Shown: positions 1-64,000 of the stretch, one piece after another
How positions within the stretch are numbered: the first letter of the stretch is position 1
How the letters are laid out: the number at the start of each line of letters is the position of its first letter
NCBI RefSeq assembly: GCF_027214025.1
Contig: NZ_JAPWHB010000001.1
Span: forward strand, 1 to 64,000
DNA: 64,000 nt
Direction of reading: 5' to 3'
Source of the DNA: Parahoeflea alexandrii
GTDB lineage: Bacteria; Pseudomonadota; Alphaproteobacteria; Rhizobiales; Rhizobiaceae
Notes under the pieces: model-generated
What the model was told of the DNA's origin: nothing
The model's input: only the letters and a program-made list of their open reading frames with translations
Database searches by the model: none
Position numbers and translations under genes: made by a program

Positions 1-36
1 AAGGCCTACATCAAATGGGAATGCCAGGATGCATGA
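1..36 (+). CDS. C-terminal end of an upstream gene (partial)
   Basis: The first 12 codons are open in frame 1 and end in TGA at 34-36. The stop overlaps an ATG at 33-35 (ATGA), an arrangement typical of translationally coupled genes and repeated at the next junction (639-642). Eleven residues are too few to recognise a family, so this may also be chance. Confidence 0.25.
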   Translation, partial: KAYIKWECQDA

Positions 37-78
37 TCACCCCATCCGGGAATTTCCAGACAACAGGTTGCTCAATCT

Positions 79-642
79 TTGTTCGGCGAACTCAAGAAGA
101 CAGAAGAGACCGGATTGATTGCTGCCGCATGCGCTCGTAGTCCACAGCCGATGCGTCAGTACCTCGCAAACCCAGACTCGACAGCGTTCCGCAGGGCACC
201 AGTCAAAGTCACTGACACGCTGGTAAGCTTGCTGATGTCGGCAGATGTGATCAGGCCTGATGCCACCCCTTCCAATTATGCGAAATATGAGGGGTGGCAG
301 GTCGATATCAATATGAACTTGCCATGGCCTGGGAAGTCATACTTGATCGCACTGGAGGTCTATGATCGCCACGGAGTGAGTGAGCCTGTTTCGTTCCCTG
401 ATACACGGATTGCCGCACCTGTCCTCAACGACGCTGCACGCCTCCGTCACGAATGGCGCAAGGTCTTCTTCGGTGGTCGCGTTCCACGCCAAGACCTCGC
501 CGACGTCGCTGGCACAGACATCTATAATGTGGCCTGGGTTGGTCGTGAGCATCCAACTCGTGGCATCCAGCCGACACACGAGATGGTCATGTGGGCGATG
601 GCAAACGATGCGGGCATGGAAACCTTGGGAGAAGCAGCATGA
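79..642 (+). CDS. Hypothetical protein, possible frame break at its start
   Basis: A 187-residue protein of unknown function if the TTG at 79 is used. No domain or membrane segment was recognised. The frame stays sensible upstream to about position 44 (residues reading SRQQVAQSLFGEL), but there is no good start codon there. An ATG at 33, overlapping the previous stop, would lead into this frame if the run of four C at 40-43 were one base shorter. The true start may therefore be 33, with a one-base insertion or sequence error in the C run. The 3' end overlaps the next gene by ATGA, so the two are probably co-translated. Confidence 0.55.
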   Translation: MFGELKKTEETGLIAAACARSPQPMRQYLANPDSTAFRRAPVKVTDTLVSLLMSADVIRPDATPSNYAKYEGWQVDINMNLPWPGKSYLIALEVYDRHGVSEPVSFPDTRIAAPVLNDAARLRHEWRKVFFGGRVPRQDLADVAGTDIYNVAWVGREHPTRGIQPTHEMVMWAMANDAGMETLGEAA

Positions 643-917
643 GCAAGCCACAACCAACACGCAACCCCTTCGCCAAGCGTGTGCTACCTCCTGCTCTAGC
701 GGCGCAGGTCATCCAAACGCGACCAGCCTCAACGCACGGCCGTGTTATCCTCTTCAAGACTCGAGAGGACGGCACCGTTTACGAAGATTTTGGTAGGCCG
801 CTCTTTCTTTATATCGATAAGAATTCACTGACAGCAAAATACAATCTGCCAGATGGCCGATATCTCCAGGGATCGCCTGAGCATCTGGCAAAGCGGGCTG
901 AACTCGGCATCAATTGA
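639..917 (+). CDS. Hypothetical protein
   Basis: A 92-residue basic protein of unknown function. The ATG at 639 overlaps the stop of the previous gene and has a GGGAG ribosome-binding site about 7 bases upstream, which decides this start over the earlier one at 591. No transmembrane segment or known motif is visible. It is the last gene of its unit: a strong intrinsic terminator follows 20 bp after the stop. It is probably an element maintenance or accessory gene, judging only by position. Confidence 0.6.
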   Translation: MSKPQPTRNPFAKRVLPPALAAQVIQTRPASTHGRVILFKTREDGTVYEDFGRPLFLYIDKNSLTAKYNLPDGRYLQGSPEHLAKRAELGIN

Positions 918-937
918 AACCAAAATGAAGACAGAAC

Positions 938-980
938 GGGGCTGGCAGGTGGAAACTTGTCAGCCCCTAGTTTCGTTTTT
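938..980 (+). terminator. Rho-independent terminator
   Basis: A 10-bp stem (938-947 with 958-967, one G-T pair) with a GC-rich base and a loop of about 10 nt is followed by a T-rich tract ending in five T at 976-980. It closes the operon of the two small coupled genes before it. Confidence 0.8.
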
Positions 981-1205
981 AAGCAAGCAGACGTCGTGTG
1001 TCGGGAGACATCAGGACCAGCTCGCCTGCATTTGATGATCTGAGTAGCCCTCGCTTGATGCAAGCCGCCGGTGAAAATTAAGCATGTTTTCTCATCGGCA
1101 CGTTTTCGTGCCGTCAGCGATGGACATGGAAAGATTCTGATCACACCATCTATGTATGGATTACGGGGTCGGCGGATTCGATGCCACCCAAAAACACAGA
1201 GAAAT

Positions 1206-1451
1206 ATGAAAATGGCAAAGCAAGAAAATGTAGACGACATGAAAAAGTTTCTGGAGCTTGTTAAGCAAATTGACATTCTTCGCTACAAGCTCGAAGACCT
1301 GCTACCTGATCTCAAGGAAGCGCTCGAAGATACCGACGAAGACGGCTATAACATTGTGAACGACTTCATCGACAATCCGATGAACGAACTTGAGTACATC
1401 GGAAACGATGTCGAAGAGAAAATTGAGAATTGGTTGAAGGAACACACATAG
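1206..1451 (+). CDS. Small acidic hypothetical protein
   Basis: About 81 residues, strongly acidic and mostly helical in character (FLELVKQIDILRYKLEDLL, then an acidic stretch). The open frame reaches back to 1071, but the extra 45 residues are basic and unlike the rest, so the ATG at 1206 (or 1212) is preferred. The ribosome-binding site is weak (AGAG). Function unknown. Small acidic proteins are common on mobile elements, sometimes as anti-restriction or DNA-mimic proteins, but nothing specific supports that here. Confidence 0.5.
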   Translation: MKMAKQENVDDMKKFLELVKQIDILRYKLEDLLPDLKEALEDTDEDGYNIVNDFIDNPMNELEYIGNDVEEKIENWLKEHT

Positions 1452-1466
1452 AGACCGAGCCAAAAG

Positions 1467-1749
1467 TTAGTTCTGGTCAACCAGTTTCCTGATTGCCGCG
1501 AGCTTCACGCGGCAGTCCTCTCCCGCCTCCGCTAAGCCACTCATGTACCGAGCGACGTCTCTCTGGGTCATGCTCACGTGCATATGCAGCGGCTTCCGCC
1601 TGCGAAAAGTACTTGCCGAAGGTGCCGCGCAGACCAGCGATGCCATAGTTCAGGTTCTCGGAGAAGCGCGTGACGTCGCCCGTGGCAACACCGAAAGCGG
1701 GTCATCCCGACACGGCCAGCAAGCTCACAGGGACGTTTCGTGCGTTCAT
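1467..1749 (-). pseudogene. Possible decayed small gene
   Basis: On the minus strand an ATG at 1749 starts a reading that soon stops. After a frame change it continues as a protein-like stretch (TRFSENLNYGIAGLRG, then FGKYFSQAEAAAYAREHD), and a second frame ends with a helical tail (YMSGLAEAGEDCRVKL) at TAA 1467. The pieces look like one former gene with two frameshifts, or two overlapping small genes. No family recognised. It fills the gap before arsR. Confidence 0.3.
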
Positions 1750-1818
1750 ATGCAATTCTCACGGACTGAGTTGGGGCGTGGCGATGTCCCGCAAGTACCG
1801 ATAGTTTTGCAAGTTGGC

Positions 1819-1847
1819 TTGACGCAACGCTAAACATCAAATAATCA
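1819..1847 (+). promoter_or_regulatory. Candidate promoter of arsR
   Basis: TTGACG (1819-1824) and a weak TAATCA (1842-1847) are separated by 17 bp. Transcription would start at about the arsR ATG (1854), and no Shine-Dalgarno sequence precedes that ATG, so a leaderless arsR message is possible. The overlapping ATCATGAT palindrome (1844-1851) could be part of the ArsR operator. Not tested. Confidence 0.45.
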
Positions 1848-1853
1848 TGATAA

Positions 1854-2186
1854 ATGGAATCATTTAAGGCAGTTCCAGCATTCTCCGCCCTTAGCCAGCA
1901 AACGCGGCTGGATGTCTTTCGCCTGCTCATCAAAGCAGGTGCAGAAGGCTTTTTGGCTGGCGATCTAGGGGAACAGCTAGACGTCAGGCAGAATACCATG
2001 TCTGCCAATTTGACGGTACTTCTGAATGCAGGGCTTGTTCGCAACGAACGACAAGGCAGAACAGTTCGCTACTTTGCAGATTTCGATGCGGTGCGAGGGC
2101 TTCTTGCGTTCTTGCTGGAAGATTGTTGTGGCGGCCGCCCCGAGCTTTGCCAGCCCGTCATAGATGAAATTGCGTGTGCTTGTTGA
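1854..2186 (+). CDS. arsR: ArsR-family arsenite-responsive repressor
   Basis: A 110-residue winged-helix repressor of the ArsR/SmtB family. The helix-turn-helix lies around residues 32-60 (GDLGEQLDVRQNTMSANLTVL), followed by the wing (RNERQGRTVRYFAD). The usual ELCVCDL metal site in the recognition helix is absent. Cysteines instead sit near the C-terminus: C91-C92 and C99, with C108 and C110 at the end. This resembles the atypical Cys-Cys-x(5-6)-Cys As(III) site known from Acidithiobacillus ferrooxidans ArsR. It is first in an arsR-arsC-acr3 operon and is expected to repress it until As(III) or Sb(III) binds. Confidence 0.93.
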   Translation: MESFKAVPAFSALSQQTRLDVFRLLIKAGAEGFLAGDLGEQLDVRQNTMSANLTVLLNAGLVRNERQGRTVRYFADFDAVRGLLAFLLEDCCGGRPELCQPVIDEIACAC

Positions 2187-2196
2187 GGAGAATGCC

Positions 2197-2700
2197 GTGA
2201 GTGATCGCGTCTATAACGTTCTGTTTCTTTGTACAGGGAATTCTGCGCGTTCGATCTTGGCAGAAGCTCTCATGAATCATGTCGGCGCAGGGCGGTTCAA
2301 AGCCTATTCAGCCGGGTCGCATCCCAAAGGTGAAGTGCATCCCCAATCCATCGCGCTGTTAAAGCGGATGAATTTTGACACTTCATTTGCTCGGTCAAAA
2401 AGTTGGGACGAATTTGCCGCTCCCGATGCGCCAAAAATGGACTTTGTCTTTACGGTTTGTGACGATGCGGCAGGTGAGTCTTGTCCCGTTTGGCCGGGTC
2501 AACCAATGTCAGCCCATTGGGGTGTTCCGGACCCTGCCGCTGTTCAGGGTACAGATGCCGAGATTTCGTTGGCGTTTTCGGACACTTTTAGAATGCTGAA
2601 CAGCCGAATTTCCATTTTTGCCGCGTTGCCATTAGCCAGCATTGATCGGCTATCTCTCCAGCGAAAACTCAATGATATTGGCAAAGATACGAGTTCATAG
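2197..2700 (+). CDS. arsC: Arsenate reductase, LMW-phosphatase type
   Basis: Reduces arsenate to arsenite in the cytoplasm, normally with thioredoxin as electron donor. The protein-phosphatase loop CTGNSARS (C-x5-R) follows the first strand, and the second conserved region [14 protein letters not shown] carries the extra cysteines of this class. Start: GTG at 2197 with GAGGAG at 2184-2189. An in-frame ATG at 2164 lies inside arsR and is less likely. Length is 167 residues, normal to slightly long for the family. It lies 10 bp after arsR and 1 bp before acr3. The product is exported by Acr3 or oxidised again by Aio. Confidence 0.93.
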
Positions 2701-2701
2701 A

Positions 2702-3772
2702 ATGAGCATTCAGCGCGAAATCCACCACGATCAAACCGCGCCATCAGGCATCGGTATTTTTGAAAAATGGCTCTCTCTTTGGGTCGCACTGGCCATTGCG
2801 CTTGGCATCTTTCTTGGGCAGGTTTTGCCCTACGTGTTTCAAGCGCTTGCTGCCCTTGAATACGCCCACGTGAATTTGGTGGTTGCCGTTCTGATTTGGG
2901 CGATGGTTTACCCCATGATGGTATCGGTTGACTTCGGAAGCATTCGGCATGTGACAGACCAGCCGAAAGGCTTGCTGATCACCCTCGTCGTCAACTGGCT
3001 GATAAAGCCGTTCACCATGGCCGCGCTCGGCGTGCTGTTCTTCAAATATCTTTTCGTTGAATTGATAAATCCGGCGGAGGCAGACTCCTATATTGCCGGG
3101 CTAATTCTCTTGGGAGCTGCCCCCTGCACGGCAATGGTGTTTGTGTGGTCTCAACTGACGCGGGGCGACGCCAATTACACATTGGTTCAGGTCAGTGTGA
3201 ATGACCTGATAATGATCTTTGCCTACGCACCGATTGTCGCACTGCTCCTGGGTGTGACCGACATTCCCGTGCCTTGGGACACGCTGGTACTCAGTGTTGT
3301 TCTTTATGTGGTGGTCCCTCTCTTTGCTGGCGCACTGACCCGCCAGGCTCTGATGCGAGGGAAGCGGACTGATGAGGCGGTTTCACGTTTTACCGCCACG
3401 CTGAAACCGTTCTCAATCCTGGGTTTGCTGGCAACCGTCGTTTTGCTCTTTGGCTTCCAAGGTAGCGTAATCCTGGCTCGACCTCTGCTCATCGCCCTCA
3501 TAGCGGTGCCACTTCTGCTCCAGTCCTATGGTATTTTCGCAATCGCCTACGCCGCTGCCTGGGCCATGAAAGTTCCGTTTCGGATTGCCGCTCCTTGCGC
3601 AATGATCGGAACTTCCAATTTCTTTGAATTGGCTGTTGCTGTCGCGATCGGGCTGTTTGGCCTCAACTCTGGAGCTGCGCTTGTTACAGTCGTAGGTGTG
3701 CTGGTTGAAGTGCCGGTGATGCTCTCACTCGTAGCGTTTGCAAATCGGACCAAGTCACATTTTCCGGCATGA
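2702..3772 (+). CDS. acr3: Arsenite efflux permease Acr3
   Basis: An inner-membrane arsenite (possibly antimonite) exporter of the ACR3/BART superfamily, 356 residues with about ten hydrophobic segments. The conserved cysteine of the family is in the segment [14 protein letters not shown], and the typical tail-half segment [20 protein letters not shown] is present. ATG at 2702 is 1 bp after the arsC stop, so translation is coupled. Such transporters run on the proton-motive force. The arsR-arsC-acr3 order is a standard resistance operon. An alternative reading as a bile-acid/sodium symporter is excluded by the ACR3 signature. Confidence 0.95.
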
Positions 3773-3783
3773 GCAAGGAGTGA

Positions 3784-3966
3784 GTGATCAAAGTAGAGCG
3801 ACATAATGGAGGAACTGATAAGCTCACTATTCTGACGCGAGGGTGTTCCACCTATCTTGTCGACCGATACCCCGAGCGTGTGGAAAATGCGAAGGAATTG
3901 TCAAAGCGAGCCAATCAAGAATCGACTCAATTCGTATTGAATTTTCGCCGCCTGGAATCAACTTGA
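3784..3966 (+). CDS. Possible small protein between acr3 and aioX
   Basis: A 60-codon frame starting GTG at 3784, just after acr3, with AAGGAG at 3775-3780 but only three bases from the start. The product is charged, has no membrane segment and no recognised family. It fills a 244-bp gap between two operons and could equally be untranslated leader of aioX. Confidence 0.25.
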   Translation: MIKVERHNGGTDKLTILTRGCSTYLVDRYPERVENAKELSKRANQESTQFVLNFRRLEST

Positions 3967-4016
3967 CTCATTTTGTGGCCGGAATACCTTTGTAGAAAAA
4001 GGAGGAGGAACAACGA

Positions 4017-4901
4017 ATGCCTTCTTCCAACAGGGAGAAGTTCAAGAGTCGCCGGGCATTTAATTTGTATTTGGCAACGCTTGTCCTCGCTCCAGGAAAT
4101 GTTCTGTCGCAAACCCAAAATTCGACGACCATTCGATTCGGGCTTACCCCTGTATTCTTAAATGACGATGTTCAGTTGTTGTTAGTTATCAAGAATTATC
4201 TTGAAATCGCAACCGGATACACAATTGAACTCACGACCCGAAGGACTTACCAGGAAATCACGTCTCTGCTTGTTTCGGGCCAACTGGATGCTGCCTGGAT
4301 TTGTGGCTATCCATTTGTGAAATTTGAAAACGAATTGGAAATACTCGCTGTTCCCGAGTGGAACGGAAAGCCTTTATATCAATCCTATCTGATCACGAAA
4401 TTCGACCGGGAGGCATCAAGACTTTCTGACCTCAGAGGTGATATTCACGCCTTCTCAGACCCTGACTCCAATTCAGGTTACCTGGTTACCACGGCGTTAT
4501 TGCAAGAGAACGGCCTAAGTGCGGACACCTTTTTCAAGAAGACACTTTTTACCTATTCCCATAGAAATGTAATCCGCGCGGTGGCGTCCGGCTTGGTTCA
4601 GTCGGGCAGCGTTGATGGGTACGTTTGGGAGGTGATGCGTGAAATCGATCCAGGTCTCGTTGCCGGTACAAAGATTGTTAAGAAATCCGATTGGTTTGGA
4701 TTTCCACCTATTGCGGTGATCAAACGATTTGGTCAGACACAACAGGCAAACGCGTTGAAAAGGGCTTTGCTTTCATCAAGCGAAACCGAAGCAGGACGGG
4801 CGATGTTGGATTATCTCCGGCTTACCGGCTTTGTTGATGCGAACCCCACCTTGTTTGATTCAGTGAAGCGAAATATCGATCGGCTCGGTGGTTTGTTATG
4901 A
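4017..4901 (+). CDS. aioX: Periplasmic arsenite-binding sensor protein AioX
   Basis: A 294-residue PhnD-like periplasmic binding protein that presents arsenite to the AioS kinase. The N-terminus is basic and then hydrophobic (FNLYLATLVLAPGNVLS), consistent with a signal peptide or anchor. The only cysteine in the protein, C96 in AAWICGYPF, matches the single conserved cysteine shown to be essential in Agrobacterium AioX. A very strong ribosome-binding site (AGGAGGAGG, 4000-4008) fixes the start. The 3' end overlaps aioS by 4 bp. The aioX-aioS-aioR order is that of other alphaproteobacterial arsenite oxidisers. Confidence 0.93.
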   Translation: MPSSNREKFKSRRAFNLYLATLVLAPGNVLSQTQNSTTIRFGLTPVFLNDDVQLLLVIKNYLEIATGYTIELTTRRTYQEITSLLVSGQLDAAWICGYPFVKFENELEILAVPEWNGKPLYQSYLITKFDREASRLSDLRGDIHAFSDPDSNSGYLVTTALLQENGLSADTFFKKTLFTYSHRNVIRAVASGLVQSGSVDGYVWEVMREIDPGLVAGTKIVKKSDWFGFPPIAVIKRFGQTQQANALKRALLSSSETEAGRAMLDYLRLTGFVDANPTLFDSVKRNIDRLGGLL

Positions 4902-6355
4902 ATCCGCTTCGTCGGTTTGGCCAGCTTTCGTCTGCGTTTCGCGTACCACTGATGGTCATGCTCTTGATGACTGCGGTTTCCATCGTTTTGTCCGAGCGTG
5001 TGCTTACTCGTCTATCCCAAAATCAGGAAGCCTATTTGGAGGGATTAGCAGGGTCTTATCTGGATGGCATAGCAGCCTCGGTTTCCCCTTCGGTGCTCCG
5101 TCAGGACAGCTGGGAGGTATTTGATGTTCTGCTACGTATGAAGCCTCAAAGGGCAGCCATACAACCAAGAGAAACTGTTATCACCGATGCCAATGATATC
5201 ATTCTGGCGTCTGATAAGCCCGATGCTCATCCTACCCTGGAGCGCATGGACGCGGAATTCCAAATGGAATTTAGCGAAGGAAGAATGAGGCTTGATACAG
5301 TTTCACAGCTAGCCTTCATGGCAAGATCAATCAACCATAATGAAGAGGTTATCGGCAAGGCTTATGTGGTGTTTGACGCGTCTTATTTGCTGAACGAGCG
5401 GCGCGAAGTATTGCTGACGTTACTCCTAACAAATGCCCTGCTGACAATGTTGCTTGTTGCAATTGGTTTTTTCGTGGTTCGGCGCATGGTTCTTCCCATG
5501 CAAATACTTGAAATTCATCTGCAAAAAGCAGCTTCGGGTGGGCTGGAACCTATTTCTGATAGTGAATTTCCGGGAGCAGGAGGCGAAGCCAAGCGAATAT
5601 TTGGTGCCTTTAATCATCTTGTAAAATCGGAGAAGGGTAGGGAAGAGCTTGTGGATCGTCTCACAAAAGAAGAGCGTATGGCCAGCCTTGGAAGGATCGC
5701 GTCTGGCATGGCTCACGAGATAAACAATCCGCTTGGCGGCCTTCTGAACGCCGCAGATACCCTTGAGAAGCATGGCCATCGGGAAAAAGTACGCTTCGAG
5801 ACAATAGATTTGATAAAACGTGGACTTTTGGGAATACGTGATGTCGTTCAAGCAGCGCTTGTTACCTATCGCCCCGAGCGAAGCTCGAGAATGTTCACAA
5901 CAAAAGACCTTGAAGATGTCGCACTATTGTTAAAGCCGGAATTGACGAGCCGAACTCAGGAATTGATAATTTCTTCATCACCGTCCATTTGTTCGTTTGA
6001 TGGCCTGCCGGCCGGTCCTATGCGCCAGGCAATCATGAATCTTGTGCTCAACGCATCAAACGCTTCGCCGCATGGCGCTGATATTGTCCTGTGCGTCAAT
6101 CAATCAAAGGACGCCATCTATTTGGAGGTAAGAGATGCCGGTGAGGGATTACCTGGTGCTGTCGGTGAAATCCTTACCGCGCCTATAAAATCCGGCATTC
6201 CCGATGGAATGACCGGACTGGGCTTGTGGGTTGTTCGTCAGATAGCTGATGAACTCGGCGCAACTTTGTCGGTCAAACCCAACAATCCAAATGGCACGAT
6301 CATCGAAATTGTAATTCCGCGTCGTCCTCTGGAGGTGATTCATGCAGCCGCCTAG
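4898..6355 (+). CDS. aioS: Arsenite-responsive sensor histidine kinase AioS
   Basis: 485 residues. Layout: transmembrane segment about 15-33, periplasmic region about 35-170 that should contact AioX, second transmembrane segment about 172-195, HAMP-like linker, then HisKA with the H-box GMAHEINNPLGG, and HATPase with N box (NLVLNASNASPHG), G1 box (RDAGEGLPG) and G2 region (GMTGLGLWV). It phosphorylates AioR. ATG at 4898 overlaps the aioX stop (ATGA), and its own stop lies 14 bp inside aioR, so the three genes are translated together. Confidence 0.93.
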   Translation: MNPLRRFGQLSSAFRVPLMVMLLMTAVSIVLSERVLTRLSQNQEAYLEGLAGSYLDGIAASVSPSVLRQDSWEVFDVLLRMKPQRAAIQPRETVITDANDIILASDKPDAHPTLERMDAEFQMEFSEGRMRLDTVSQLAFMARSINHNEEVIGKAYVVFDASYLLNERREVLLTLLLTNALLTMLLVAIGFFVVRRMVLPMQILEIHLQKAASGGLEPISDSEFPGAGGEAKRIFGAFNHLVKSEKGREELVDRLTKEERMASLGRIASGMAHEINNPLGGLLNAADTLEKHGHREKVRFETIDLIKRGLLGIRDVVQAALVTYRPERSSRMFTTKDLEDVALLLKPELTSRTQELIISSSPSICSFDGLPAGPMRQAIMNLVLNASNASPHGADIVLCVNQSKDAIYLEVRDAGEGLPGAVGEILTAPIKSGIPDGMTGLGLWVVRQIADELGATLSVKPNNPNGTIIEIVIPRRPLEVIHAAA

Positions 6356-7676
6356 ACCAATGGATATTGGGATCATCGAAGATGACGCGATCATGGGCAG
6401 ATCGTTGGTTCAGCGATTTGAATTGGAAGGCCACAAAGTTGTTTGGTGGACAACCGGAAGTGACGCGGTAAATGCGACGGATTTTTTGGAAAAGGACATC
6501 ATTGTCTGTGACATCAGGCTGCCAGATATCACGGGCGAAACCGTTATGCGTCAGGCTGGGCGGAACGGTTTAGCGCCACCCTTCCTGTTTATTACCGGTT
6601 ACGGAGACATAGATCAGGCGGTCAGACTGATGCGATTGGGCGCGTGCGACTACATGACCAAGCCGTTCGAATTTGAAGAATTCATCAACCGGATAATCCG
6701 TAGTGCCCGGGGTGCCCAAAAGACAAAGAACATGACACGGCGGCTTGGCCAATCTGCGGAAATGCAGGCGCTTGAGAAAAGTCTCATCAAATTTAGTCAG
6801 ACCGATTTTCCAGTCCTAATAATTGGCGAAAGCGGCGTTGGTAAAGAATCTGCGGCCCGTTTTCTGCACGGGCAATCCAGCACGTCCGGTCACCCATTCA
6901 TGGCGGTGAACTGTGCTGCCATTCCTGCCGATTTGTTGGAGAAAGAAATATTTGGTGAGGAGCTTGGCTCACTGAATGATCACGTCAGCCCACACCGTGG
7001 ATATGCAGAACGGGTCGGCTGCGGCACGATGTATCTGAGTGAAGTCGATAGGATTCCCGTGCCGGTGCAGGCTAAGCTCATGGAACTTGTCGAGACAAAT
7101 AGCTTTACCCGAATTGGGGGATCAGCAACGATTGTATTTGCGGGCAGGATTGTCGTATCGAACAATTCTGATCTGAAGAGTGCCGTTTCCAAAGGGCAAA
7201 TGCGGGATGATCTATCGTTCCGGTTGTCTGTACTTTCTGTCGATATTTCACCCTTGAGGAACAGGCCAGAGGACGTCGAATGGCTTTTGCCTCAGATGGT
7301 GGCGACTGCCTGCAGCCGCCAGGGCCAGCTGCCAAAAACACTTTCCGCTCAAGCAGAAGAGTTTGCTTTGGCTCACGACTGGACTGGAAATGCATTCGAA
7401 ATGCGCAACCGTGTGGAACGAGCGGTTGGTTTGTCCCGTGATCAGGAACTGGCAGTCACAGATCTTTTTCCAGAATTCCACGTTGAGGACAAAAGTCACC
7501 AAGAATTTCCCTCACTGGCACAAGCTCGGGAAATGGCTGAGAAACGCCAGATTATTAGGGCTCTTGAACGATCAGGCGGTCAAATCGGAATCGCAGCAAA
7601 ACTTCTTGGCGTTTCGCGCACGACACTCTGGGATAAGATGACACGCCTCGACTTGGGTCTAAAAGAACGTTCGTAA
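6342..7676 (+). CDS. aioR: AioR, NtrC-type response regulator with degenerate AAA+ domain
   Basis: 444 residues. Receiver domain 8-120 with phosphorylation site D57, acidic pair E13-D14-D15 and K107. Central AAA+ domain with intact Walker A GESGVGKE (162-169). C-terminal Fis-type helix-turn-helix (GGQIGIAAKLLGVSRTTLWD). Odd: where enhancer-binding proteins have GAFTGA, this protein reads GSLNDH (about 209-214), and the Walker B Asp-Glu is Ser-Glu (MYLSEV, 230-235). GAFTGA is the sigma-54 contact loop, so this AioR may activate aioBA differently. It overlaps aioS by 14 bp. The likely target sites lie directly after it. Confidence 0.92.
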   Translation: MQPPRPMDIGIIEDDAIMGRSLVQRFELEGHKVVWWTTGSDAVNATDFLEKDIIVCDIRLPDITGETVMRQAGRNGLAPPFLFITGYGDIDQAVRLMRLGACDYMTKPFEFEEFINRIIRSARGAQKTKNMTRRLGQSAEMQALEKSLIKFSQTDFPVLIIGESGVGKESAARFLHGQSSTSGHPFMAVNCAAIPADLLEKEIFGEELGSLNDHVSPHRGYAERVGCGTMYLSEVDRIPVPVQAKLMELVETNSFTRIGGSATIVFAGRIVVSNNSDLKSAVSKGQMRDDLSFRLSVLSVDISPLRNRPEDVEWLLPQMVATACSRQGQLPKTLSAQAEEFALAHDWTGNAFEMRNRVERAVGLSRDQELAVTDLFPEFHVEDKSHQEFPSLAQAREMAEKRQIIRALERSGGQIGIAAKLLGVSRTTLWDKMTRLDLGLKERS

Positions 7677-7719
7677 TCCTGAACATGATGGGTGAAACCA
7701 TGTTCGGAATCCTGAACAT
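7669..7719 (+). promoter_or_regulatory. Tandem palindromic sites upstream of aioBA, likely AioR-binding
   Basis: Two copies of an 18-bp site, GTTCGTAATCCTGAACAT at 7669-7686 and GTTCGGAATCCTGAACAT at 7702-7719, differ at one base. Each has inverted arms GTTC and GAAC. They are 33 bp apart, about three helical turns. The first overlaps the aioR stop. Their place between aioR and aioB points to AioR. A partial -24/-12-like sequence (G7723...C7735, core TGCGCCTTTTATGCA) follows at once, but the -25 G is missing, so promoter type is open. Confidence 0.7.
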
Positions 7720-7834
7720 CGTGCGCCTTTTATGCATGGATGCCTGAAATTTCCTCTCAAATCGGCATTTTGATCTTCCTCCACTATTTTTGACGATGCA
7801 GACTTTACTCTCTGGGAATCTATGGGAGGATTAC

Positions 7835-8359
7835 ATGTCTCGATGCACGAAATTGGTTGATGTTGGCCGCCGTCAGTTTTTGCGGGGTGGGTCTGTTGCC
7901 GCTGCTGGCTTGGCAACTGCGGCTGTTCTGCCCGCAGCGCAAGCAAAAGCCGCACCAGCAAATGCGCAAGTCGATTATCCATCAAATAGGCTCGCCAATG
8001 TAGCTGATCTTACAGTGAACGAGCCAATGGATATCGAATATCCAGATGCTGATAGCCCCGGCGCATTGATAAAGCTCGGACAAGCGGTCGAAGGCGGTGC
8101 TGGGCCGGATGGCGACATCGTGGCATTTTCAACGTTATGCCCACACAAGGGTTGGTTACTTGCCTACAATTCAGCGGACAGCACGTACAATTGTCCGGGC
8201 CATTTTTCCCGCTTCGACGTAGAGGCAGGTGGTCAACAGGTTTGGGGACATGCCACCCAGAACCTTCCTCAATTCACCCTGCGAGTGGACGACAAAGGTG
8301 ACATTTTTGCTGAAGGCGCGAGTGACCTGATTTTCGGTCGTCCGTCCAACGTGTTGTAA
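7835..8359 (+). CDS. aioB: Arsenite oxidase small subunit, Rieske protein
   Basis: 174 residues. A Tat signal with RRQFLRGG at 12-19 is followed by a hydrophobic stretch and AQA-type cleavage region, so the folded enzyme is exported to the periplasm. The Rieske [2Fe-2S] ligands are C102-x-H104 and C120-x-x-H123. The two extra cysteines that form a disulfide in many Rieske proteins are replaced (W107 and G122), as known for some rhizobial arsenite oxidases. ATG 7835 with GGGAGG 7824-7829 is preferred to the in-frame ATG at 7790. It passes electrons from the molybdenum subunit to a cytochrome. Confidence 0.95.
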   Translation: MSRCTKLVDVGRRQFLRGGSVAAAGLATAAVLPAAQAKAAPANAQVDYPSNRLANVADLTVNEPMDIEYPDADSPGALIKLGQAVEGGAGPDGDIVAFSTLCPHKGWLLAYNSADSTYNCPGHFSRFDVEAGGQQVWGHATQNLPQFTLRVDDKGDIFAEGASDLIFGRPSNVL

Positions 8360-8374
8360 GGGGAGGAAAACATC

Positions 8375-10822
8375 ATGGCTTACAAAAGACAAATCGACCG
8401 GCTTCCCATTCCACCAAAGGATGCTACGATTCACAATGTGACGTGTCACTACTGCATCGTTGGATGCGGGTACAAGGCTTACACTTGGGATCGCAACAAG
8501 CAGGGAACTCTAACCGACAATGCCTTTGGCATTGATCTGAGTGAACAGCAGGGTGCCGATGGCACCTGGATGGCACCATCCATGTATAATGTCGTCAAAC
8601 AGAACGGCAAGGATGTGCATTTGGCTGTGGTGCCTGATCATGATTGTGTCGTGAACTCGGGACTCGGTTCAATCCGCGGCGCGCGAATGGCTGAAAACCG
8701 CCCCTCCACAGTCACTGGGACACAGCAGCAACGGCTTACTGATCCGATGATGTGGCGCTATGGCGTCTTGCAGCCGACGAGCTGGGATGACGCGCTGGAT
8801 CTCGTGGCGCAGGTTACAGCGCGCGTTGTTACCGAGGGCTCCGAGGACGATCTGGTTGTCTCAATGTTCGACCATGGTGGTTCGGCAGGTGGATACGAAA
8901 ACACCTGGGGAACTGGCAAGCTCTACTTTGAATCCATGAAGATCAAGAATTGCCGCATCCATAACCGTCCGGCCTACAATTCGGAAGTTCACTCCACCCG
9001 CGACATGGGTGTGGGCGAGTTGAACTATCAGTACAAGGACTATGAGCTGACCGATACGATCATGATCGTCGGTGCCAACCCACTGGAAACCCAGACCAAC
9101 CTGTTCCTGAATCATATGGTTCCGGGCATGAGAAATGGTGCAAGGGTTATTTTTGTTGAGCCTCGTCGTACAGTGTCAGTCAATGCTTCAGAAGAGGTGG
9201 CAGGCAAGGACAATGTTCTGCATTTGCAGATCAATACCGGGACAGACATGGCCCTGTTCAATGCGATCTTGACCGAGATTGTTGCCAAAGGCTGGGTCGA
9301 CAAGGACTTCATCGCCAATTCGACCTTCCAGGACGGCATTGCACAAGCTGAAGATGCGGGGCATCCCGCTGCACTTGGCAGCATTGAAGAGGCAATGAAA
9401 GCTTGCACCATGTCTCTGGATGAGGCGGCCGGTATCTGCGGTGTTGATGCGGCTGACATTGCGAAAGCCGCCGCATGGATCGCTGAGCCGAAAGATGGTG
9501 CGCGTCGCAAATGTGTTACCGCTTATGAAAAGGGTATTATCTGGGGCAATGACAATTACCGCACGATCGGTGCCTTGGTGAATATCGCCTTGGCCACCGG
9601 CAATGTCGGTCGCGAAGGTGGCGGCGTTTGTCGTCTTGGCGGTCACCAGGAAGGATACTACCGTCCATCGGACGCTCATGTCGGCCGCCCAGCAACCTAT
9701 GTCGATCAGCTTTTGATCAATGGTGGTGGCAAGATCCACCACATCTGGGCATGTGACCATTATAAGACCACCCTGAACGCTTCCCAGTTCAAGCGGGTTC
9801 ACAAAAAGCGCTCCGACATGGTGAAGGAAGCCATGGATGCAGCAGCTGGCGGCACCCGCGAAGACTTGATCAACGCGATCGTCGATGCCGTCAACAAGGG
9901 CGGCCTCTTTGTGGTCGATGTTGACATCATTGACAGTCAGATCGGTCAAAATGCTCATGTGGTTCTGGCCGCATGTGAATCAAATGAGATGAACCTGACT
10001 TCCATGAACGGTGAGCGTCGTTTGCGTCTATCCGAGAAATACATGGATCCGTTCGGTAACTCCAAACCAGACTGCTTGATTGCTGCCGGCATCGCCCAGC
10101 ACATGGAACGCGTACTGAACGCAATGGGCAAGGCGGATTATGCAGCCCAGTTCCAGGGCTATGACTGGATGACCGAAGAAGACGCCTTCATGGACGGCTA
10201 TAACAAGGGCAATCCGGAGGTCACCTATGAGCGTTTGCGCGCAATGGGCAACAATGGCGTGCTCGAGCCGGTTGTGGGCTTCGAAAACGGCATGCTTGTC
10301 GGCACTGAACGTCTGTATTCCAACGGCGAATTTGGAACCGGTGACAAAAAGGCCCGTTTCTGTGCTGCCGGCTGGCGTGGATGGCAGGCTGAAGGCAAGG
10401 CCGAAGAGCAAGCGAAATACAAGTACTGGATCAACAACGGTCGGGCCAATATCTTCTGGCAGAGCCAGTTCCTTGATCAGGATAATGACTTCATCCAAGA
10501 CCGCTTTCCGTTCCCGTTCATCGAAATGAATCCAGCCGACATGGCCGATATTGGCGTAGGTCCGGGAGATTTGGTCGAAATCCACAATGCCAACGGCGCT
10601 ACACAAGCGATGGTTTACCCAACGGCAACAGCACGTCGGGGCGAGACTTTGATGGTCTTTGGCTCGCCGGCTGGTTCACAGGGGAACGTAATCAACCCTG
10701 GCGTGAACGAGTTGGTTTTGCCGGACTACAAGCATACCTGGGCTGACATTCGGAAAATTTCCGATGCTCCTGCGACGGCGAAGGCGATCTCCTTCAAGTC
10801 GAAAGAGTACAAGTCAGCCTAA
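8375..10822 (+). CDS. aioA: Arsenite oxidase large (molybdopterin) subunit
   Basis: 815 residues, of normal length for AioA. It oxidises arsenite to arsenate in the periplasm at a molybdenum bis-(pyranopterin guanine dinucleotide) centre. The N-terminal [3Fe-4S] motif is C24-x2-C27-x3-C31 (CHYCIVGCGY). DMSO-reductase family domains follow (EPRRTVSVNASEE and the C-terminal dinucleotide-binding domain with GDLVEIHNANG). It has no signal of its own and is carried through Tat with AioB. It lies 15 bp after aioB with a GGGGAGG site. A strong terminator follows, so moeA is transcribed by read-through or separately. Confidence 0.97.
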   Translation: MAYKRQIDRLPIPPKDATIHNVTCHYCIVGCGYKAYTWDRNKQGTLTDNAFGIDLSEQQGADGTWMAPSMYNVVKQNGKDVHLAVVPDHDCVVNSGLGSIRGARMAENRPSTVTGTQQQRLTDPMMWRYGVLQPTSWDDALDLVAQVTARVVTEGSEDDLVVSMFDHGGSAGGYENTWGTGKLYFESMKIKNCRIHNRPAYNSEVHSTRDMGVGELNYQYKDYELTDTIMIVGANPLETQTNLFLNHMVPGMRNGARVIFVEPRRTVSVNASEEVAGKDNVLHLQINTGTDMALFNAILTEIVAKGWVDKDFIANSTFQDGIAQAEDAGHPAALGSIEEAMKACTMSLDEAAGICGVDAADIAKAAAWIAEPKDGARRKCVTAYEKGIIWGNDNYRTIGALVNIALATGNVGREGGGVCRLGGHQEGYYRPSDAHVGRPATYVDQLLINGGGKIHHIWACDHYKTTLNASQFKRVHKKRSDMVKEAMDAAAGGTREDLINAIVDAVNKGGLFVVDVDIIDSQIGQNAHVVLAACESNEMNLTSMNGERRLRLSEKYMDPFGNSKPDCLIAAGIAQHMERVLNAMGKADYAAQFQGYDWMTEEDAFMDGYNKGNPEVTYERLRAMGNNGVLEPVVGFENGMLVGTERLYSNGEFGTGDKKARFCAAGWRGWQAEGKAEEQAKYKYWINNGRANIFWQSQFLDQDNDFIQDRFPFPFIEMNPADMADIGVGPGDLVEIHNANGATQAMVYPTATARRGETLMVFGSPAGSQGNVINPGVNELVLPDYKHTWADIRKISDAPATAKAISFKSKEYKSA

Positions 10823-10835
10823 TACCCAATAGGCA

Positions 10836-10865
10836 CCCGCCGCGATATTGTCGCGGCGGGTTTTC
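10836..10865 (+). terminator. Intrinsic terminator after aioA
   Basis: A perfect 10-bp stem (10836-10845 with 10851-10860, CCCGCCGCGA and its complement) with a 5-nt loop is followed by TTTTCTT. It ends 16 bp before the moeA start and may set a lower expression level for moeA. Confidence 0.88.
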
Positions 10866-10880
10866 TTCGAGGAGAGGTAT

Positions 10881-12158
10881 GTGATCCAGAAATCCGACAT
10901 GACAATTTTAAAAATTGCAGAATGTAATGCTGGTAAAGACGGAAAAGTCCTTACTGTCGATATCGCAGCCGGCAAGGCTTTGGCGATCGCGGTTGCGACT
11001 GGACGGCGTCAGATTTTACCCCTTGGCGAAGCCCATGGCCGTGTTGTTTGCGAACAAGTCAATGCCGCTTCCAGCGTACCCCCCTTCGACAATTCGGCCA
11101 TGGATGGATTTGCCGTAAGTTCCCAGTCTTTCAGAGGAACGGGGCCTTGGCAGTTGACGATAACTGACAGGATCGTAGCCGGGGAGAACCCAAATAGAGA
11201 CATTGCACCTGGTGAAGCCGCTCGCATCATGACTGGTGCTCCAATGCCCGAGGGCACCGATACTGTTATCATGCAGGAGCATTGTATTAGGCAGGAAAAT
11301 TCAATCATCGTGTCACAAAAGCCGGTATGCGGTCGTCATGTGCGACTTGCCGGGGAGGATGTGGCCAAAGGCAACATGCTTCTAAAAAGGGGAACTCATC
11401 TGAACTCTGCAAAGCTTGCATTACTTGCTGCGGCTGGAATAGGGCGGGTCGATGTGTTCGGAAAAGTCTGTGTCGGGTTGATGTCAACCGGGAGCGAATT
11501 ATTGGAACCGGGAGAGCAAATGGTTCCAGGAAAGATATACAATTCAAATCGCTACTATTTGCTGTCCAGACTCAATCATCCGTGGATAGAGATCATCGAC
11601 TACGGGATTGTCAGCGATGACGCTGATGCTATACGCAAATTAGTGCGTAAGGCTGCGGCGGAGTGTGACATATTGATATCCACTGGTGGCGTGTCGGTAG
11701 GCGAAGAAGACCACATGCTTGATGTTCTCGCAAAAGAGAATGCCGAGCTTGAAGTGCTTAAAGTCGCCATGCGTCCAGGAAAGCCCGTTACAGTCGGTAA
11801 GCTCGGCAAAACTCTCTATTTCGGACTTCCCGGCAATCCGTATGCTGCTGCAGTGACGTTCGAAAAAATTGCTTGGCAAGCCATTCTGGCCGCCGGCGGT
11901 AGCGCTGCCAAAGCTTTTGAACCGATTCATGCGATTAGTGGATTTGACCTCAACAGAAAACCTGGCCGAACAGAATATGTGCCCGTGACTTGGTCAGAGA
12001 CTGACCAATATGGCCGACCGATTGTCCGGCGGCTCGGGCGCGGATCATCTGCGAGCCTTTTGCCATTAGCTGAGGCGCGTGGACTTGCCACTCTCTCGCC
12101 CGACCACGCGGCGATTTCAAAGGGCGATCTGCTTCAGGTCGAGTGCATTGAACAGTGA
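10881..12158 (+). CDS. moeA: Molybdopterin molybdenumtransferase MoeA
   Basis: 425 residues. Inserts molybdate into adenylylated molybdopterin in molybdenum-cofactor synthesis. Features: N-terminal region with PPFDNSAMDGFA (substrate site), GAPMPEGTDTVIMQE, the MPT-binding fold with STGSELLEPGE and STGGVSVGEED, and the C-terminal domain starting at GLPGNPYAAAVTF. Start GTG 10881 with GGAGAG at 10871-10876. An internal ATG at 10899 is possible. A dedicated moeA beside aioBA is common and should serve AioA. No cytochrome c gene lies between aioA and moeA, unlike many relatives. Confidence 0.93.
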   Translation: MIQKSDMTILKIAECNAGKDGKVLTVDIAAGKALAIAVATGRRQILPLGEAHGRVVCEQVNAASSVPPFDNSAMDGFAVSSQSFRGTGPWQLTITDRIVAGENPNRDIAPGEAARIMTGAPMPEGTDTVIMQEHCIRQENSIIVSQKPVCGRHVRLAGEDVAKGNMLLKRGTHLNSAKLALLAAAGIGRVDVFGKVCVGLMSTGSELLEPGEQMVPGKIYNSNRYYLLSRLNHPWIEIIDYGIVSDDADAIRKLVRKAAAECDILISTGGVSVGEEDHMLDVLAKENAELEVLKVAMRPGKPVTVGKLGKTLYFGLPGNPYAAAVTFEKIAWQAILAAGGSAAKAFEPIHAISGFDLNRKPGRTEYVPVTWSETDQYGRPIVRRLGRGSSASLLPLAEARGLATLSPDHAAISKGDLLQVECIEQ

Positions 12159-12733
12159 CCGCTATCGTTGATGCGATTTGTGCAAGGCGATCCGTTTCCC
12201 CAAAACTACTAGGTAAGCCCGGACCTAGCGTTGAACACATCGTGGAAATGATCCGTGCAGCATGTGCAGCACCAGATCATGGCAATCTTGCACCAACACG
12301 TTTTGTCTATATCCCAGATGATGCACGCCAATCGCTGGCAGAGGAGTTTGCAGCCGCTGCATTGGAGACGAACCCGGACAGTTCGCAGAGTGAACTGGAG
12401 GATGCCAAACAGCGGGCGATGAATGGCGCGTGCCTCATTGCGGTTTGGGCGCATATTGATGAGAACAATCCTGTAGTTCCACCCCAGGAGCAATGGATTG
12501 CTGTCGGGGCAGCTATGCAAAATCTACTATTGGCCGCAAATTCATTGGGTTACCACTGTAAGATAGTGAGTGGCGCAAGAATTTCCTCCAAATCACTTCG
12601 GGCTGCATTCAAACTGGGGGATGGTGATATTTTGGTAGGATTCGTCGTTCTCGGTACCTATACGGGGCAAGCGAAGAACCGACCGCGACCAGAACCCGAA
12701 GCAATCTTGTCTTCATGGAATCCAGATATTTAG
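12155..12733 (+). CDS. Nitroreductase-family flavoprotein
   Basis: 192 residues of the FMN-dependent nitroreductase fold, single-domain short form. The N-terminal signature is DAICARRSVSPK, then RAACAAPDHGNLAPTRFVYI, and the central helix AVGAAMQNLLLAANSLGYHCKIVSG. GTG at 12155 overlaps the moeA stop, so it is in the same unit. The substrate is unknown. Position suggests a redox role linked to arsenite oxidation or cofactor supply, but nothing in the sequence proves it. It is homologous in layout to the chromosomal gene at 62036. Confidence 0.82.
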   Translation: MTAIVDAICARRSVSPKLLGKPGPSVEHIVEMIRAACAAPDHGNLAPTRFVYIPDDARQSLAEEFAAAALETNPDSSQSELEDAKQRAMNGACLIAVWAHIDENNPVVPPQEQWIAVGAAMQNLLLAANSLGYHCKIVSGARISSKSLRAAFKLGDGDILVGFVVLGTYTGQAKNRPRPEPEAILSSWNPDI

Positions 12734-12876
12734 GGCTATGGATACTGGCAATTCACACAGCTAAATCCAGGACTCATTGATTGATCTAGAAGGCGACGGT
12801 TGATGCGACGCAGATTGCGGACATATATCGCCATGAGGGGCCGTACGGCCAGATTAAACGTGATTTGCCTCGTCTG

Positions 12877-13698
12877 TCATGGAATGCCGGTGCTGCTTCT
12901 GCCGCCGATCCGACCGGCACGAAAGGCAATGACCTCATCTTCCGCAAATTCGTGCCAAGGTTCTGCCGTCAACGGAACGCTTGCCACGATGCTAATGATT
13001 TGATCCGCGCCGGTGACGGTTATTCCATTTCCGATGATCTCTGCTTTGGCCGGCGAACATTGATGTTGCAGAAGGACCAAACCAGGAGCTGTTACTTTAC
13101 CTGTCGCAGGATTCTTGCGTCGATGGCCGTGTGCAAACAGGGCGTCGCCGTCCGAATAAAGGAAATTTGCAGGACCGAGGCCGCGCACCTCTGCTGCAAA
13201 GTCTGCAATGATATCCAGACGATTTTCAAGTGGCGGAATAACGCCCGGTTTCCTCCAGATCATGGCCAGCCGATCCAGTAACCCGCAAAATGCCTCCTCT
13301 GAATCCGTTTCACCGACAGGGGCGAAACGGGTTGACTGAAAAATAGCGGTTTCAAAGATGCCTGGTAGCCAGCCGTTATGGGCAAAGCTGTGCATTCGCC
13401 CAGCTAACTCTCTCACGAAGGGCTGCGCGTTACGATAGGCGGGGGTGCCCATCGTCGCCTTGCGTATATGCGCCATCACGATATTGCTCCGCAAATCATG
13501 CTGGCCGACAAAGCGCAGCCAGTCGCTATCATCTGCTGAACCTGCATCTTTGATCAGCCGAACATCCGGTCCCTCATAATAGGCGACGCCCCAACCATCC
13601 CGGATTGAAGTCGGCGGGCCGCCGTGTTCTGCCAACCGCGAAAGCGACAAGGATGCCGTAGCGGGCAAGTTGCTGGACAGTCCTAAAAGTTCACACAT
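12877..13698 (-). CDS. Class II glutamine amidotransferase (YafJ/EgtC-like)
   Basis: 273 residues. The N-terminus MCELLGLSSN exposes Cys2, the Ntn-type nucleophile, after removal of Met1. Other glutaminase features are DGWGVAYYEG, AHIRKATMG and SFAHNGWLPG. No synthase domain follows, so it is a stand-alone glutaminase-like enzyme whose acceptor is unknown. It is convergent with the aio operon, with 143 bp of featureless sequence between them. To its 5' side lies decayed DNA, so it may be a remnant of a larger unit. Some members act on gamma-glutamyl conjugates, but assignment here is to the family only. Confidence 0.8.
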   Translation of the reverse strand: MCELLGLSSNLPATASLSLSRLAEHGGPPTSIRDGWGVAYYEGPDVRLIKDAGSADDSDWLRFVGQHDLRSNIVMAHIRKATMGTPAYRNAQPFVRELAGRMHSFAHNGWLPGIFETAIFQSTRFAPVGETDSEEAFCGLLDRLAMIWRKPGVIPPLENRLDIIADFAAEVRGLGPANFLYSDGDALFAHGHRRKNPATGKVTAPGLVLLQHQCSPAKAEIIGNGITVTGADQIISIVASVPLTAEPWHEFAEDEVIAFRAGRIGGRSSTGIP

Positions 13699-14030
13699 GG
13701 CTCTAAATCTCCCCGTCGAATTGAGATCCCACGCGCAGGCCAGCGTGGTGCGTGAATTCTAACCTGCTGCCCGGCCCTCGTTATGCCGATTGGGCACAGC
13801 GTCAGCACCAGCGTGTGGATCAGCAATTGTTGAAACACGATGATAAATGACTTGGGCAGAAAATAGAGGGACTCTGTTATCGGAAGTTCAGAATCCCATT
13901 CTGGGCACCATTCAAAAAAGGGCGGCAGGCTGGGCACCATATAGGTAGTAAAGGCTATTGCCACCGCAAAAAATCCCATCGAAAGTGTGAGGTCGCGCAA
14001 GCGCTTCTCAAGCAGCTTCCACCGGAACTA
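13683..14030 (-). pseudogene. Membrane-protein remnant, unrecognised
   Basis: A minus-strand reading with two hydrophobic segments (SMGFFAVAIAFTTYMVPSLP and FLPKSFIIVFQQLLIHTLVL) begins without a convincing start, after LLEKRLRDL, and ends in a low-complexity tail overlapping the amidotransferase start. This looks like the middle of a membrane protein of the CPBP or similar type with both ends lost. The 240 bp above it (14031-14276) hold only short broken frames. Confidence 0.35.
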
Positions 14031-14355
14031 TGTTCACCAAGTGGTGTAGCAGTGCGAAAGGGCGATTGCTGCGGCACTGATCCAGAATACGGAGTAGGTA
14101 GCGTTGGCGGTCGGATGTGATTGTAGTTTGGTTCGTGGCGCAATACGGGCAACAGGAAATAATAGCGCAGATCCGACAAGATCCGGAAAACCTAGACCAC
14201 CAGCGCTAATGTTTGCACCAATGCTGACCGGAAGTTGACCGTGCGCTCCACCCCATCCGACATGTCACCCACCGCGTCACCCAAGCATTTCAACCGCCAA
14301 GGCGATACCCTGTCCCCCTCCGATACACAGCGTAACGATGCCACGCGTCAGCCCG

Positions 14356-14433
14356 TGTCAACGGCGGAGCAAAAGTAGGCCAGTGTGGCGGAGTAAAACC
14401 AGGCCAGTTGTGGGGCTGTGGGGCTGTGGGGCC
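14356..14433 (+). mobile_element. Solo IS21-family-like terminal end
   Basis: Starts with TGTCA and holds two direct copies of a 20-bp-class repeat (GCGGAGCAAAAGTAGGCCAG at 14364-14383 and GCGGAGTAAAACCAGGCCAG at about 14389-14408), then GGGGCTGT repeats. Multiple short repeats behind a TG end are typical of IS21-family termini. No transposase gene is next to it, so only an end remains. It separates the two thiolase pieces. Confidence 0.5.
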
Positions 14434-14471
14434 GACATGGTAATGGCCCCGATCGGGGCCATTACCATGTC
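14434..14471. repeat. 38-bp perfect palindrome
   Basis: Positions 14434-14452 are the exact reverse complement of 14453-14471: GACATGGTAATGGCCCCGA and its complement, with no spacer. It lies in the thiolase remnant at the junction with the IS21-like end. A protein-coding origin cannot explain perfect symmetry, so it is probably a rearrangement product (inverted duplication) or a strong cruciform. Confidence 0.85.
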
Positions 14472-14541
14472 TTCGGACAGGTCAAGTTCGCGCAGCACTG
14501 CCAGCACGATTGCGGGGAAGGCTTCGTTGATCTCGAACCGC

Positions 14542-17091
14542 TCAATCTGGGCCACGGTCCAGCCCGCTCGGCCCAGCGCTTGCTGAGCGACAGGCAGTCG
14601 CAATAGGGGCATTTGAGGCCGCAGCCGCGATATACTGTCCGCTTTGATCCTTATAGGCGAGCAGGCGCAAAGCATTGATTACGACGAGGACCGTCGAGCC
14701 TTCATGGAAGAGAACCGCCGCGCCGAGCTGAAGCCCGAGCAATGTGGCGGGAACCAGAATGGCGACCATGCCAAGGCTGATCCAGAGATTCTGCTTGATC
14801 GTCCGGCTGGTCCTGCGGCTCAGGCCAATGACGAATGGCAGGCGCTCCAGAGCGTCACCCATCAACGCTACGTCGGCAGTCTCAAGTGCCACGTCGGAAC
14901 CGGCTGCCCCCATCGCGATCCCGACTGTTGCATTGGCCATGGCAGGTGCATCATTGACACCATCGCCCACCATTGCGACCGGTTGCTCCGACCGCAGCTG
15001 CTTGATGGTCGTTACCTTGTCTTCTGGCATCAGGTCGCCCATTGCCTGGTCAAGGCCGACCTCTTTCGCGACGGCATCGGCGACACGGCTGTTGTCGCCG
15101 GAAATCATCACCATACGTGTAATGCCGAGTGAGCGGAGTCTTTTGATCACGCCTGCAGCCGAGGCGCGCGGTTTGTCCATGAGGCCGATTACCCCCAGGT
15201 AACGATCGGCCTTGCGCACGATCATTGTGGTGCGTCCCTGCCTTTCAAGGCTCTCCGAATCCTCCGCCACATCGGCAGGAATTGGTGATCCTTCTATCTC
15301 GGCAAAAAGGGCGGCCTTGCCGACATAAACCTTTTCGCCCTCTATCTCCGCAACAAGGCCACGTCCGGTGATACTTTGAAGCTTGTCGGCAGCAGCCAAG
15401 GTCGTGTGGCCACCAAGCCGTTCGGTTCCATCGCGAACCAAAGCCGCTGCCAAGGGATGATCGCTGAGTGCTTCGACAGCGACCGCGACCGCAAGCAATT
15501 CCTGCTCCGTGACGCCGGAAGCCGCAATGACATTGGTCACCTGTGGCTTTCCTTCCGTCAGCGTCCCGGTCTTGTCAAAGGCGATGGCACCGAGCGTGCC
15601 AAGGTTTTCGAGCGGGCCACCACCCTTGACCAGGACCCCACCACGTGCGGCTCTCGCGACACCCGCAAGCACCGCGCTCGGAGTGGAGATGGCGAGTGCG
15701 CAGGGGCTTGCGGCCACTAGAACCGCCATGGCCCGATAGAAGCTGGCGCTGAACGGCTCATCGATAACAAGCCATGCGAACAGCAGAAGACCAACTGACA
15801 CCAGGACGACCGGAACGAAGATGCGTTCGAAGCGATCGGTAAAGCGTTGTGTGGGTGATTTCTGGGTTTCGGCCTCGCCAACCATCTGTACGAGGCGGGC
15901 GAGCGTGCTGTCCTTGGCCAGCTTACTGACCTGAACTTCAAGGGCTCCGCCGCCATTGATCGTGCCTGCATAGACGCGGAACTCGGCTGAGAGTTCGCTT
16001 GCCATTGATGCGGCTCCGGTAATATCGCTCACCGCCCATTTGTCCACCGGAACGCTCTCGCCCGTCACGGGGGCCTGATCGACACTGCTCGTCCCAAGGG
16101 TCACGAACCCATCGGATGGAATGCGCGAATTCGGTCGGACGACAACGACATCGCCCACAACCAGTTCGGCCACACGCACTTCGTGGATTTTGCCGTCTCG
16201 CTTTACCTCGGCAGTTGGTGGCGTGAGATTCGCAAGTGCGGCAATGGCATGGCGCGCACGGCCCATCGCGTAATGCTCCAACCCATGCCCGATGCTAAAC
16301 AGGAAAAGAAGCAGGGCTCCCTCGGCCCATTGGCCGAGAACCGCCGCACCTGCCGCCGCAACCAGCATCAGGAAATCGATCTCGAAGCGACCGACAAGCA
16401 ATGACTCGATTGCTTCTCGAAGAAGGTAATACCCACCAAATCCATAGGCGGCGACATAAAGGGCGAGCGGAATCCATATCGGTATCGACACCACGAACGA
16501 TGACGCAAAACCCGCTACGAGAAAGCCGCCGCAGATCAAGGCAAAGATCAGCTCTGTGTTGCGGCCAAAGATGCCCCCGTGGTCGTGTTCGTCACCTTCC
16601 TCAACATGGTCGACAGTCGGTGCTGGCTGGGTCGAAGGGAAGATGACGCCCAAGTCTTCCAATCCCCTGCGGAGGGTCGTTTCAGATGTCACCGACCTGT
16701 CGAACTCGATCCGCACTGGGCCGGCAACATTGGCCACGGCTTCCAGCACACCCGGCATCTGATGCAGATAGTCCGTGACCGTACGGGCACGGCTCGCATT
16801 TTGGATGCCGTTCACCTCCCAGAGGACATGACCAAATTGTTCGGTTAGTCGGGCACCGGAACTCTCAGCAACCTCCATGATCCTGGCAAGGCTGATGATC
16901 CCGGGATCGTAGTGAATGCAAAGCTTGGCTGGTTGACCTTCGGCAGCGGCAAGGACATGGACCTTCGACATGCCTTCGCGCTCGGCCAGGTCTGCGACCA
17001 ATCGATCGACGCAGGCATCATGTTCATCTGGAATATTCGGAAGGACGACAGGAAGATCGAGTTGCAGATTGCTTGCATCAAACTTCGTCAT
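14542..17091 (-). CDS. P1B-4-type metal-exporting ATPase (CoaT/CtpD-like)
   Basis: 849 residues. Two degenerate heavy-metal-associated-like regions without CxxC (1-150), a His/Asp-rich linker (161-171), transmembrane segments, actuator TGES (343-346), SPC (462-464) in place of the CPC motif, DKTGT (506-510), GDGVNDAPA and HEGST near the end. SPC with HEGxT marks the P1B-4 group, linked to Co(II), Zn(II) or Fe(II) export. The natural C-terminus is about NALRLLAYKD. The last 30 or so residues are read out of frame through thiolase debris. The 5' end is 58 bp behind the OsmC gene. Metal specificity is inference. Confidence 0.9.
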   Translation of the reverse strand: MTKFDASNLQLDLPVVLPNIPDEHDACVDRLVADLAEREGMSKVHVLAAAEGQPAKLCIHYDPGIISLARIMEVAESSGARLTEQFGHVLWEVNGIQNASRARTVTDYLHQMPGVLEAVANVAGPVRIEFDRSVTSETTLRRGLEDLGVIFPSTQPAPTVDHVEEGDEHDHGGIFGRNTELIFALICGGFLVAGFASSFVVSIPIWIPLALYVAAYGFGGYYLLREAIESLLVGRFEIDFLMLVAAAGAAVLGQWAEGALLLFLFSIGHGLEHYAMGRARHAIAALANLTPPTAEVKRDGKIHEVRVAELVVGDVVVVRPNSRIPSDGFVTLGTSSVDQAPVTGESVPVDKWAVSDITGAASMASELSAEFRVYAGTINGGGALEVQVSKLAKDSTLARLVQMVGEAETQKSPTQRFTDRFERIFVPVVLVSVGLLLFAWLVIDEPFSASFYRAMAVLVAASPCALAISTPSAVLAGVARAARGGVLVKGGGPLENLGTLGAIAFDKTGTLTEGKPQVTNVIAASGVTEQELLAVAVAVEALSDHPLAAALVRDGTERLGGHTTLAAADKLQSITGRGLVAEIEGEKVYVGKAALFAEIEGSPIPADVAEDSESLERQGRTTMIVRKADRYLGVIGLMDKPRASAAGVIKRLRSLGITRMVMISGDNSRVADAVAKEVGLDQAMGDLMPEDKVTTIKQLRSEQPVAMVGDGVNDAPAMANATVGIAMGAAGSDVALETADVALMGDALERLPFVIGLSRRTSRTIKQNLWISLGMVAILVPATLLGLQLGAAVLFHEGSTVLVVINALRLLAYKDQSGQYIAAAASNAPIATACRSASAGPSGLDRGPD

Positions 17092-17149
17092 GGGCGTGAG
17101 GTCTTTCTTTCGGGAGGACGTTTCGCCAGGAGAAGGCCGCGAGGCAACC

Positions 17150-17560
17150 TCACTCCTTTCGACGGATCGTTCCTCGAAGGTTCGTGGCTTCGGCTATGGT
17201 GTTGGAGATCGTCCCATATTTGCGGACATTTTTATGCAGCAAGTCGAGCCGCTGGTCGGTCTCGGTGGTGTCAACAATCAACTCGTAGGTGACGGACACC
17301 ATTTTGGGCGGGCTGTCCTGCCGGATGCCATGGAGCGTGACTTCGACGCCGAGCAGATGAAAGTCGAGGATCGGCGTCACGCGCTCGATGCCCTTGATCA
17401 TGCAGGCCGCAATGGAAGCCAGAAACAACTCGGCAGGATTGAAGGCATCTGGCCGCCCCTGCATGTCTGTATCGAGTATGATTGAAGCTTCTTTTGTTTC
17501 TGCCTGACTTCCGTGCGCATCAATGCGGTGTGCTGTTACATGATATTCAAGCATGATCAT
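17150..17560 (-). CDS. OsmC/Ohr-family protein
   Basis: About 136 residues of the OsmC fold. The first conserved cysteine is in NPAELFLASIAACMIKG, and the position of the second has Gly-Thr (RKYGTISNTI), so a classic two-cysteine peroxidase cycle is unlikely. The start ATG at 17560 overlaps the stop of the MBL gene (ATGA), with two other in-frame ATG within 6 bp. OsmC proteins handle organic peroxides or thiol adducts. Its place among metal and redox genes suggests a thiol-stress role, as inference. Confidence 0.82.
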   Translation of the reverse strand: MIMLEYHVTAHRIDAHGSQAETKEASIILDTDMQGRPDAFNPAELFLASIAACMIKGIERVTPILDFHLLGVEVTLHGIRQDSPPKMVSVTYELIVDTTETDQRLDLLHKNVRKYGTISNTIAEATNLRGTIRRKE

Positions 17561-18492
17561 TCCCATTCCATTTCCGAATAGACCTGTTGGGCATTTCGCT
17601 TTGCCAAAGATTCGAATTGGTCGAGATATGAGAAATCGGATTGATCTATTTCCACCGAGCCAATCATGTCGCCGCCAGCATCGATATGTTTAGCGATTTT
17701 TTCTCGCAGGTTGATAAGATACGCATAGGTATCAGCCTTCGCTTTTTCCAAAGTAGTCGCGTGACCGTGACCGGGCACTACGTGCTCTGGAAGAAGTGCA
17801 GCCATCGCTTCAAATGCGGCGATCCAGCTTTTGGCATTAGATTGTGAACCAACGCCGAGAATCCGCTCCACATAAACAATGTCTCCGGTAAAAACCGCTT
17901 TCTTGGACGGAACCCAGACAAAACTGTCGCCGGGAGTATGTGCCTGACCGGGATGCTTTATCTGAAACTCAATGCCGCCGAGTTCAAATGTGTATCCGTC
18001 TTCAAATTTCACATCAGCATAGACTGGCTCTGTCCCCTCCATCTGTTTTCCAAGGAAGTTTTTAAGCGCGGTTAGTTGGAGAGACCCGCGTTCCTTGTGG
18101 TCTGCTACCGCATCCTCAGATGCGATGATTGTAGCCCCCTGAGCAGCCCAATATGCATTGCCCAGCCAGCGATGATCCTGACCTCCCGTATCGACGACGA
18201 ATTTTACAGGTTTATCCGTAATCGATTTGATCGCCTCATGTATTGCTTGCGCTCCTTTCCAACTGCCGCCGGGATCCATTAGAACAACGCCTTCATTTGT
18301 GACGACAACGCCGAACGTGGCGTTGTTCGCAAGGTTCCCGACGTCTCTTTGTTCCTTTGGGCCAACCAAAGCATATACGTTCTCTGTCACCTTCTGAATC
18401 TCAAGTATTTTGACGAATGACGCCGCGTCGGCTGTGCCAACCGCCGTGAGCAGAGCAAGGTAAAAAGCAATATGAGGGATCGTTCTCATCAT
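17557..18492 (-). CDS. Exported metallo-beta-lactamase-fold hydrolase, variant metal site
   Basis: About 311 residues. An N-terminal signal peptide (IAFYLALLTAVGTADA) points to the periplasm. MBL-fold features: GVVLMDPGG, PGQAHTPGDSF, FTGDIVYVE and VPGHG. The normal H-x-H-x-D-H signature reads TGGQDHRWLGN, so the first two histidines are missing while Asp-His remain. Sulfur-metabolism MBL proteins of the SoxH or quinoprotein-associated type are the nearest guess. ATG 18492 overlaps the thioredoxin stop. Either a natural family variant or loss of one metal site; substrate unknown. Confidence 0.82.
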   Translation of the reverse strand: MMRTIPHIAFYLALLTAVGTADAASFVKILEIQKVTENVYALVGPKEQRDVGNLANNATFGVVVTNEGVVLMDPGGSWKGAQAIHEAIKSITDKPVKFVVDTGGQDHRWLGNAYWAAQGATIIASEDAVADHKERGSLQLTALKNFLGKQMEGTEPVYADVKFEDGYTFELGGIEFQIKHPGQAHTPGDSFVWVPSKKAVFTGDIVYVERILGVGSQSNAKSWIAAFEAMAALLPEHVVPGHGHATTLEKAKADTYAYLINLREKIAKHIDAGGDMIGSVEIDQSDFSYLDQFESLAKRNAQQVYSEMEWE

Positions 18493-18722
18493 TTGAGCCA
18501 CGCTTCGAGTTTTGTTTCATCAGGTAAACCGCCCGCGTGAACCAGCTTCCCATCAACTGCGATACCCGGGGTGGACATAACCCCCGCCTTGGCGATTTGC
18601 GCCATGTCCGTGACTTTGTCCACTTCGACGTCGACACCCAGTCTTGACGCTACATCCTTGATCATTTTTTCGGTAGTTTCGCAGCGTTTGCAGCCGGGGC
18701 CATATACTTTTACTTGTTTCAT
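18489..18722 (-). CDS. Small thioredoxin-like redox protein
   Basis: 77 residues of the short thioredoxin family (redox-active disulfide protein type) with the active site G-C11-K-R-C14 and the cis-Pro region STPGIAVDGKL. ATG at 18722 has AGGA 8 bp upstream and is preferred to a TTG 15 bp earlier. It is cytosolic, with no signal. This protein family is repeatedly paired with ArsP/DUF318 permeases. It lies 11 bp after the permease gene and overlaps the next gene by 4 bp. It probably reduces a substrate or partner of the permease. Confidence 0.88.
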   Translation of the reverse strand: MKQVKVYGPGCKRCETTEKMIKDVASRLGVDVEVDKVTDMAQIAKAGVMSTPGIAVDGKLVHAGGLPDETKLEAWLK

Positions 18723-18733
18723 TGTGTCATTCC

Positions 18734-19801
18734 TCAAAATATCAGATTGAACAGGAAGCCGACGGCAAGAATGCCGATTCCGACCACACCGATAAATACG
18801 GCGATGAGTTTGAGCGTCAGAACCTGACGCAAGATGATCATTTCCGGCAGCGACAGCGCAATCACGCTCATCATGAATGCCAGAACCGTTCCGAGGGCAG
18901 CTCCTTTGCCAAGCAGAGCTTCAACAATTGGGATAACGCCTGCCGCGTTGGTATACATGGGGATGCCAAGCACAACAGCTGCGGGGACGGACCACCAGGC
19001 ATCGGCACCCATGATGCTGGCCATCAAATCTTCGGGCACATATCCGTGAATGGCAGCGCCCATGCCAATGCCCAAAATAATCCACACCCAGACTCTGCCG
19101 AAGATTTCGCGAACCGCTTCGATGCCGAGCTTATAGCGATCAACCAGAGATAGTTGTTCATCAACAACAGCTGCAGGGACCGAAGCGCCGGAATGGATGT
19201 CACGTACCCAATCCTGCAACCAGCCTTCCAGATGGAGGCGGCCAATGACCCAACCGGCGACAATAGCAATGGAAAGGCCGAATACCAGATAAACAGCCGC
19301 CACTTGCCAGCCAACAAGACCGAACAGCAAGATCAACGCAACTTCGTTGACCATTGGAGCGGCAATTAGAAAAGAGAACGTCACGCCAAGCGGCACGCCA
19401 GCAGAAACAAACCCGATAAACAGCGGCACCGCCGAACAGGAACAAAAGGGCGTGAGAATGCCAAGACTGGCAGACATCACATTGCCTGCGCCCTCGCGTT
19501 TGCCCGAAAGAAGGGCCCGGGTCTTTTCAGGTGAAAAGAAACTGCGCACTACGCCCATCGCAAATACGATAAGTGTAAGCAACATCATGACTTTCGGAGT
19601 GTCGTAGAAAAAGAAAACAAGCGCTTCGCCAAGATGACTATTCCGCTCAATCGGCACGAGCGAAACAATACTCTCGGAAAATGGAATCAGTTGGCCGTAA
19701 ACCAACCACCAAATAATCGCGCAAAGTATGACGCCTACTGTCCAGACCAACGCGGAATTTTTCTTCGGCCCCTCGGCCACGAATTCCGTATTTATGGTCA
19801 T
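18734..19801 (-). CDS. arsP: ArsP/DUF318-family permease
   Basis: 355 residues with eight or more hydrophobic segments. The signature TPFCSCSAVPLFIGF, with its paired cysteines, and the second-half PMYTNAAGVIPI mark the permease family that includes ArsP, an exporter of trivalent organoarsenicals such as methylarsenite. Other members have unknown cargo, so the symbol is tentative. ATG 19801 overlaps the arsR2 stop by 4 bp. Expression should be released when the repressor binds its metalloid. Confidence 0.82.
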   Translation of the reverse strand: MTINTEFVAEGPKKNSALVWTVGVILCAIIWWLVYGQLIPFSESIVSLVPIERNSHLGEALVFFFYDTPKVMMLLTLIVFAMGVVRSFFSPEKTRALLSGKREGAGNVMSASLGILTPFCSCSAVPLFIGFVSAGVPLGVTFSFLIAAPMVNEVALILLFGLVGWQVAAVYLVFGLSIAIVAGWVIGRLHLEGWLQDWVRDIHSGASVPAAVVDEQLSLVDRYKLGIEAVREIFGRVWVWIILGIGMGAAIHGYVPEDLMASIMGADAWWSVPAAVVLGIPMYTNAAGVIPIVEALLGKGAALGTVLAFMMSVIALSLPEMIILRQVLTLKLIAVFIGVVGIGILAVGFLFNLIF

Positions 19802-20100
19802 GCTGCAGCCCTTTCATTTTCAGTCAATTCGGCGACAACTAATGCAGCTTCGATAAGCTTTCGAACAGCTCCAGACAGGGCCGGATTGAGCCTATAGCGC
19901 ACCCATTGTGCATCACGCCTGTCGATAACAAGGCCTGCCGCCTTTAATGTCGCCATATGCCGGGACATTCTGGATTGAGATGCGTCCAGTCTTTCCATTA
20001 ACTCGCAGACACAGTGCTCTCCGCCATCGAACAAAATCTTGATGGCTTCGAACCGCGTGGATTCTGCAAGAGCGTTCATAATCGTCAAAGAATGGGGCAT
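19798..20100 (-). CDS. arsR: ArsR-family repressor of the arsP operon
   Basis: 100 residues. Unlike the first ArsR in this element, it has the classical metal motif C30-V-C32-E-L in the alpha-3 helix, and helix-turn-helix SQSRMSRHMATLKAAGLV. Start ATG 20100 with AGGTAG just upstream; a second ATG lies 21 bp downstream. It is the first gene of six tightly packed minus-strand genes (to 14542). The 26-bp palindrome at 20120-20145 is its likely operator. The inducer could be As(III), methylarsenite or another soft metal. Confidence 0.92.
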   Translation of the reverse strand: MPHSLTIMNALAESTRFEAIKILFDGGEHCVCELMERLDASQSRMSRHMATLKAAGLVIDRRDAQWVRYRLNPALSGAVRKLIEAALVVAELTENERAAA

Positions 20101-20119
20101 CAGTCTACCTAAATGTATT

Positions 20120-20145
20120 TGCTAATGCGCATATGCGCATTAGCA
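20120..20145 (-). promoter_or_regulatory. 26-bp perfect palindrome, likely ArsR2 operator
   Basis: The half site TGCTAATGCGCAT is followed at once by its exact reverse complement. It lies 20 bp before the ATG of arsR2. ArsR/SmtB repressors bind such imperfect 12-2-12-like palindromes across the promoter. Here the symmetry is complete, and it is the only such site near this operon. Confidence 0.8.
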
Positions 20146-20194
20146 TGTTTAATGTCAAGTTTTCCTATCCCTCTTTTTTAATAGGGATGTCGGT

Positions 20195-21070
20195 ATTTTG
20201 GGATTGGCCGCGCCAGTTTCTACGGTTGGCGCAATGCCTGCGCAGAGCGTTGAGAAGCTGGCCTGATCAATGCACCGCCCATCCCCAAATGGCACGCCAA
20301 CAAGATGCCGCCTGAGCGCGAAGAATAGGTGCTTTATCTTTGTCGCAATACCATCTCGATCCAATGAGGATCGTTTGGTATTTGGCACGTTATCACGGCA
20401 TCAGGATGTCTGACGCGACGGTTTCACGCATTCTGTGCAGGCATGGATTGAGCCGTCTTCCTCGCGGCACCCGCATACGCAAGGTCCAGTCCATACCAAG
20501 CGCTATCAGAAGCAAGTTCCAGGTCACCACATCCAGATGGATGTTACGTTTCTGACGTTCATCGGAAAAGAAGGCAAGAAGGCGCGTCGTTTACAATGCA
20601 CGGCAATCGACGACGCCACGCGCGTCAGGGCGCTAAAGATCTATGAAACGCACACCCAGGCCAACGCCATAGACTGTGTGAATCATGTCATCGGAACATT
20701 CCCGTTCCGTATCTGCCAGTTTAGAACCGATAACGGCCATGAGTTCCAAGCGAAGTTCCACTGGCACGTCGAGGATCTCGGCCTCCGTCACAGCTCCATC
20801 AAGCGCGGCACGACGCAGTTGAACGGCAAGGAGGAATGATCACACCGCTCAGACGGGCAGAAGTTCTATCAATTGCTCAGCTACAAAGGTGATGTCGATC
20901 TCGAAGCCAAGCTGGACGAATGGGAGCGCTTCTACAACTTCCACAGACCGCACGGCGCGCACAGCGGAAAGACGCATTACGAAGCACTCAGAAAAGCTAT
21001 TGTCAACAAACTGGATGTCCCACGAGTAGCCGCGCCTTACAACCCCTTGGGGGCAGGCCAAATTACATGA
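20195..21070 (+). pseudogene. Decayed IS481-like transposase
   Basis: Successive frames read like one DDE transposase: FGIGRASFYGWRNAC, then MRIVWYLARYHGIRMSD, then HHIQMDVTFLTFIG, CTAIDDATRVRALKIYE and FRTDNGHEFQAKFHWHVEDL (two catalytic aspartates, D in DVTF and D in TDNG), then YQLLSYKGDVDLEAKLDEW and FYNFHRPHGAHSGKTHYEAL. In-frame stops near 20250 and 20328, a frame change near 20500 and another at LNGKEE (20838) show it is dead. Terminal inverted repeats were not found. Confidence 0.85.
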
Positions 21071-21096
21071 TCTGGAATACAAAAGTATAAATATAT

Positions 21097-21408
21097 TTAG
21101 AAAGGAAATTCGTCAATAAACGGAAACTCTTTGAATTTGCGTGCCGACCAGCCCATTGTGTGTTCCAAGACAAGATCAGTAACTGATCCAATATCAACAT
21201 CTTCAGAGATATAAAATCCGCGCTCGGTTTCGGCGCGTTGTTTTTTTGCTCTATGCCAGTCGATGATACAGAGATTCAAATGACCTCGGTCCAGGTAATT
21301 TTGAATGGAGTGGAGCGGCTTCTGCGCAAAGTGAGACAAGAAAAAATCAGCCGCTTGTGCTTCGAGTGAATGATTTGAAGGTCCAAAAATTGTCTCTTGC
21401 TCTGCCAT
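21097..21408 (-). CDS. Hypothetical protein
   Basis: 103 residues, acidic at the end (FKEFPFIDEFPF), with no membrane segment or known motif. ATG at 21408 is preceded by AAGGAC at a good distance, which supports translation. It lies alone between the dead transposase and the plasmid-like module, on the strand of the next small genes. Function unknown. Confidence 0.55.
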   Translation of the reverse strand: MAEQETIFGPSNHSLEAQAADFFLSHFAQKPLHSIQNYLDRGHLNLCIIDWHRAKKQRAETERGFYISEDVDIGSVTDLVLEHTMGWSARKFKEFPFIDEFPF

Positions 21409-21642
21409 TTTGTTGTCCTTTTTTATCGGTCAGTCGCACATAGAACAATATTTCTCAACCGCAATGGCTTCGCCAAAATAATTATCGCCGTTGCCGGAAA
21501 TTGTCGGATTTAAATGTCTCCAGTTGAGAAAACAATGCGAGACATCGATGCAAGCCACCACCGTCGGCGCAAATTGGATCACTGCGTGAAACTATGGAAT
21601 CCCGTTTTCTATTTACGGAGTAACGGGGGGAGAATGCGGAAA

Positions 21643-21963
21643 TTATTTCTTCGTGTTGACCATTGGAACAAGCGTGTCAGCATCAAGCCGATGAACACGA
21701 CGCTTGACCTTTCTCTCAGCCATCCGCGCAGAATACCCAGAGGATACTAGATAGTTGATCGCCATGCTCTCCAGTGCGGTGACACGGCCGACATCTTTGG
21801 CGGATTTAGCTTGCTCCGCAGTGTGTCTGTAGACCGTAACAGCAGCAGCAAGCGCGGTGTCGACAGCATGAACTTCAGGACAACGAGCGCCCTTCAGATC
21901 GGCTCTCCAACGGCGTGTAGCAATAAGTCCCTTGTTCTTTTCGTCTCTTGCAGTCCTCGGCAT
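21643..21963 (-). CDS. Hypothetical basic protein
   Basis: 106 residues from ATG 21963 (GGGAG upstream; a TTG at 21978 is less likely). Strongly basic and helical, with KGLIATRRWRADLKG near the N-terminus and SARMAERKVKRRVHRLD near the C-terminus, so nucleic-acid binding is plausible. No known family recognised. The 190 bp in front hold the direct repeats at 22095-22139. Probably a maintenance or mobilisation accessory of the element; inference from position only. Confidence 0.5.
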   Translation of the reverse strand: MPRTARDEKNKGLIATRRWRADLKGARCPEVHAVDTALAAAVTVYRHTAEQAKSAKDVGRVTALESMAINYLVSSGYSARMAERKVKRRVHRLDADTLVPMVNTKK

Positions 21964-22094
21964 CTCTTTGACTCCCAATCATCACTACGTGACATCACAA
22001 CGGGAATTCTGCCGTCGTACGACGCAAGGAACAAAGCACACCTTATGCGATCCTCACGGACAACACGGCGGGCTTAGGCGATTTGAGCGGACAT

Positions 22095-22139
22095 ATATGA
22101 GACGTAAGAGGCTCTTATGCTATTTATATGAGACATAAG
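22095..22139. repeat. Direct repeats upstream of the basic protein gene
   Basis: ATATGAGACGTAAG (22095-22108) and ATATGAGACATAAG (22126-22139) differ at one base and start 31 bp apart, about three helical turns. Between them CTTATG (22114-22119) mirrors the CATAAG of the second copy. They could be operator or iteron-like sites. The neighbourhood is AT-rich. Confidence 0.55.
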
Positions 22140-22154
22140 CGTCCCTTTTGCGAC

Positions 22155-22535
22155 TTAACGTGATGTAGGAAGCTTCACCTTGAGTTCTCCAGCCTTCGCT
22201 CTGGCGGTCACGGTGAACGGTACACCAGTTTTCTCAACGAAGACCGACGACAGATATGCGCGGATCGCGTCAGCACCTGGTCCGTCGCTGGCGAGGATGG
22301 CAATGGCTGCGTCTGCAAGAGCCTGCCTTGTCGTCTCAGCGTCAAACGGTAGTGAGCCTTTTGCGGCGTCGGCCTTGACCTTCGCACGGCGGTCAGCTTG
22401 GAGTTTGCTTTTGTAAGCACGGAATTCGGCATCGGTCATGTCATTGATGCCGACCGTGGGCGCTGCCGTCCGCTGGCGTGTTGACTTTCCGATGAGCTGA
22501 TCGAGCATTCTGATTTCAAGTGATGTTGTTTTCAT
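22155..22535 (-). CDS. Hypothetical basic protein
   Basis: 126 residues, ATG 22535 with GGGAG 6 bp upstream. Middle section is lysine/arginine-rich and helical (AEFRAYKSKLQADRRAKVKA), and the C-terminal part ends TVTARAKAGELKVKLPTSR. No family recognised. A perfect 18-bp palindrome (22557-22574) lies 21 bp before the start, so the gene is probably controlled by whatever binds it. Confidence 0.6.
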   Translation of the reverse strand: MKTTSLEIRMLDQLIGKSTRQRTAAPTVGINDMTDAEFRAYKSKLQADRRAKVKADAAKGSLPFDAETTRQALADAAIAILASDGPGADAIRAYLSSVFVEKTGVPFTVTARAKAGELKVKLPTSR

Positions 22536-22556
22536 GGTCGTCTCCCGCCGATTTCT

Positions 22557-22574
22557 GTTTCTACATGTAGAAAC
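22557..22574. promoter_or_regulatory. Palindromic operator-like site, copy 1
   Basis: GTTTCTACATGTAGAAAC, an 18-bp perfect palindrome, fills the 38-bp gap between two minus-strand small genes. A second copy is at 23002-23018. Two identical palindromes in one module suggest one regulator or a replication/partition protein. Confidence 0.75.
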
Positions 22575-22876
22575 TAAAATGAAAACTCTCGTTGACGTGC
22601 CAGATATACAAGCTGGCTAAATTTTCTGATTTGCATGAGTCTGATCGGCCGCCCGCTTGAGTCTACATTCTTTAGCCACGGTTCATCGTTTCTGACGGCC
22701 TCTTTAAGCCAGGCGACTACGGCACCTAGCTCTGCACGTCGTGCAAGCGGCGCTTTCTCACGGTCGGCTACTCTTACTACAGAGCATCCGACTAGGTCAG
22801 CAATATCAACGCATTTGTACAAGTGACAAATTATGCCTAGATAAAAGTGATCCTTTTCCATATAAAATTTTGACAT
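22574..22876 (-). CDS. Hypothetical protein
   Basis: 100 residues from ATG 22876, which has GGAGA 7 bp upstream; the longer frame from 22918 lacks this. It contains KDHFYLGIICHLYKCVDIAD and a positively charged centre (ADREKAPLARRAELGAVVAWL). No known family. The stop falls at the edge of palindrome copy 1, and copy 2 lies about 126 bp before the start. Confidence 0.5.
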   Translation of the reverse strand: MSKFYMEKDHFYLGIICHLYKCVDIADLVGCSVVRVADREKAPLARRAELGAVVAWLKEAVRNDEPWLKNVDSSGRPIRLMQIRKFSQLVYLARQREFSF

Positions 22877-23001
22877 ATGATGTTCTCCCGAAAGTGTGTA
22901 TATAAATGAAAACCTCAATATAAATTTCTAGAAAGCGAAAAATTTATATTTATTTGTATCGCGGTTATGATTGTTTCGCTAAAAAATATAGTTAGCTTAA
23001 A

Positions 23002-23018
23002 TTTCTACATGTAGAAAC
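23002..23018. promoter_or_regulatory. Palindromic operator-like site, copy 2
   Basis: TTTCTACATGTAGAAAC matches copy 1 (22558-22574) at every base. It lies in the AT-rich region 22919-23553 between the minus-strand small genes and the plus-strand Rep gene, so it could control either side. Confidence 0.75.
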
Positions 23019-23119
23019 AATTTTGGAAACCTCGGCGCGCACTGGCGGTCTTCGACGCTCCGCCCAAGAGATATCCAAGTCTTCCTTTTCATGAAACCGA
23101 TATCGGCGGGACTTCGTAA

Positions 23120-23386
23120 TCAGAACCCATTGAAGACAACAGATGAACCCAAGGAAAACATAAAGGCTATCTGTTCGAGACACCTTGATGTTTTCTTTTT
23201 TGGGATGCTGATGGCTAGTTGAAAGACCAAATTCTGGTGACGATCAAAGACAAAAATCCAGCGCAGCGCCCCGTTCTCTTTCTTGAATATGCGGAGCTTG
23301 GAGAACCCCCAACACGGACATTCCGAGAACCCCAAATTGTTCTCTTGTAGTAATCGGTAGTCTTCTATAAAATAGAGAAATTCCAA
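23120..23386 (-). CDS. Possible small protein in the AT-rich gap
   Basis: An 88-codon frame with an aromatic-rich product (MEFLYFIEDYRLLQENN). An overlapping frame (22992-23183) could be a frameshifted continuation. Neither has a good ribosome-binding site. The region (22919-23553) may rather be the replication origin and control DNA of the Rep gene; no iterons were found by eye. Confidence 0.25.
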   Translation of the reverse strand: MEFLYFIEDYRLLQENNLGFSECPCWGFSKLRIFKKENGALRWIFVFDRHQNLVFQLAISIPKKKTSRCLEQIAFMFSLGSSVVFNGF

Positions 23387-23553
23387 ATAGATTTATAAGT
23401 TTTCAGTTTCATTCAGGGGATAGCTCTAGGTTAGTTCATACCCCCCTAAGACATGTCGCGAAAAACCATACGACAAAAGGCGATATCACAAATAATTAGT
23501 TATTGCCTGTTACTGTACTTGTTAATATCTCCGCCGACAGACATAGTTAATTT

Positions 23554-24933
23554 ATGAGAGCAAAGTTCTTCAAACCAATTCTGAAATGCCACGACGGAAT
23601 TACTCACATTAATTCTGCGCCGGCGGCGCTTGCTGTGCGTGGCTCAGAACGTAAGGGTATTGCGGCTGCGGATTGGATTGCTGAAACCGTCTTCACGAAT
23701 GAGAAAACCAGTCCTCGCATTGAAATCCCCCGCTCGATCGTGCGGACGATGCGTTTCGTGGACTCGGAATATCTGAGGTCAACTGACCTGGCAGTCTACT
23801 GGCTCTTGTTCGGGAACGCCCGCTTTCAGGCGATCGAGAAAGACACGCATTCCATCACATTGGGCGCGATTGCCCGCTACCTCGGCATTAAAAGCATTGC
23901 CCGTGTTGTGACATGCCTTGAACACCTTAATCGGGCGACGGTAAGATATGACTTCAATCTCGGCGGCACTCGTCGGCAGCAGACACGACTCATCAATATC
24001 TCAGAATTTGACGCTGATACAGCCCGCAAGGGAACTGATGTCGTCCACTATGAACTGCCTACAATCGTTCGTGAAGCGGTACTCGTTTCCAAAGACTACG
24101 CATGGGTCGACATCAACGCTCTGCCACGCCTGACCAGCAAGTATGCGGTGATGTTGTACATCCGTCTTTCCTATATCGCGTGTCAGAATTTTGAAGCACG
24201 CCCAGCATGGGACGTCAGCTATAAAAGCCTAGCAGGTCAGCTTTCCTATCCGACAACGTGCTTCCGTAAACTTCACGTTGTCACTGTCGTCAGTGAAGCC
24301 TTGGCTCAAATCAATGCGCTTGGAAAACTGCACAAACGCTTTGGTTTTGACTGCCTTGTTCCTGACGAATTCAGTGACAATTTCCTTATCACCGTCGGCT
24401 CCTCGGCTCGTCGTCTTCGGGAAGTCGCACCTGCTGATCTTCCAGCAGCAGAGTACAAAAAGGTCGTTGACCGTAAGGCTTTGCCGCTCAAGGATAACCA
24501 ATACCCACGCATTACCTCACTTCGCCAGGCGTCGACATTGCTTGGCAAGCCTACAAAGCTTATTTCCGACCTCTGGCGGACGGACGTCTGGGGTGCAACG
24601 AACTACAATAAGGGCTTGATTGGTCTCGACGCCCCGTCATTCCTAGAAAGCATCGAGAAGCATGGAGTTGAATCCGTCTTCGAACGTTGGATAGATAAGC
24701 GTGGGTTCGTTGAATTCGGGATCGTGAAAGCACCTGACGTCGCACCACCTCCGCCCAAGACTTTCATGAAAACGGAGCCTGCTGTCATCGTCCGCATCGT
24801 CGAGTCTGAGTATGAATCAGATGATGACGTCACCATGGCGGCCGACTACGCCTACATTACGCCAGAGGCATACGAGCCAGAGAGAGCGCCTGAAATTTTC
24901 GAAGACGTCGATGATTGTGAAATCGCTTTCTGA
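23554..24933 (+). CDS. Rep_3-like plasmid replication initiator
   Basis: 459 residues. The central part matches the winged-helix Rep_3 pattern, in particular DINALPRLTSKYAVMLYIRL (initiators of this type have L-x-S-x-Y-A-x-x-L-Y), preceded by a region resembling the first winged helix (SITLGAIARYLGIKSIARVV). The C-terminal tail is proline-rich and then acidic. Such proteins bind origin iterons and start plasmid replication. On an integrated element it suggests an excised form that replicates on its own. Helix-turn-helix regulator is the alternative. The ATG start at 23554 lacks a clear Shine-Dalgarno. Confidence 0.65.
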   Translation: MRAKFFKPILKCHDGITHINSAPAALAVRGSERKGIAAADWIAETVFTNEKTSPRIEIPRSIVRTMRFVDSEYLRSTDLAVYWLLFGNARFQAIEKDTHSITLGAIARYLGIKSIARVVTCLEHLNRATVRYDFNLGGTRRQQTRLINISEFDADTARKGTDVVHYELPTIVREAVLVSKDYAWVDINALPRLTSKYAVMLYIRLSYIACQNFEARPAWDVSYKSLAGQLSYPTTCFRKLHVVTVVSEALAQINALGKLHKRFGFDCLVPDEFSDNFLITVGSSARRLREVAPADLPAAEYKKVVDRKALPLKDNQYPRITSLRQASTLLGKPTKLISDLWRTDVWGATNYNKGLIGLDAPSFLESIEKHGVESVFERWIDKRGFVEFGIVKAPDVAPPPPKTFMKTEPAVIVRIVESEYESDDDVTMAADYAYITPEAYEPERAPEIFEDVDDCEIAF

Positions 24934-24964
24934 TCCGATCGGCTTTCGTTAACCGAACACCCGG

Positions 24965-24998
24965 ATGCCGCGTTGACTGAGCCGAACACACGCGGCAT
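24965..24998 (+). terminator. Hairpin after the Rep gene
   Basis: ATGCCGCGT (24965-24973) pairs with ACGCGGCAT (24990-24998) around a 16-nt loop, 31 bp after the stop. No T tract follows, so termination is uncertain. The right arm is part of a 16-bp sequence, CACGCGGCATAGTTGA (24989-25004), found again exactly at 28307-28322. Confidence 0.45.
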
Positions 24999-25110
24999 AG
25001 TTGAGCAGACAACAAAAGAGACCACGAACATGAACGCACTGCGAATAGCCCAGATAGCTGCCTAAACCGCCCCCTCGGGCGACCGCTATCTATTTCGCAG
25101 GAGTCTCCCA

Positions 25111-27012
25111 ATGTCTACTCGCCCCACTCTCGAGCGTGCGCTCGCCGATCTCCATCTCAATCGCGCTCTCAAGCCCTTCCTCCGCTCACGCAAATTCATT
25201 GTCGTGATCGTGTTGCCACCGAACGCTGACCTCGGCGAGTGGAAACATGAAGTCGATGAAATCTTGAGTCATTCTGATGTCGTCACAGATGATTGGCAGA
25301 ATGAAATGCGTCGCTCTGACAACCGCGCCGATTTTGTGATGACACCGACTGGTGCGGATCAAGGCCTTGAAGGATGCAGTCTTGGTCGTCTCAAAACCGT
25401 CCTTCTTGTGACTGCTGAGCTTGCTGACACGTTTGTAGCACATCCATCTGTCTCTGCTGCCGATGCTGTTGTACGCATCGACACGCTCTCGGTGTCCTAC
25501 ATGCAGAGAGCGTTCCATATTGCTGTCGGCCGCAAGCTCTCTATCGAAGAAGCCACCGATCTGGTGTCAATGCCCGCACGTTGGAGGCGTATTGTCGTCC
25601 GTGCCGGCCGCAATCCGCGAGCCATCTTCAAATCATTCAAGCGGTCACAGGAACGGTCTCAGGCTATCATCGATGCTATTGAGAAGCCGAAGGTCAGTGA
25701 TGGCCCTCGGCTCGAAGATATGCATGGCTATGGTGAAGCGCAGACTTGGGGTCTCGAGCTGGCGCAGGATATCGCCGACTACAAGAACGGCATCATCAGT
25801 TGGGCAGATGTCGACAATGGGCTTCTGCTTTCGGGTCCTCCAGGATGCGGCAAAACGACATTCGCGTCCGCTCTGGCGCGCACATGTGGCATGGCATTTA
25901 TCGTTGGCAGCTATGCCTCTTGGCAGGCACATGGTCATCAAGGCGACTGTCTGAAAGCCATGCGCCTGGCATTTTCAAAAGCCCGCGAGCAGGCTCCCTG
26001 CGTACTTCTTATCGACGAAATCGACAACTTCATGGATCGCGACGGCGAGGGCGATAAAGATAATCTCGCTTACAATCGAGGCATCGTAAATGGGCTTCTC
26101 GAGGAACTTGATGGTAGCATTGGCCGTGATGGTGTCGTTGTTATCGGTGCTTGCAACAACCCTCAAATTGTTGACCCAGCGGCCTGTCGTCCTGGACGTC
26201 TTGATCGGCACATTGAAATCCAGTTGCCCGACGATGAGGCACGGATGGCTATCCTGAAAGGCTACCTCCAGTCTGAATATGACCTCGACATGAGGCCTTT
26301 CAGGACTAAAACAAAAGGCATGTCAGGCGCTGATCTTTCGAGGTTGGCTCGTGACGCTCGTCGGCTTGCTCGTCGTGAGCGCATCACCGTGGAGTATAGG
26401 CATGTGAATGCATGTCTTCCTAAGCGCATCCGCCGCGACGATGATCAGATGAATCGTATCGGTGTTCACGAGATTGGCCATGCCGTTGTCGGCGTTGCTT
26501 TGGATTACGCGCCGCTCGTCGAGGTTTTTATTGAAGACCAATATGTCCCGAATTCAGGCGACCAAATCGCAGGAAGTTGCGTTTTCCAAATCGATCCGGG
26601 GCAGCGCCAAGATCAGCAAAAAATCGCCGACAGGATTTGCGCAGGTCTGGGCGCAATGGCTTGTGAGCAGATGATTTTTGGGTCGCATGGTGACGGTGTC
26701 ATCGCCGATCTTGTAGAAGTCACAACTACTGCGACATTTGCGCTGTCAGCGGTCGGTATGGGTGACACGCTTTCCTCCGCTGGTCTCCGCGATCCCGAGA
26801 GTCTGTCTCGTCTTCGGATGTATGACCCGCGTCTCAGCGGACGAGTAGAGGACCTTCTTCAGGAGCAGCTGGTGCGGGCGCGTGAGATTCTCGAAGAACG
26901 GCGCGACGTCGTCGAGCTTCTGATCTCCGAGCTTGTGCAGCGGACAAGGCTGCCAGGGTCTTTCGTGTACTCAAGGCTCGAGGTTCCTCAACCAGCCATG
27001 AATTTCGGGTGA
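25111..27012 (+). CDS. Soluble FtsH-like AAA+ ATPase with HEIGH protease motif
   Basis: 633 residues. N-terminal 200 residues unique and without membrane segments. AAA+ module with Walker A SGPPGCGKT (241-249), Walker B CVLLIDEID (297-305), sensor-1 GACNN and arginine fingers RPGRLDRH. Then a zinc-metallopeptidase domain with HEIGH (453-457) and a downstream DLVEVTTTA like the third ligand region of the M41 family. FtsH is normally membrane-anchored; this one is not. Probably unfolds and cleaves a cytosolic target. It begins a unit with the phosphoesterase 6 bp downstream. Substrate and role on the element unknown. Confidence 0.85.
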   Translation: MSTRPTLERALADLHLNRALKPFLRSRKFIVVIVLPPNADLGEWKHEVDEILSHSDVVTDDWQNEMRRSDNRADFVMTPTGADQGLEGCSLGRLKTVLLVTAELADTFVAHPSVSAADAVVRIDTLSVSYMQRAFHIAVGRKLSIEEATDLVSMPARWRRIVVRAGRNPRAIFKSFKRSQERSQAIIDAIEKPKVSDGPRLEDMHGYGEAQTWGLELAQDIADYKNGIISWADVDNGLLLSGPPGCGKTTFASALARTCGMAFIVGSYASWQAHGHQGDCLKAMRLAFSKAREQAPCVLLIDEIDNFMDRDGEGDKDNLAYNRGIVNGLLEELDGSIGRDGVVVIGACNNPQIVDPAACRPGRLDRHIEIQLPDDEARMAILKGYLQSEYDLDMRPFRTKTKGMSGADLSRLARDARRLARRERITVEYRHVNACLPKRIRRDDDQMNRIGVHEIGHAVVGVALDYAPLVEVFIEDQYVPNSGDQIAGSCVFQIDPGQRQDQQKIADRICAGLGAMACEQMIFGSHGDGVIADLVEVTTTATFALSAVGMGDTLSSAGLRDPESLSRLRMYDPRLSGRVEDLLQEQLVRAREILEERRDVVELLISELVQRTRLPGSFVYSRLEVPQPAMNFG

Positions 27013-27018
27013 TTGGTC

Positions 27019-27660
27019 ATGAGCTTCGTCAACAAACACTACATCAGCGACACGCATTTCGGGCATCAGCGTATGCTCGATATGCAGCCAAGACCGTTCA
27101 CGGATATCCATGATCATGACGAATGGATGGTCACCTGCTGGAACGATGTCGTCGGGCGTGACGACATCGTTTTCCATCTCGGTGATTTTGCTGCGCGACT
27201 TCATGAGACGGATCGCATCCGCTCACTTTTCAGTCGGCTCAACGGCAGGAAGTACCTTGTCATTGGCAATCATGACGTTGACAAAAAAGGTGCCTTGCAT
27301 CCGACCTTGGCGGCACTGGCATGGGAGAGCCGCCCTGAACACGGTCTGCGCACAAAAGACGGCGGGCATGACCTCTGGCTTTCGCACTACGCTGCACGCA
27401 CATGGCCGTCATCGCATCACGGAAGCTTTCACTTCTACGGACACAGCCATGGACGGCTCCCGGGTGTCGGTCGGAGCAGGGATGTCGGTGTCGATGTGCC
27501 GGATGTCGACTTCACGCCGAGGACATTCGCATATCTGACAAGAGGAATTTTAGAGACTGAAAATTTGAAAATGCGGGCGACACGCGGCGATGTTGATGCG
27601 GCACTGGCAATCCTCGACCGCGCCCCTGATGTCGAACCTGATCCTGGCGACGAGCTGTAA
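27019..27660 (+). CDS. Calcineurin-like metallophosphoesterase
   Basis: 213 residues with all metal-binding blocks of the family: SDTHFGH, HLGDFAAR, VIGNHD, a histidine in LSHYAARTW and YGHSHG. The form is close to small phage and bacterial phosphoesterases active on phosphodiesters or nucleotides. ATG 27019 lies 6 bp after the AAA+ gene, so the two are co-expressed. The C-terminal 40 residues are a charged tail. A partnership of AAA+ protease and phosphoesterase could act in element maintenance or defence; this is inference. Confidence 0.88.
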   Translation: MSFVNKHYISDTHFGHQRMLDMQPRPFTDIHDHDEWMVTCWNDVVGRDDIVFHLGDFAARLHETDRIRSLFSRLNGRKYLVIGNHDVDKKGALHPTLAALAWESRPEHGLRTKDGGHDLWLSHYAARTWPSSHHGSFHFYGHSHGRLPGVGRSRDVGVDVPDVDFTPRTFAYLTRGILETENLKMRATRGDVDAALAILDRAPDVEPDPGDEL

Positions 27661-27682
27661 ACCAAGGATCGACGTCTCCTTA

Positions 27683-27708
27683 GTGTAGTTATGAGGACTT
27701 AACTACAC
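27683..27708. promoter_or_regulatory. Inverted repeat upstream of the helix-turn-helix gene
   Basis: GTGTAGTT (27683-27690) and AACTACAC (27701-27708) are perfect 8-bp arms with a 10-bp spacer, just after the phosphoesterase stop. Either an operator for the following gene or a weak hairpin. Confidence 0.5.
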
Positions 27709-27819
27709 AATTAAGGTATGGAAATCCCTTGTCTTTTTGAATTAAATATTCAGTCTGGATTAGCGCGGGCAGGGCTATTGAATCATACTAATCTCATTAA
27801 AATTGTTGAGATCAGACAG

Positions 27820-28281
27820 ATGAATGAAGCACGCAGGCGCACTTGGAATAGAGACATGGATGCTAGGCTCCTGGCGCTATGGAAAGCCAATCGAACGATC
27901 AAGGATATCTCCGCTGAACTTGGTAGGTCGGAGACCTCCGTGCAGACTAGAACGTCACGTCTCGGTTTTGGAAAAAGGTCGATGTGTGATGTGCTTAATG
28001 TGTCGGCGAACGGTCAGGTATATTGTTCGGAAGCTGAGACTGCTGAGCTTGATGCAATGCGCATCAAGGGTGTGACTTTACGTCAGCTCTCTGAGCATTT
28101 TGGGCGATCAATTGAGTCAATAAAAACGAAGCTGGCGTCTATTAATCGGAAATCTACGCGACCAATCATAGCTATTAAAATGCGTCCATGTCTGCGGTGC
28201 GAGACGACTTTTGGTTCAGAAGGCCCAGGTAATCGCATGTGCGAACCGTGTCGGGAATATACGACGTCACTCGATTTTTGA
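27820..28281 (+). CDS. Helix-turn-helix (Myb/GcrA-like) and zinc-ribbon-like protein
   Basis: About 153 residues from ATG 27820 (an earlier ATG at 27718 has no usable ribosome-binding site). Two repeated DNA-binding helix sets: WNRDMDARLLALWKANRTIK with DISAELGRSETSVQTRTSRL, and TAELDAMRIKGVTLRQLSEH with FGRSIESIKTKLASI. At the end CLRCETTFG...CEPC is a zinc-binding knuckle. Likely a transcription factor of the element. Possible targets are the palindromes at 22557 and 23002; no direct evidence. Confidence 0.6.
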   Translation: MNEARRRTWNRDMDARLLALWKANRTIKDISAELGRSETSVQTRTSRLGFGKRSMCDVLNVSANGQVYCSEAETAELDAMRIKGVTLRQLSEHFGRSIESIKTKLASINRKSTRPIIAIKMRPCLRCETTFGSEGPGNRMCEPCREYTTSLDF

Positions 28282-28287
28282 CGCCCT

Positions 28288-28371
28288 AATTCAAGAACTC
28301 GTTTTGCACGCGGCATAGTTGAATTCTTGAATTAAATTTCGATAGGTAAAATGCAATCCAACAATTCAAGA
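28288..28371. repeat. Three copies of AATTCAAGA
   Basis: AATTCAAGA at 28288-28296 and 28363-28371 and its reverse complement at 28325-28333 are spaced 37-38 bp. They lie in the 250-bp gap before the excisionase-like gene, which also contains the second copy of CACGCGGCATAGTTGA (28307-28322). Candidate regulator sites; nothing else is seen in the gap. Confidence 0.5.
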
Positions 28372-28530
28372 CTTCATCCATCTATCTGATATTCCTACAT
28401 CATCGACATTTCTGCAACAGTCCCAAGCGGCCGTCCTAAAAAACGTACCGGTTGCAGATATCGTGTTGACAAGAGAACTCACGACGCGCTTTCTACCGCC
28501 ACTGAACTAGGGTTATGAGAGGTGGAGCGC

Positions 28531-29058
28531 ATGGATGATGACAACATTCTCGATGAGATGGGGAAGCTCATCGCTTGCATTGAGGAAGACATTCTCAAGT
28601 TCGATCAAGGGTTCGACAAGTTCAAATCAGAGATCGATGAAATCGTCAGTGGCTCTATGCCGCGTGGGTACGGAGACGATGATCTCATCGCGCTGCCACT
28701 CGTTGTCTATCTTCCTGAACTCGGCGGCAGCCTGACCGTCAATCACGATTTCTCGACAATCGGCACGGTTTCGAGGAAGGCGATCTACGCTGCCATCGCA
28801 AGCGGCGATCTGGAGGTCGTCAAAATTAACAAGAATTTTCACGTCACAAAAGCAGCCCTGAAAGATTGGATTGAAGCATGTCGAAGCCAAAGCAAAAACA
28901 GGGCCCAGTCCTCCGCTGTCGTGCCGCTCGGTACGAAGACGGGAAGCTCACACACCGAGGAACGTTCTTCATCGACGATGAAGGAAAGCAAACTGCGACA
29001 GGATGCGGTTTCGGCGATGATTCTGAGTATGCAGAAGCGTACGAAGCCGCAAAGCTGA
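28531..29058 (+). CDS. Excisionase-like helix-turn-helix protein
   Basis: About 175 residues from ATG 28531 (AGAGG 8 bp upstream; GTG 28522 possible). N-terminal acidic helix, then a MerR/Xis-type fold with GTVSRKAIYAAIASGDLEVV and VTKAALKDWIEAC, a pattern of small DNA-binding excisionases. The last 60 residues, from about CRSQSKN on, are Ser-rich and lie over the start of the integrase in another frame, so they may be an unselected tail. It should steer the integrase toward excision. Confidence 0.65.
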   Translation: MDDDNILDEMGKLIACIEEDILKFDQGFDKFKSEIDEIVSGSMPRGYGDDDLIALPLVVYLPELGGSLTVNHDFSTIGTVSRKAIYAAIASGDLEVVKINKNFHVTKAALKDWIEACRSQSKNRAQSSAVVPLGTKTGSSHTEERSSSTMKESKLRQDAVSAMILSMQKRTKPQS

Positions 29059-30155
29059 AGTTCCATGAATACAGCGTTGCCGCCTTCGCTATCAAGAAAG
29101 GGCAGAAGGTCGATAAGGCCGTAAGCGTGGAAGCCGAGCATGTGAAGATCGGTGATCTCATCCTGTTCTACATGAACGCTGAGGTCGATGCGATCACGGC
29201 TATGCGCGATGATAGACGTCGGGAACATCTGTCACAGATCGCCTGTCTCAACGAATTCTGGGGTGATCGGTTTGTCTCGGAGATCAACAAAGTAAATTCC
29301 ATTGAGTATCAGAAAGACAAGAAGGTTTCAGTTGTGCGCAATAAGCTGATCCTTCTTAAATCGATTATCAATTACGGCTCAGGGCAGGGGCAATTGAAAA
29401 AATACGACAATCAGTTAGACTATTATCAGCCCGCACGCTTGACCAATCGTGCAGAAATTTATGAGATTGACGAGCTTATTGCTATGTACAAAGCGGCGAT
29501 GAGACGACGTCATTCGTGGAGGGAAGGGCGCAAAGAACTTCTCGAAGAGAGGGGCGAGACGGCTGATCAGCAGACGGTCACATATCACAATCGCGTAGCT
29601 GCTCACATCGCTAAGTTCCTGCTCGTCGCCGTGATGACTGGAACACGAGCCTCTCGAATCCAACAAGCGTCATTTGTGAAAGAGGCTGGTCGGCCGTGGA
29701 TCGATCTCAAAAATGGTATCTTCTACAGAGCCGCGTTGAATGAACAGGTGGCTCTTAACAAAAGAGCCGATCCTATCCTTATCCCAGAGCGGCTTCTGAG
29801 GATGATGCGCCGCTGGCATCATGGTAGCGGGAAAACTCCAGGGTGCCGATATCTCATCGAGTACCAAGGACGTCCTGTCGATTGCCGCAAAGGTTTTTAC
29901 ACTCTCAAGAATGAGGTACTGTCCGAAGAGCGAGCCAAGGAATTGAATCGGCATAGTCTCAAACACACCGCTGTCACAATGCTCCTGCGCGATGGCGTGT
30001 CCATCGAAGCAGTCGCTCAGTACATGTCGACGACACCTGAAATTATTCGCCAAGTTTATTCACATCTCATTCCTGGCGAGTTCTCAGAGGTGCATCAGTC
30101 GTTCAATAGGAAGCGTTCAAGGAGGCCTAGACCAGGTGAGCAGAAAGCCGCTTGA
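28878..30155 (+). CDS. int: Tyrosine recombinase (integrase)
   Basis: 425 residues. Catalytic residues: R257 in MTGTRASRI, H359-x-x-K362-H363 in RHSLKHTAV (K in place of the more usual R) and the nucleophile Y394 in RQVYSHL. N-terminal arm- and core-binding regions precede it. The gene begins 181 bp before the end of the excisionase-like gene, in a different frame, and stops 149 bp before the tRNA-Pro 3' half, its probable attachment site. It integrates and, with the excisionase, excises the element. Confidence 0.93.
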   Translation: MSKPKQKQGPVLRCRAARYEDGKLTHRGTFFIDDEGKQTATGCGFGDDSEYAEAYEAAKLKFHEYSVAAFAIKKGQKVDKAVSVEAEHVKIGDLILFYMNAEVDAITAMRDDRRREHLSQIACLNEFWGDRFVSEINKVNSIEYQKDKKVSVVRNKLILLKSIINYGSGQGQLKKYDNQLDYYQPARLTNRAEIYEIDELIAMYKAAMRRRHSWREGRKELLEERGETADQQTVTYHNRVAAHIAKFLLVAVMTGTRASRIQQASFVKEAGRPWIDLKNGIFYRAALNEQVALNKRADPILIPERLLRMMRRWHHGSGKTPGCRYLIEYQGRPVDCRKGFYTLKNEVLSEERAKELNRHSLKHTAVTMLLRDGVSIEAVAQYMSTTPEIIRQVYSHLIPGEFSEVHQSFNRKRSRRPRPGEQKAA

Positions 30156-30304
30156 CTCTCAGACTGCATCCGGGCATCAAGCGCGAGTTGTTGTTTTATT
30201 ACCGCCAAGTCACCGCCAAGGAAACAGTGGGAATTGACGGGAACGAACGGACATCAACTGGGGTTTTCGGACACCAGAAAGCCTTATAAACTGGGTCGTG
30301 TCGG

Positions 30305-30352
30305 TGGTTTGGGACCAGAGGGTCGGGAGTTCGAATCTCTCCGCTCCGACCA
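30305..30352 (+). other. attR: 3' half of tRNA-Pro(UGG)
   Basis: The sequence from the anticodon arm (TGGTTTGGGACCAGA) through the variable loop, T arm (GGGAGTTCGAATCTCTC) and acceptor end CGCTCCGACCA matches tRNA-Pro. Upstream of 30305 the D arm and 5' acceptor strand are absent, so this is a truncated copy. It marks the border between element and chromosome. The expected core for strand exchange is the anticodon loop. A 7-bp hairpin (30360-30377) follows on the chromosome side. Confidence 0.88.
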
Positions 30353-30440
30353 TTTTTAGGCGTCCGGCTACGGACGCGATGCAGCAGGGCGCCGTGATCC
30401 GCCTTTCCGGGCGGTAACCGCCATGAAGAGGGATTGGGAC

Positions 30441-30746
30441 ATGACTGCGAAAATCTATCGTCCCGCAAAGACTGCCATGCAATCCGGAAAGGCCAAGAGC
30501 CTCGACTGGGTCTTGGAGTTCGAGCAGGAAAAGCCCCGCAGCATTGACCCGATGATGGGCTATACATCTTCGGCGGACATGAAGAGCCAGATCCGGATGA
30601 CGTTCGAGACGCGTGAGGCGGCGATTGCCTATGCCACGCGCAACGGCATCGCCTTCCGGGTTTCCGAGCCCAAGGAAAGCAAGCGCCGCCGGGTGGCCTA
30701 TTCCGACAATTTCCGTTTCGACCGCCGCCAGCCCTGGACCCACTAG
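30441..30746 (+). CDS. ETC complex I subunit, NDUFS4-like
   Basis: 101 residues of the conserved-region family that includes the mitochondrial NDUFS4 (18-kDa) subunit. Signature features: AKIYRPAKTAMQSG at the N-terminus, LDWVLEFE, MGYTSSADMKSQIRMTFETR and YSDNFRFDRRQPWTH at the end. An accessory subunit stabilising the NADH-binding part of complex I. ATG 30441 with GAGGG is preferred over 30423. It is the first chromosomal gene after the element. Confidence 0.93.
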   Translation: MTAKIYRPAKTAMQSGKAKSLDWVLEFEQEKPRSIDPMMGYTSSADMKSQIRMTFETREAAIAYATRNGIAFRVSEPKESKRRRVAYSDNFRFDRRQPWTH

Positions 30747-30789
30747 AAACTATCGTGATTTGCCCGGTCGACGAGGGCAAAACGCAGCC

Positions 30790-30866
30790 GGCCCCTTAGC
30801 TCAGCTGGATAGAGCACCGGCCTTCTAAGCCGACGGTCGCAGGTTCGAATCCTGCAGGGGTCGCCA
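30790..30866 (+). tRNA. tRNA-Arg (anticodon TCT)
   Basis: 77 nt with encoded CCA. Acceptor stem GGCCCCT pairs with AGGGGTC (one G-T pair). The D arm GCTCAGCTGGATAGAGC, anticodon stem CCGGC with loop CTTCTAA, and T arm GCAGGTTCGAATCCTGC all fold. Reads AGA (and AGG by wobble) arginine codons. Confidence 0.98.
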
Positions 30867-31071
30867 ATCAAACGCGGGTCCAGCCCGGAAACACTATTCA
30901 CGCTGGTTCGGCTCTCCCCTGTATGAACAGCCCATGTTCGGGTTGTCAAAAATGCCGCGGGCTCTGTCGTGTTTTTCGCTTTGCTGAAATGTTCTATGGG
31001 CGTGCTTGTGTGATACGATGCTTTTAGAGGCATTAGTAATATAAAGATGTACCTGATTCGAAAGTGACGAC

Positions 31072-31761
31072 ATGCTGGTAACGGAAACCGCTTTACACTT
31101 GGGACCTGAGCTGGAGCGCGCTGTCAACCGGGTCGACTTTTTCCGCCTGTTCAAATCCCTGGCCGGAAGCAACGGATTCTCCCATTTCGGCCTGACGGAA
31201 ATAGCGGGCGAAGAGCATGGGCTGAGTCTCCAGCATGTTCACGCGCTGCATAACTTCCCCGGGTCCTGGTTTGACGATCCGAAAGATCAGGTGATCGACG
31301 CTGCCGATCCGGTTGCGCAGTACCTGCAGAAGGCGTCCGCGCCTTACCTGATGGATATCCGGCAGCCGCCTTCCCGGGTGCTTTTGTCGAGCGGTGCTAC
31401 CGCGGCTGTCATTGTTCCGCTCCACGCGGCAACGGGCAAGCGCTACGGTCTGATCATGGTCGGAGGCGACGCCAAGGAAGATCATCAGGCGCTGGCGTTG
31501 ATCGCGCTCGATGCCGCCTTGATTTTTCAGCGCTACTTCGAGGTGATCTTGTCACTGGATTCGATCAGCGGTTTGAGCGATCGGGAAATACAGATTGTCC
31601 GCTGGACCTCGGAGGGCAAGACATCCGCTGAGATTGCCATCATTCTGGCTTTGTCCGAGCACACGGTCAATTCGTATATCGCGGCCGTTTTGCGCAAGCT
31701 GCACGTCGTCAACCGGGCACAGATGGTGGCGTCGGCCATCCGCAGCGGCCTGATAGCGTAG
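31072..31761 (+). CDS. LuxR-family transcriptional regulator
   Basis: 229 residues: an N-terminal autoinducer-binding-like domain (about 10-150, FGLTEIAGE and HNFPGSWFDD) and a C-terminal LuxR helix-turn-helix (LSDREIQIVRWTSEGKTSAE, then SEHTVNSYIAAVLRKL). No synthase gene is near, so it may be an orphan receptor or respond to another signal. It is followed after 17 bp by a response regulator and then a kinase gene on the same strand, suggesting shared control. Confidence 0.88.
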   Translation: MLVTETALHLGPELERAVNRVDFFRLFKSLAGSNGFSHFGLTEIAGEEHGLSLQHVHALHNFPGSWFDDPKDQVIDAADPVAQYLQKASAPYLMDIRQPPSRVLLSSGATAAVIVPLHAATGKRYGLIMVGGDAKEDHQALALIALDAALIFQRYFEVILSLDSISGLSDREIQIVRWTSEGKTSAEIAIILALSEHTVNSYIAAVLRKLHVVNRAQMVASAIRSGLIA

Positions 31762-31778
31762 GGGGCGGGAGGCCTTCC

Positions 31779-32210
31779 ATGAGCACAAGACAGGACGGCA
31801 AGCAGTTGAGGGTTTTGCTGATTGACGACGATCCGGCCGAGCATGTCCTGTTGCAGCGCAAGCTGCAAAAGGCCAACGAAACATCGATCGAACTGGACTA
31901 CGTCGCCGATATCGGGGCCGCGGTGGATCTCGTCAAGGCGGGTGGGGTGGACATGGTCTTCCTGGACAATCGTCTTGTGCCCAACAACGACTTCCGGGAG
32001 ACCGCGCCGCTGCTGCGGCAGGCAGGCTTCGTCGGTCCGATCGGAATTATCTCGTCCGATATCAGCGGCAAGTATTTTGAGGATTTTCGGGATTACGGTG
32101 TCGACTTCAAGATCGGCAAGGATGAGATCGACGCTACGGTGATCGCCTTTGTCGTGGCGGAATATACCCGAGACCAACTGTCGGAAACCTGTTCCGAAGA
32201 CTACCTGTGA
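31779..32210 (+). CDS. Single-domain response regulator
   Basis: 143 residues, receiver fold only. Acidic triad DDD at 16-18, phosphorylatable Asp in MVFLDNRLV, Ser-Ser in the switch position (IISSDIS) and Lys in FKIGKDEID. No output domain, so it works through protein contacts or as a phosphate shuttle, probably with the kinase that follows 36 bp downstream. Confidence 0.9.
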   Translation: MSTRQDGKQLRVLLIDDDPAEHVLLQRKLQKANETSIELDYVADIGAAVDLVKAGGVDMVFLDNRLVPNNDFRETAPLLRQAGFVGPIGIISSDISGKYFEDFRDYGVDFKIGKDEIDATVIAFVVAEYTRDQLSETCSEDYL

Positions 32211-32246
32211 GCCAGCCTTTTGGGTTGTGCCTGGATTGTTAACCGC

Positions 32247-34469
32247 ATGCCGCTGTCACCTGAAAACATGCTCAAGGCCCTGTATGACACGCTACCGGAC
32301 CCGGTGCTGGTCGTCGACGCAAGCCGTCGCATCCTGGCTGCAAATCCCGCCACGGCAGAGAAGTTCGGTTACACGGTAGACGAGCTTGTCGGGATGAATG
32401 CCGTGGGCCTTTACGCGTCCAGCAAAGATGCCGATGAAATCGGCAATGTGCTGTATCCGCTGAGCCGGGAGGTGAAGTCTGTTCACCGGCGCCTCGATCT
32501 CAGGCGCAAGGATGGCAGAATCTTTCCAAGCGAATTGACCGTCAGCCGGATCGAACTTGCGGACGGCGAAACCTTCGGATCGGTTGCTCTGGTTCGGGAT
32601 CTCAGCGAGATCTACAGGGTGCAGGAGCAACGCTTGCGGGCGGAAGCGATACTCAATACCGCACTTGATACGATCTCCGAGGGCTTTGTTGTCTATGACG
32701 ATCAGGACCGTCTGATGTTGTGCAATGACGCCTACCGGGAGATCTATTCCCTGTCTGCACCGGCCATCAAGATCGGCAACACCTTCGAATCCGTTCTACG
32801 CTACGGCCTGGAGCATGGGCAATATCCTGATGCAGGAGACACCGCTGAAGCGCAGGAGGAATGGCTTCAGCAAAGGCTCGAGAGGCACAACAACCCGGGT
32901 GAGCCATTCATCCAGCACATCAATCCGGACAGGACGATGCTGGTGGAGGAACGCATCACCGACGAAAACTTCCGGGTCGGTGTGAGAACCGATGTCACGG
33001 CGCTGAGCAAGATAAGGTCCGAGGCCGAACAGCTCGGCCTGATCATCGAAGGTGTCAAACAGGAGGTGTATCTGATCTCCGTCAAGGACGGACGGATCAT
33101 CAGCGCCAACAAGTCCGCGCGGGACAACCTTCAGTACAACATGGAAGAACTGCGGGCGCTGAATCCGCTCGACCTCAATGTTGGCCACAGTCCGATGGAG
33201 ATCGCCGAACGGATTGCTCCTATCGTTTCGGGCGAGAGCAAGGTGATCGTCACCGAGACCTGCCACCGGCGCAAGGATGGCAGCACCTATGATTGCCGGG
33301 TGCGGCTGGAAATGATGGACAATATGCCCGATCCGGTGATCCTCGCCTTTGCCGAAGACATCACAGAGCGACGCGGGATCGAGCGCGCGCTTGCCCGCAG
33401 GGAACACGAGTTCCAGACGCTGGTTCAGAATATCCCTGATTTCATCACACGGGCGAGGCCAGACACCACGCTAACCTATGTCAACGACAACTATGCTCGC
33501 TTTGTCGGTCTCCCTCCAGACAAGATGATCGGGCGGAGGTTTCTTGATTTTGTGCCCGAGGAAGAGCAGGCGGAGTTGCTCTTGCATCTCTCCAGCCTCT
33601 CACCCGAAAGGCCTCTGAAGGTCAGCGAACAGCCGATGGTGAACGGGGCGGGAGAGGGCTTCTGGTATCAGTGGTCAAATCTCATGGTGTTCGAGAATGA
33701 CGAGCCAGACGAACTGGTTTCCGTGGGACGGGACATCTCGGAGATCCGCGATGCGCAGACCAGGATCGCGAGCCAATCCCGCGCGCTCGAACTGCGCAAT
33801 GACGCGCTCGAGCAGTTCAGCGGAATCGTGTCGCATGACCTCAAGGCACCGCTTCGGCAGATACGGCTGTTTGCCGACATGATCGCCGAGGATGTAGAGG
33901 CTGGCAAGACCGACGAACTGGCAACGTTCTCGGGATATATCTCGGAACGCAGCGACTCCATGGAGCGCATGATCTCGAGCCTGCTTGCGTATTCACAGCT
34001 GGCCTATCAGCGGATCAATCCGGAAGTGGTACGGCTTTCCGATGTCGTGACCGCAGCGTGGGACAATCTTGCGGTCAATGCCGAAGAAGCCGACGCCGAG
34101 CTGGTTTCCGACGCCGACATTGCCGTGCGCGGGGATTTTCACCTGCTGACACAGCTGTTTCAGAACCTGTTTGCCAATTCGATCAAATACCACCAGGAAG
34201 GGCAGTCCGTGGCCATCCGCGTGGATGCCAAGACAGTGGAGGGTGGCGTGAAAGTTGCGGTCGAAGACAATGGTATCGGGGTCGACCCAGCCCATTCAGA
34301 ACGGATTTTCGGTGTGTTTCAACGTCTGCACCTGGATGAGAAACTCTATTCGGGCACCGGCATAGGGCTCGCGCTGTGCCGGCGTATCGCGCAGAGCCAT
34401 GACGGTGACATACAACTCGACACGTCCTTCGAGAAAGGGGCCCGCTTCATTGTTTCCCTACCTGCATAG
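32247..34469 (+). CDS. Multi-PAS sensor histidine kinase
   Basis: About 740 residues, cytosolic (no membrane segments). Four PAS-type domains: about 10-120, 140-255, 260-375 and 385-500, several with PAC-type ends (RRKDGRIFPSELTVSR, HRRKDGSTYDCRVRLE). Then HisKA with FSGIVSHDLKAPLRQIR and HATPase with NLFANSIKYHQEGQS, DNGIGV and GTGIGLALCRRI, the phytochrome-like kinase subgroup. Start ATG 32247 is chosen; a TTG at 32220 is possible. Probable partner: the response regulator before it. Ligand unknown. Confidence 0.9.
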   Translation: MPLSPENMLKALYDTLPDPVLVVDASRRILAANPATAEKFGYTVDELVGMNAVGLYASSKDADEIGNVLYPLSREVKSVHRRLDLRRKDGRIFPSELTVSRIELADGETFGSVALVRDLSEIYRVQEQRLRAEAILNTALDTISEGFVVYDDQDRLMLCNDAYREIYSLSAPAIKIGNTFESVLRYGLEHGQYPDAGDTAEAQEEWLQQRLERHNNPGEPFIQHINPDRTMLVEERITDENFRVGVRTDVTALSKIRSEAEQLGLIIEGVKQEVYLISVKDGRIISANKSARDNLQYNMEELRALNPLDLNVGHSPMEIAERIAPIVSGESKVIVTETCHRRKDGSTYDCRVRLEMMDNMPDPVILAFAEDITERRGIERALARREHEFQTLVQNIPDFITRARPDTTLTYVNDNYARFVGLPPDKMIGRRFLDFVPEEEQAELLLHLSSLSPERPLKVSEQPMVNGAGEGFWYQWSNLMVFENDEPDELVSVGRDISEIRDAQTRIASQSRALELRNDALEQFSGIVSHDLKAPLRQIRLFADMIAEDVEAGKTDELATFSGYISERSDSMERMISSLLAYSQLAYQRINPEVVRLSDVVTAAWDNLAVNAEEADAELVSDADIAVRGDFHLLTQLFQNLFANSIKYHQEGQSVAIRVDAKTVEGGVKVAVEDNGIGVDPAHSERIFGVFQRLHLDEKLYSGTGIGLALCRRIAQSHDGDIQLDTSFEKGARFIVSLPA

Positions 34470-34502
34470 CAAGGGCAGGAACAGACTTGGACTACGGAAC
34501 AA

Positions 34503-35690
34503 TCAGGCCGATTTGGCGGCCTCGAGCCCGCGCTGGATGTCGCCCAACAGGTCTTCCACATCTTCCAACCCGATCTGAAGCCGGATGACCGGACCTTCCT
34601 TGGGCGGCAGGGCAATGGTCCTGTCGGAAAGATTGGCGTGGACGGCGAGGCTTTCGTAACCACCCCAGGAATAGCCCAGGCCGAAGATTTCCAGGGCGTC
34701 GAGGAAAGCATGCGCCTTGGCCTGATGGCGGCTGGCGTCCGCCACATCCAGAACGATCGAGAAGATGCCGGAGGAGCCGCAGAAATCGCGCTTCCACAAG
34801 GCATGCCCGGGAAAGCTCTCGAGCGCCGGATGCAGAACCCTTGCGACGCCCGGCATGTCTTCCAGAGCCCGGGCAATCGTCAGAGCGCTTTCCTGATGGC
34901 GCGCCAGCCTTACTCCCATGGTGCGTAATCCGCGCAGCGTCATGTAGCTGTCGTCGGGGGCGGCACACACACCGAGCATGGTGAAGGTTTTCCAGAGCGC
35001 GGGCCAGGCCTGCTTGTTGGCCGATACCGTGCCGATCAGGATGTCGGAATGGCCTGCAGGGTACTTGGTCGCAGCATGAATGGATATGTCGACCCCGTAG
35101 TCCAATGGCTTGAAAAACAACGGCGTCGCCCAGGTGTTGTCCATCGAAACCAGCGCGCCGTGCGTGTGGGCAACTTCGGCTATGGCCGGAATGTCCTGCA
35201 TTTCGAACGTGTTGGAGCCCGGCGCTTCGGTGTGGACGAGCTTGGTGTTGGGGCGCATGAGGCTTTCGATATCAGCGCCGATGGACGGATCGTAATAGCT
35301 GGTTTCGATGCCAAATCTTGCCAGCATGCCGGCGCAGAAATTGCGGGTAGGCGCATAGACCGAATCCACTACCAGGACATGATCACCGGCGCTGAGCGCA
35401 GCCATGAACGGTACCGTCACGGCGGCGAGGCCTGAAGGTAGCGCGATGGTGCCTTCCGAGCCTTCCAGTTCATTCATGGCGGCGTTCAGGGCATCGGTCG
35501 TGGGCGTGCCATAGGTGCCGTAGGTGTATTTCTGATCACGCGACACCATGGTGGCCGAATCGGGGAAGAGCACGGTCGATGCATGCACGACAGGTGGATT
35601 GACGAAGCCGTGGAAGCTGCGCGGATCATGGCCGGAATGGGCCAGGCGCGTGTTGATTCCTGCTTTCGAAAAGTCGGTTTTCTTGCTCAT
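34503..35690 (-). CDS. metC: Cystathionine beta-lyase
   Basis: 395 residues, a PLP enzyme of the Cys/Met metabolism family. Cleaves cystathionine to homocysteine in methionine synthesis. PLP lysine in IHAATKYPAGHSD, cofactor region ALPSGLAAVTVPFMAAL, TEAPGSNTFEMQDI and DNTWATPLFFKPL. Length and the WATP segment fit MetC rather than gamma-synthase. Convergent with the PAS kinase, divergent from aapJ across a 351-bp gap that holds a candidate aap promoter and nothing else recognised. Confidence 0.93.
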   Translation of the reverse strand: MSKKTDFSKAGINTRLAHSGHDPRSFHGFVNPPVVHASTVLFPDSATMVSRDQKYTYGTYGTPTTDALNAAMNELEGSEGTIALPSGLAAVTVPFMAALSAGDHVLVVDSVYAPTRNFCAGMLARFGIETSYYDPSIGADIESLMRPNTKLVHTEAPGSNTFEMQDIPAIAEVAHTHGALVSMDNTWATPLFFKPLDYGVDISIHAATKYPAGHSDILIGTVSANKQAWPALWKTFTMLGVCAAPDDSYMTLRGLRTMGVRLARHQESALTIARALEDMPGVARVLHPALESFPGHALWKRDFCGSSGIFSIVLDVADASRHQAKAHAFLDALEIFGLGYSWGGYESLAVHANLSDRTIALPPKEGPVIRLQIGLEDVEDLLGDIQRGLEAAKSA

Positions 35691-35915
35691 GCCGGATCCG
35701 CGTTGTGAAATTAAATCATGGCGATTGCCGTTCGGATCGAAGGTCTAACGCGACTTGGGTGCGACCACAAGCGTGCCAGCGTCACCGGCGCCTCAGGTGT
35801 AAAATTGTCCTGGATCTATATTTGAATAGTACGCCAGAGCGGAATAGAGCCGGGAGGATCAAGTCAGTTTTGTGATGCGAAACGGTTGATTTGACAATTT
35901 TAGAGAAAGTGAGAC

Positions 35916-35947
35916 TTGACCCATGACTGATTTCGGCATGGTATAAA
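35916..35947 (+). promoter_or_regulatory. Candidate aapJ promoter
   Basis: TTGACC (35916-35921) and GGTATAAA (35940-35947) with 18-20 bp between them lie about 95 bp before the aapJ start. A second TTGACA is at 35891. Spacing is longer than ideal. Confidence 0.4.
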
Positions 35948-36041
35948 GGGGCGCAAGGAGATACGGGCAGAGGGCATAAAAATGGCTCCTGTCGCTTTTG
36001 CCGCACCCAAAACAGGGCAACAGAAAAAAAGGTTGTATCAA

Positions 36042-37064
36042 ATGAACAATAAGATTTTGTCGGCTGTCGTTGGCATCACGGCCGTTGCTGGCCTGGGAGC
36101 CACGGCTGCTTCCGCTGCAACGCTGGATGATGTCAAGGCAAAGGGATTCGTCCAGTGCGGCGTGTCCACCGGCCTCGCCGGCTTCTCCGCTCCGAACGAC
36201 GCAGGTGATTGGTCGGGTCTCGATGTAGATCTCTGCCGTGGTGTTGCCGCGGCAGTATTCGGCGATGCAAAGGCTGTAAAATACAGCCCGCTTTCGGCCA
36301 AGGAGCGTTTCACCGCGCTTCAGTCGGGTGAAATTGATGTGCTTTCGCGCAACACCACCTGGACCATGAGCCGTGATACCCAGCTGGGTCTCAACTTTGC
36401 CGGCGTCAACTACTACGACGGTCAAGGCTTCATGGTGCGCAAGTCGCTCGGCGTGAACTCCGCTTTGCAGCTGTCTGGCGCTTCGGTCTGCGTGCAGACC
36501 GGCACCACCACCGAGCTGAACCTCACCGACTACTTCAAGGCCAACGGCATGACCTACAATCCGGTCGTGTTCGAAAAGCTTGAGGAAGTGAATGCGGCCT
36601 ACGACGCCAACCGTTGCGACGTTTACACCACCGACCAGTCGGGCCTGTATTCGATCCGTCTCGGCCTGTCGGCTCCGGATGAGCACATGGTTCTGCCTGA
36701 AGTGATTTCGAAGGAGCCCCTGGGACCTGTGGTCCGCCAGGGCGACGACCAGTGGTTCTCGATCGTAAAGTGGGTTCACTTCGCGATGCTCAACGCCGAA
36801 GAAATGGGCGTGACCTCTGCCAATGCTGATGAAATGCTCGGTTCTACCGACCCGAACGTGATGCGTCTGCTCGGCAAGGAAGGCACTTTCGGCGAAGCCA
36901 TCGGTCTGGGCAATGATTGGGCCTACAATGTGATCAAGCAGGTCGGCAACTACGGCGAAGTGTTTGAACGCAATGTTGGTGCATCGACCCCGCTCGCAAT
37001 TGGCCGTGGCGTGAACGCGCTGTGGTCGAAGGGTGGCCTGCAGTACGCACCGCCGCTTCGCTAA
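36042..37064 (+). CDS. aapJ: General L-amino acid ABC transporter, periplasmic binding protein
   Basis: 340 residues. Signal peptide MNNKILSAVVGITAVAGLGATAASA, then mature start ATLDDVKAKGFVQCGVSTGL typical of AapJ. Solute-binding fold with SARERF-like KERFTALQSGEIDVLSRNTT. Binds a broad range of L-amino acids. The frame extends to 35982, but the signal peptide fixes ATG 36042. First gene of aapJQMP. A hairpin terminator behind it should make it more abundant than the membrane parts. Confidence 0.96.
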   Translation: MNNKILSAVVGITAVAGLGATAASAATLDDVKAKGFVQCGVSTGLAGFSAPNDAGDWSGLDVDLCRGVAAAVFGDAKAVKYSPLSAKERFTALQSGEIDVLSRNTTWTMSRDTQLGLNFAGVNYYDGQGFMVRKSLGVNSALQLSGASVCVQTGTTTELNLTDYFKANGMTYNPVVFEKLEEVNAAYDANRCDVYTTDQSGLYSIRLGLSAPDEHMVLPEVISKEPLGPVVRQGDDQWFSIVKWVHFAMLNAEEMGVTSANADEMLGSTDPNVMRLLGKEGTFGEAIGLGNDWAYNVIKQVGNYGEVFERNVGASTPLAIGRGVNALWSKGGLQYAPPLR

Positions 37065-37081
37065 GCTCTGATACTGATGAA

Positions 37082-37108
37082 GCGGGCTCCATTCGGGGCC
37101 CGCTTTTT
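37082..37108 (+). terminator. Hairpin terminator between aapJ and aapQ
   Basis: GCGGGCTCC (37082-37090) pairs with GGGGCCCGC (37095-37103) around ATTC, followed by TTTTT. Partial termination here is a common way to lower permease expression relative to the binding protein. Confidence 0.85.
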
Positions 37109-37205
37109 CCGGTCGCTTGAGGCGCACCGCAAAAGCCTGACGCAACGACGACAGGTTATCTAATGATCCGGCCAGAAGGTCCGGACAACAGAGTTGGGGA
37201 CAGAC

Positions 37206-38414
37206 ATGGCTCATCAGGAAGGCGTCACAGCTGACGCTGGCGATTCCAGTCGCGTATCGTTGATGAATGACCCGAAGGCGCGCGGCCTGGTTTTCCAGGC
37301 ATTGCTGATCATCGCCGTCATCTATTTGGTTTACTCGGGCGTCACCAACGCCATCGACAATCTGGCGCGGGCAGGGATCGCTTCCGGCCTCGGCTTTTTT
37401 GGTGAACGTGCCGGTTTTGACATCGGCCAGTCCTTCATTCCCTACACCAACGACAGCACCTATCTGCGGGCGTTTTTCGTCGGCCTGCTGAACACGATGG
37501 TCGTGGCTTTTATCGGCATCTTCTTCGCCACGCTGATCGGTTTTGTCGTCGGGCTCGCGAGACTTTCGAAGAACTATCTGGTGCAGAAATTCGCGACGGT
37601 CTACGTCGAGACGCTAAGGAACATCCCCCTGCTGCTGCAGCTGCTGTTCTGGTACAAGGCGGTGCTTTCGATCCTGCCATCGCCGAGAGCCGGCGGCCTC
37701 GAGCCGGGTGCGGAAGTCGTGTTCAATCTGAACAATCGCGGTCTGTACATGCCGCGCATCGTACCGGAAGGCGGCGCCCAGCTGATCCTTTATGCATTCA
37801 TCGTCGCGGTGGTCGCCTGGATCCTTATCGGCCGCTGGGCAAAGAAGCGCCAGATGGCCACCGGCCAGCAGTTTCCCGTGTTCCTGACCGGACTGGGTCT
37901 CTTCATCTTCCTGCCGCTGATCACCTATCTGGTTACAGGCATGCCGCTGTCGCTTGAATATGCAAGCCTGCAGGGATTCAACATGGTCGGCGGCTGGGTG
38001 ATTCAGCCGGAGTTCATGGCATTGCTGCTGGGGTTGTCGCTTTATACGGCCTCGTTCATCGCCGAGATTGTCCGTGCCGGCATCCTTGCGGTTTCGCATG
38101 GGCAGTCCGAAGCGGCTTTCGCGCTGGGGCTCAGGCCAAACCTCACCAGCCGCCTGGTGGTGGTGCCGCAGGCGATGCGGGTCATCATTCCGCCGCTCAC
38201 CAGCCAGTATCTTAACCTGACCAAGAACTCGTCCCTGGCGGTCGCGATCGGGTATCCGGATCTGGTCTCCATCTTCGGCGGCACCGTGCTGAACCAGACA
38301 GGTCAGGCCGTCGAGGTGATCTCTATCACCATGCTGGTCTATCTCACCCTTTCCCTGCTGACATCGGCATTCATGAACTGGTTTAATTCCAGTGTCGCAT
38401 TGGTGGAGCGCTGA
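37206..38414 (+). CDS. aapQ: General L-amino acid ABC transporter permease
   Basis: 402 residues, inner-membrane permease of the polar amino acid type. The N-terminal region is extended, with transmembrane segments before the conserved part, and the permease EAA loop is near EAAFALGLRPNLTSRLVVVPQA. The segment NIPLLLQLLFWYKAV matches AapQ. ATG 37206 has GGGGA upstream. Pairs with AapM 3 bp downstream to form the channel. About eight membrane segments. Confidence 0.95.
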   Translation: MAHQEGVTADAGDSSRVSLMNDPKARGLVFQALLIIAVIYLVYSGVTNAIDNLARAGIASGLGFFGERAGFDIGQSFIPYTNDSTYLRAFFVGLLNTMVVAFIGIFFATLIGFVVGLARLSKNYLVQKFATVYVETLRNIPLLLQLLFWYKAVLSILPSPRAGGLEPGAEVVFNLNNRGLYMPRIVPEGGAQLILYAFIVAVVAWILIGRWAKKRQMATGQQFPVFLTGLGLFIFLPLITYLVTGMPLSLEYASLQGFNMVGGWVIQPEFMALLLGLSLYTASFIAEIVRAGILAVSHGQSEAAFALGLRPNLTSRLVVVPQAMRVIIPPLTSQYLNLTKNSSLAVAIGYPDLVSIFGGTVLNQTGQAVEVISITMLVYLTLSLLTSAFMNWFNSSVALVER

Positions 38415-38417
38415 GCC

Positions 38418-39551
38418 ATGGCTACTCATCCGACTTCAATTGCCTATGTCCGCACCGAGGAAAGCCCGGCGACTGCGCCTCCGGTCCTAACCGGCGGTGT
38501 CGCCGGGTGGCTCAAGGAAAACCTGTTCGCAACGCCGCGTGACACGGTCCTGACCATTCTGACATTCCTGTTTCTGCTCTGGATCGTTCCACCGATCATC
38601 GACTGGGCCTTTATCAGCGCCGTCTGGACCGGTGAAAGCCGGGAGGCCTGTATTGCGCCGGGCACCGGCGCCTGTTGGGCCTTCGTCGAGGCCAAGTTCG
38701 GACAGTTCATCTACGGGCGCTATCCGATTGAGGAGCGCTGGCGGGTCAACCTCTCGGGGTTGCTGCTGATTGCCGGCTTGGTGCCGATCGCCATTCCTTC
38801 GGTGCCGTACAAGCGCGAGAATGCGCTTTACCTGCTGGTCGTCTTTCCGGTGCTGGCGTTCATTCTGCTGACGGGACAACTCGGGCTGGAACCGGTCGAG
38901 ACGCCGCTCTGGGGCGGGTTGCTGGTGACGCTGGTTGTTGCCATCGTCGGCATCGTGGTCTCGTTTCCGCTCGGGATCCTGCTGGCGCTGGGGCGCCGGT
39001 CCGAGATGCCGATCGTCAAGATGTTCAGCGTCATCTTCATCGAGTTCTGGCGCGGGGTGCCGCTTATCACGGTGTTGTTCATGTCCTCGGTGATGTTGCC
39101 GCTGTTCCTTCCCGACGGCGTCTCTTTCGACAAGCTGCTCAGGGCACTGATCGGCGTGGCGCTGTTCTCCTCGGCCTACATGGCCGAAGTGATCCGCGGC
39201 GGATTGCAGGCCATTCCCAAGGGCCAGTATGAGGCGGCCAACGCCATGGCGCTGACGTTCTGGCAAGGCACGCGGCTGGTGATCATGCCGCAGGCGCTGA
39301 AGCTGGTGATCCCGGGCATCGTCAACACCTTCATCGGCCTGTTCAAGGACACCAGCCTGGTGCTGATCATCGGCTTGTTCGATCTGCTCGGGATCGTTCA
39401 GCAGAACATGAACGACCAGAACTGGATTTCACCCGCAACGCCGGCGACCGGCTTCGTCTTCGCCGCGTTTGTCTTCTTCATCTTCTGCTTCAGCATGTCG
39501 CGCTATTCCGCCTATATGGAACGGCGTCTCGACACTGGCCACAAACGATAA
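38418..39551 (+). CDS. aapM: General L-amino acid ABC transporter permease
   Basis: 377 residues. Features: [20 protein letters not shown] near the N-terminus, an inserted periplasmic loop with two cysteines (CIAPGTGAC), [19 protein letters not shown] and the EAA-type loop [20 protein letters not shown], which touches the ATPase. Follows aapQ by 3 bp and precedes aapP by 14 bp. Second channel subunit of the general amino acid transporter. Confidence 0.96.
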
Positions 39552-39565
39552 AAGGGAACACAACC

Positions 39566-40363
39566 ATGGCTGACAGTAACGCAGCAGCAAAAGAAGGCGC
39601 CGGTCCTTCGAAAATGACCGTTTCGGAAACCGATGTGGCCATCGAGCTCATCGGCATGAACAAGTGGTATGGCGAGTTCCACGTTCTCCGCGACATCAAC
39701 CTCAAGGTCATGCGCGGCGAGCGGATCGTCATCGCCGGACCTTCCGGTTCAGGCAAATCGACCATGATCCGCTGCATCAACCGGCTGGAAGAGCACCAGA
39801 AGGGCAAGATCATTGTCGACGGCATCGAGCTGACCAACGATCTGAAGAAGATCGACGAGGTTCGCCGCGAAGTCGGCATGGTGTTCCAGCACTTCAACCT
39901 GTTCCCGCACCTGACCATCCTCGAGAACTGCACGCTAGCGCCGATCTGGGTGCGCAAGATGCCGAAGAAGAAGGCCGAGGAAATCGCCATGCACTACCTG
40001 GAGCGGGTGAAGATCCCGGAACAGGCCAACAAGTATCCCGGCCAGCTATCCGGCGGTCAGCAGCAGCGCGTGGCGATTGCCCGCTCTCTATGCATGAACC
40101 CGCGCATCATGCTGTTTGACGAGCCGACTTCGGCGCTCGATCCGGAAATGATCAAGGAAGTGCTCGACACCATGGTGGGTCTCGCCGAGGAAGGCATGAC
40201 CATGCTGTGCGTCACCCACGAAATGGGTTTCGCGCGCCAGGTCGCCAACCGCGTGATCTTCATGGACCAGGGCCAGATAGTCGAGCAGAACGAGCCGGGC
40301 GAGTTCTTCGACAACCCGCAGCACGAGCGCACCAAGCTGTTCCTGAGCCAGATTCTGCACTAG
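39566..40363 (+). CDS. aapP: General L-amino acid ABC transporter ATP-binding protein
   Basis: 265 residues with all ATPase motifs: Walker [11 protein letters not shown]-loop region [12 protein letters not shown], signature [15 protein letters not shown], Walker [15 protein letters not shown] and the H-loop VTHEMGF. Peripheral on the inner membrane. Start ATG 39566 with AAGGGAA upstream; later in-frame ATGs (39614, 39656) would remove only the unconserved N-terminus. Last gene of the operon. Confidence 0.97.
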
Positions 40364-40433
40364 GGCCAGATCCTGCAGTAGGGAATGGCACGGTACGGGC
40401 GCAGAGGCGGCCGGCAGTTTCGAAAAAAAGCCA

Positions 40434-40468
40434 ACGGGTTCCGGATCGATGGTCCGGGGCCCGTTTTT
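40434..40468 (+). terminator. Terminator after aapP
   Basis: ACGGG and CCGGA (40434-40445) pair with TCCGG and CCCGT (40453-40464), followed by TTTTT. A two-part stem with a small bulge. Confidence 0.75.
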
Positions 40469-40544
40469 CATTTGCGCGGCCTGATTCAAAGATGCGTACG
40501 ACAGTCTGCATCGCCACGACCTGATGGTCGTGGGGTGCGGTCCG

Positions 40545-41720
40545 TTACAGCCCGTTTGCGCGGTAGCCGTATAGCCAGTCGAGTTCGGCTGCCAGGCTCT
40601 CGGGGCTCTTGAGCGCCAGAACCAGATCGCGGCCGAGGCGAATCGGACCGCGTGCGTGATAGGCGAACTGGTTGAAGGCGCCCCGCGACCGGGCGCGGCC
40701 AATTCGGGCGCGGCGGTTGGTCACGTAGGCTTCGAGCGTTGACGCGAGATCTCCGGGCGCCCGGGCACAAGCCTGAGCGAGCTCGAAGCCGTCCTCGATG
40801 GCCATAGCCGCGCCCTGGGCAGCAAACGGCGTCATGGCGTGGGCGGCATCGCCGACCAGCACCGGCCCGCCGGCGGCGTGCCAGCGGCCGTCGGGGACTT
40901 CGAACAAAGGCCACCAGGTCATTTCCGGCGCCTGCCGGAGAATGGAGACAAGATCCGGGTGCCAGTCGGAAAAGGCGGAGAGCAATTCCATACGCGCTGC
41001 CGGGTTTTCCCGTTCGGCCCAGGTCTTGCCGGGATCCGATCCGCGGGTGATCGCAACGATGTTGATCGTCTTGCCCTGTTCGAGCGGATAGGCGACCAGG
41101 TGAGTTCTTGGTCCAAGGAACGCGGTCACGTTGGTCGGGTTGAGAGCCCGGCGCGTCTCCTCGGTCTTCACCTTGAAGCGCCAGGCGACCTGGCCGGAGA
41201 ACCGTGGGGAAGAAGCGCCGGGAACCAGTCTGCGGACTTCAGACCAGACGCCGTCGGCGCCGATGACGAGGTCGGGGCGGGAAAGTCCCAGCCGGTCCGG
41301 CAGCCCGGCGATTTCGGACGATGTGGCGCGCTGATCGAGATGCAGACGGCAACGCGGATGAGCGAGTACGGCGTCAAGCAGCATGGTCTGGAGATCGGCG
41401 CGATGCATGACGCCGTAGGGTGCGCCCCACCTGTCGGCGGCGAAGGCGCCGCAGGGGACGTGGGTGATCTTGCGGAGCGACCGGCCCGAAGCCAGAACGA
41501 TTTCATGCGGCGTGATCATGGCCTGACGCAATGCATCGCCGAGACCGAGCGCGATCAGGATGCGGCTGGCGTTCGGGGAAACCTGCAGGCCGGCGCCGAC
41601 CTCGCTGAGGCTTGGCGCCTGTTCGACAATGTCGACGTCGTCACCGTTGCGGGCGAAGGCGAGAGCGGTTGTCAGTCCGCCAATGCCGGCGCCGATGATG
41701 AGAATGGTACGGGCTGTCAC
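40545..41720 (-). CDS. FAD-dependent aromatic monooxygenase
   Basis: 391 residues of the salicylate/3-hydroxybenzoate hydroxylase group. FAD motifs: IIGAGIGGLTTALAFARNG near the N-terminus, the DG motif DLVIGADGVWSEVRR and GD motif GPVLVGDAAHAMTPFAAQG. Cytosolic, uses NAD(P)H. The aromatic substrate cannot be read from sequence. The neighbours do not form a degradation cluster, so a housekeeping or secondary role is possible. Followed after 33 bp upstream-side by the zinc-finger gene on the same strand. Confidence 0.88.
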   Translation of the reverse strand: MTARTILIIGAGIGGLTTALAFARNGDDVDIVEQAPSLSEVGAGLQVSPNASRILIALGLGDALRQAMITPHEIVLASGRSLRKITHVPCGAFAADRWGAPYGVMHRADLQTMLLDAVLAHPRCRLHLDQRATSSEIAGLPDRLGLSRPDLVIGADGVWSEVRRLVPGASSPRFSGQVAWRFKVKTEETRRALNPTNVTAFLGPRTHLVAYPLEQGKTINIVAITRGSDPGKTWAERENPAARMELLSAFSDWHPDLVSILRQAPEMTWWPLFEVPDGRWHAAGGPVLVGDAAHAMTPFAAQGAAMAIEDGFELAQACARAPGDLASTLEAYVTNRRARIGRARSRGAFNQFAYHARGPIRLGRDLVLALKSPESLAAELDWLYGYRANGL

Positions 41721-41753
41721 TCAGCCCTCCTGGAGCTGCCGCAGGAATGGCCC

Positions 41754-41999
41754 TCAGGCTGCCTGGTAAGCCCAGGAGCATCCGGCAGGGACGGTTTCAT
41801 CCCCATGCAAGGCCGGATTGTACTTGTAGAGCGTCGAGCAATAGGGGCAGACCTTTTCACTGTCCGCGCCCATGTCGAGAAACTCATGCGGATGGTCGAA
41901 GGGAGGATTGGCGCCCACGCACATGAATTCCTTGACGCCGATCTCGATTGCGGCGTGCCCTGCATCATTCTGGAAATGCGGGATTTTGTGGTCAGCCAT
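41754..41999 (-). CDS. Zinc-finger protein, NDUFS6-like (zf-CHCC)
   Basis: 81 residues. Zinc ligands of the CHCC type: Cys in KEFMCVGANPPFDHPHEF, His in DHPH, and VCPYCSTLYKY. The mitochondrial homologue is the NDUFS6 (13-kDa) subunit needed for assembly of complex I, so this is likely a complex I accessory, in line with the NDUFS4-like gene at 30441. Free-standing bacterial copies are common in alphaproteobacteria. ATG 41999. Confidence 0.87.
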   Translation of the reverse strand: MADHKIPHFQNDAGHAAIEIGVKEFMCVGANPPFDHPHEFLDMGADSEKVCPYCSTLYKYNPALHGDETVPAGCSWAYQAA

Positions 42000-42149
42000 G
42001 CATCTCTCCGTCGTGGCGTATTCGATTTCGGGCGGACCTTATACGCTGGCCCAGCAAAAGTGTAGCCGGTATTTGAACGTTGCGCTGATACTTGTGGCCG
42101 CGACACTCGCACCGCAAGACTGGAACATTTGCATCGCGGCGGGATTGGG

Positions 42150-42465
42150 CTAGAACCAATCATCTTTAGATGGAATCGTTTGGACGCCGGGATTTCGTGA
42201 TCTGGCTAGGAGCGGGAGGCGACGCGGCGCGAGCGCCGTTAGCCTCGCGCGACGCAGTCCAGAGCGCGAAAGATCAAGTCCAGACGATTGCGATGGATCT
42301 TACTTTTCGGCCAGCCTCCCGGGTTCGCCAGGCTTGGACGTCTTTTCCGCGCCAGCGTCGTCAAAATCCTCGCACGATGCGCTGCATCGCGCTTGCGGTT
42401 TTTCCTAGCTGGCACGAAAAATCCTGTCCACCAAACCGCTTCCAGCTAAAGATGATTGGTTCTAG
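42150..42465. mobile_element. 316-bp MITE-like element with 34-35 bp inverted ends
   Basis: The left end begins CTAGAACCAATCATCTTTAG (42150-42169) and the right end is its complement, CTAAAGATGATTGGTTCTAG (42446-42465). The inverted match continues inward with few differences to 42183 and 42431. No open frame of note lies inside; the interior holds GC-rich inverted sequences (around 42230). This is the form of a non-autonomous transposable repeat, or of a structured repeat RNA. It ends 23 bp before the hydrolase ATG. CTAG at both borders may include the target site. Confidence 0.75.
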
Positions 42466-42488
42466 GTAGTGGTGGAAAGGGGTTTCAC

Positions 42489-43280
42489 ATGAATCTGGAT
42501 CGGTTGCAGGCCGGACGTTTCACGTCCGGAGACGTCGAAATCGCGTGGTACGAGGCGGGAAATCCGGACGGTTTCCCGATTCTGCTGATCCACGGGTTTG
42601 CATCCACCGCCCATGTGAACTGGGTTTTTCCCGGCTGGTTCAAGACGCTCGATCAGGCCGGTTTCCGGGTGATCGCGCTCGACAATCGCGGACACGGCCA
42701 GTCCGACAAGCCGCATGATCCGGAGGCCTATCACCCGGAGATGATGGCGGCGGATGCGGCGGGACTGCTCGATTCGCTCAACATCGGTTCGGCGCATGTC
42801 ATGGGGTACTCGATGGGCGCGCGAATCTCGGCGTTTCTTGCGTTGGCGCGGCCGGACCTGGTCCGTTCGCTTGTGTTCGGCGGCCTCGGCCTCGGCATGG
42901 TTGACGGTGTCGGTGACTGGGATCCGATCGCGGCGGCCTTGCGGGCTGATTCGCTGGAAGACGTCTCCGACGAGCGCGGCCGCATGTTCCGCGCCTTCGC
43001 CGAGCAGACAAAGAGCGACCGGCTGGCGCTGGCGGCCTGCATCAGCACATCGCGGACACTGGTCAGCCGAGAGGACCTGGCGCGCCTGACCATGCCGGTC
43101 CTGGTCGGGGTCGGAACCCGCGACGACATCGCCGGGTCTGCCGAAGGGCTGTCGCACCTGTTGCTGCGCGCGCGCGCCGTCGATATTCCCAACCGCGATC
43201 ACATGCTGGCGGTCGGCGACAAGGTTTTCAAGGCCGCAGCGCTAGAGTTTTTTGATGACGTTGAAGCAGGATCGATTTGA
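42489..43280 (+). CDS. Alpha/beta hydrolase
   Basis: 263 residues. Oxyanion region ILLIHGFAS, nucleophile elbow GYSMGAR (Ser), and catalytic His in NRDHMLAV; an acid in GVGTRDDIAG. Similar in form to esterases and 3-oxoadipate enol-lactonase-like enzymes. ATG 42489 is used; the longer frame runs into the MITE. Stop overlaps the next hydrolase gene, so the pair is co-translated. The MITE just upstream may carry its promoter. Confidence 0.86.
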   Translation: MNLDRLQAGRFTSGDVEIAWYEAGNPDGFPILLIHGFASTAHVNWVFPGWFKTLDQAGFRVIALDNRGHGQSDKPHDPEAYHPEMMAADAAGLLDSLNIGSAHVMGYSMGARISAFLALARPDLVRSLVFGGLGLGMVDGVGDWDPIAAALRADSLEDVSDERGRMFRAFAEQTKSDRLALAACISTSRTLVSREDLARLTMPVLVGVGTRDDIAGSAEGLSHLLLRARAVDIPNRDHMLAVGDKVFKAAALEFFDDVEAGSI

Positions 43281-44170
43281 TGAAAGACATGAAAAAACAG
43301 ATGGAATTCAAGGGTGCCTCCGGCAACCGGCTTGTTGCCGATGTGCATGAACCCCGTGGCGAGGTTCACGGAAACCCAGTTCTGCTGCTGCATGGCGGCG
43401 GACAGACCCGGCATGCATGGGGAGGGGCTGCACGGCGCATCGCGGATGCGGGTCACATGGCGTTCACGCTTGACCAGCGCGGCCATGGCGACAGCGCATG
43501 GGTCGAGGACAAGTGCTATGCCTTTGACGACTACGCTGCGGACGCCGTCGCGGTCAGCCGACAGATTGCCGCGCTCACCGGAAAGCCGGTGGTGCTGGTC
43601 GGCGCGTCGCTGGGGGGGATTTCCGGGCTGATGGCCGAGCACCTGGGAGGCCCGAACCTGCTTGCGGGGCTGGTGCTCGTCGACATCACGCCGCATATGG
43701 ACGCCGATGGCGTCAGCCGCATTCAGGGCTTCATGGCCGAGCGGATGCGCGAAGGCTTCGAGACACTTGAGGATGCGGCTGCGGCCATCGCCGCCTATTT
43801 GCCGCACCGGGCGCCGCGGCGTTCGCTCGACGGTTTGGCCAAGAACCTGCGTCAGGGCGATGACGGACGGTATCGCTGGCACTGGGACCCGGCCTTTATC
43901 GACGGGCCGCGCAATATCAACCATGGCTGGGAAACCGGCCAGCAGCGCCTCATCGAGGCCGCTCAAGGGCTGACGATTCCGGTGCTTCTGGTGCGGGGGC
44001 AGCAATCCGAACTGGTCACCGAGGAAGCGGTCACGGCATTTCGCGAGATGGTGCCGCATGCCGATTTCGTCGATGTGTCGGGGGCAGGGCACATGGTGGC
44101 GGGCGACCGCAATGATGCGTTCAACGATGCGATTTCCGGCTTCCTCGACAAGCTCGAGGGCCGGAGCTGA
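43280..44170 (+). CDS. Alpha/beta hydrolase
   Basis: 296 residues. HGGGQTRHAWGG for the oxyanion hole, GASLGGISG with the nucleophile Ser, and GAGHMVAGD with the catalytic His. Resembles the previous gene only in fold, not a tandem duplicate. ATG 43280 overlaps the previous stop by one base (TGATG). Convergent with the enoyl-CoA hydratase gene 4 bp away. Substrate unknown; acyl or lactone esters are likely. Confidence 0.87.
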   Translation: MKDMKKQMEFKGASGNRLVADVHEPRGEVHGNPVLLLHGGGQTRHAWGGAARRIADAGHMAFTLDQRGHGDSAWVEDKCYAFDDYAADAVAVSRQIAALTGKPVVLVGASLGGISGLMAEHLGGPNLLAGLVLVDITPHMDADGVSRIQGFMAERMREGFETLEDAAAAIAAYLPHRAPRRSLDGLAKNLRQGDDGRYRWHWDPAFIDGPRNINHGWETGQQRLIEAAQGLTIPVLLVRGQQSELVTEEAVTAFREMVPHADFVDVSGAGHMVAGDRNDAFNDAISGFLDKLEGRS

Positions 44171-44174
44171 AGCG

Positions 44175-44981
44175 TCAGCGGCCGTTGAAGACCGGTTTGC
44201 GCTTTTCCATGAAGGCGCGGCGGCCTTCGGCGTAGTCGGCGCTGTTGAAGGTAGAGGCGGCAAGCATGGCTGCGTGGTCGTAGTCCTGCCGGGCGCTGCT
44301 CCGCACCGCCGAGATCGCGGCCTTTGACGCGCGCACCGACAGGGGAGCGGCGGCAGCGATGGAGGCAGCAAGGTCAAGCGCCTCCGCCTCGAGTTGACCG
44401 GGGCCGCAAAGTTTCATCAGGCATCCGCAGGCAAGTGCTTCGTCCGCGGAGATTTCCCGGGTGGAATAGAGGGCGTGGCGCGCCTGCTGGTCGCCGAGCG
44501 CGCGGATCAGGTCCTGGACCGCGTCGAGCGGATAGGCGAGACCGAGCCGGGCCGCCGGAATGGCGAAGCGGGCGGTCGCGTCGGCCAGCCTGATGTCGCT
44601 TGCCGCAGCGAGACCAAAGCCTCCGCCAAAGCAGATGCCTCGCATGGCCGCGATCACCGGGACAGGGCAATTGCGCACCGCCGCGAATGCGGCCGAATTG
44701 CCGGCCTCGTAGTCTCGCGCCGTGGCCGCATCCTTGCGCAGGGTTTCGAATTCGCTGATATCGGCACCAGCGGAGAAATCGCGATCGCCGGCGCCGGTCA
44801 GGATGATGACGCGGACATGCTGGTCTTCAGCCAGCCAGCCGATGGCGTCGGGCACGGCGCGCCACATCGCATCGGTCAGGGCGTTGCGCTTTTCGGGGCG
44901 GTTTATGGTCAGCCGGCCGATGCCGTTGCCGGTGACGGCGGCGGCGATGCCGCCCTCCGCAAAGGATATGTTTACGTCCAT
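44175..44981 (-). CDS. Enoyl-CoA hydratase/isomerase family protein
   Basis: 268 residues of the crotonase fold. NRPEKRNALTDAMW near the N-terminus, oxyanion region SAGADISEF and AAMRGICFGGGFGLAAASDI. The first catalytic Glu position of true hydratases is not obvious (FGGGFGLAAASDIRLA, then ARFAIPAARLGL in place of an E-containing stretch), so it may be an isomerase or other crotonase. Probably acts on acyl-CoA. The intergenic side toward cysE contains an inverted repeat. Confidence 0.87.
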   Translation of the reverse strand: MDVNISFAEGGIAAAVTGNGIGRLTINRPEKRNALTDAMWRAVPDAIGWLAEDQHVRVIILTGAGDRDFSAGADISEFETLRKDAATARDYEAGNSAAFAAVRNCPVPVIAAMRGICFGGGFGLAAASDIRLADATARFAIPAARLGLAYPLDAVQDLIRALGDQQARHALYSTREISADEALACGCLMKLCGPGQLEAEALDLAASIAAAAPLSVRASKAAISAVRSSARQDYDHAAMLAASTFNSADYAEGRRAFMEKRKPVFNGR

Positions 44982-45036
44982 TTCATCCGCCCATTTGTTT
45001 TTTCAGCGTTGTGTCTTATCTTCAATTGAAGGCTGC

Positions 45037-45058
45037 GTTCAAATGTCTTCATTTGAAC
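45037..45058. promoter_or_regulatory. Inverted repeat between the crotonase gene and cysE
   Basis: GTTCAAATG, TCTT, CATTTGAAC: perfect 9-bp arms with a 4-bp spacer. A further small palindrome TTCAATTGAA lies at 45021-45030. The site sits 55 bp before the minus-strand crotonase start and 98 bp before cysE, fitting an operator for the divergent pair, for example of a fatty-acid type regulator. Confidence 0.6.
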
Positions 45059-45155
45059 ATCGGTCATGGACACCTTATCAATGCGCGTCAGCGTATCCAG
45101 TGCGTTTGGAGAAACTGGCGTGGCGCTGAAGATGCAAACCAGCCCGGAGGCGGCA

Positions 45156-45980
45156 ATGTCAGCGAAATCAGGCGTGCGGGCGGGCGAATCCGTCAAGACC
45201 ATAGATCCGATCTGGGATTCGATTCGTCTCGAGGCCGAACGGTCCATTGCACAGGATCCGCTGCTTGCGGCTTTCCTCTATTCGACCGTTCTCAACCAGC
45301 CGTCGCTAGAGGAAGCAGTCATTCACCGTGTCTGCGAGCGGCTTGACCACCAGGACCTGCAGGCCAATCTGCTGCGGCAGACCTTCCTGGAAATGGTCAG
45401 CGACTGGCGCGATTGGGGTGCCGTTCTGCGTGTCGACATCCAGGCCGTCTATGACCGCGACCCGGCCTGCACCCGGTTCATCCAGCCGGTGCTCTATTTC
45501 AAGGGGTTCCACGCCATCCAGACACACCGTCTTGCCCATTGGCTGTGGGGCAAGGGGCGGGTGGATTTGGCGCTCTACCTGCAAAGCCGGTCATCGGAAA
45601 TTTTCCAGACCGATATTCATCCCGCGGCAAAGGTCGGCAAGGGGTTGTTTCTCGATCATGCGACCGGCCTGGTGGTCGGCATGACCGCGACGATTGGCGA
45701 CAATGTCTCCATTCTTCAAGGGGTTACACTTGGCGGAACCGGCAAGGAGACCGGTGACCGTCACCCCAAGATCAGGGACGGCGTGCTCATCGGCGCAGGC
45801 GCGAAAGTGCTCGGCAATATCGAGATCGGCCATTGCAGCCGTGTGGCGGCAGGCTCCGTGGTACTCAAGCCGGTGCCGCCTAATTCCACCGTGGCGGGGG
45901 TCCCCGCCCGGGTTGTCGGAACGGCGGGGTGCGAGGAGCCGTCGCGGGCGATGGACCAGATGCTCAACAACGGCGCCTGA
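45156..45980 (+). CDS. cysE: Serine O-acetyltransferase
   Basis: 274 residues. Acetylates serine as the first step of cysteine synthesis. N-terminal helical SATase domain (DPIWDSIRLEAERSIAQDPL, AAFLYSTVLNQ), then the left-handed beta-helix with HPAAKVGKGLFLDHATGLVV, DNVSILQGVTLGGTGKETGD and RHPKIRDGVLIGAGAKVLGN. ATG 45156 is set by GGAGG 7 bp upstream and by the family's usual start. Feedback control by cysteine at the C-terminus is expected. The DUF3126 gene follows. Confidence 0.96.
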   Translation: MSAKSGVRAGESVKTIDPIWDSIRLEAERSIAQDPLLAAFLYSTVLNQPSLEEAVIHRVCERLDHQDLQANLLRQTFLEMVSDWRDWGAVLRVDIQAVYDRDPACTRFIQPVLYFKGFHAIQTHRLAHWLWGKGRVDLALYLQSRSSEIFQTDIHPAAKVGKGLFLDHATGLVVGMTATIGDNVSILQGVTLGGTGKETGDRHPKIRDGVLIGAGAKVLGNIEIGHCSRVAAGSVVLKPVPPNSTVAGVPARVVGTAGCEEPSRAMDQMLNNGA

Positions 45981-46094
45981 GAGCGGCGCTTTCACATCGC
46001 GCCGGGATAATCTCTTGAAAACCGGAACGCGGGTTTGATTTGGTCTGGCTGACGTGTCACAAGCCCGGCGAACACAATTGCCCAGGAGAGTGCT

Positions 46095-46301
46095 GTGAAA
46101 CCGGACGAAATCAAAAAGCTGGACGCTTATTTCAAGCGTATTTTCAATGCGCAGATGGTGGTCAAGGCCCGTCCCCGCAAGGACGATTCGGCTGAGGTCT
46201 ATATGGGCGACGAGTTCCTCGGCATCGTTTTCCGTGACGACGAGGATGGCGACCTGTCCTACAATTTCTCGATGGCGATCCTCGACGTCGACCTCACCTG
46301 A
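46095..46301 (+). CDS. DUF3126 family protein
   Basis: 68 residues, GTG start at 46095 with a GGAGAG site. Reads MKPDEIKKLDAYFKRIFNA and ends DLSYNFSMAILDVDLT, a conserved small protein of alphaproteobacteria found beside cysE. No known biochemical role. Its 3' end overlaps by 8 bp the convergent gene behind it. Confidence 0.9.
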   Translation: MKPDEIKKLDAYFKRIFNAQMVVKARPRKDDSAEVYMGDEFLGIVFRDDEDGDLSYNFSMAILDVDLT

Positions 46302-47031
46302 CCAGCGCCGCCTCGAGGCGTGTGCGGATGTCGTGCTCGATCTCCTGCCAATGCGGCAGCAGATCGATCGAGAACCGGTAGGTGACTGACAGGTCCTTGC
46401 CGATGAAGATGTCGCGCTGGCAGCCTGTCTGGGTGGTGAAGCTGTTGTCGGTTCCCGACAGTTCTTCCACCAGGCACCGAACGGCGTAGGGCCGTTCGCC
46501 GCCGGCCCGTTCCACATACATCAATTCGTTGGCATAGCCGGCGCCCGGGCGCAGCCGGAACGAATCGAGTCCCGCCGGCCCGGCAAGTGGCGGTCCATCG
46601 GTCAATCTCTTGTAGATCGGTGTGAAACGACCCGACATGTCGCGGGACATGGTGGCCTGTGCGATGCGGGCAAAGATCAATCCGTTGGCCGATCGGGTCT
46701 GGTTGAAGATGTCACGCCGGGCTTCGCTGTAACCGTTCATTCCAGGCCATGAGAAATAGGTGTCTACCGCGGTCTGGGCGCCCGAGACACGCTGGCTCTC
46801 GAAACGGATCACGTTCGACGGCAGGCTGATGACATCATTGCCGATTACGATTTCGTGCAGCGTCCGGTCTGCGGTGTTGCCGGCGTAGGAAATGCTTTTT
46901 CCGATCATCCGTCCGGTCACCGCAATCGCAAGCGTGATGAGACACATCACCAGAATGACGGCGGTCAGTTTCCAGACGAAGCGGGGCGACAGAAGCGGCG
47001 CGTGTTCGATGGTGGATGAAGTGTCGGACAT
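46294..47031 (-). CDS. Membrane-anchored hypothetical protein
   Basis: 245 residues from ATG 47031 (MSDTSSTIEH); an ATG at 47082 gives 17 more unconserved residues. One N-terminal membrane segment (LTAVILVMCLITLAIAVTG) and a large periplasmic part with two cysteines (AVRCLVEEL, TQTGCQRDI) that may pair. Similar single-pass proteins are widespread in Rhizobiales without known function. Confidence 0.8.
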   Translation of the reverse strand: MSDTSSTIEHAPLLSPRFVWKLTAVILVMCLITLAIAVTGRMIGKSISYAGNTADRTLHEIVIGNDVISLPSNVIRFESQRVSGAQTAVDTYFSWPGMNGYSEARRDIFNQTRSANGLIFARIAQATMSRDMSGRFTPIYKRLTDGPPLAGPAGLDSFRLRPGAGYANELMYVERAGGERPYAVRCLVEELSGTDNSFTTQTGCQRDIFIGKDLSVTYRFSIDLLPHWQEIEHDIRTRLEAALVR

Positions 47032-47137
47032 GGGGGCCGGTTGTTTTGATCTGTACCAGTATGGGACATCCGGCCGCGGCATGGCGCTTGCAGGATGGGT
47101 TGACGAGCCTCAACTCTGGACCGGACATGGTTAACCA

Positions 47138-47473
47138 ATGATTTATTCCCTCGACTTCCTTGCCGCGATGTTTGCAATGGCCACCGGATTTGCCGCAGCC
47201 TGGGTCGGACTCGAGATCGTCCGGCTTGCCGGGTGGCGTGAGCCCGAACTTGCCGGAATGCCGGCGCGGCCGTTTCGGCTCGGCGCCGAACTCGCTCTGG
47301 CGGCGCTGGTGGGGCCGCGGCTTCTGCTGGCCAACGGGTTCAGGAACTGGCGGGCCGGACTGGTTTCGCTGCCGCTGTATGTGGTGCTGGCTCTGGTCGC
47401 AGCCGGCTGGTCGATGTGTTCAGGCGTCATCGTGCTGCAAATGGCTTTCGCGAGCGGCTACTTCCTGGCCTGA
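47138..47473 (+). CDS. Small membrane protein, hypothetical
   Basis: 111 residues with three hydrophobic segments (LDFLAAMFAMATGFAAAWVG, LGAELALAALVGPRLLLANG, LPLYVVLALVAAGWSMCSGV). Divergent from the previous gene across 106 bp. No family name can be given with confidence; function unknown. Confidence 0.75.
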   Translation: MIYSLDFLAAMFAMATGFAAAWVGLEIVRLAGWREPELAGMPARPFRLGAELALAALVGPRLLLANGFRNWRAGLVSLPLYVVLALVAAGWSMCSGVIVLQMAFASGYFLA

Positions 47474-47635
47474 GTCTCGAGGTCAGCGCCGATCCGCTGC
47501 TTCACCTTGATGCCGTTGTCGGAAGCGATCGAAACCGCCGTCCGGAAACAGAATCATACCATCTCGTTCCCAAACACTTTAAAGAGCGGTTGGAGATGTC
47601 GTCGGATCCGGCGACGCGAGAAAGAGGAAATTCGA

Positions 47636-48163
47636 ATGGCGATCTACAGTCTGGATGGGAAACAACCGAAACTGCCGGCTGGGTTCTACTATGTGGCGGA
47701 CAGCGCCCAGGTCATCGGCAACGTGATTCTGGAGGAGGGCGCCGGCATCTGGTTTGGCGCGGTTCTGCGCGGCGACAATGAATCGATCACCGTCGGCGAA
47801 GGATCCAATATCCAGGAAAATTGCGTTCTGCATACGGATCTCGGGTTTCCGCTGGTGATCGGCAAGGGCTGCACCATCGGCCATGCGGCGATTCTGCACG
47901 GCTGTACGATCGGCAACAACAGCCTGGTCGGCATGGGAGCGACTGTGCTGAACGGCGCGAAGATTGGCGAGAATTGCCTTATCGGGGCCGGGGCCCTGGT
48001 CACCGAAGGCAAGGTCATTCCGGACAATTCGCTGGTGGTCGGCTCGCCCGCGAAAGTTGTCAAGACGCTCGGCGCCGACAGCGAGGCGATGCTGAAGCTG
48101 TCAGCCAGCCATTATGTCGAGAACGCCAGGCGTTTTGCAAAGGGCCTTGTGCGCATCGACTGA
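47636..48163 (+). CDS. Gamma-carbonic-anhydrase-family protein
   Basis: 175 residues, a trimeric left-handed beta-helix made of hexapeptide repeats. Typical blocks: [20 protein letters not shown], the metal histidine in [10 protein letters not shown] and [14 protein letters not shown] with two more His. The YrdA/CaiE-PaaY group binds Zn or Fe; carbonic anhydrase activity is not always present. ATG 47636 with AGAGGAAA upstream fits the usual start. A strong hairpin lies 56 bp after the stop. Confidence 0.92.
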
Positions 48164-48218
48164 AGTCTCTTGTCCGCCGAGCTGTCATGCGCACAAGCAG
48201 GCGCATGCGCAAATGAAG

Positions 48219-48250
48219 GAGCCGACCCCAGGGGACATTGGGGTCGGCTC
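48219..48250. terminator. Strong hairpin after the gamma-CA gene
   Basis: GAGCCGACCCC (48219-48229) pairs perfectly with GGGGTCGGCTC (48240-48250) around a 10-nt loop. No T tract follows, so it may be a bidirectional terminator or an RNA-stabilising structure between the gamma-CA and BTLCP genes, which converge. Confidence 0.7.
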
Positions 48251-48383
48251 AAGGCCTGGCCGTTGCGGGGAAGCATGGGGACTCGACCAGAGCCTAACCC
48301 TGAACCGTGTGCATTAGCTGCTTGCGGTTCTTGTGCGTGACGTACCGGAGGCCCCCGCGAGCCTTTGTCCGGGACGTGAAAAA

Positions 48384-48995
48384 TCAGTTCTTGATGGTAC
48401 CGACGGCGGTGGCCGATCCCGGTCCGAGCTTGGTCCAGCGTGCAGCATGCTCGGATGACTGCCGTTTGACGAAGGTGTAGCCGGTTTCCGACCACAGGCG
48501 GACATCACCGCGCATGTTGTCGAGAATGTAGTCGCCGTAATCCGTTCGCACCGTCAGCACGGCATGGCCGTCGCCATTGGGCTGGAGAACTACGGTTATC
48601 AGCAGATCTTTCGGCGAGAAGCCTTTCTCCATCAGCATGTGCCGCTTGAGAAGCACGTAGTCTTCGCAGTCTCCAACGGAGCGCGGGTAGGACCAGAGTT
48701 CCTCGACGCCGTAGATGTTGAGGTCGGTGTCGGGCCGGATGCTCTGGTTCACACGTGTGTTGATCTCCAGCAAGGTTGCCCAGCGCTTTCGCGTCAGCGC
48801 CATGGGGCCCGGATCGCGGCCAAGCGCCGTGCATTCATCCGGATAGGTCTTGCAAAACTCGAAATGGCCGATTGGTGGATTTGTATTTCCGGCTGCGACC
48901 AGATTGGTAGGTGCTGCCGCTGCAGCTGTGTTGACAGTGATTGCCAGGCCAAACGCCGCAGCAATTTTCCCCATTGCTTGTACTTGTTTGTGCAT
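48384..48995 (-). CDS. Transglutaminase-like cysteine proteinase (BTLCP)
   Basis: 203 residues. A signal peptide (GKIAAAFGLAITVNTAAAAA) gives a periplasmic protein. Catalytic triad of the family: Cys in SVGDCEDYVLLKR, His in GDGHAVLTV and Asp in DYILDNMRG. Known relatives (LapG-like) cut adhesins; this shorter BTLCP type is common in Rhizobiales without a proven target. ATG 48995 or 48974. The upstream 500 bp carry AT-rich repeats. Confidence 0.9.
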   Translation of the reverse strand: MHKQVQAMGKIAAAFGLAITVNTAAAAAPTNLVAAGNTNPPIGHFEFCKTYPDECTALGRDPGPMALTRKRWATLLEINTRVNQSIRPDTDLNIYGVEELWSYPRSVGDCEDYVLLKRHMLMEKGFSPKDLLITVVLQPNGDGHAVLTVRTDYGDYILDNMRGDVRLWSETGYTFVKRQSSEHAARWTKLGPGSATAVGTIKN

Positions 48996-49080
48996 TGTCT
49001 TGTTTCCCCGTTATGGGACAACAATGCCACGCAGACTTTGACATGGCGCAAAAAACACCAGTATAATTAAGTACTAAATT

Positions 49081-49143
49081 GAGACTAATGTAATTCAAAC
49101 AAGTATAAAACTGAAATAAAATGAGACTAAAACAAGTATAAAA
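49081..49143. repeat. AT-rich tandem repeats upstream of BTLCP
   Basis: GAGACTAA (49081-49088 and 49123-49130) and ACAAGTATAAAA (49099-49110 and 49132-49143) each occur twice in the same order. They lie about 90-150 bp before the BTLCP start, likely in its control region. The rest of the 490-bp gap to 49486 holds no gene I can support. Confidence 0.6.
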
Positions 49144-49485
49144 AGCCGCCGGCGGCATTCAGCGTTTGGCAACCATGCTTCCCCGTCGCGGTACCGGCCG
49201 GCAGCGGGTCTGGCGAGCAACGAGCTGGAGGGCCATGGCCGCGGGATGCTTTCCCGCGGCGCGCCATTGGATCCTCCCGCGGGAGGCTGGGCGGCAAAAC
49301 GGCTGCTGGCAGCGGGAACCGACAGATTGATTTCGGTCAAGGCACTCCGGGGCATTCATCGATCAATTACTTCTACGGCCAGCATGGTGCCCGCATGAAC
49401 AAACCGGTGGCCAATTCAATCGCTACTGCCTAAGAGGGACCAGCGGTCATTTGTGCAGAATAGAATTCGAACCGGTCGGTCCAGT

Positions 49486-50469
49486 ATGGGAAGCATTTCA
49501 GAAGATATCCGCCTGGAGCTACTGAGGCAGCATGGCAGTTTCCCGATCGCGTATTCGGTCGCGTTCCAGCCGGGGCTTCGCCATTTCGGCGATGAGAAGG
49601 GCTTCATGGCCTACAAGATGGTCGGAAGAACGGCCTTCGTGCTTGCCGATCCCGTTGCGGAACCGGACCACCACGAAGCGCTCATCGATGGCTTCCTCGC
49701 CAGACATTCCGACGTTGTCTTCTGCCAGGTTTCGCTGAAAACCGCCGAAATTCTTTCGAAGCGTTCCTTCTTCGTGAACGATTTCGGATGCGAGAGCATT
49801 GTCGATCTCAAGAGGTTTTCTTTTCGCGGGCCGCAACTGCGGAGCTACCGGACTGCATCCAACCGGTTGACCGCACGCGGCTATAAAGTCAGCGAAACAC
49901 CGGCAGGCGATTTCAATCCGGCCGATCTGCAGGCCATCTCGCAAGCATGGAAAAGCACCCGGGTCGCCAGGAACCGGGATTTGCGCTTCCTCGTGCGCCC
50001 AGTCGTGCTTGCCGATGAGCCGGGGGTGCGCAAGTTTTTCCTGCTCAATTCCGACGGTGCGCCGGAGGGATTTGCCGTTTTCGATCCGGTCTACGAGAAG
50101 GGGCAGCCGACAGGTTATCTTTCCGCTACGCGGCGATGGTTGCCGACATCGGATCCGCTGGCTGCCTATTTCATGGTGCGGACCGCCATCGAGACATTCC
50201 AGGCCGAAGGCGTCGCCCATCTCCATCTCGGGCTTTCGCCGTTTCACAAGATAGAGGACAGGACTTTCGAGAAGAACTGGCTGGTCCGACGCGGTTTTCG
50301 CTGGATGTACACCAACTCTCTGATCAACCGTTTCGTCTATCCATTCCAGAGCCTGGTTAGGCACAAGACGAGCTATGGCGGAGAGGACCGCCAGACCTAT
50401 TACGCCTTCAACACCTTGCCGAGCCTGCCGCGCCTGCTGAAGCTGATGTGGGTCTGCCGGCTCGTGTGA
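49486..50469 (+). CDS. DUF2156 protein (lysyl-PG-synthase C-terminal-like)
   Basis: 327 residues. Corresponds to the soluble GNAT-like domain found at the C-terminus of phosphatidylglycerol lysyltransferases, but without the membrane flippase part, so it is not LpiA/MprF itself. Blocks: KGFMAYKMVGRTAFVLADPV, FVNDFGCESIVDLKRFSF, and LHLGLSPFHKIEDRTFEKNW near the C-terminus. It may add an amino acid or acyl group to a lipid or other acceptor. ATG 49486. Confidence 0.82.
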   Translation: MGSISEDIRLELLRQHGSFPIAYSVAFQPGLRHFGDEKGFMAYKMVGRTAFVLADPVAEPDHHEALIDGFLARHSDVVFCQVSLKTAEILSKRSFFVNDFGCESIVDLKRFSFRGPQLRSYRTASNRLTARGYKVSETPAGDFNPADLQAISQAWKSTRVARNRDLRFLVRPVVLADEPGVRKFFLLNSDGAPEGFAVFDPVYEKGQPTGYLSATRRWLPTSDPLAAYFMVRTAIETFQAEGVAHLHLGLSPFHKIEDRTFEKNWLVRRGFRWMYTNSLINRFVYPFQSLVRHKTSYGGEDRQTYYAFNTLPSLPRLLKLMWVCRLV

Positions 50470-50673
50470 AAGCGATCCATTGGATCCGGACATGCCATCA
50501 TATGCGTTGACGCTCCGCCGCAGATGTGACGCTGAACCGGCGCCGGCCGGGCTTCCGGTCTTGTCGCGGATGAGATCCGGATGCCACCCTGCGCGGTCTG
50601 CCGGGCTGATCGGAGCTGCATGCCGGTGTACCGGGCGAAATTCTGACCGTAACTCGGGCATTCAGGGGATTTT

Positions 50674-51363
50674 ATGCGCGGCCGCTAAGTGAGCCGTTGT
50701 CCCGCACGCCGCCTCTGACGGATCGATACTGCGCACTTGGTCGAGGCGCGCAAACGCGCTGCCGGGCGGCCGATATGGGCAGCGGTGTTCGCGAGGGCTT
50801 TCGCCATGGTCTGCATGGAGGAGCCGCGGCTCCGCCGCGCCTATGTCAAACTGTCGTGGCCGAGTTTCTACGATTATGTGAGCCCGGTTGGATCGATCAT
50901 TCTCGAGCGTGAGCATGACGGCGAGGAGGTCTTGTCGGCCGCCCTGGACAAGAGCCCCGGGACCGCTTCGGCTTTCGAGGTAAGCCAGGCAGTGAGACTG
51001 CTCGCGGCAAGCCCGGTCGCCGAGGTTCGAGGATTCTCGCGCTATGGCGTGTGGCCTGGTTGCCAAGGCCGGTGCGCTGCATGATCTGGTGGGCCGTTCT
51101 CAATTGAGGCCGTCTGCGTGCCAATTGCTTCGGCATCTATCTTCTCACCTCGCTGGTAAGCGAGAAGGCCATTTCCGAGCGCATTCTCTCAACGTTGTTG
51201 GCCGTCCTGACCTATGGCGTGTTCGACGCCAACGGAAGCATCGAGGTGCGGATCACCTTCGACCACAGGGTGATGGATGGACTGGTGGCAGCGCGCGCTT
51301 TCCCGGCTCGAACAGATATTGAACGTCGCGATCGCCGACGAGATTGCGCCCCGGTCTGCCTGA
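50674..51363 (+). pseudogene. 2-oxoacid dehydrogenase E2-like acyltransferase, decayed
   Basis: An ATG at 50674 starts a frame with in-frame TAA (50686) and TGA (50716), then a protein-like run from TAHLVEARKRAAGR through WPSFYDYVSPVGSIILERE. The frame breaks near 51030, has another TGA in WWAVLN, continues as LTYGVFDANGSIEVRITFDH and RVMDG (acyltransferase active-site type), and is shifted again at 51290 to end at TGA 51363. At least three stops and two frameshifts, so inactive. The 200 bp before it and 110 bp after it hold nothing. Confidence 0.8.
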
Positions 51364-51474
51364 GGTTGGGCGGGAGTTTGGCACGGAAGGGCAGGGAAGT
51401 CCGCTGTGGTTGGCCGCAACATGAAAAACCGGCCGTTGCGGCCGGTTAGATAGTACGCTCGCGATAGCCTGGGT

Positions 51475-52122
51475 TCAGGACATCTGATTGATGGCTTCTT
51501 CCGGCTGCAGCGTCATGAATTCCATGGCGATACCTTCCTGGAAATGGCGCACCACGCGTCCGCGCATGTTGCCGAGCAGCACCATGGTTCCGAAGGCCGG
51601 GCGAACGTCGATTTCAACCGCGGCGCCGGAGACGGAGAGGTCGATGATGCGGCACGGATAACGGCGGCCATCGTCGAGGCGGATTTCGGAGACGGGATTG
51701 CTTGGCGAGACGCGCTCATGGCGGCGGTCTTCGGGCAGTCCGAGTTCGTGTTTGTTTGCGAGCCAGGTCAGCTGGGCGGAGAGCTTGTCGCGTTTGCGGT
51801 CGGTGGCGTTCAGCGAAATGGTGAAGGAGCGGAGCCCCGATTCGACCACCTTGCCCTCTATACGGCCGATGTAATCGACATAGGCGACGATACGTTCCCC
51901 GGCTTCCGGCCGCGAGCCGCTGTTGATCACGGCGTCGAAAGGCGACATCGCGTCAACAATGCAGTCGTGCTCGGAATGATCCGCACGCATGAAGCGGCCC
52001 TGCACAGAGATTGTCACGCGATGGAACTTCTGTTCCCCGTGGTCAGACGTATCGGACGGGTGCTGTGCGGTGGTTGCGGTCAACATGAAAGCCTGTCGAT
52101 TTCCTGGCGATTGAGGCTTCAT
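51475..52122 (-). CDS. PilZ domain protein
   Basis: 215 residues. The C-terminal PilZ domain has RRHERVSPSNP and DLSVSGAAVEI, the R-x3-R and D/N-x-S-x-x-G elements that bind cyclic di-GMP. The N-terminal half (VTISVQGRFMRADHSEHDCI) looks like a second, degenerate PilZ/YcgR-type domain. Likely a cyclic-di-GMP effector of motility or polysaccharide production. The partner is not in the neighbourhood. Confidence 0.9.
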   Translation of the reverse strand: MKPQSPGNRQAFMLTATTAQHPSDTSDHGEQKFHRVTISVQGRFMRADHSEHDCIVDAMSPFDAVINSGSRPEAGERIVAYVDYIGRIEGKVVESGLRSFTISLNATDRKRDKLSAQLTWLANKHELGLPEDRRHERVSPSNPVSEIRLDDGRRYPCRIIDLSVSGAAVEIDVRPAFGTMVLLGNMRGRVVRHFQEGIAMEFMTLQPEEAINQMS

Positions 52123-52172
52123 GTTAATCCAGCCAATGTTAACAATGGGTAAGCAAAGCCCGAATGCACCCG

Positions 52173-52799
52173 TTAATCGCGACGGCCGCCGTCAAGTACA
52201 ACCAGATGCGCGACCTTCTTGCGGTTTGCGTTGAACCCGGCGGCAAATGTCGGGGTGGAGGCCGGCATCCTGACCTCGGGTCGGTTGGCCAGGAACACCG
52301 GATTGCGGGTCTGGTCGATGAAGCGAATGCCTGTCGTCGAAAAGCCAACAACCGGTTCGTGGCCGATCCAGTAGGGCGGGTCAAAGACCGACAACAACCC
52401 GATCAGCCTGTCATTGAGACCGCTGGGTCCGGTAATGGGGAGCAGAAGCATCTCGGCTTGCGCAACCCGTCCGCCCTGGCTCAGGCAATCGAGCGACATG
52501 ACGGCAGGCATTGCGCCGGTTGCGACCGAGGCTCCGGTGCGACCGGCATTGCGGACGCCGTCGGCCAACCAGAGCGAGGCAAATGCCGTACCTTTCAGTT
52601 CCCGCCCGTGAAGCGCGCAGAGCGCCGTACCGGCGAGACGGAAGTTGAGCTGGTTGTCAGCCGCGAGGTCGCAGATGAAGACATTCGGCAACAGGGTGCG
52701 GATGTCAGCGGGCTCGATATCGGTTCGGCTGGGTGCTGCGCGGCCACCGCGCTTTTCGGTCCAGTATTCGAAAAGTTCAAAGCTGTTTTTGTGTTTCAT
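52173..52799 (-). CDS. PAS domain protein (PAS_5 type)
   Basis: 208 residues from ATG 52799 (MKHKNSFELFEYWTEKRG). Reads DIEPADIRTLLPNVFICDLA and NFRLAGTALCALHGRELKGT, the standard pattern of a stand-alone alphaproteobacterial PAS_5 protein. No output domain, so a sensor or scaffold of unknown ligand. The 50 bp to the PilZ gene and the 340 bp to the rhomboid gene hold no other gene. Confidence 0.87.
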   Translation of the reverse strand: MKHKNSFELFEYWTEKRGGRAAPSRTDIEPADIRTLLPNVFICDLAADNQLNFRLAGTALCALHGRELKGTAFASLWLADGVRNAGRTGASVATGAMPAVMSLDCLSQGGRVAQAEMLLLPITGPSGLNDRLIGLLSVFDPPYWIGHEPVVGFSTTGIRFIDQTRNPVFLANRPEVRMPASTPTFAAGFNANRKKVAHLVVLDGGRRD

Positions 52800-53140
52800 C
52801 TTGTCGCCACCGTGGTTTCCGGGGCTGTCTGCGTCCCTGTATGTGCCGTTTTGGCGCAATCGGAACCCGGCAGCCGGTCTTTGGCGTTAACAATGCGAAA
52901 ACCATGCCACGGCCGCGGCGTTAAGGTTAATATTGGGTTGCGTTTGCGGTGACCGGCGCGGCGTGCCATCCTGGGGCATCAGTTCTTGAAGGACGTTCCT
53001 TCAGCACAAATTAGGACGAGGGGACTCGACCAGCCGTTCGCACCATGCGAGCGGCTTTTTTTTACCCGGCGGTTGCCACTGTGCAGTGCGGGTTCTACTG
53101 CTCGTCGGATGGACATTGGAACAACGGAGAGCGGTTTCGC

Positions 53141-53863
53141 ATGAGCCACGAGCACGACGCAAGAGACCCCGGGCCGCAATTGCCGCGACATGAACCGGTC
53201 TTCAATCTGCCGAATGTGGTTCTGGCGATGCTTCTGGTGATGGTCGCAATACAGGTGGCGCTCGATTCGCTGTTGCCGCGGGCCGCCATGCTCGAGATCT
53301 ATCTGCAGACGGCGTTCATCCCGCAGCGCTACGACTTCGGGATTGCGGGGCAGGCCGGTCCCTATCTCTGGTCGCCCGTCACCTATTCGCTGCTTCATGG
53401 CGGATACGCCCACCTGGCGCTGAATTCGTTCTGGCTTGCGGCCTTCGGCGCGGTGGTCGCGCGCCGCATCGGCTGGATCCGGTTTCTCGTCTTCTGGTTC
53501 CTCAGTGCGATTGCGTCGGCGGCGCTTTTCCTCGCCTTTCACTGGGGTGACCAGAGCGTCATGGTCGGCGCATCCGGTGTCGTTTCGGCGCTGATGGGAG
53601 CGGCCGCGCGGTTCGCCTTTGGCGATGGCGGCGGTTTCCGTCGTGACAAGGCTCATCTCAACCGTCGGCTGAGCATCGTGCAATCGCTCCGAAATCGCAC
53701 GGTTTTCGGGTTTCTCGTGGTCTGGTTTGGCATCAACATGCTGGCCGCGGTCGGCTTTTCATTCGGCATCGCCGATTCCGCCATCGCCTGGGAGGCGCAT
53801 GTCGGCGGCTTCCTGTTCGGCTTTTTGACATTTTCGCTGTTCGATCCGATTGAGCCGCACTGA
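53141..53863 (+). CDS. Rhomboid-family intramembrane serine protease
   Basis: 240 residues with six membrane segments. Catalytic Ser in VGASGVVSALMG, catalytic His in WEAHVGGFLFGF, and the conserved LLHGGYAHLALN His-rich loop. Cleaves membrane proteins inside the bilayer. ATG 53141 has GGAGAG 9 bp upstream; the earlier frame start at 53045 is not supported. The substrate is unknown. The 265 bp behind it hold no gene. Confidence 0.92.
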   Translation: MSHEHDARDPGPQLPRHEPVFNLPNVVLAMLLVMVAIQVALDSLLPRAAMLEIYLQTAFIPQRYDFGIAGQAGPYLWSPVTYSLLHGGYAHLALNSFWLAAFGAVVARRIGWIRFLVFWFLSAIASAALFLAFHWGDQSVMVGASGVVSALMGAAARFAFGDGGGFRRDKAHLNRRLSIVQSLRNRTVFGFLVVWFGINMLAAVGFSFGIADSAIAWEAHVGGFLFGFLTFSLFDPIEPH

Positions 53864-54128
53864 CCCAGCCGGGCCGGTTTTCATAGGGGGCTTGCTGTCC
53901 TGTTTCCGGATCCGGCGAACCGAGCCATCCCGGAGAGGGCCTGTCCCCCGAGAATCCATGGCTTTTGGTGGCCATTTGACCCGTTCCGCGACAATTGGGC
54001 GGATGTCGGGCGAGCGTCATGCGCTGGAAGGTCCGCAGGCTTGCAAACGTCCGGGTTCAAGCGCACCATATGTTCCCGGCGTTGGGGAGCGCCCGGGACA
54101 ATGAGGCCTATGGCGGAAGGAGGATTGA

Positions 54129-54557
54129 ATGACTGTAAAACAGATACTTGACCAGAAGGGTCGCAACGTCGTCACCGTGAATCCCACGATGGGAACCGAG
54201 GAAGCGGTGCGATTTCTTTCCGACAACAAGATCGGCGCGGTCGTGGTGACCGGCAATGGCGGCAAGATAGCGGGCATTCTTTCCGAACGCGATATCGTGC
54301 GTGCAGTGGCATCGAAAGGGGCTGCCGCGCTCTCAGCGCCAATTTCGGCCATCATGACGTCCAAGGTGACGACCTGTGGCGAAGATCACAGCATCAACCA
54401 GGTGATGGAGCTGATGACCAATGGCCGGTTCAGGCATTTGCCGGTCGAGAAGGACGGCGCCCTGATCGGGATCATCTCGATTGGCGACGTGGTGCGGCGG
54501 CGCATCGAAGACGTCGAGCGCGAAGCCGAGGAGATCAAGGCCTATATCGCGGGCTGA
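54129..54557 (+). CDS. CBS-domain pair protein
   Basis: 142 residues, two CBS domains in tandem: about 5-65 (KIGAVVVTGNGGKIAGILSE, RDIVRAVA) and 75-140 (MTNGRFRHLPVEKDGALIGI, ISIGDVVRRRI). Binds adenosine nucleotides and acts as an energy-state regulator of other proteins. ATG with AAGGAGG close before. Stand-alone CBS proteins of this length are common in Rhizobiales. Confidence 0.93.
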   Translation: MTVKQILDQKGRNVVTVNPTMGTEEAVRFLSDNKIGAVVVTGNGGKIAGILSERDIVRAVASKGAAALSAPISAIMTSKVTTCGEDHSINQVMELMTNGRFRHLPVEKDGALIGIISIGDVVRRRIEDVEREAEEIKAYIAG

Positions 54558-54654
54558 TCGCCCGGGTTTGCTGGTCCAAGGCAACCGCTGGGTGGCTTGT
54601 ATGCCACGCAACTGCGGCCGGTTCGGGATTGCCACGCGCGACCGTGGTGCCGGT

Positions 54655-55629
54655 TCAGGCCGGTGACAGGATCGCCTGCATGCGCATGATCTCGCCGAGT
54701 TTCGCGGAAGCCTCCTGGTAGCCGCGGTCGATGGCTTCGCTGGCGCGGTGGAATTCCGACAGGCCAATGTCCGACAGTCGCGGGTGCAGCGACAGATCGG
54801 GCGGGTCGCCGGCAAGGCGCGCCCGCGAAATCCGGTCCTGAATGATGTTGAACGCCTGGACCATGACCGAGGTCATGCCGATCCGGCTTTCGCGTGGCTT
54901 CTGGCGCCGCTCGGGGCCGTCATAGGCGGGAGCAGGCTCGCTTGCCGTGTGCTTGATCACCGCCGAACGGCCATAGAGATCGTAGTGCAGGTTGACCGCC
55001 ACGACGAGCGGCTGCTCGTGGGCGCGGCAGACCGATACCGGCACCGGGTTGACCAGCGCGCCATCGAGCAGTGTCCGGTTGTTGCAGCGGACCGGTTCGA
55101 AAATTCCCGGCAGCGCATAGGAGGCGCGAATGCCGGTAATCAGCGATCCCGATGATATCCAGACTTCGTGCCCGGTGTTGAGCTCCGCGGCGACGGCGAC
55201 GAAGGTCCGGTCGAGATCCTCGATATTGACGCCGATGAGGTGTTCCTGCATGCGGTCGTTGAGCCGCATCCCGCCGAACAGGCCGCCGCCGCCGATGGCG
55301 AAGTCCAGCAGCCCGGCAATCCGGCGCATGGTCAGGCTTCGGGCAAAGTTTTCCAGCTCGTCCAGCCGTCCGGCCAGGTAGCAGCCTCCGACCAGGGCAC
55401 CGATGGAGGTTCCGGCAATCATCGAAACCTCGACGCCGGCTTCGTCCAGCGCCCGCAGGACACCGATATGAGCCCATCCGCGAGCGGCGCCGCCGCCCAG
55501 AGCGAGGGCAATCCTTGGTTTTTCCGTAGGCTTGTGTTGCATCCCACCCACCGGTGTCATGGCCATTATGCTGCCGGCATCTGCGGCAGTGACTGGCTCT
55601 GTGGTACGGCTCATGTTCCAGTTCAGCAT
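54655..55629 (-). CDS. Patatin-like phospholipase
   Basis: 324 residues. Oxyanion motif ALGGGAARGWAHIG, nucleophile Ser in IAGTSIGALVGG and catalytic Asp in LLDGALVNPVP, as in RssA/patatin-type lipases. ATG 55629 has AAGGA 7 bp upstream, and the first 40 residues are not conserved. Hydrolyses phospholipids or lysophospholipids; cytoplasmic. Convergent with the CBS gene across 97 bp. Confidence 0.92.
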   Translation of the reverse strand: MLNWNMSRTTEPVTAADAGSIMAMTPVGGMQHKPTEKPRIALALGGGAARGWAHIGVLRALDEAGVEVSMIAGTSIGALVGGCYLAGRLDELENFARSLTMRRIAGLLDFAIGGGGLFGGMRLNDRMQEHLIGVNIEDLDRTFVAVAAELNTGHEVWISSGSLITGIRASYALPGIFEPVRCNNRTLLDGALVNPVPVSVCRAHEQPLVVAVNLHYDLYGRSAVIKHTASEPAPAYDGPERRQKPRESRIGMTSVMVQAFNIIQDRISRARLAGDPPDLSLHPRLSDIGLSEFHRASEAIDRGYQEASAKLGEIMRMQAILSPA

Positions 55630-55739
55630 TATCTTTCCTTCCCCGCCGAACACTCCTCCGCGTTCAAGTCGATGACACCAGAGTTGGGTTGCAAATTGGT
55701 GAAGGAGACAGACTGCTGCTTCAAAATGGTGCAGCTTGC

Positions 55740-56189
55740 CTAATGATCAGTATACACGGATGCGGGATCGAAAAGCGGCTCGGAGTCGATTTCAAGCCGG
55801 GTTTCGCCGTCCCTGCCGACCACTTTGCGGTAGAAACAGGAGCGTCTGCCGGTATGGCATGTCGCATCGGCGCCGCTGACCCGGACCTTCAGCAGAACGG
55901 CATCCTGGTCGCAATCGACGCGGATTTCATCGACCATCTGAAGATTGCCGGAGGTTTCACCCTTCTTCCACAGCGAGTTGCGCGAACGGCTCCAGTAATG
56001 GGCGATCCCGGTGTCGATGGTCAGCCTGAGGGCTTCGGCATTCATGTGCGCAAGCATCAGCACCGCGTTGTCGCGGCTATCGGCGACAACCGCCGTGATC
56101 AGGCCGTTGGCGTCGAAGCGGGGCGACAGCTCCGCGCCTTCCTCGAGCACGAACTTGTCGGCAGGTGGTGCCTTGAATGAAGACGTCAT
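55740..56189 (-). CDS. hisI: Phosphoribosyl-AMP cyclohydrolase
   Basis: 149 residues. Third step of histidine synthesis: opens the ring of phosphoribosyl-AMP. Zinc and magnesium sites: [14 protein letters not shown], and [11 protein letters not shown] with both cysteines; [18 protein letters not shown]. Stand-alone HisI without the HisE domain, as usual in alphaproteobacteria. It is followed on the same strand (28 bp before it) by folE, an order often seen in Rhizobiales. Confidence 0.96.
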
Positions 56190-56216
56190 GGGAACCCCTC
56201 AGTTCGGGGTTCGCAT

Positions 56217-56819
56217 TCAACCCCTGATCAATGTCATGAAGCGGACCTGTTCGTGCGGATCCGTCTTGAAAGCGCCTGTAAAGGTCGTGGTGATGGTTGT
56301 CGAGCCTTGCTTCTTGATGCCGCGCATGGCCATGCACATGTGTTCGGCCTCGATCATCACCGCGACGCCGCGCGGATGCAAGGCATCGTCGATGGAATGG
56401 GCAATCTGGGCGGTCATGGTTTCCTGGATCTGCAGGCGGCGCCCGTAGATTTCGATAACCCGCGCGATTTTCGACAGGCCGAGAACCTTGCCGTCCGGCA
56501 GGTAGGCGACATGGGCCTTGCCGATGATCGGCACCATGTGGTGTTCGCAATGGGAGAAGAACGGGATGTCCTTGACCAGCACGATGTCGTCATAGCCCGC
56601 AACTTCCTCGAAGGTGCGTCCAAGTTCTTCCTCGACATCCTGGTCGTAGCCGGAAAACAGCTCCTTGTAGGCCTTGACCACGCGCTTTGGCGTGTCGCGC
56701 AGGCCTTCGCGGTTGATGTCATCGCCAACCCAGCGCAACAGCGTGCGGACGGCTTCCTCGGCTTCGGCTTCCGTCGGGCGGTTGTCCTTGGCATCCAGGG
56801 TCTTGACGATGGCATCCAT
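56217..56819 (-). CDS. folE: GTP cyclohydrolase I
   Basis: 200 residues. Makes dihydroneopterin triphosphate, the first step of folate synthesis. Zinc site [19 protein letters not shown], with Cys and His, and the second Cys in [11 protein letters not shown]; the GTP-binding [18 protein letters not shown] block. ATG 56819 with a GGAG site; the frame extends to 56846 but is less likely. Decameric, cytosolic. Confidence 0.96.
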
Positions 56820-57104
56820 GCTCGTGGTCTCCGTAGGGAATTGCACCCTTTACGTTGTTCGCATTCAGTCGGACCACGCACTCGGACAATAATGCTGGCC
56901 GCGCCGCATTTCATGTCCAGCGGGTTCCGGGGCTTTCGGGCGCAAGCCCTCCGGCACGGTCTCCCTCGGCGCACGGCAAACAGGTTTTGCCGAACGCCTG
57001 ACAGGTACTATATAGTCATCTAAAGGCGCGCGTCGAGATGGGCACCGCCTTCTCGTGTCGCAACCCAAATGGCGGGACGCAAATCCAGGGAAAGGTCCGA
57101 ACCG

Positions 57105-57554
57105 ATGATCGACGATGTATACAATGCCCGGATCCTGGAATTTGCCGGCAACATTCCGCGCATCGGATCTCTCGAAGATGCGGATGCGGAAGCCTCGGCC
57201 CACTCGAAACTGTGCGGATCCAAGGTCAAGGTCTGGTTGAAGATGGACGGCGACCGGGTTTGTGACTTCGCCCACGACGTCAAGGCCTGTGCGCTCGGCC
57301 AGGCATCCTCGTCGATCATGGCGCGCAACATCATCGGTGCGAGTGCAACGGAGTTGCGCGAGGTGCGCGAAACCATGCGCAGGATGCTCAAGGAAAACGG
57401 TCCGACCCCTGAAGGCCGGTTCGCCGATCTCAAGTTCCTTGAACCGGTGCGCGACTATCGCGCGCGGCACGCCTCGACATTATTGACGTTCGACGCCGTG
57501 GTCGATTGCCTCGACCAGATCGCGGCGCGCAAGGGCAAGGAAGACGCGGCTTGA
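57105..57554 (+). CDS. IscU/NifU-like iron-sulfur scaffold protein
   Basis: 149 residues. Three conserved cysteines: HSKLCGSKVKVW, VKACALGQASSSI and the third in VVDCLDQIA. Divergent from IscU in having LCGS before the first Cys. Scaffold for cluster assembly, or a related sulfur acceptor. ATG 57105. It overlaps yidD by 4 bp. This iscU-like/yidD pair followed by thrS is a stable order in Rhizobiales. Confidence 0.88.
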   Translation: MIDDVYNARILEFAGNIPRIGSLEDADAEASAHSKLCGSKVKVWLKMDGDRVCDFAHDVKACALGQASSSIMARNIIGASATELREVRETMRRMLKENGPTPEGRFADLKFLEPVRDYRARHASTLLTFDAVVDCLDQIAARKGKEDAA

Positions 57555-57895
57555 GCGCAGCGGATGCGAAGGGCCGGAACTGGCGCGGGCCCTGGCCCAA
57601 GACGCCCGGACGGCTTCTGGGCACCGGGCTGGTGCGGCTCTACCAACTGACATTGTCCGGCTTTATCGGTAATTCCTGCAGGCACCTGCCGACCTGTTCG
57701 GAATATGGTTACGAGGCAATCGCCCGGCACGGGCTATGGAAGGGCGGCTGGCTGGCGCTGTTCCGGGTCGGCCGCTGCGGCCCCGGCGGAACCCACGGCA
57801 TCGACAATGTGCCCGAAACGCTGGATGCGCGGCAGGTGTGGTGGGCGCCATGGCGGTTTGCGGCCATAGGGCGACATTGCGGCGCCTGCAAATAG
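57551..57895 (+). CDS. yidD: Membrane protein insertion efficiency factor
   Basis: 114 residues. Conserved block [20 protein letters not shown] and [14 protein letters not shown], typical YidD. Helps YidC-dependent insertion and is peripheral on the inner membrane through an amphipathic helix. Start TTG 57551 overlaps the preceding stop (TTGA); a longer frame from 57506 would overlap more. 158 bp to thrS. Confidence 0.93.
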
Positions 57896-58053
57896 GTCAA
57901 ACTGACACCTTCAGGCATCAGGTTGGGGCCGATTTTGGCGTGCTGCAACCGCTATACTTGCCCGTCTTGGCCAAATCGCGTAAACGCCGCCCTGCACACA
58001 CAATACTCAACCACCCGCGTTCGTTGGCGGGACTGGATCAAGGAGAGACTGCC

Positions 58054-60057
58054 ATGGCTTCTGCCGTATCCCTCACATTTCCCGATGGCTCCAAGCGCGA
58101 ATACCCCGCCGGCACGACCGGCCGCGAGGTTGCCGAGTTGATTTCCAAGTCGCTGGCCAAGAAGGCTGTCGCGATCGCGCTCGACGGTGAACTCACCGAT
58201 CTGAGCGATCCGGTCCGTGACGGCGCGCTGGAGATTGTCACCCGTACCGATCCGCGTGCGCTGGAACTGATCCGGCACGATACCGCGCATGTGATGGCCG
58301 AGGCCGTGCAGGAGCTGTTTCCCGGCACCCAGGTAACCATCGGCCCGGTGATCGAGAACGGATTCTACTACGATTTCGCCAGGAACCAGCCGTTCACGCC
58401 GGAAGACCTGCCGGTGATCGAAAAGAAGATGAAAGAGATCATCGCCCGCAACAAGCCCTTCACCAAGGAGGTCTGGTCGCGCGATGAAGCCAGGCGCGTG
58501 TTCGAGGACAAGGGCGAGTCCTACAAGGTCGAGTTGATCGAGGCGATTCCCGCCGACCAGGATCTGAAGATTTACCGCCAGGGCGACTGGTTCGACCTCT
58601 GCCGCGGCCCGCACATGGCCTCGACCGGCCAGATCGGCACCGCCTTCAAGCTGATGAAGGTCGCGGGGGCCTACTGGCGCGGCGATTCCAACAACACCAT
58701 GCTGACCCGCATCTACGGCACGGCCTGGGCCGAGCAGGCCGAACTCGACGCCTATCTGCACATGCTGGAAGAAGCCGAGAAGCGCGACCATCGCCGCCTG
58801 GGCCGCGAAATGGACCTGTTCCACTTCCAGGAAGAGGGGCCGGGCGTGGTGTTTTGGCATTCCAAGGGCTGGAAGATGTTCCAGAACCTCGTCGCCTACA
58901 TGCGGCGGCGGCTCGAGAACGATTATGAGGAGGTAAATGCGCCGCAGATCCTCGACAAGAGCCTGTGGGAGACCTCCGGTCACTGGGGCTGGTACCAGGA
59001 AAACATGTTCGCGGTGAAATCCGCCCATGCCTTCACCAATCCCGACGATGAGAACGCCGACAACCGGATCTTCGCGCTCAAGCCGATGAACTGTCCCGGC
59101 CATGTGCAGATTTTCAAGCACGGGCTGAAATCCTACCGCGACCTGCCGGTCCGGCTCGCCGAATTCGGCAATGTGCACCGCTACGAGCCGTCGGGCGCGC
59201 TGCACGGGCTGATGCGGGTGCGGGCCTTTACCCAGGACGACGCGCATGTCTTCTGCACCGAAGAGCAGCTTGAGGCGGAGATCCTGAAAATCAACGATCT
59301 GATGATGTCGGTCTACAAGGATTTCGGCTTCGAGGAGGTCGTGGTCAAGCTCGCCACCCGGCCGGAAAAGCGCGTCGGTACGGACGCCATGTGGGATCAT
59401 GCCGAGGAGATCCTGAAGGGGGCGCTCGAGCGCATGGCGCGCGAGGACAGCCGCATCAAGGTCGGCATCAACGAAGGCGAGGGGACGTTCTACGGACCCA
59501 AGTTCGAGTACACCCTGCGCGATGCGATCGGCCGCGATTGGCAGTGCGGCACGACCCAGGTCGACTTCAACCTGCCCGAACGTTTCGGCGCCTTCTATAT
59601 CGGCTCCGATTCGGAGAAGAAGCAGCCGGTCATGGTGCACCGGGCGATCTGCGGATCGCTCGAGCGCTTTCTCGGCATCCTGATCGAAAGCCATGCCGGG
59701 CACATGCCGCTGTGGTTCGCGCCGCTGCAGGTTGTCGTTGCGACGATCACCTCCGAGGCCGATGACTACGGCGCTTTGGTTGCCCAGAAGCTGCGTGATG
59801 CAGGACTTCAGGTGGAAACCGACTTCCGCAACGAGAAGATCAACTACAAGGTCCGCGAGCATTCGCTGGCCAAGGTGCCGGTGATTCTGGTCTGCGGCAT
59901 GCGCGAAGCCGAGGAACAGGCCGTCAATGTCCGCAGGCTCGGAAGCCGCGACCAGGTGTCGATGACGCTCGATGCGGCGATTGCGCAACTGGTCGAGGAG
60001 GCAACCCCGCCCGACATGCTGCGCAAGAACGCCGAGAAGGCATCGCGGGCCGCCTGA
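58054..60057 (+). CDS. thrS: Threonyl-tRNA synthetase
   Basis: 667 residues, full length. TGS domain at the N-terminus ([20 protein letters not shown]), editing domain ([16 protein letters not shown], with the H-x3-H), class II core motif 2 and catalytic C in [29 protein letters not shown], and the anticodon domain ([16 protein letters not shown]). ATG 58054 with AAGGAGAG. A frame open from 57736 over the yidD gene is not coding. Charges tRNA-Thr. Confidence 0.98.
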
Positions 60058-60158
60058 GCCCTTTCCGGCGCGGCAGGCCGACCTTGCCGCGCCGGTTGTC
60101 ACACGATGTTCATGCAGACGTGGCATGCGAAGCGACCTTGTCTTCTTCGAGAACCACG

Positions 60159-61004
60159 ATGCGCCTCGATCAATTGAGCTACGCCAACGAAAACCAGCCC
60201 CGGTTCAAACGCTGGATCATCCGGTCGATCGAGGGCCTGTCGGGCCGCGACCGTTACCTCAGGCTCTACCAGATCTGGAGCCGGGACATCGTCCCGCAGG
60301 GCCAGCAGATATTCACGAAGATGCTCGACCTGATCGATATCCGTCTCGACCTCAGGTCCGAGTGGCCGCCGCGCAACCTTCCAGACAGCCCGCTCGTGAT
60401 CGTAGCCAACCATCCCTTCGGCATCGGTGACGGCATCGCGGTGCTGGCGATGGCCGAAGCCCTTGGGCGGCCGTTCCGCGTGCTGATCAACAATGATCTG
60501 ATGAAGATTCCCGAGATTGCGCCCTACGCGCTGCCGATCTCGTTTGACGAGACCCGCGAGGCGCTGGCCATGAACATGGCGACCCGGCACGAAGCGGTAC
60601 GGCTCTTGAAATCCGGTGTGACGGTGGTGGTGTTCCCGGCGGGAGGGGTCGCAACTGCGCCGAAAGGATTTGGCCGCGCGGTCGATCTGCCCTGGAAGAT
60701 GTTCCCGGCGCGGCTGGTTCAGGCGGCGCGCGCATCGGTCATCCCGGTCTATTTCGGCGGCCAGAACGGCCGCCTGTTTCATCTCGCCAGCCGGGTGTCG
60801 ATGACGCTCAGGATCTCTTTGCTGATCCGCGAATTCCGCAGGCTGTCGGGAACGACGATAGTCGCCCGTGCGGGCAGGGTGCTCGAAGCGGATGAACTCG
60901 CCTGCCTCACCGACCGGAAACAGCTGCTCGAAACGCTCTACAATTCGGTCTTCGATCTGGGGCCGCCGCAGCGCGTGACGGACAGGCGGCTCAAGAGCGC
61001 CTAG
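60159..61004 (+). CDS. Lysophospholipid acyltransferase family protein
   Basis: 281 residues. The acyltransferase motif is ANHPFGIGDGIAVL (N-H-P-x4-D), followed by RVLINNDLMK and VVFPAGGVATAPKGF. Similar to proteins that add acyl chains to glycerol or ornithine lipids. ATG 60159 is used. Overlaps the convergent gene by 4 bp. Cytosolic face of the inner membrane; the acceptor is not known. Confidence 0.87.
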   Translation: MRLDQLSYANENQPRFKRWIIRSIEGLSGRDRYLRLYQIWSRDIVPQGQQIFTKMLDLIDIRLDLRSEWPPRNLPDSPLVIVANHPFGIGDGIAVLAMAEALGRPFRVLINNDLMKIPEIAPYALPISFDETREALAMNMATRHEAVRLLKSGVTVVVFPAGGVATAPKGFGRAVDLPWKMFPARLVQAARASVIPVYFGGQNGRLFHLASRVSMTLRISLLIREFRRLSGTTIVARAGRVLEADELACLTDRKQLLETLYNSVFDLGPPQRVTDRRLKSA

Positions 61005-61930
61005 TTGAGCAGGACTTCCACATCCGCATTGCGGCCGGCGACCACGGTGAATTCGCGCTGCAGCACCTTGGCCTTGTTGCGGGCGATGGCGGTGTATTCG
61101 CCTTCGGCAAGCACGATGGTGGGGAAGGCGCCGACGCTTTCCGACACCACGTCGCCGCCGGATGTCAGGATCGACCAGGCGGTGTCGGCGATGGCTTCTC
61201 CGCCCGGTTCGGCGACCAGCTTGAGGGTCAGCTGGGCGGCGCGGTGCTGGATGACGGCCTCGGTCAGCTTGCCGGCCTCGACCCGGATGTCGGAGCGGAT
61301 GACCGCGTTGACGGAGCCGTATTCCGAAACAATGTGGTAGGTGCCGGCATTGAGACGGACGATGGTGTTGGGCTTGACGTCCTCGACCACGAGCTGCTGT
61401 TCGCCGTCGATGCCTTCCTCGGCCTTGTAGATGTTGAAGCGCAGCTGGCTGGAAGGAATGCGCGCATCGACCCCGGAGACTGCGTTGAGGATCAGTCCGC
61501 CGGCCTCCATGACGATATGCTGTTTCTCGATCGGCCCGTCTCTCGGCACCGTCAGCTTCTTGGTGACGCCGGCGCGGCCGAAGGCCACGTGCAGGAAATA
61601 GTCGCCCGGCTCGAACTCGAATTCCGCCGATCCACCCTCGGAACTGGCAAGCAGCGGCAGTTTGCCGTCCGGTCCAGGCGTGGTGTGGAAGATGCGCCAG
61701 GTCAATCCGTGCTTGAGCGGTTCGCTCGTCTCGGTTAGCGCGGCTTCCATGCGCACCGTCCGCCTGATCGCCGCATTGTCGCCATCGGAGCCGGCCGGTG
61801 CGTATTCCGTCAGCCCGGGCAGGGTGATCTTCGGTTCGTCACCGGTGGCAAAGGCATCCTGGGCGTTGGCGACGTTGAACTGCACCAGAAACGTCAGTGC
61901 GGAAAGAAGAACAATAGACAGTCTGTTCAT
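61001..61930 (-). CDS. Secreted hypothetical protein
   Basis: 309 residues. Signal peptide MNRLSIVLLSALTFLVQFNV ending ANA, then repeated beta-sandwich-like segments (FEFEPGDYFLHVAFGRAG, VRLNAGTYHIVSEYGS, IVLAEGEYTAIARNKAKVLQ) with similar spacing of about 90 residues. Three similar Ig-like or prealbumin-like modules in a row. Periplasmic or surface; no enzyme motif. Common in Rhizobiales with unknown function. Confidence 0.8.
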   Translation of the reverse strand: MNRLSIVLLSALTFLVQFNVANAQDAFATGDEPKITLPGLTEYAPAGSDGDNAAIRRTVRMEAALTETSEPLKHGLTWRIFHTTPGPDGKLPLLASSEGGSAEFEFEPGDYFLHVAFGRAGVTKKLTVPRDGPIEKQHIVMEAGGLILNAVSGVDARIPSSQLRFNIYKAEEGIDGEQQLVVEDVKPNTIVRLNAGTYHIVSEYGSVNAVIRSDIRVEAGKLTEAVIQHRAAQLTLKLVAEPGGEAIADTAWSILTSGGDVVSESVGAFPTIVLAEGEYTAIARNKAKVLQREFTVVAGRNADVEVLLN

Positions 61931-62035
61931 AAGGTACGGTCCGGTTGACTTCTGGAATGCGAGAGGTCACTTGGACCCCAGAGCCATGGCAAATTCATGA
62001 CCGTTTTCGGTCAAACCTGAATGCACGAGGAAGAC

Positions 62036-62614
62036 ATGCCGGTCAATGCTGCCCTGAAAACCTATCTCGAAACCCGCCGCTCCATCCCTGCGTTTCAGAT
62101 GAGCGAGCCGGGACCGTCACGGGCTGAAATCGAGGACATGCTGAAGCTTGCCAGCCGGGTTCCTGATCACGGCAAGCTCGCGCCATGGCGGTTCATCGTC
62201 TATTCGGGCGCGGTCAGGGAGCGGATGTCGCTGGAACTGGCGGAGATCGCCATGGCCAACAAGCCGGATATGGCGGAAGACATGATCGCGGTCGAGAAAG
62301 CCCGGCTGACCCGCGCGCCGGTGGTGATCGCGGTTGTCTCGCGCGCCGCACCCCACGTCAAAATCCCCGAATGGGAACAGGTGTTGAGCGCAGGCGCGGT
62401 CTGTCTCAATCTGGTGATGGCGGCAAATGCGCTCGGTTATGCCTCGAACTGGCTGACCGAATGGTTTGCCTTCGACGAGCGGGCATATCCGGTTCTCGGG
62501 ATTTCCGGCGGCGAGAAGGTCGCCGGCTTCATCCACATCGGGACACCGAAGATGCATCCGGGCGAACGGCCAAGGCCCGAGCTCGCCGATATCGTCACCT
62601 TCGCCGGGGAATAG
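62036..62614 (+). CDS. Nitroreductase family protein
   Basis: 192 residues of the FMN-binding nitroreductase fold: [51 protein letters not shown], and [20 protein letters not shown] 62036 with GAGGA 4 bp before. Same type as the element gene at 12155 but only distantly similar in detail. Reduces nitro compounds or quinones; the physiological substrate is unknown. Co-oriented with the flavin reductase 5 bp downstream. Confidence 0.88.
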
Positions 62615-62619
62615 ACGCG

Positions 62620-63234
62620 ATGTTCTACACCGCGCAGAAGAATGACCACGGGCTGCCGCATGACCCGTTCAAGGCGATTGTCTCGCCGCGACCGATCGGC
62701 TGGATCGGTACCCGGGGCAACGACGGATCGGTCAACCTCGCACCATACTCGTTTTTCAACGCGATATCCGATCATCCGAAGATGGTGATGTTCTCGTCGT
62801 CGGGGCGCAAGGACACGCTGCGCAATGTCGAGGAAACACGGGTCTTCACCACCAGCATGGTCGGCCGCGCCCTGACCGAGCAGATGAACCTCTCGTCGGC
62901 CGACGCGCCTTACGGCGAGAACGAATTCGATTTCTCCGGCCTGACAATGGCTGAAGCTCAGCTGATCAATGCGCCGTTCGTGGCCGAAGCCCATGCGGCG
63001 CTGGAATGCAAGGTGACGGAAATCTTCGAGGCGAAGAGCCTCGAGGGCAAGCCGAGCGGCTCCTTCGTGGTCATCGGCCAGGTGGTGGGAATCCATATCG
63101 ACGAGGCGGCAATTGTCGATGGCCGGTTCGACATGGCGACCGTGGCGCCGCTGGCGCGTCTTGGCTACATGGATTATGCCGATGCAGCCGAGACCTTCGA
63201 GTTGCGACGGCCTGCCTGGCCGCTCAACAAGTAA
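62620..63234 (+). CDS. Flavin reductase family protein
   Basis: 204 residues of the FMN-binding split-barrel family. SPRPIGWIGTRGNDGSVNLA and APYSFFNAISDHPKMVMFSS are the flavin-binding blocks; SGSFVVIGQVVGIHIDEA near the C-terminus. ATG 62620 follows the nitroreductase stop by 5 bp, so both flavoenzymes are probably in one operon. Supplies reduced flavin or acts as a diflavin-type oxidoreductase. Confidence 0.88.
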   Translation: MFYTAQKNDHGLPHDPFKAIVSPRPIGWIGTRGNDGSVNLAPYSFFNAISDHPKMVMFSSSGRKDTLRNVEETRVFTTSMVGRALTEQMNLSSADAPYGENEFDFSGLTMAEAQLINAPFVAEAHAALECKVTEIFEAKSLEGKPSGSFVVIGQVVGIHIDEAAIVDGRFDMATVAPLARLGYMDYADAAETFELRRPAWPLNK

Positions 63235-63240
63235 CCGGCG

Positions 63241-63999
63241 TTATTGAATTTCGGGCACTGCGTGCGGCTCCAGTCCGGCCCGCCGCGCCACGCGTTCGGC
63301 CTGACGCAGATGCGGCCGGTCTATCATCTTGCCGTCGAGCGACAGAACACCGGTGTCGGGGCCTGCGGCGGCGAACAGCGCCAGGATCCTGACGGCGCGT
63401 TCCACGTCTTCGGGCGCAGGGGTGAAGGCCTTGTTGATCACCGCCACCTGGTCCGGGTGAATGGCCATCTTGCCGGTGAATCCATCGCGGACGGCCGCGC
63501 GGCACTCGGCATCCAGCCCTTCCATGTCGCGAAAGTCGGTGAACACGGTGTCGATCGCATCGACGCGGGAATGGGCGGCTGCCAGGATGGTCAGGCTTCG
63601 CGCCATGCGGAAGACATCGGTGTAGACGCCGTTGTCATTCTTGTTGGAGGAGGCCCCGATGTCGGCGGCGAGATCCTCGGCGCCCCATGCCAGCGCCGAG
63701 AGACGTTCGGACTTGGCGGCGAAGGAGCCTGCGGACAACATGCCGCCGGCCGTCTCAGTCATCAGCGCGTGGATCCGGATCTTGCCAACCTCAAGGCCTG
63801 CTTCGGCCTCATGCACGCCGATCCGGGCGCTGAGATCCTGAATATCCGCGCCCGACCCGGCCTTGGGCAGCAGGATCGCATCGGGAGACGCTGCGACCAC
63901 CGCCGCCAGATCGTCGTCACTCATGCCCGTGTCAAGCGCGTTGACGCGCACGATCAGCCATGGCGTGCCTGCGCCCCTGTCTGCGTCGTTGAGGAAGGA
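63241..63999 (-). CDS. CitE-like CoA-ester lyase (partial)
   Basis: At least 253 residues, cut at the window end (the frame is open to 63999). HpcH/HpaI-CitE TIM-barrel family: VRVNALDTG, DAILLPKAGSGADIQ, RIHALMTETAGGML, GAEDLAADIG and DGFTGKMAIHPDQVAVINKA at the end. Similar enzymes are malyl-CoA or beta-methylmalyl-CoA lyases and citrate-lyase-like proteins. Convergent with the flavin reductase, 6 bp apart. Confidence 0.9.
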   Translation of the reverse strand, partial: SFLNDADRGAGTPWLIVRVNALDTGMSDDDLAAVVAASPDAILLPKAGSGADIQDLSARIGVHEAEAGLEVGKIRIHALMTETAGGMLSAGSFAAKSERLSALAWGAEDLAADIGASSNKNDNGVYTDVFRMARSLTILAAAHSRVDAIDTVFTDFRDMEGLDAECRAAVRDGFTGKMAIHPDQVAVINKAFTPAPEDVERAVRILALFAAAGPDTGVLSLDGKMIDRPHLRQAERVARRAGLEPHAVPEIQ

Positions 64000-64000
64000 C

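Follow-up and report, generated by a model that had tools for sequence, protein, structure and literature searches.

Organisation of the aio locus

The window, a stretch of 64,000 nucleotides from the 5.54 Mb genome of Parahoeflea alexandrii (contig NZ_JAPWHB010000001.1), carries five aio genes on the + strand. These are aioX (4017..4901), an open reading frame (ORF) encoding a periplasmic arsenite-binding protein of the Phosphonate-bd family (PF12974); aioS (4898..6355), a sensor histidine kinase with HisKA and HATPase_c domains; aioR (6342..7676), a response regulator with NtrC architecture without the sigma-54 loop; aioB (7835..8359), the Rieske subunit of arsenite oxidase, found as an ORF and in the aioB family search; and aioA (8375..10822), the molybdopterin subunit, found as an ORF and in the AioA search. 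Upstream of aioX, also on the + strand, are genes that by eye from their ORFs we take to be arsR, arsC and acr3. An earlier note on this DNA placed AioR before a divergent aioBA promoter; as aioR and aioB lie on the same strand, there is no divergent transcription between them, and the promoter at issue is that upstream of aioB.

The aioR gene is an intact ORF of 444 amino acids. It is classified as an AioR orthologue from its position between aioS and aioBA with aioX nearby, from a quick tree in which its clade joins 11 GAFTGA-type AioRs (SH-aLRT 91), and from predicted GTTC-N8-GAAC sites before aioB. Two such palindromes were found by motif match on the + strand, a distal one, GTTCGTAATCCTGAAC (7669..7684), and a proximal one, GTTCGGAATCCTGAAC (7702..7717). 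They are 33 bp apart and are the sole mismatch-free matches in the 64 kb. AioR of A. tumefaciens GW4 gave a footprint on a site of this type, GTTCGGATTTCCGAAC, which lies before mcp (PMC5335332).

No -24/-12 box was found before aioB of the window, the one promoter in which it was sought. As the earlier note described, a good GG-N10-GC is missing, and the nearest sequence is a degenerate TG-N10-GC (7722..7735, +; T7722-G7723-N10-G7734-C7735) without the first G. The 16-mer carrying it is no better than chance against dinucleotide shuffles (p 0.41). It starts 114 bp from aioB, compared with 41-76 bp for the boxes of 72 of 73 loci whose AioR has the GAFTGA loop (loop-plus loci, below). Loss of rpoN from the organism is ruled out by the one rpoN match in the genome. 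Of six other strong regulators of the family in the genome, five carry GAFTGA or GAFQGA; thus, with rpoN present, the organism has not abandoned sigma-54.

Sequence motifs of AioR

Pfam assigns receiver, sigma-54-interaction AAA+ and Fis domains to the window AioR, and Walker A is intact (GESGVGKE), as the earlier note had stated for receiver, Walker A and Fis. The replacements it reported are likewise present in the sequence and in the alignment: GSLNDH stands in place of GAFTGA in the L1 loop (residues 209-214, codons 6966..6983, +), and Walker B, within LSEV, reads Ser233-Glu234 instead of Asp-Glu (7038..7043, +). A change beyond these affects sensor II, whose Arg is replaced by Phe352 (7395..7397, +). 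Among the features of a sigma-54 enhancer-binding protein (bEBP), Walker A is found, and the GAFTGA loop and the residues for ATP hydrolysis (Walker B Asp-Glu, sensor II Arg) are not. The combination that marks GAFTGA-less activators at sigma-70 promoters, absence of GAFTGA with presence of the receiver Asp, is found.

All 80 aligned AioR-like proteins of the GAFTGA type have the Walker B Asp-Glu, both Arg fingers and the sensor II Arg. Among 20 aligned proteins without the loop (loop-minus; L144 stands in for L115 in this set), receiver residues D14, D15, D57, T85 and K107 are kept in 20/20 and the Walker A Lys in 19/20. Residues for hydrolysis are altered in clades A and D and part of clade C (clades are defined below), and are retained in all five clade B proteins. 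The loop has Ser for Thr in 15 extracted AioRs, all from loop-plus loci.

The window AioR is under purifying selection. Its dN/dS against the relative L010 is 0.12 (0.05 for the receiver and 0.16 for the AAA domain), a less strict constraint than in AioA of the same pair (0.02). With the intact ORF, this rules out aioR as a pseudogene.

Sampling of aio loci

Matches to the aioB family TIGR02694 were sought in overlapping genome sets: 397 from the order, 385 from the class, 394 from the family, 69 and 8 from two host families, 18 from a third group and 398 from the phylum. AioR was searched in 61 relatives, and AioA and AioR in a plasmid collection. Mainly high-scoring aioB matches were taken, the remainder left out being mostly of a lower-scoring aioB type (about 90-136 bits). 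The regions taken were 36 from 57 genomes over the cut-off in the order, 9 from 19 in the class, 44 from 50 in the family, 6 from 17 in the 69-genome host family, one in the third group, and 7 from 13 in the phylum, several of these already seen. A single-protein scan of genome contigs gave L010, a full relative, and L011, which matches in the receiver only.

In total, 103 AioR sequences were extracted and aligned. The counts below refer to 97 aio loci having aioB with at least 150 bp upstream on the same stretch, which are not a random sample. They exclude 15 + 9 loci with aioB and no AioR on the fetched stretch; L087 (the same MAG locus as L010) and L011; L138, L165, L166, L167 and L172 (AioR-like, no aioB); L144 (an arx locus, reported apart); and L154, where the contig covers no more of AioR than its C-terminus and the loop is not visible. 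L115 is counted as loop-minus, although its fragment begins after the loop; the remainder of the protein places it in clade D, and it is on no tree. Rhodobacterales are identified by name for plasmid records only.

Loop status and the sigma-54 box

The earlier note had supposed that other AioRs may share the change, and loop-minus AioRs were indeed found in the alignment of relatives. With a sigma-54 box score above 8 before aioB in 77/77 loop-plus and 0/20 loop-minus loci, the loop and the -24/-12 box agree in 97/97 loci at this cut-off, which was set after the scores were seen and has a thin margin (lowest loop-plus 8.5, L059; highest loop-minus 7.4, L143). The weights of the score were set on general background. 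Under an alternative rule for the aioB start, 75/77 loop-plus loci score above 8, the start of the other two (L074, L149) being misplaced either by that rule or by tblastn. Without any cut-off, comparison with dinucleotide shuffles in the first set of loci gave p <=0.05 in 72/73 loop-plus and 0/15 loop-minus loci, and a looser pattern, [TC]GGC-N8-[TC]G[CAG] at -90 to -20, was seen in 74/77 and 2/20, respectively.

The AioR palindrome is found before aioB in 20/20 loop-minus loci. The earlier note saw the two sites of the window as unusually close to the promoter. However, the median distance from the start of the proximal site to aioB is 134.5 bp for loop-minus (n = 20) and 135 bp for loop-plus loci (n = 73), and the idea that palindromes have shifted towards the gene was dropped. 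By comparison among loci, independence of the loop-minus promoters from sigma-54 is well supported.

Phylogeny of loop-minus AioRs

Loop-minus AioRs fall into four clades. Clade A consists of the window, L010 and L055; clade B of L053, L054 and L151-L153; and clade C of L050 and L052. Clade D has five Rhodobacterales plasmid records (L140-L144) and also L063, L070, L132, L157 and L158; Paracoccus seriniphilus DSM 14827 and Rhodobacter sp. CZR27 are strains of this clade. By parsimony there are four changes whichever of three trees is used: the first AioR tree, the AioS tree, or a 95-row AioR tree that includes later loci and supports the four groups with SH-aLRT of 98-100. The first AioR and AioS trees and the tests predate L150-L172, and the 95-row tree adds later loci for AioR only. 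A single loop-minus clade is rejected with AioS (AU p 3.3e-5), and is not rejected with AioR alone (AU p 0.335), where some of the altered proteins are long-branched. Three independent pairs, on starred branches, all changed in the predicted direction (sign test p 0.25); with only four changes and three pairs, this test is unable to reach significance.

Candidate -10 boxes

All 17 loci of clades B, C and D have a TAnnnT sequence, resembling a sigma-70 -10 box, at a spacing of 83-92 bp to the centre of the proximal palindrome. Overall, this amounts to 17/20 loop-minus loci, compared with 2/73 loop-plus loci having a site (site threshold 17). The 83-92 bp range was chosen by eye on 12 discovery loci, of which 12/12 have the box (shuffle mean 1.1, maximum 5 in 2000). 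The discovery analysis used a site threshold of 15, at which the site assigned as proximal in L010 was a chance one. Within each clade the distance is nearly fixed: 90-92 bp in clade D (8/8), 85-86 bp in clade B (2/2) and 83 bp in clade C (2/2), results matched by 0, 83 and 77 of 5000 shuffles, respectively. Later loop-minus aioB loci fit in 5/5 cases (L151 85 bp, L152 84, L153 86, L157 89, L158 92), with a product of shuffle chances of 5e-7, although, as they belong to clades B and D, they are not independent of the discovery set. TAnnnT is present, at 90 bp, in an arx promoter of Cereibacter azotoformans as well, next to a clade D regulator. A conserved -35 was sought together with the TAnnnT boxes, and none was seen.

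In clade A, a strict TAnnnT at 83-92 bp is found in 0/3 loci (window, L010, L055), and the -10 box of the window itself is only a candidate. From a three-way alignment the preferred one is CAGACT (7799..7804, +), 89 bp from the palindrome centre, which in the window and L010 aligns with TAGTTT of L154 (90 bp). TATTTT (7785..7790, +), 75 bp from the centre, was demoted from first choice to alternative: in the alignment L010 has TATTCT there and L154 has no counterpart. Neither candidate is present in L055.

Interpretation of the loop-minus loci

The best reading of these data is a repeated change from sigma-54 to sigma-70 activation, resembling that of NtrC in Rhodobacter capsulatus, to which a probability of about 0.75 is given. 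The agreement of loop and box in 97/97 loci and the spacing of TAnnnT in three sister clades thus speak for the suggestion in the earlier note that the window AioR may be a sigma-70-type activator independent of rpoN. The mechanism would be as follows. AioX and AioS would sense arsenite, and AioS, as expected from its family, would phosphorylate Asp57 of AioR. AioR would then assemble on the two palindromes, probably with ATP bound and not hydrolysed, because Walker A is kept while the Walker B Asp and the sensor II Arg are gone. Such an AioR would still be controlled by phosphorylation and bind the usual palindromes, but would no longer remodel sigma-54 RNA polymerase. It would instead activate a sigma-70-family promoter with a weak -35, probably through contact with sigma-70, at the putative -10 of the window. 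With the proximal palindrome about 90 bp upstream of this -10 box, AioR would therefore sit near -100.

The AioR family would then hold four parallel changes of this kind, that of the window among them, each with loss of the loop and the -24/-12 box and retention of the palindrome. On balance it seems probable, if by no means assured, that the regulator-promoter pair has been converted from sigma-54 to sigma-70 at least four times in parallel. In each conversion the palindrome would have stayed, the L1 loop would have been lost along with the -24/-12 box, and a -10 would have arisen at a spacing that differs between clades and is nearly constant within each (83, 84-86 or 89-92 bp); decay of the ATP-hydrolysis residues would have followed later, clade B retaining those examined. 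If so, the conversions would be a natural series of intermediates for a regulator that is changing its sigma factor.

Alternatively, AioR might be a repressor or an inert remnant, with aioBA read through from aioXSR or transcribed from a constitutive promoter. The five aio genes are co-directional, aioX to chlE are described as a single operon in A. tumefaciens 5A (PMC3834237), and the GAFTGA-less NtrC of Caulobacter both represses and activates (PMC10274813). Against this stand the palindrome kept before aioB in every loop-minus locus, the purifying selection on AioR, and the nearly fixed distance between TAnnnT and palindrome in clade D, where the distance from palindrome to ATG is variable; this explanation is thus considered improbable.

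The data also bear on which sigma factor reads the promoter. Activator-dependent housekeeping promoters look like TAnnnT with a weak -35, as do the boxes seen here. A different sigma-70-family factor, of the RpoH or EcfG type, reading an AioR-activated promoter would agree with TAnnnT boxes lacking a conserved -35, and aioXSR of NT-26 has an RpoE2 promoter beside an RpoD one (PMC6011840), but the fit to the housekeeping form makes this quite unlikely. Least credible is that AioR, with its L1 loop remodelled, still uses sigma-54 at the degenerate TG-N10-GC. The genome does have rpoN, and the loop tolerates some change, since the 15 AioRs with Ser for Thr are all loop-plus and the box is present in 77/77 loop-plus loci. 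Against it, the degenerate sequence does not exceed its shuffles and lies outside the usual distance from aioB, AioR lacks the Walker B Asp and sensor II Arg, and no loop-minus locus reaches a score above 8.

Comparison with known systems

According to the published model, control of arsenite oxidase by AioXSR depends on rpoN. AoxR of Herminiimonas arsenicoxydans has GAFTGA and needs rpoN, and its target has a mapped start with a -12/-24 motif (PMC2848651). Dependence on rpoN is also cited for A. tumefaciens 5A, and in one survey 12 aioXSR-linked aioBA operons had palindromes and -24/-12 regions (PMC3834237). The AioR/AoxR proteins of H. arsenicoxydans, Agrobacterium and Rhizobium sp. NT-26 share with the window the REC-AAA-Fis architecture and palindromes upstream of aioB, and the NT-26 and Agrobacterium records also share the aioXSR-aioBA gene order. 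However, they keep GAFTGA and the TGGCAC...TTGC box, both of which are missing at the aio locus of the window. Under the preferred reading, activation through sigma-70, 20 of the 97 surveyed AioR-bearing aio loci should not follow the rpoN model, and loop status would predict which.

No paper with both AioR and GAFTGA was found in the literature covered, which excludes most subscription journals. AoxR and GAFTGA appear together in PMC2848651, and AioR or arsenite oxidase with sigma70 or RpoD in PMC6011840 (aioXSR promoters of NT-26) and PMC4563254.

One close parallel is NtrC of R. capsulatus, reported at sigma-70 promoters, which has lost GAFTGA as has the window AioR, and in which ATP binding, not hydrolysis, is essential, matching the Walker A kept and the Walker B Asp lost here (PMC10274813). 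Phosphorylation is needed there and would be expected here; that protein belongs to a different regulator family with a different signal, and its function is reported where that of the window AioR is deduced (PMC10274813). NtrC of Caulobacter, with GAFTGA deleted in L1, is reported at sigma-70 promoters, similar to the loop loss in the window AioR, but it requires Walker A and B residues, of which the window AioR lacks the Walker B Asp and clade B keeps both sets (PMC10274813). VpsR of Vibrio cholerae has the same architecture without GAFTGA and is reported at sigma-70 promoters, although it is described as needing neither phosphorylation nor ATP, unlike the model proposed for the window AioR (PMC10274813).

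In the AioR family, protein and promoter changes that covary appear to have occurred repeatedly within one set of orthologues, and with clade B keeping the examined ATPase residues, the order of the steps becomes testable. To our knowledge, a change from sigma-54 to sigma-70 activation is known from single cases only (NtrC, VpsR). The window AioR would join the known GAFTGA-less activators, and what is notable about it is the repetition of the change and the matched change in the promoter.

Divergence and possible transfer of the aio genes

In a comparison of window positions 4898-10822 with the relative L010 (MAG SI054_bin61), AioA is 96% identical, against 82% for AioR and 77% for AioS. Sequence change is therefore quicker in the regulatory proteins than in the oxidase itself. 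The aioB of L154 (G1200:C339), a locus whose contig includes only the C-terminus of AioR, is 87% identical to that of the window, which is higher than the matches within the window's own genus, and its host genome belongs to another family of the same order. This sequence identity above the own-genus level suggests that this aio island has been transferred.

A second regulator of the enhancer-binding protein family without GAFTGA is found in the same genome (L006, G000:C10:257470-257961). It reads FGTESAASHERK and retains the Walker B Asp-Glu despite the missing GAFTGA; it is possibly NtrX.

Promoter architecture

In loci whose AioR keeps the GAFTGA-type loop, the distance that separates the TGGC of the sigma-54 box from the proximal AioR palindrome is bimodal (59-63 and 68-73 bp, with a few outliers), and the two peaks differ by about one helical turn.

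Among loop-minus loci, those of clade D carry a loosely common stretch between the palindrome and the sigma-70-like TAnnnT box (CTTGCCGC in L143, CTTATTGC in L115, and similar in others), perhaps a degenerate second AioR site. In Cereibacter azotoformans (L144:9219-9405), a clade D regulator precedes not aioBA but an arx-like operon that encodes a 4Fe-4S protein, a molybdopterin oxidoreductase and NrfD; in the promoter there, the palindrome and TAnnnT are 90 bp apart. In clade B (L053, L054, L151, L152 and L153), an inverted repeat of approximately TTGCANYGCAA, followed by A/T-rich bases, is conserved about 30 bp 5' of the TAGnnT box. Measured by eye, it lies at about -42, the position expected for a class II activator.
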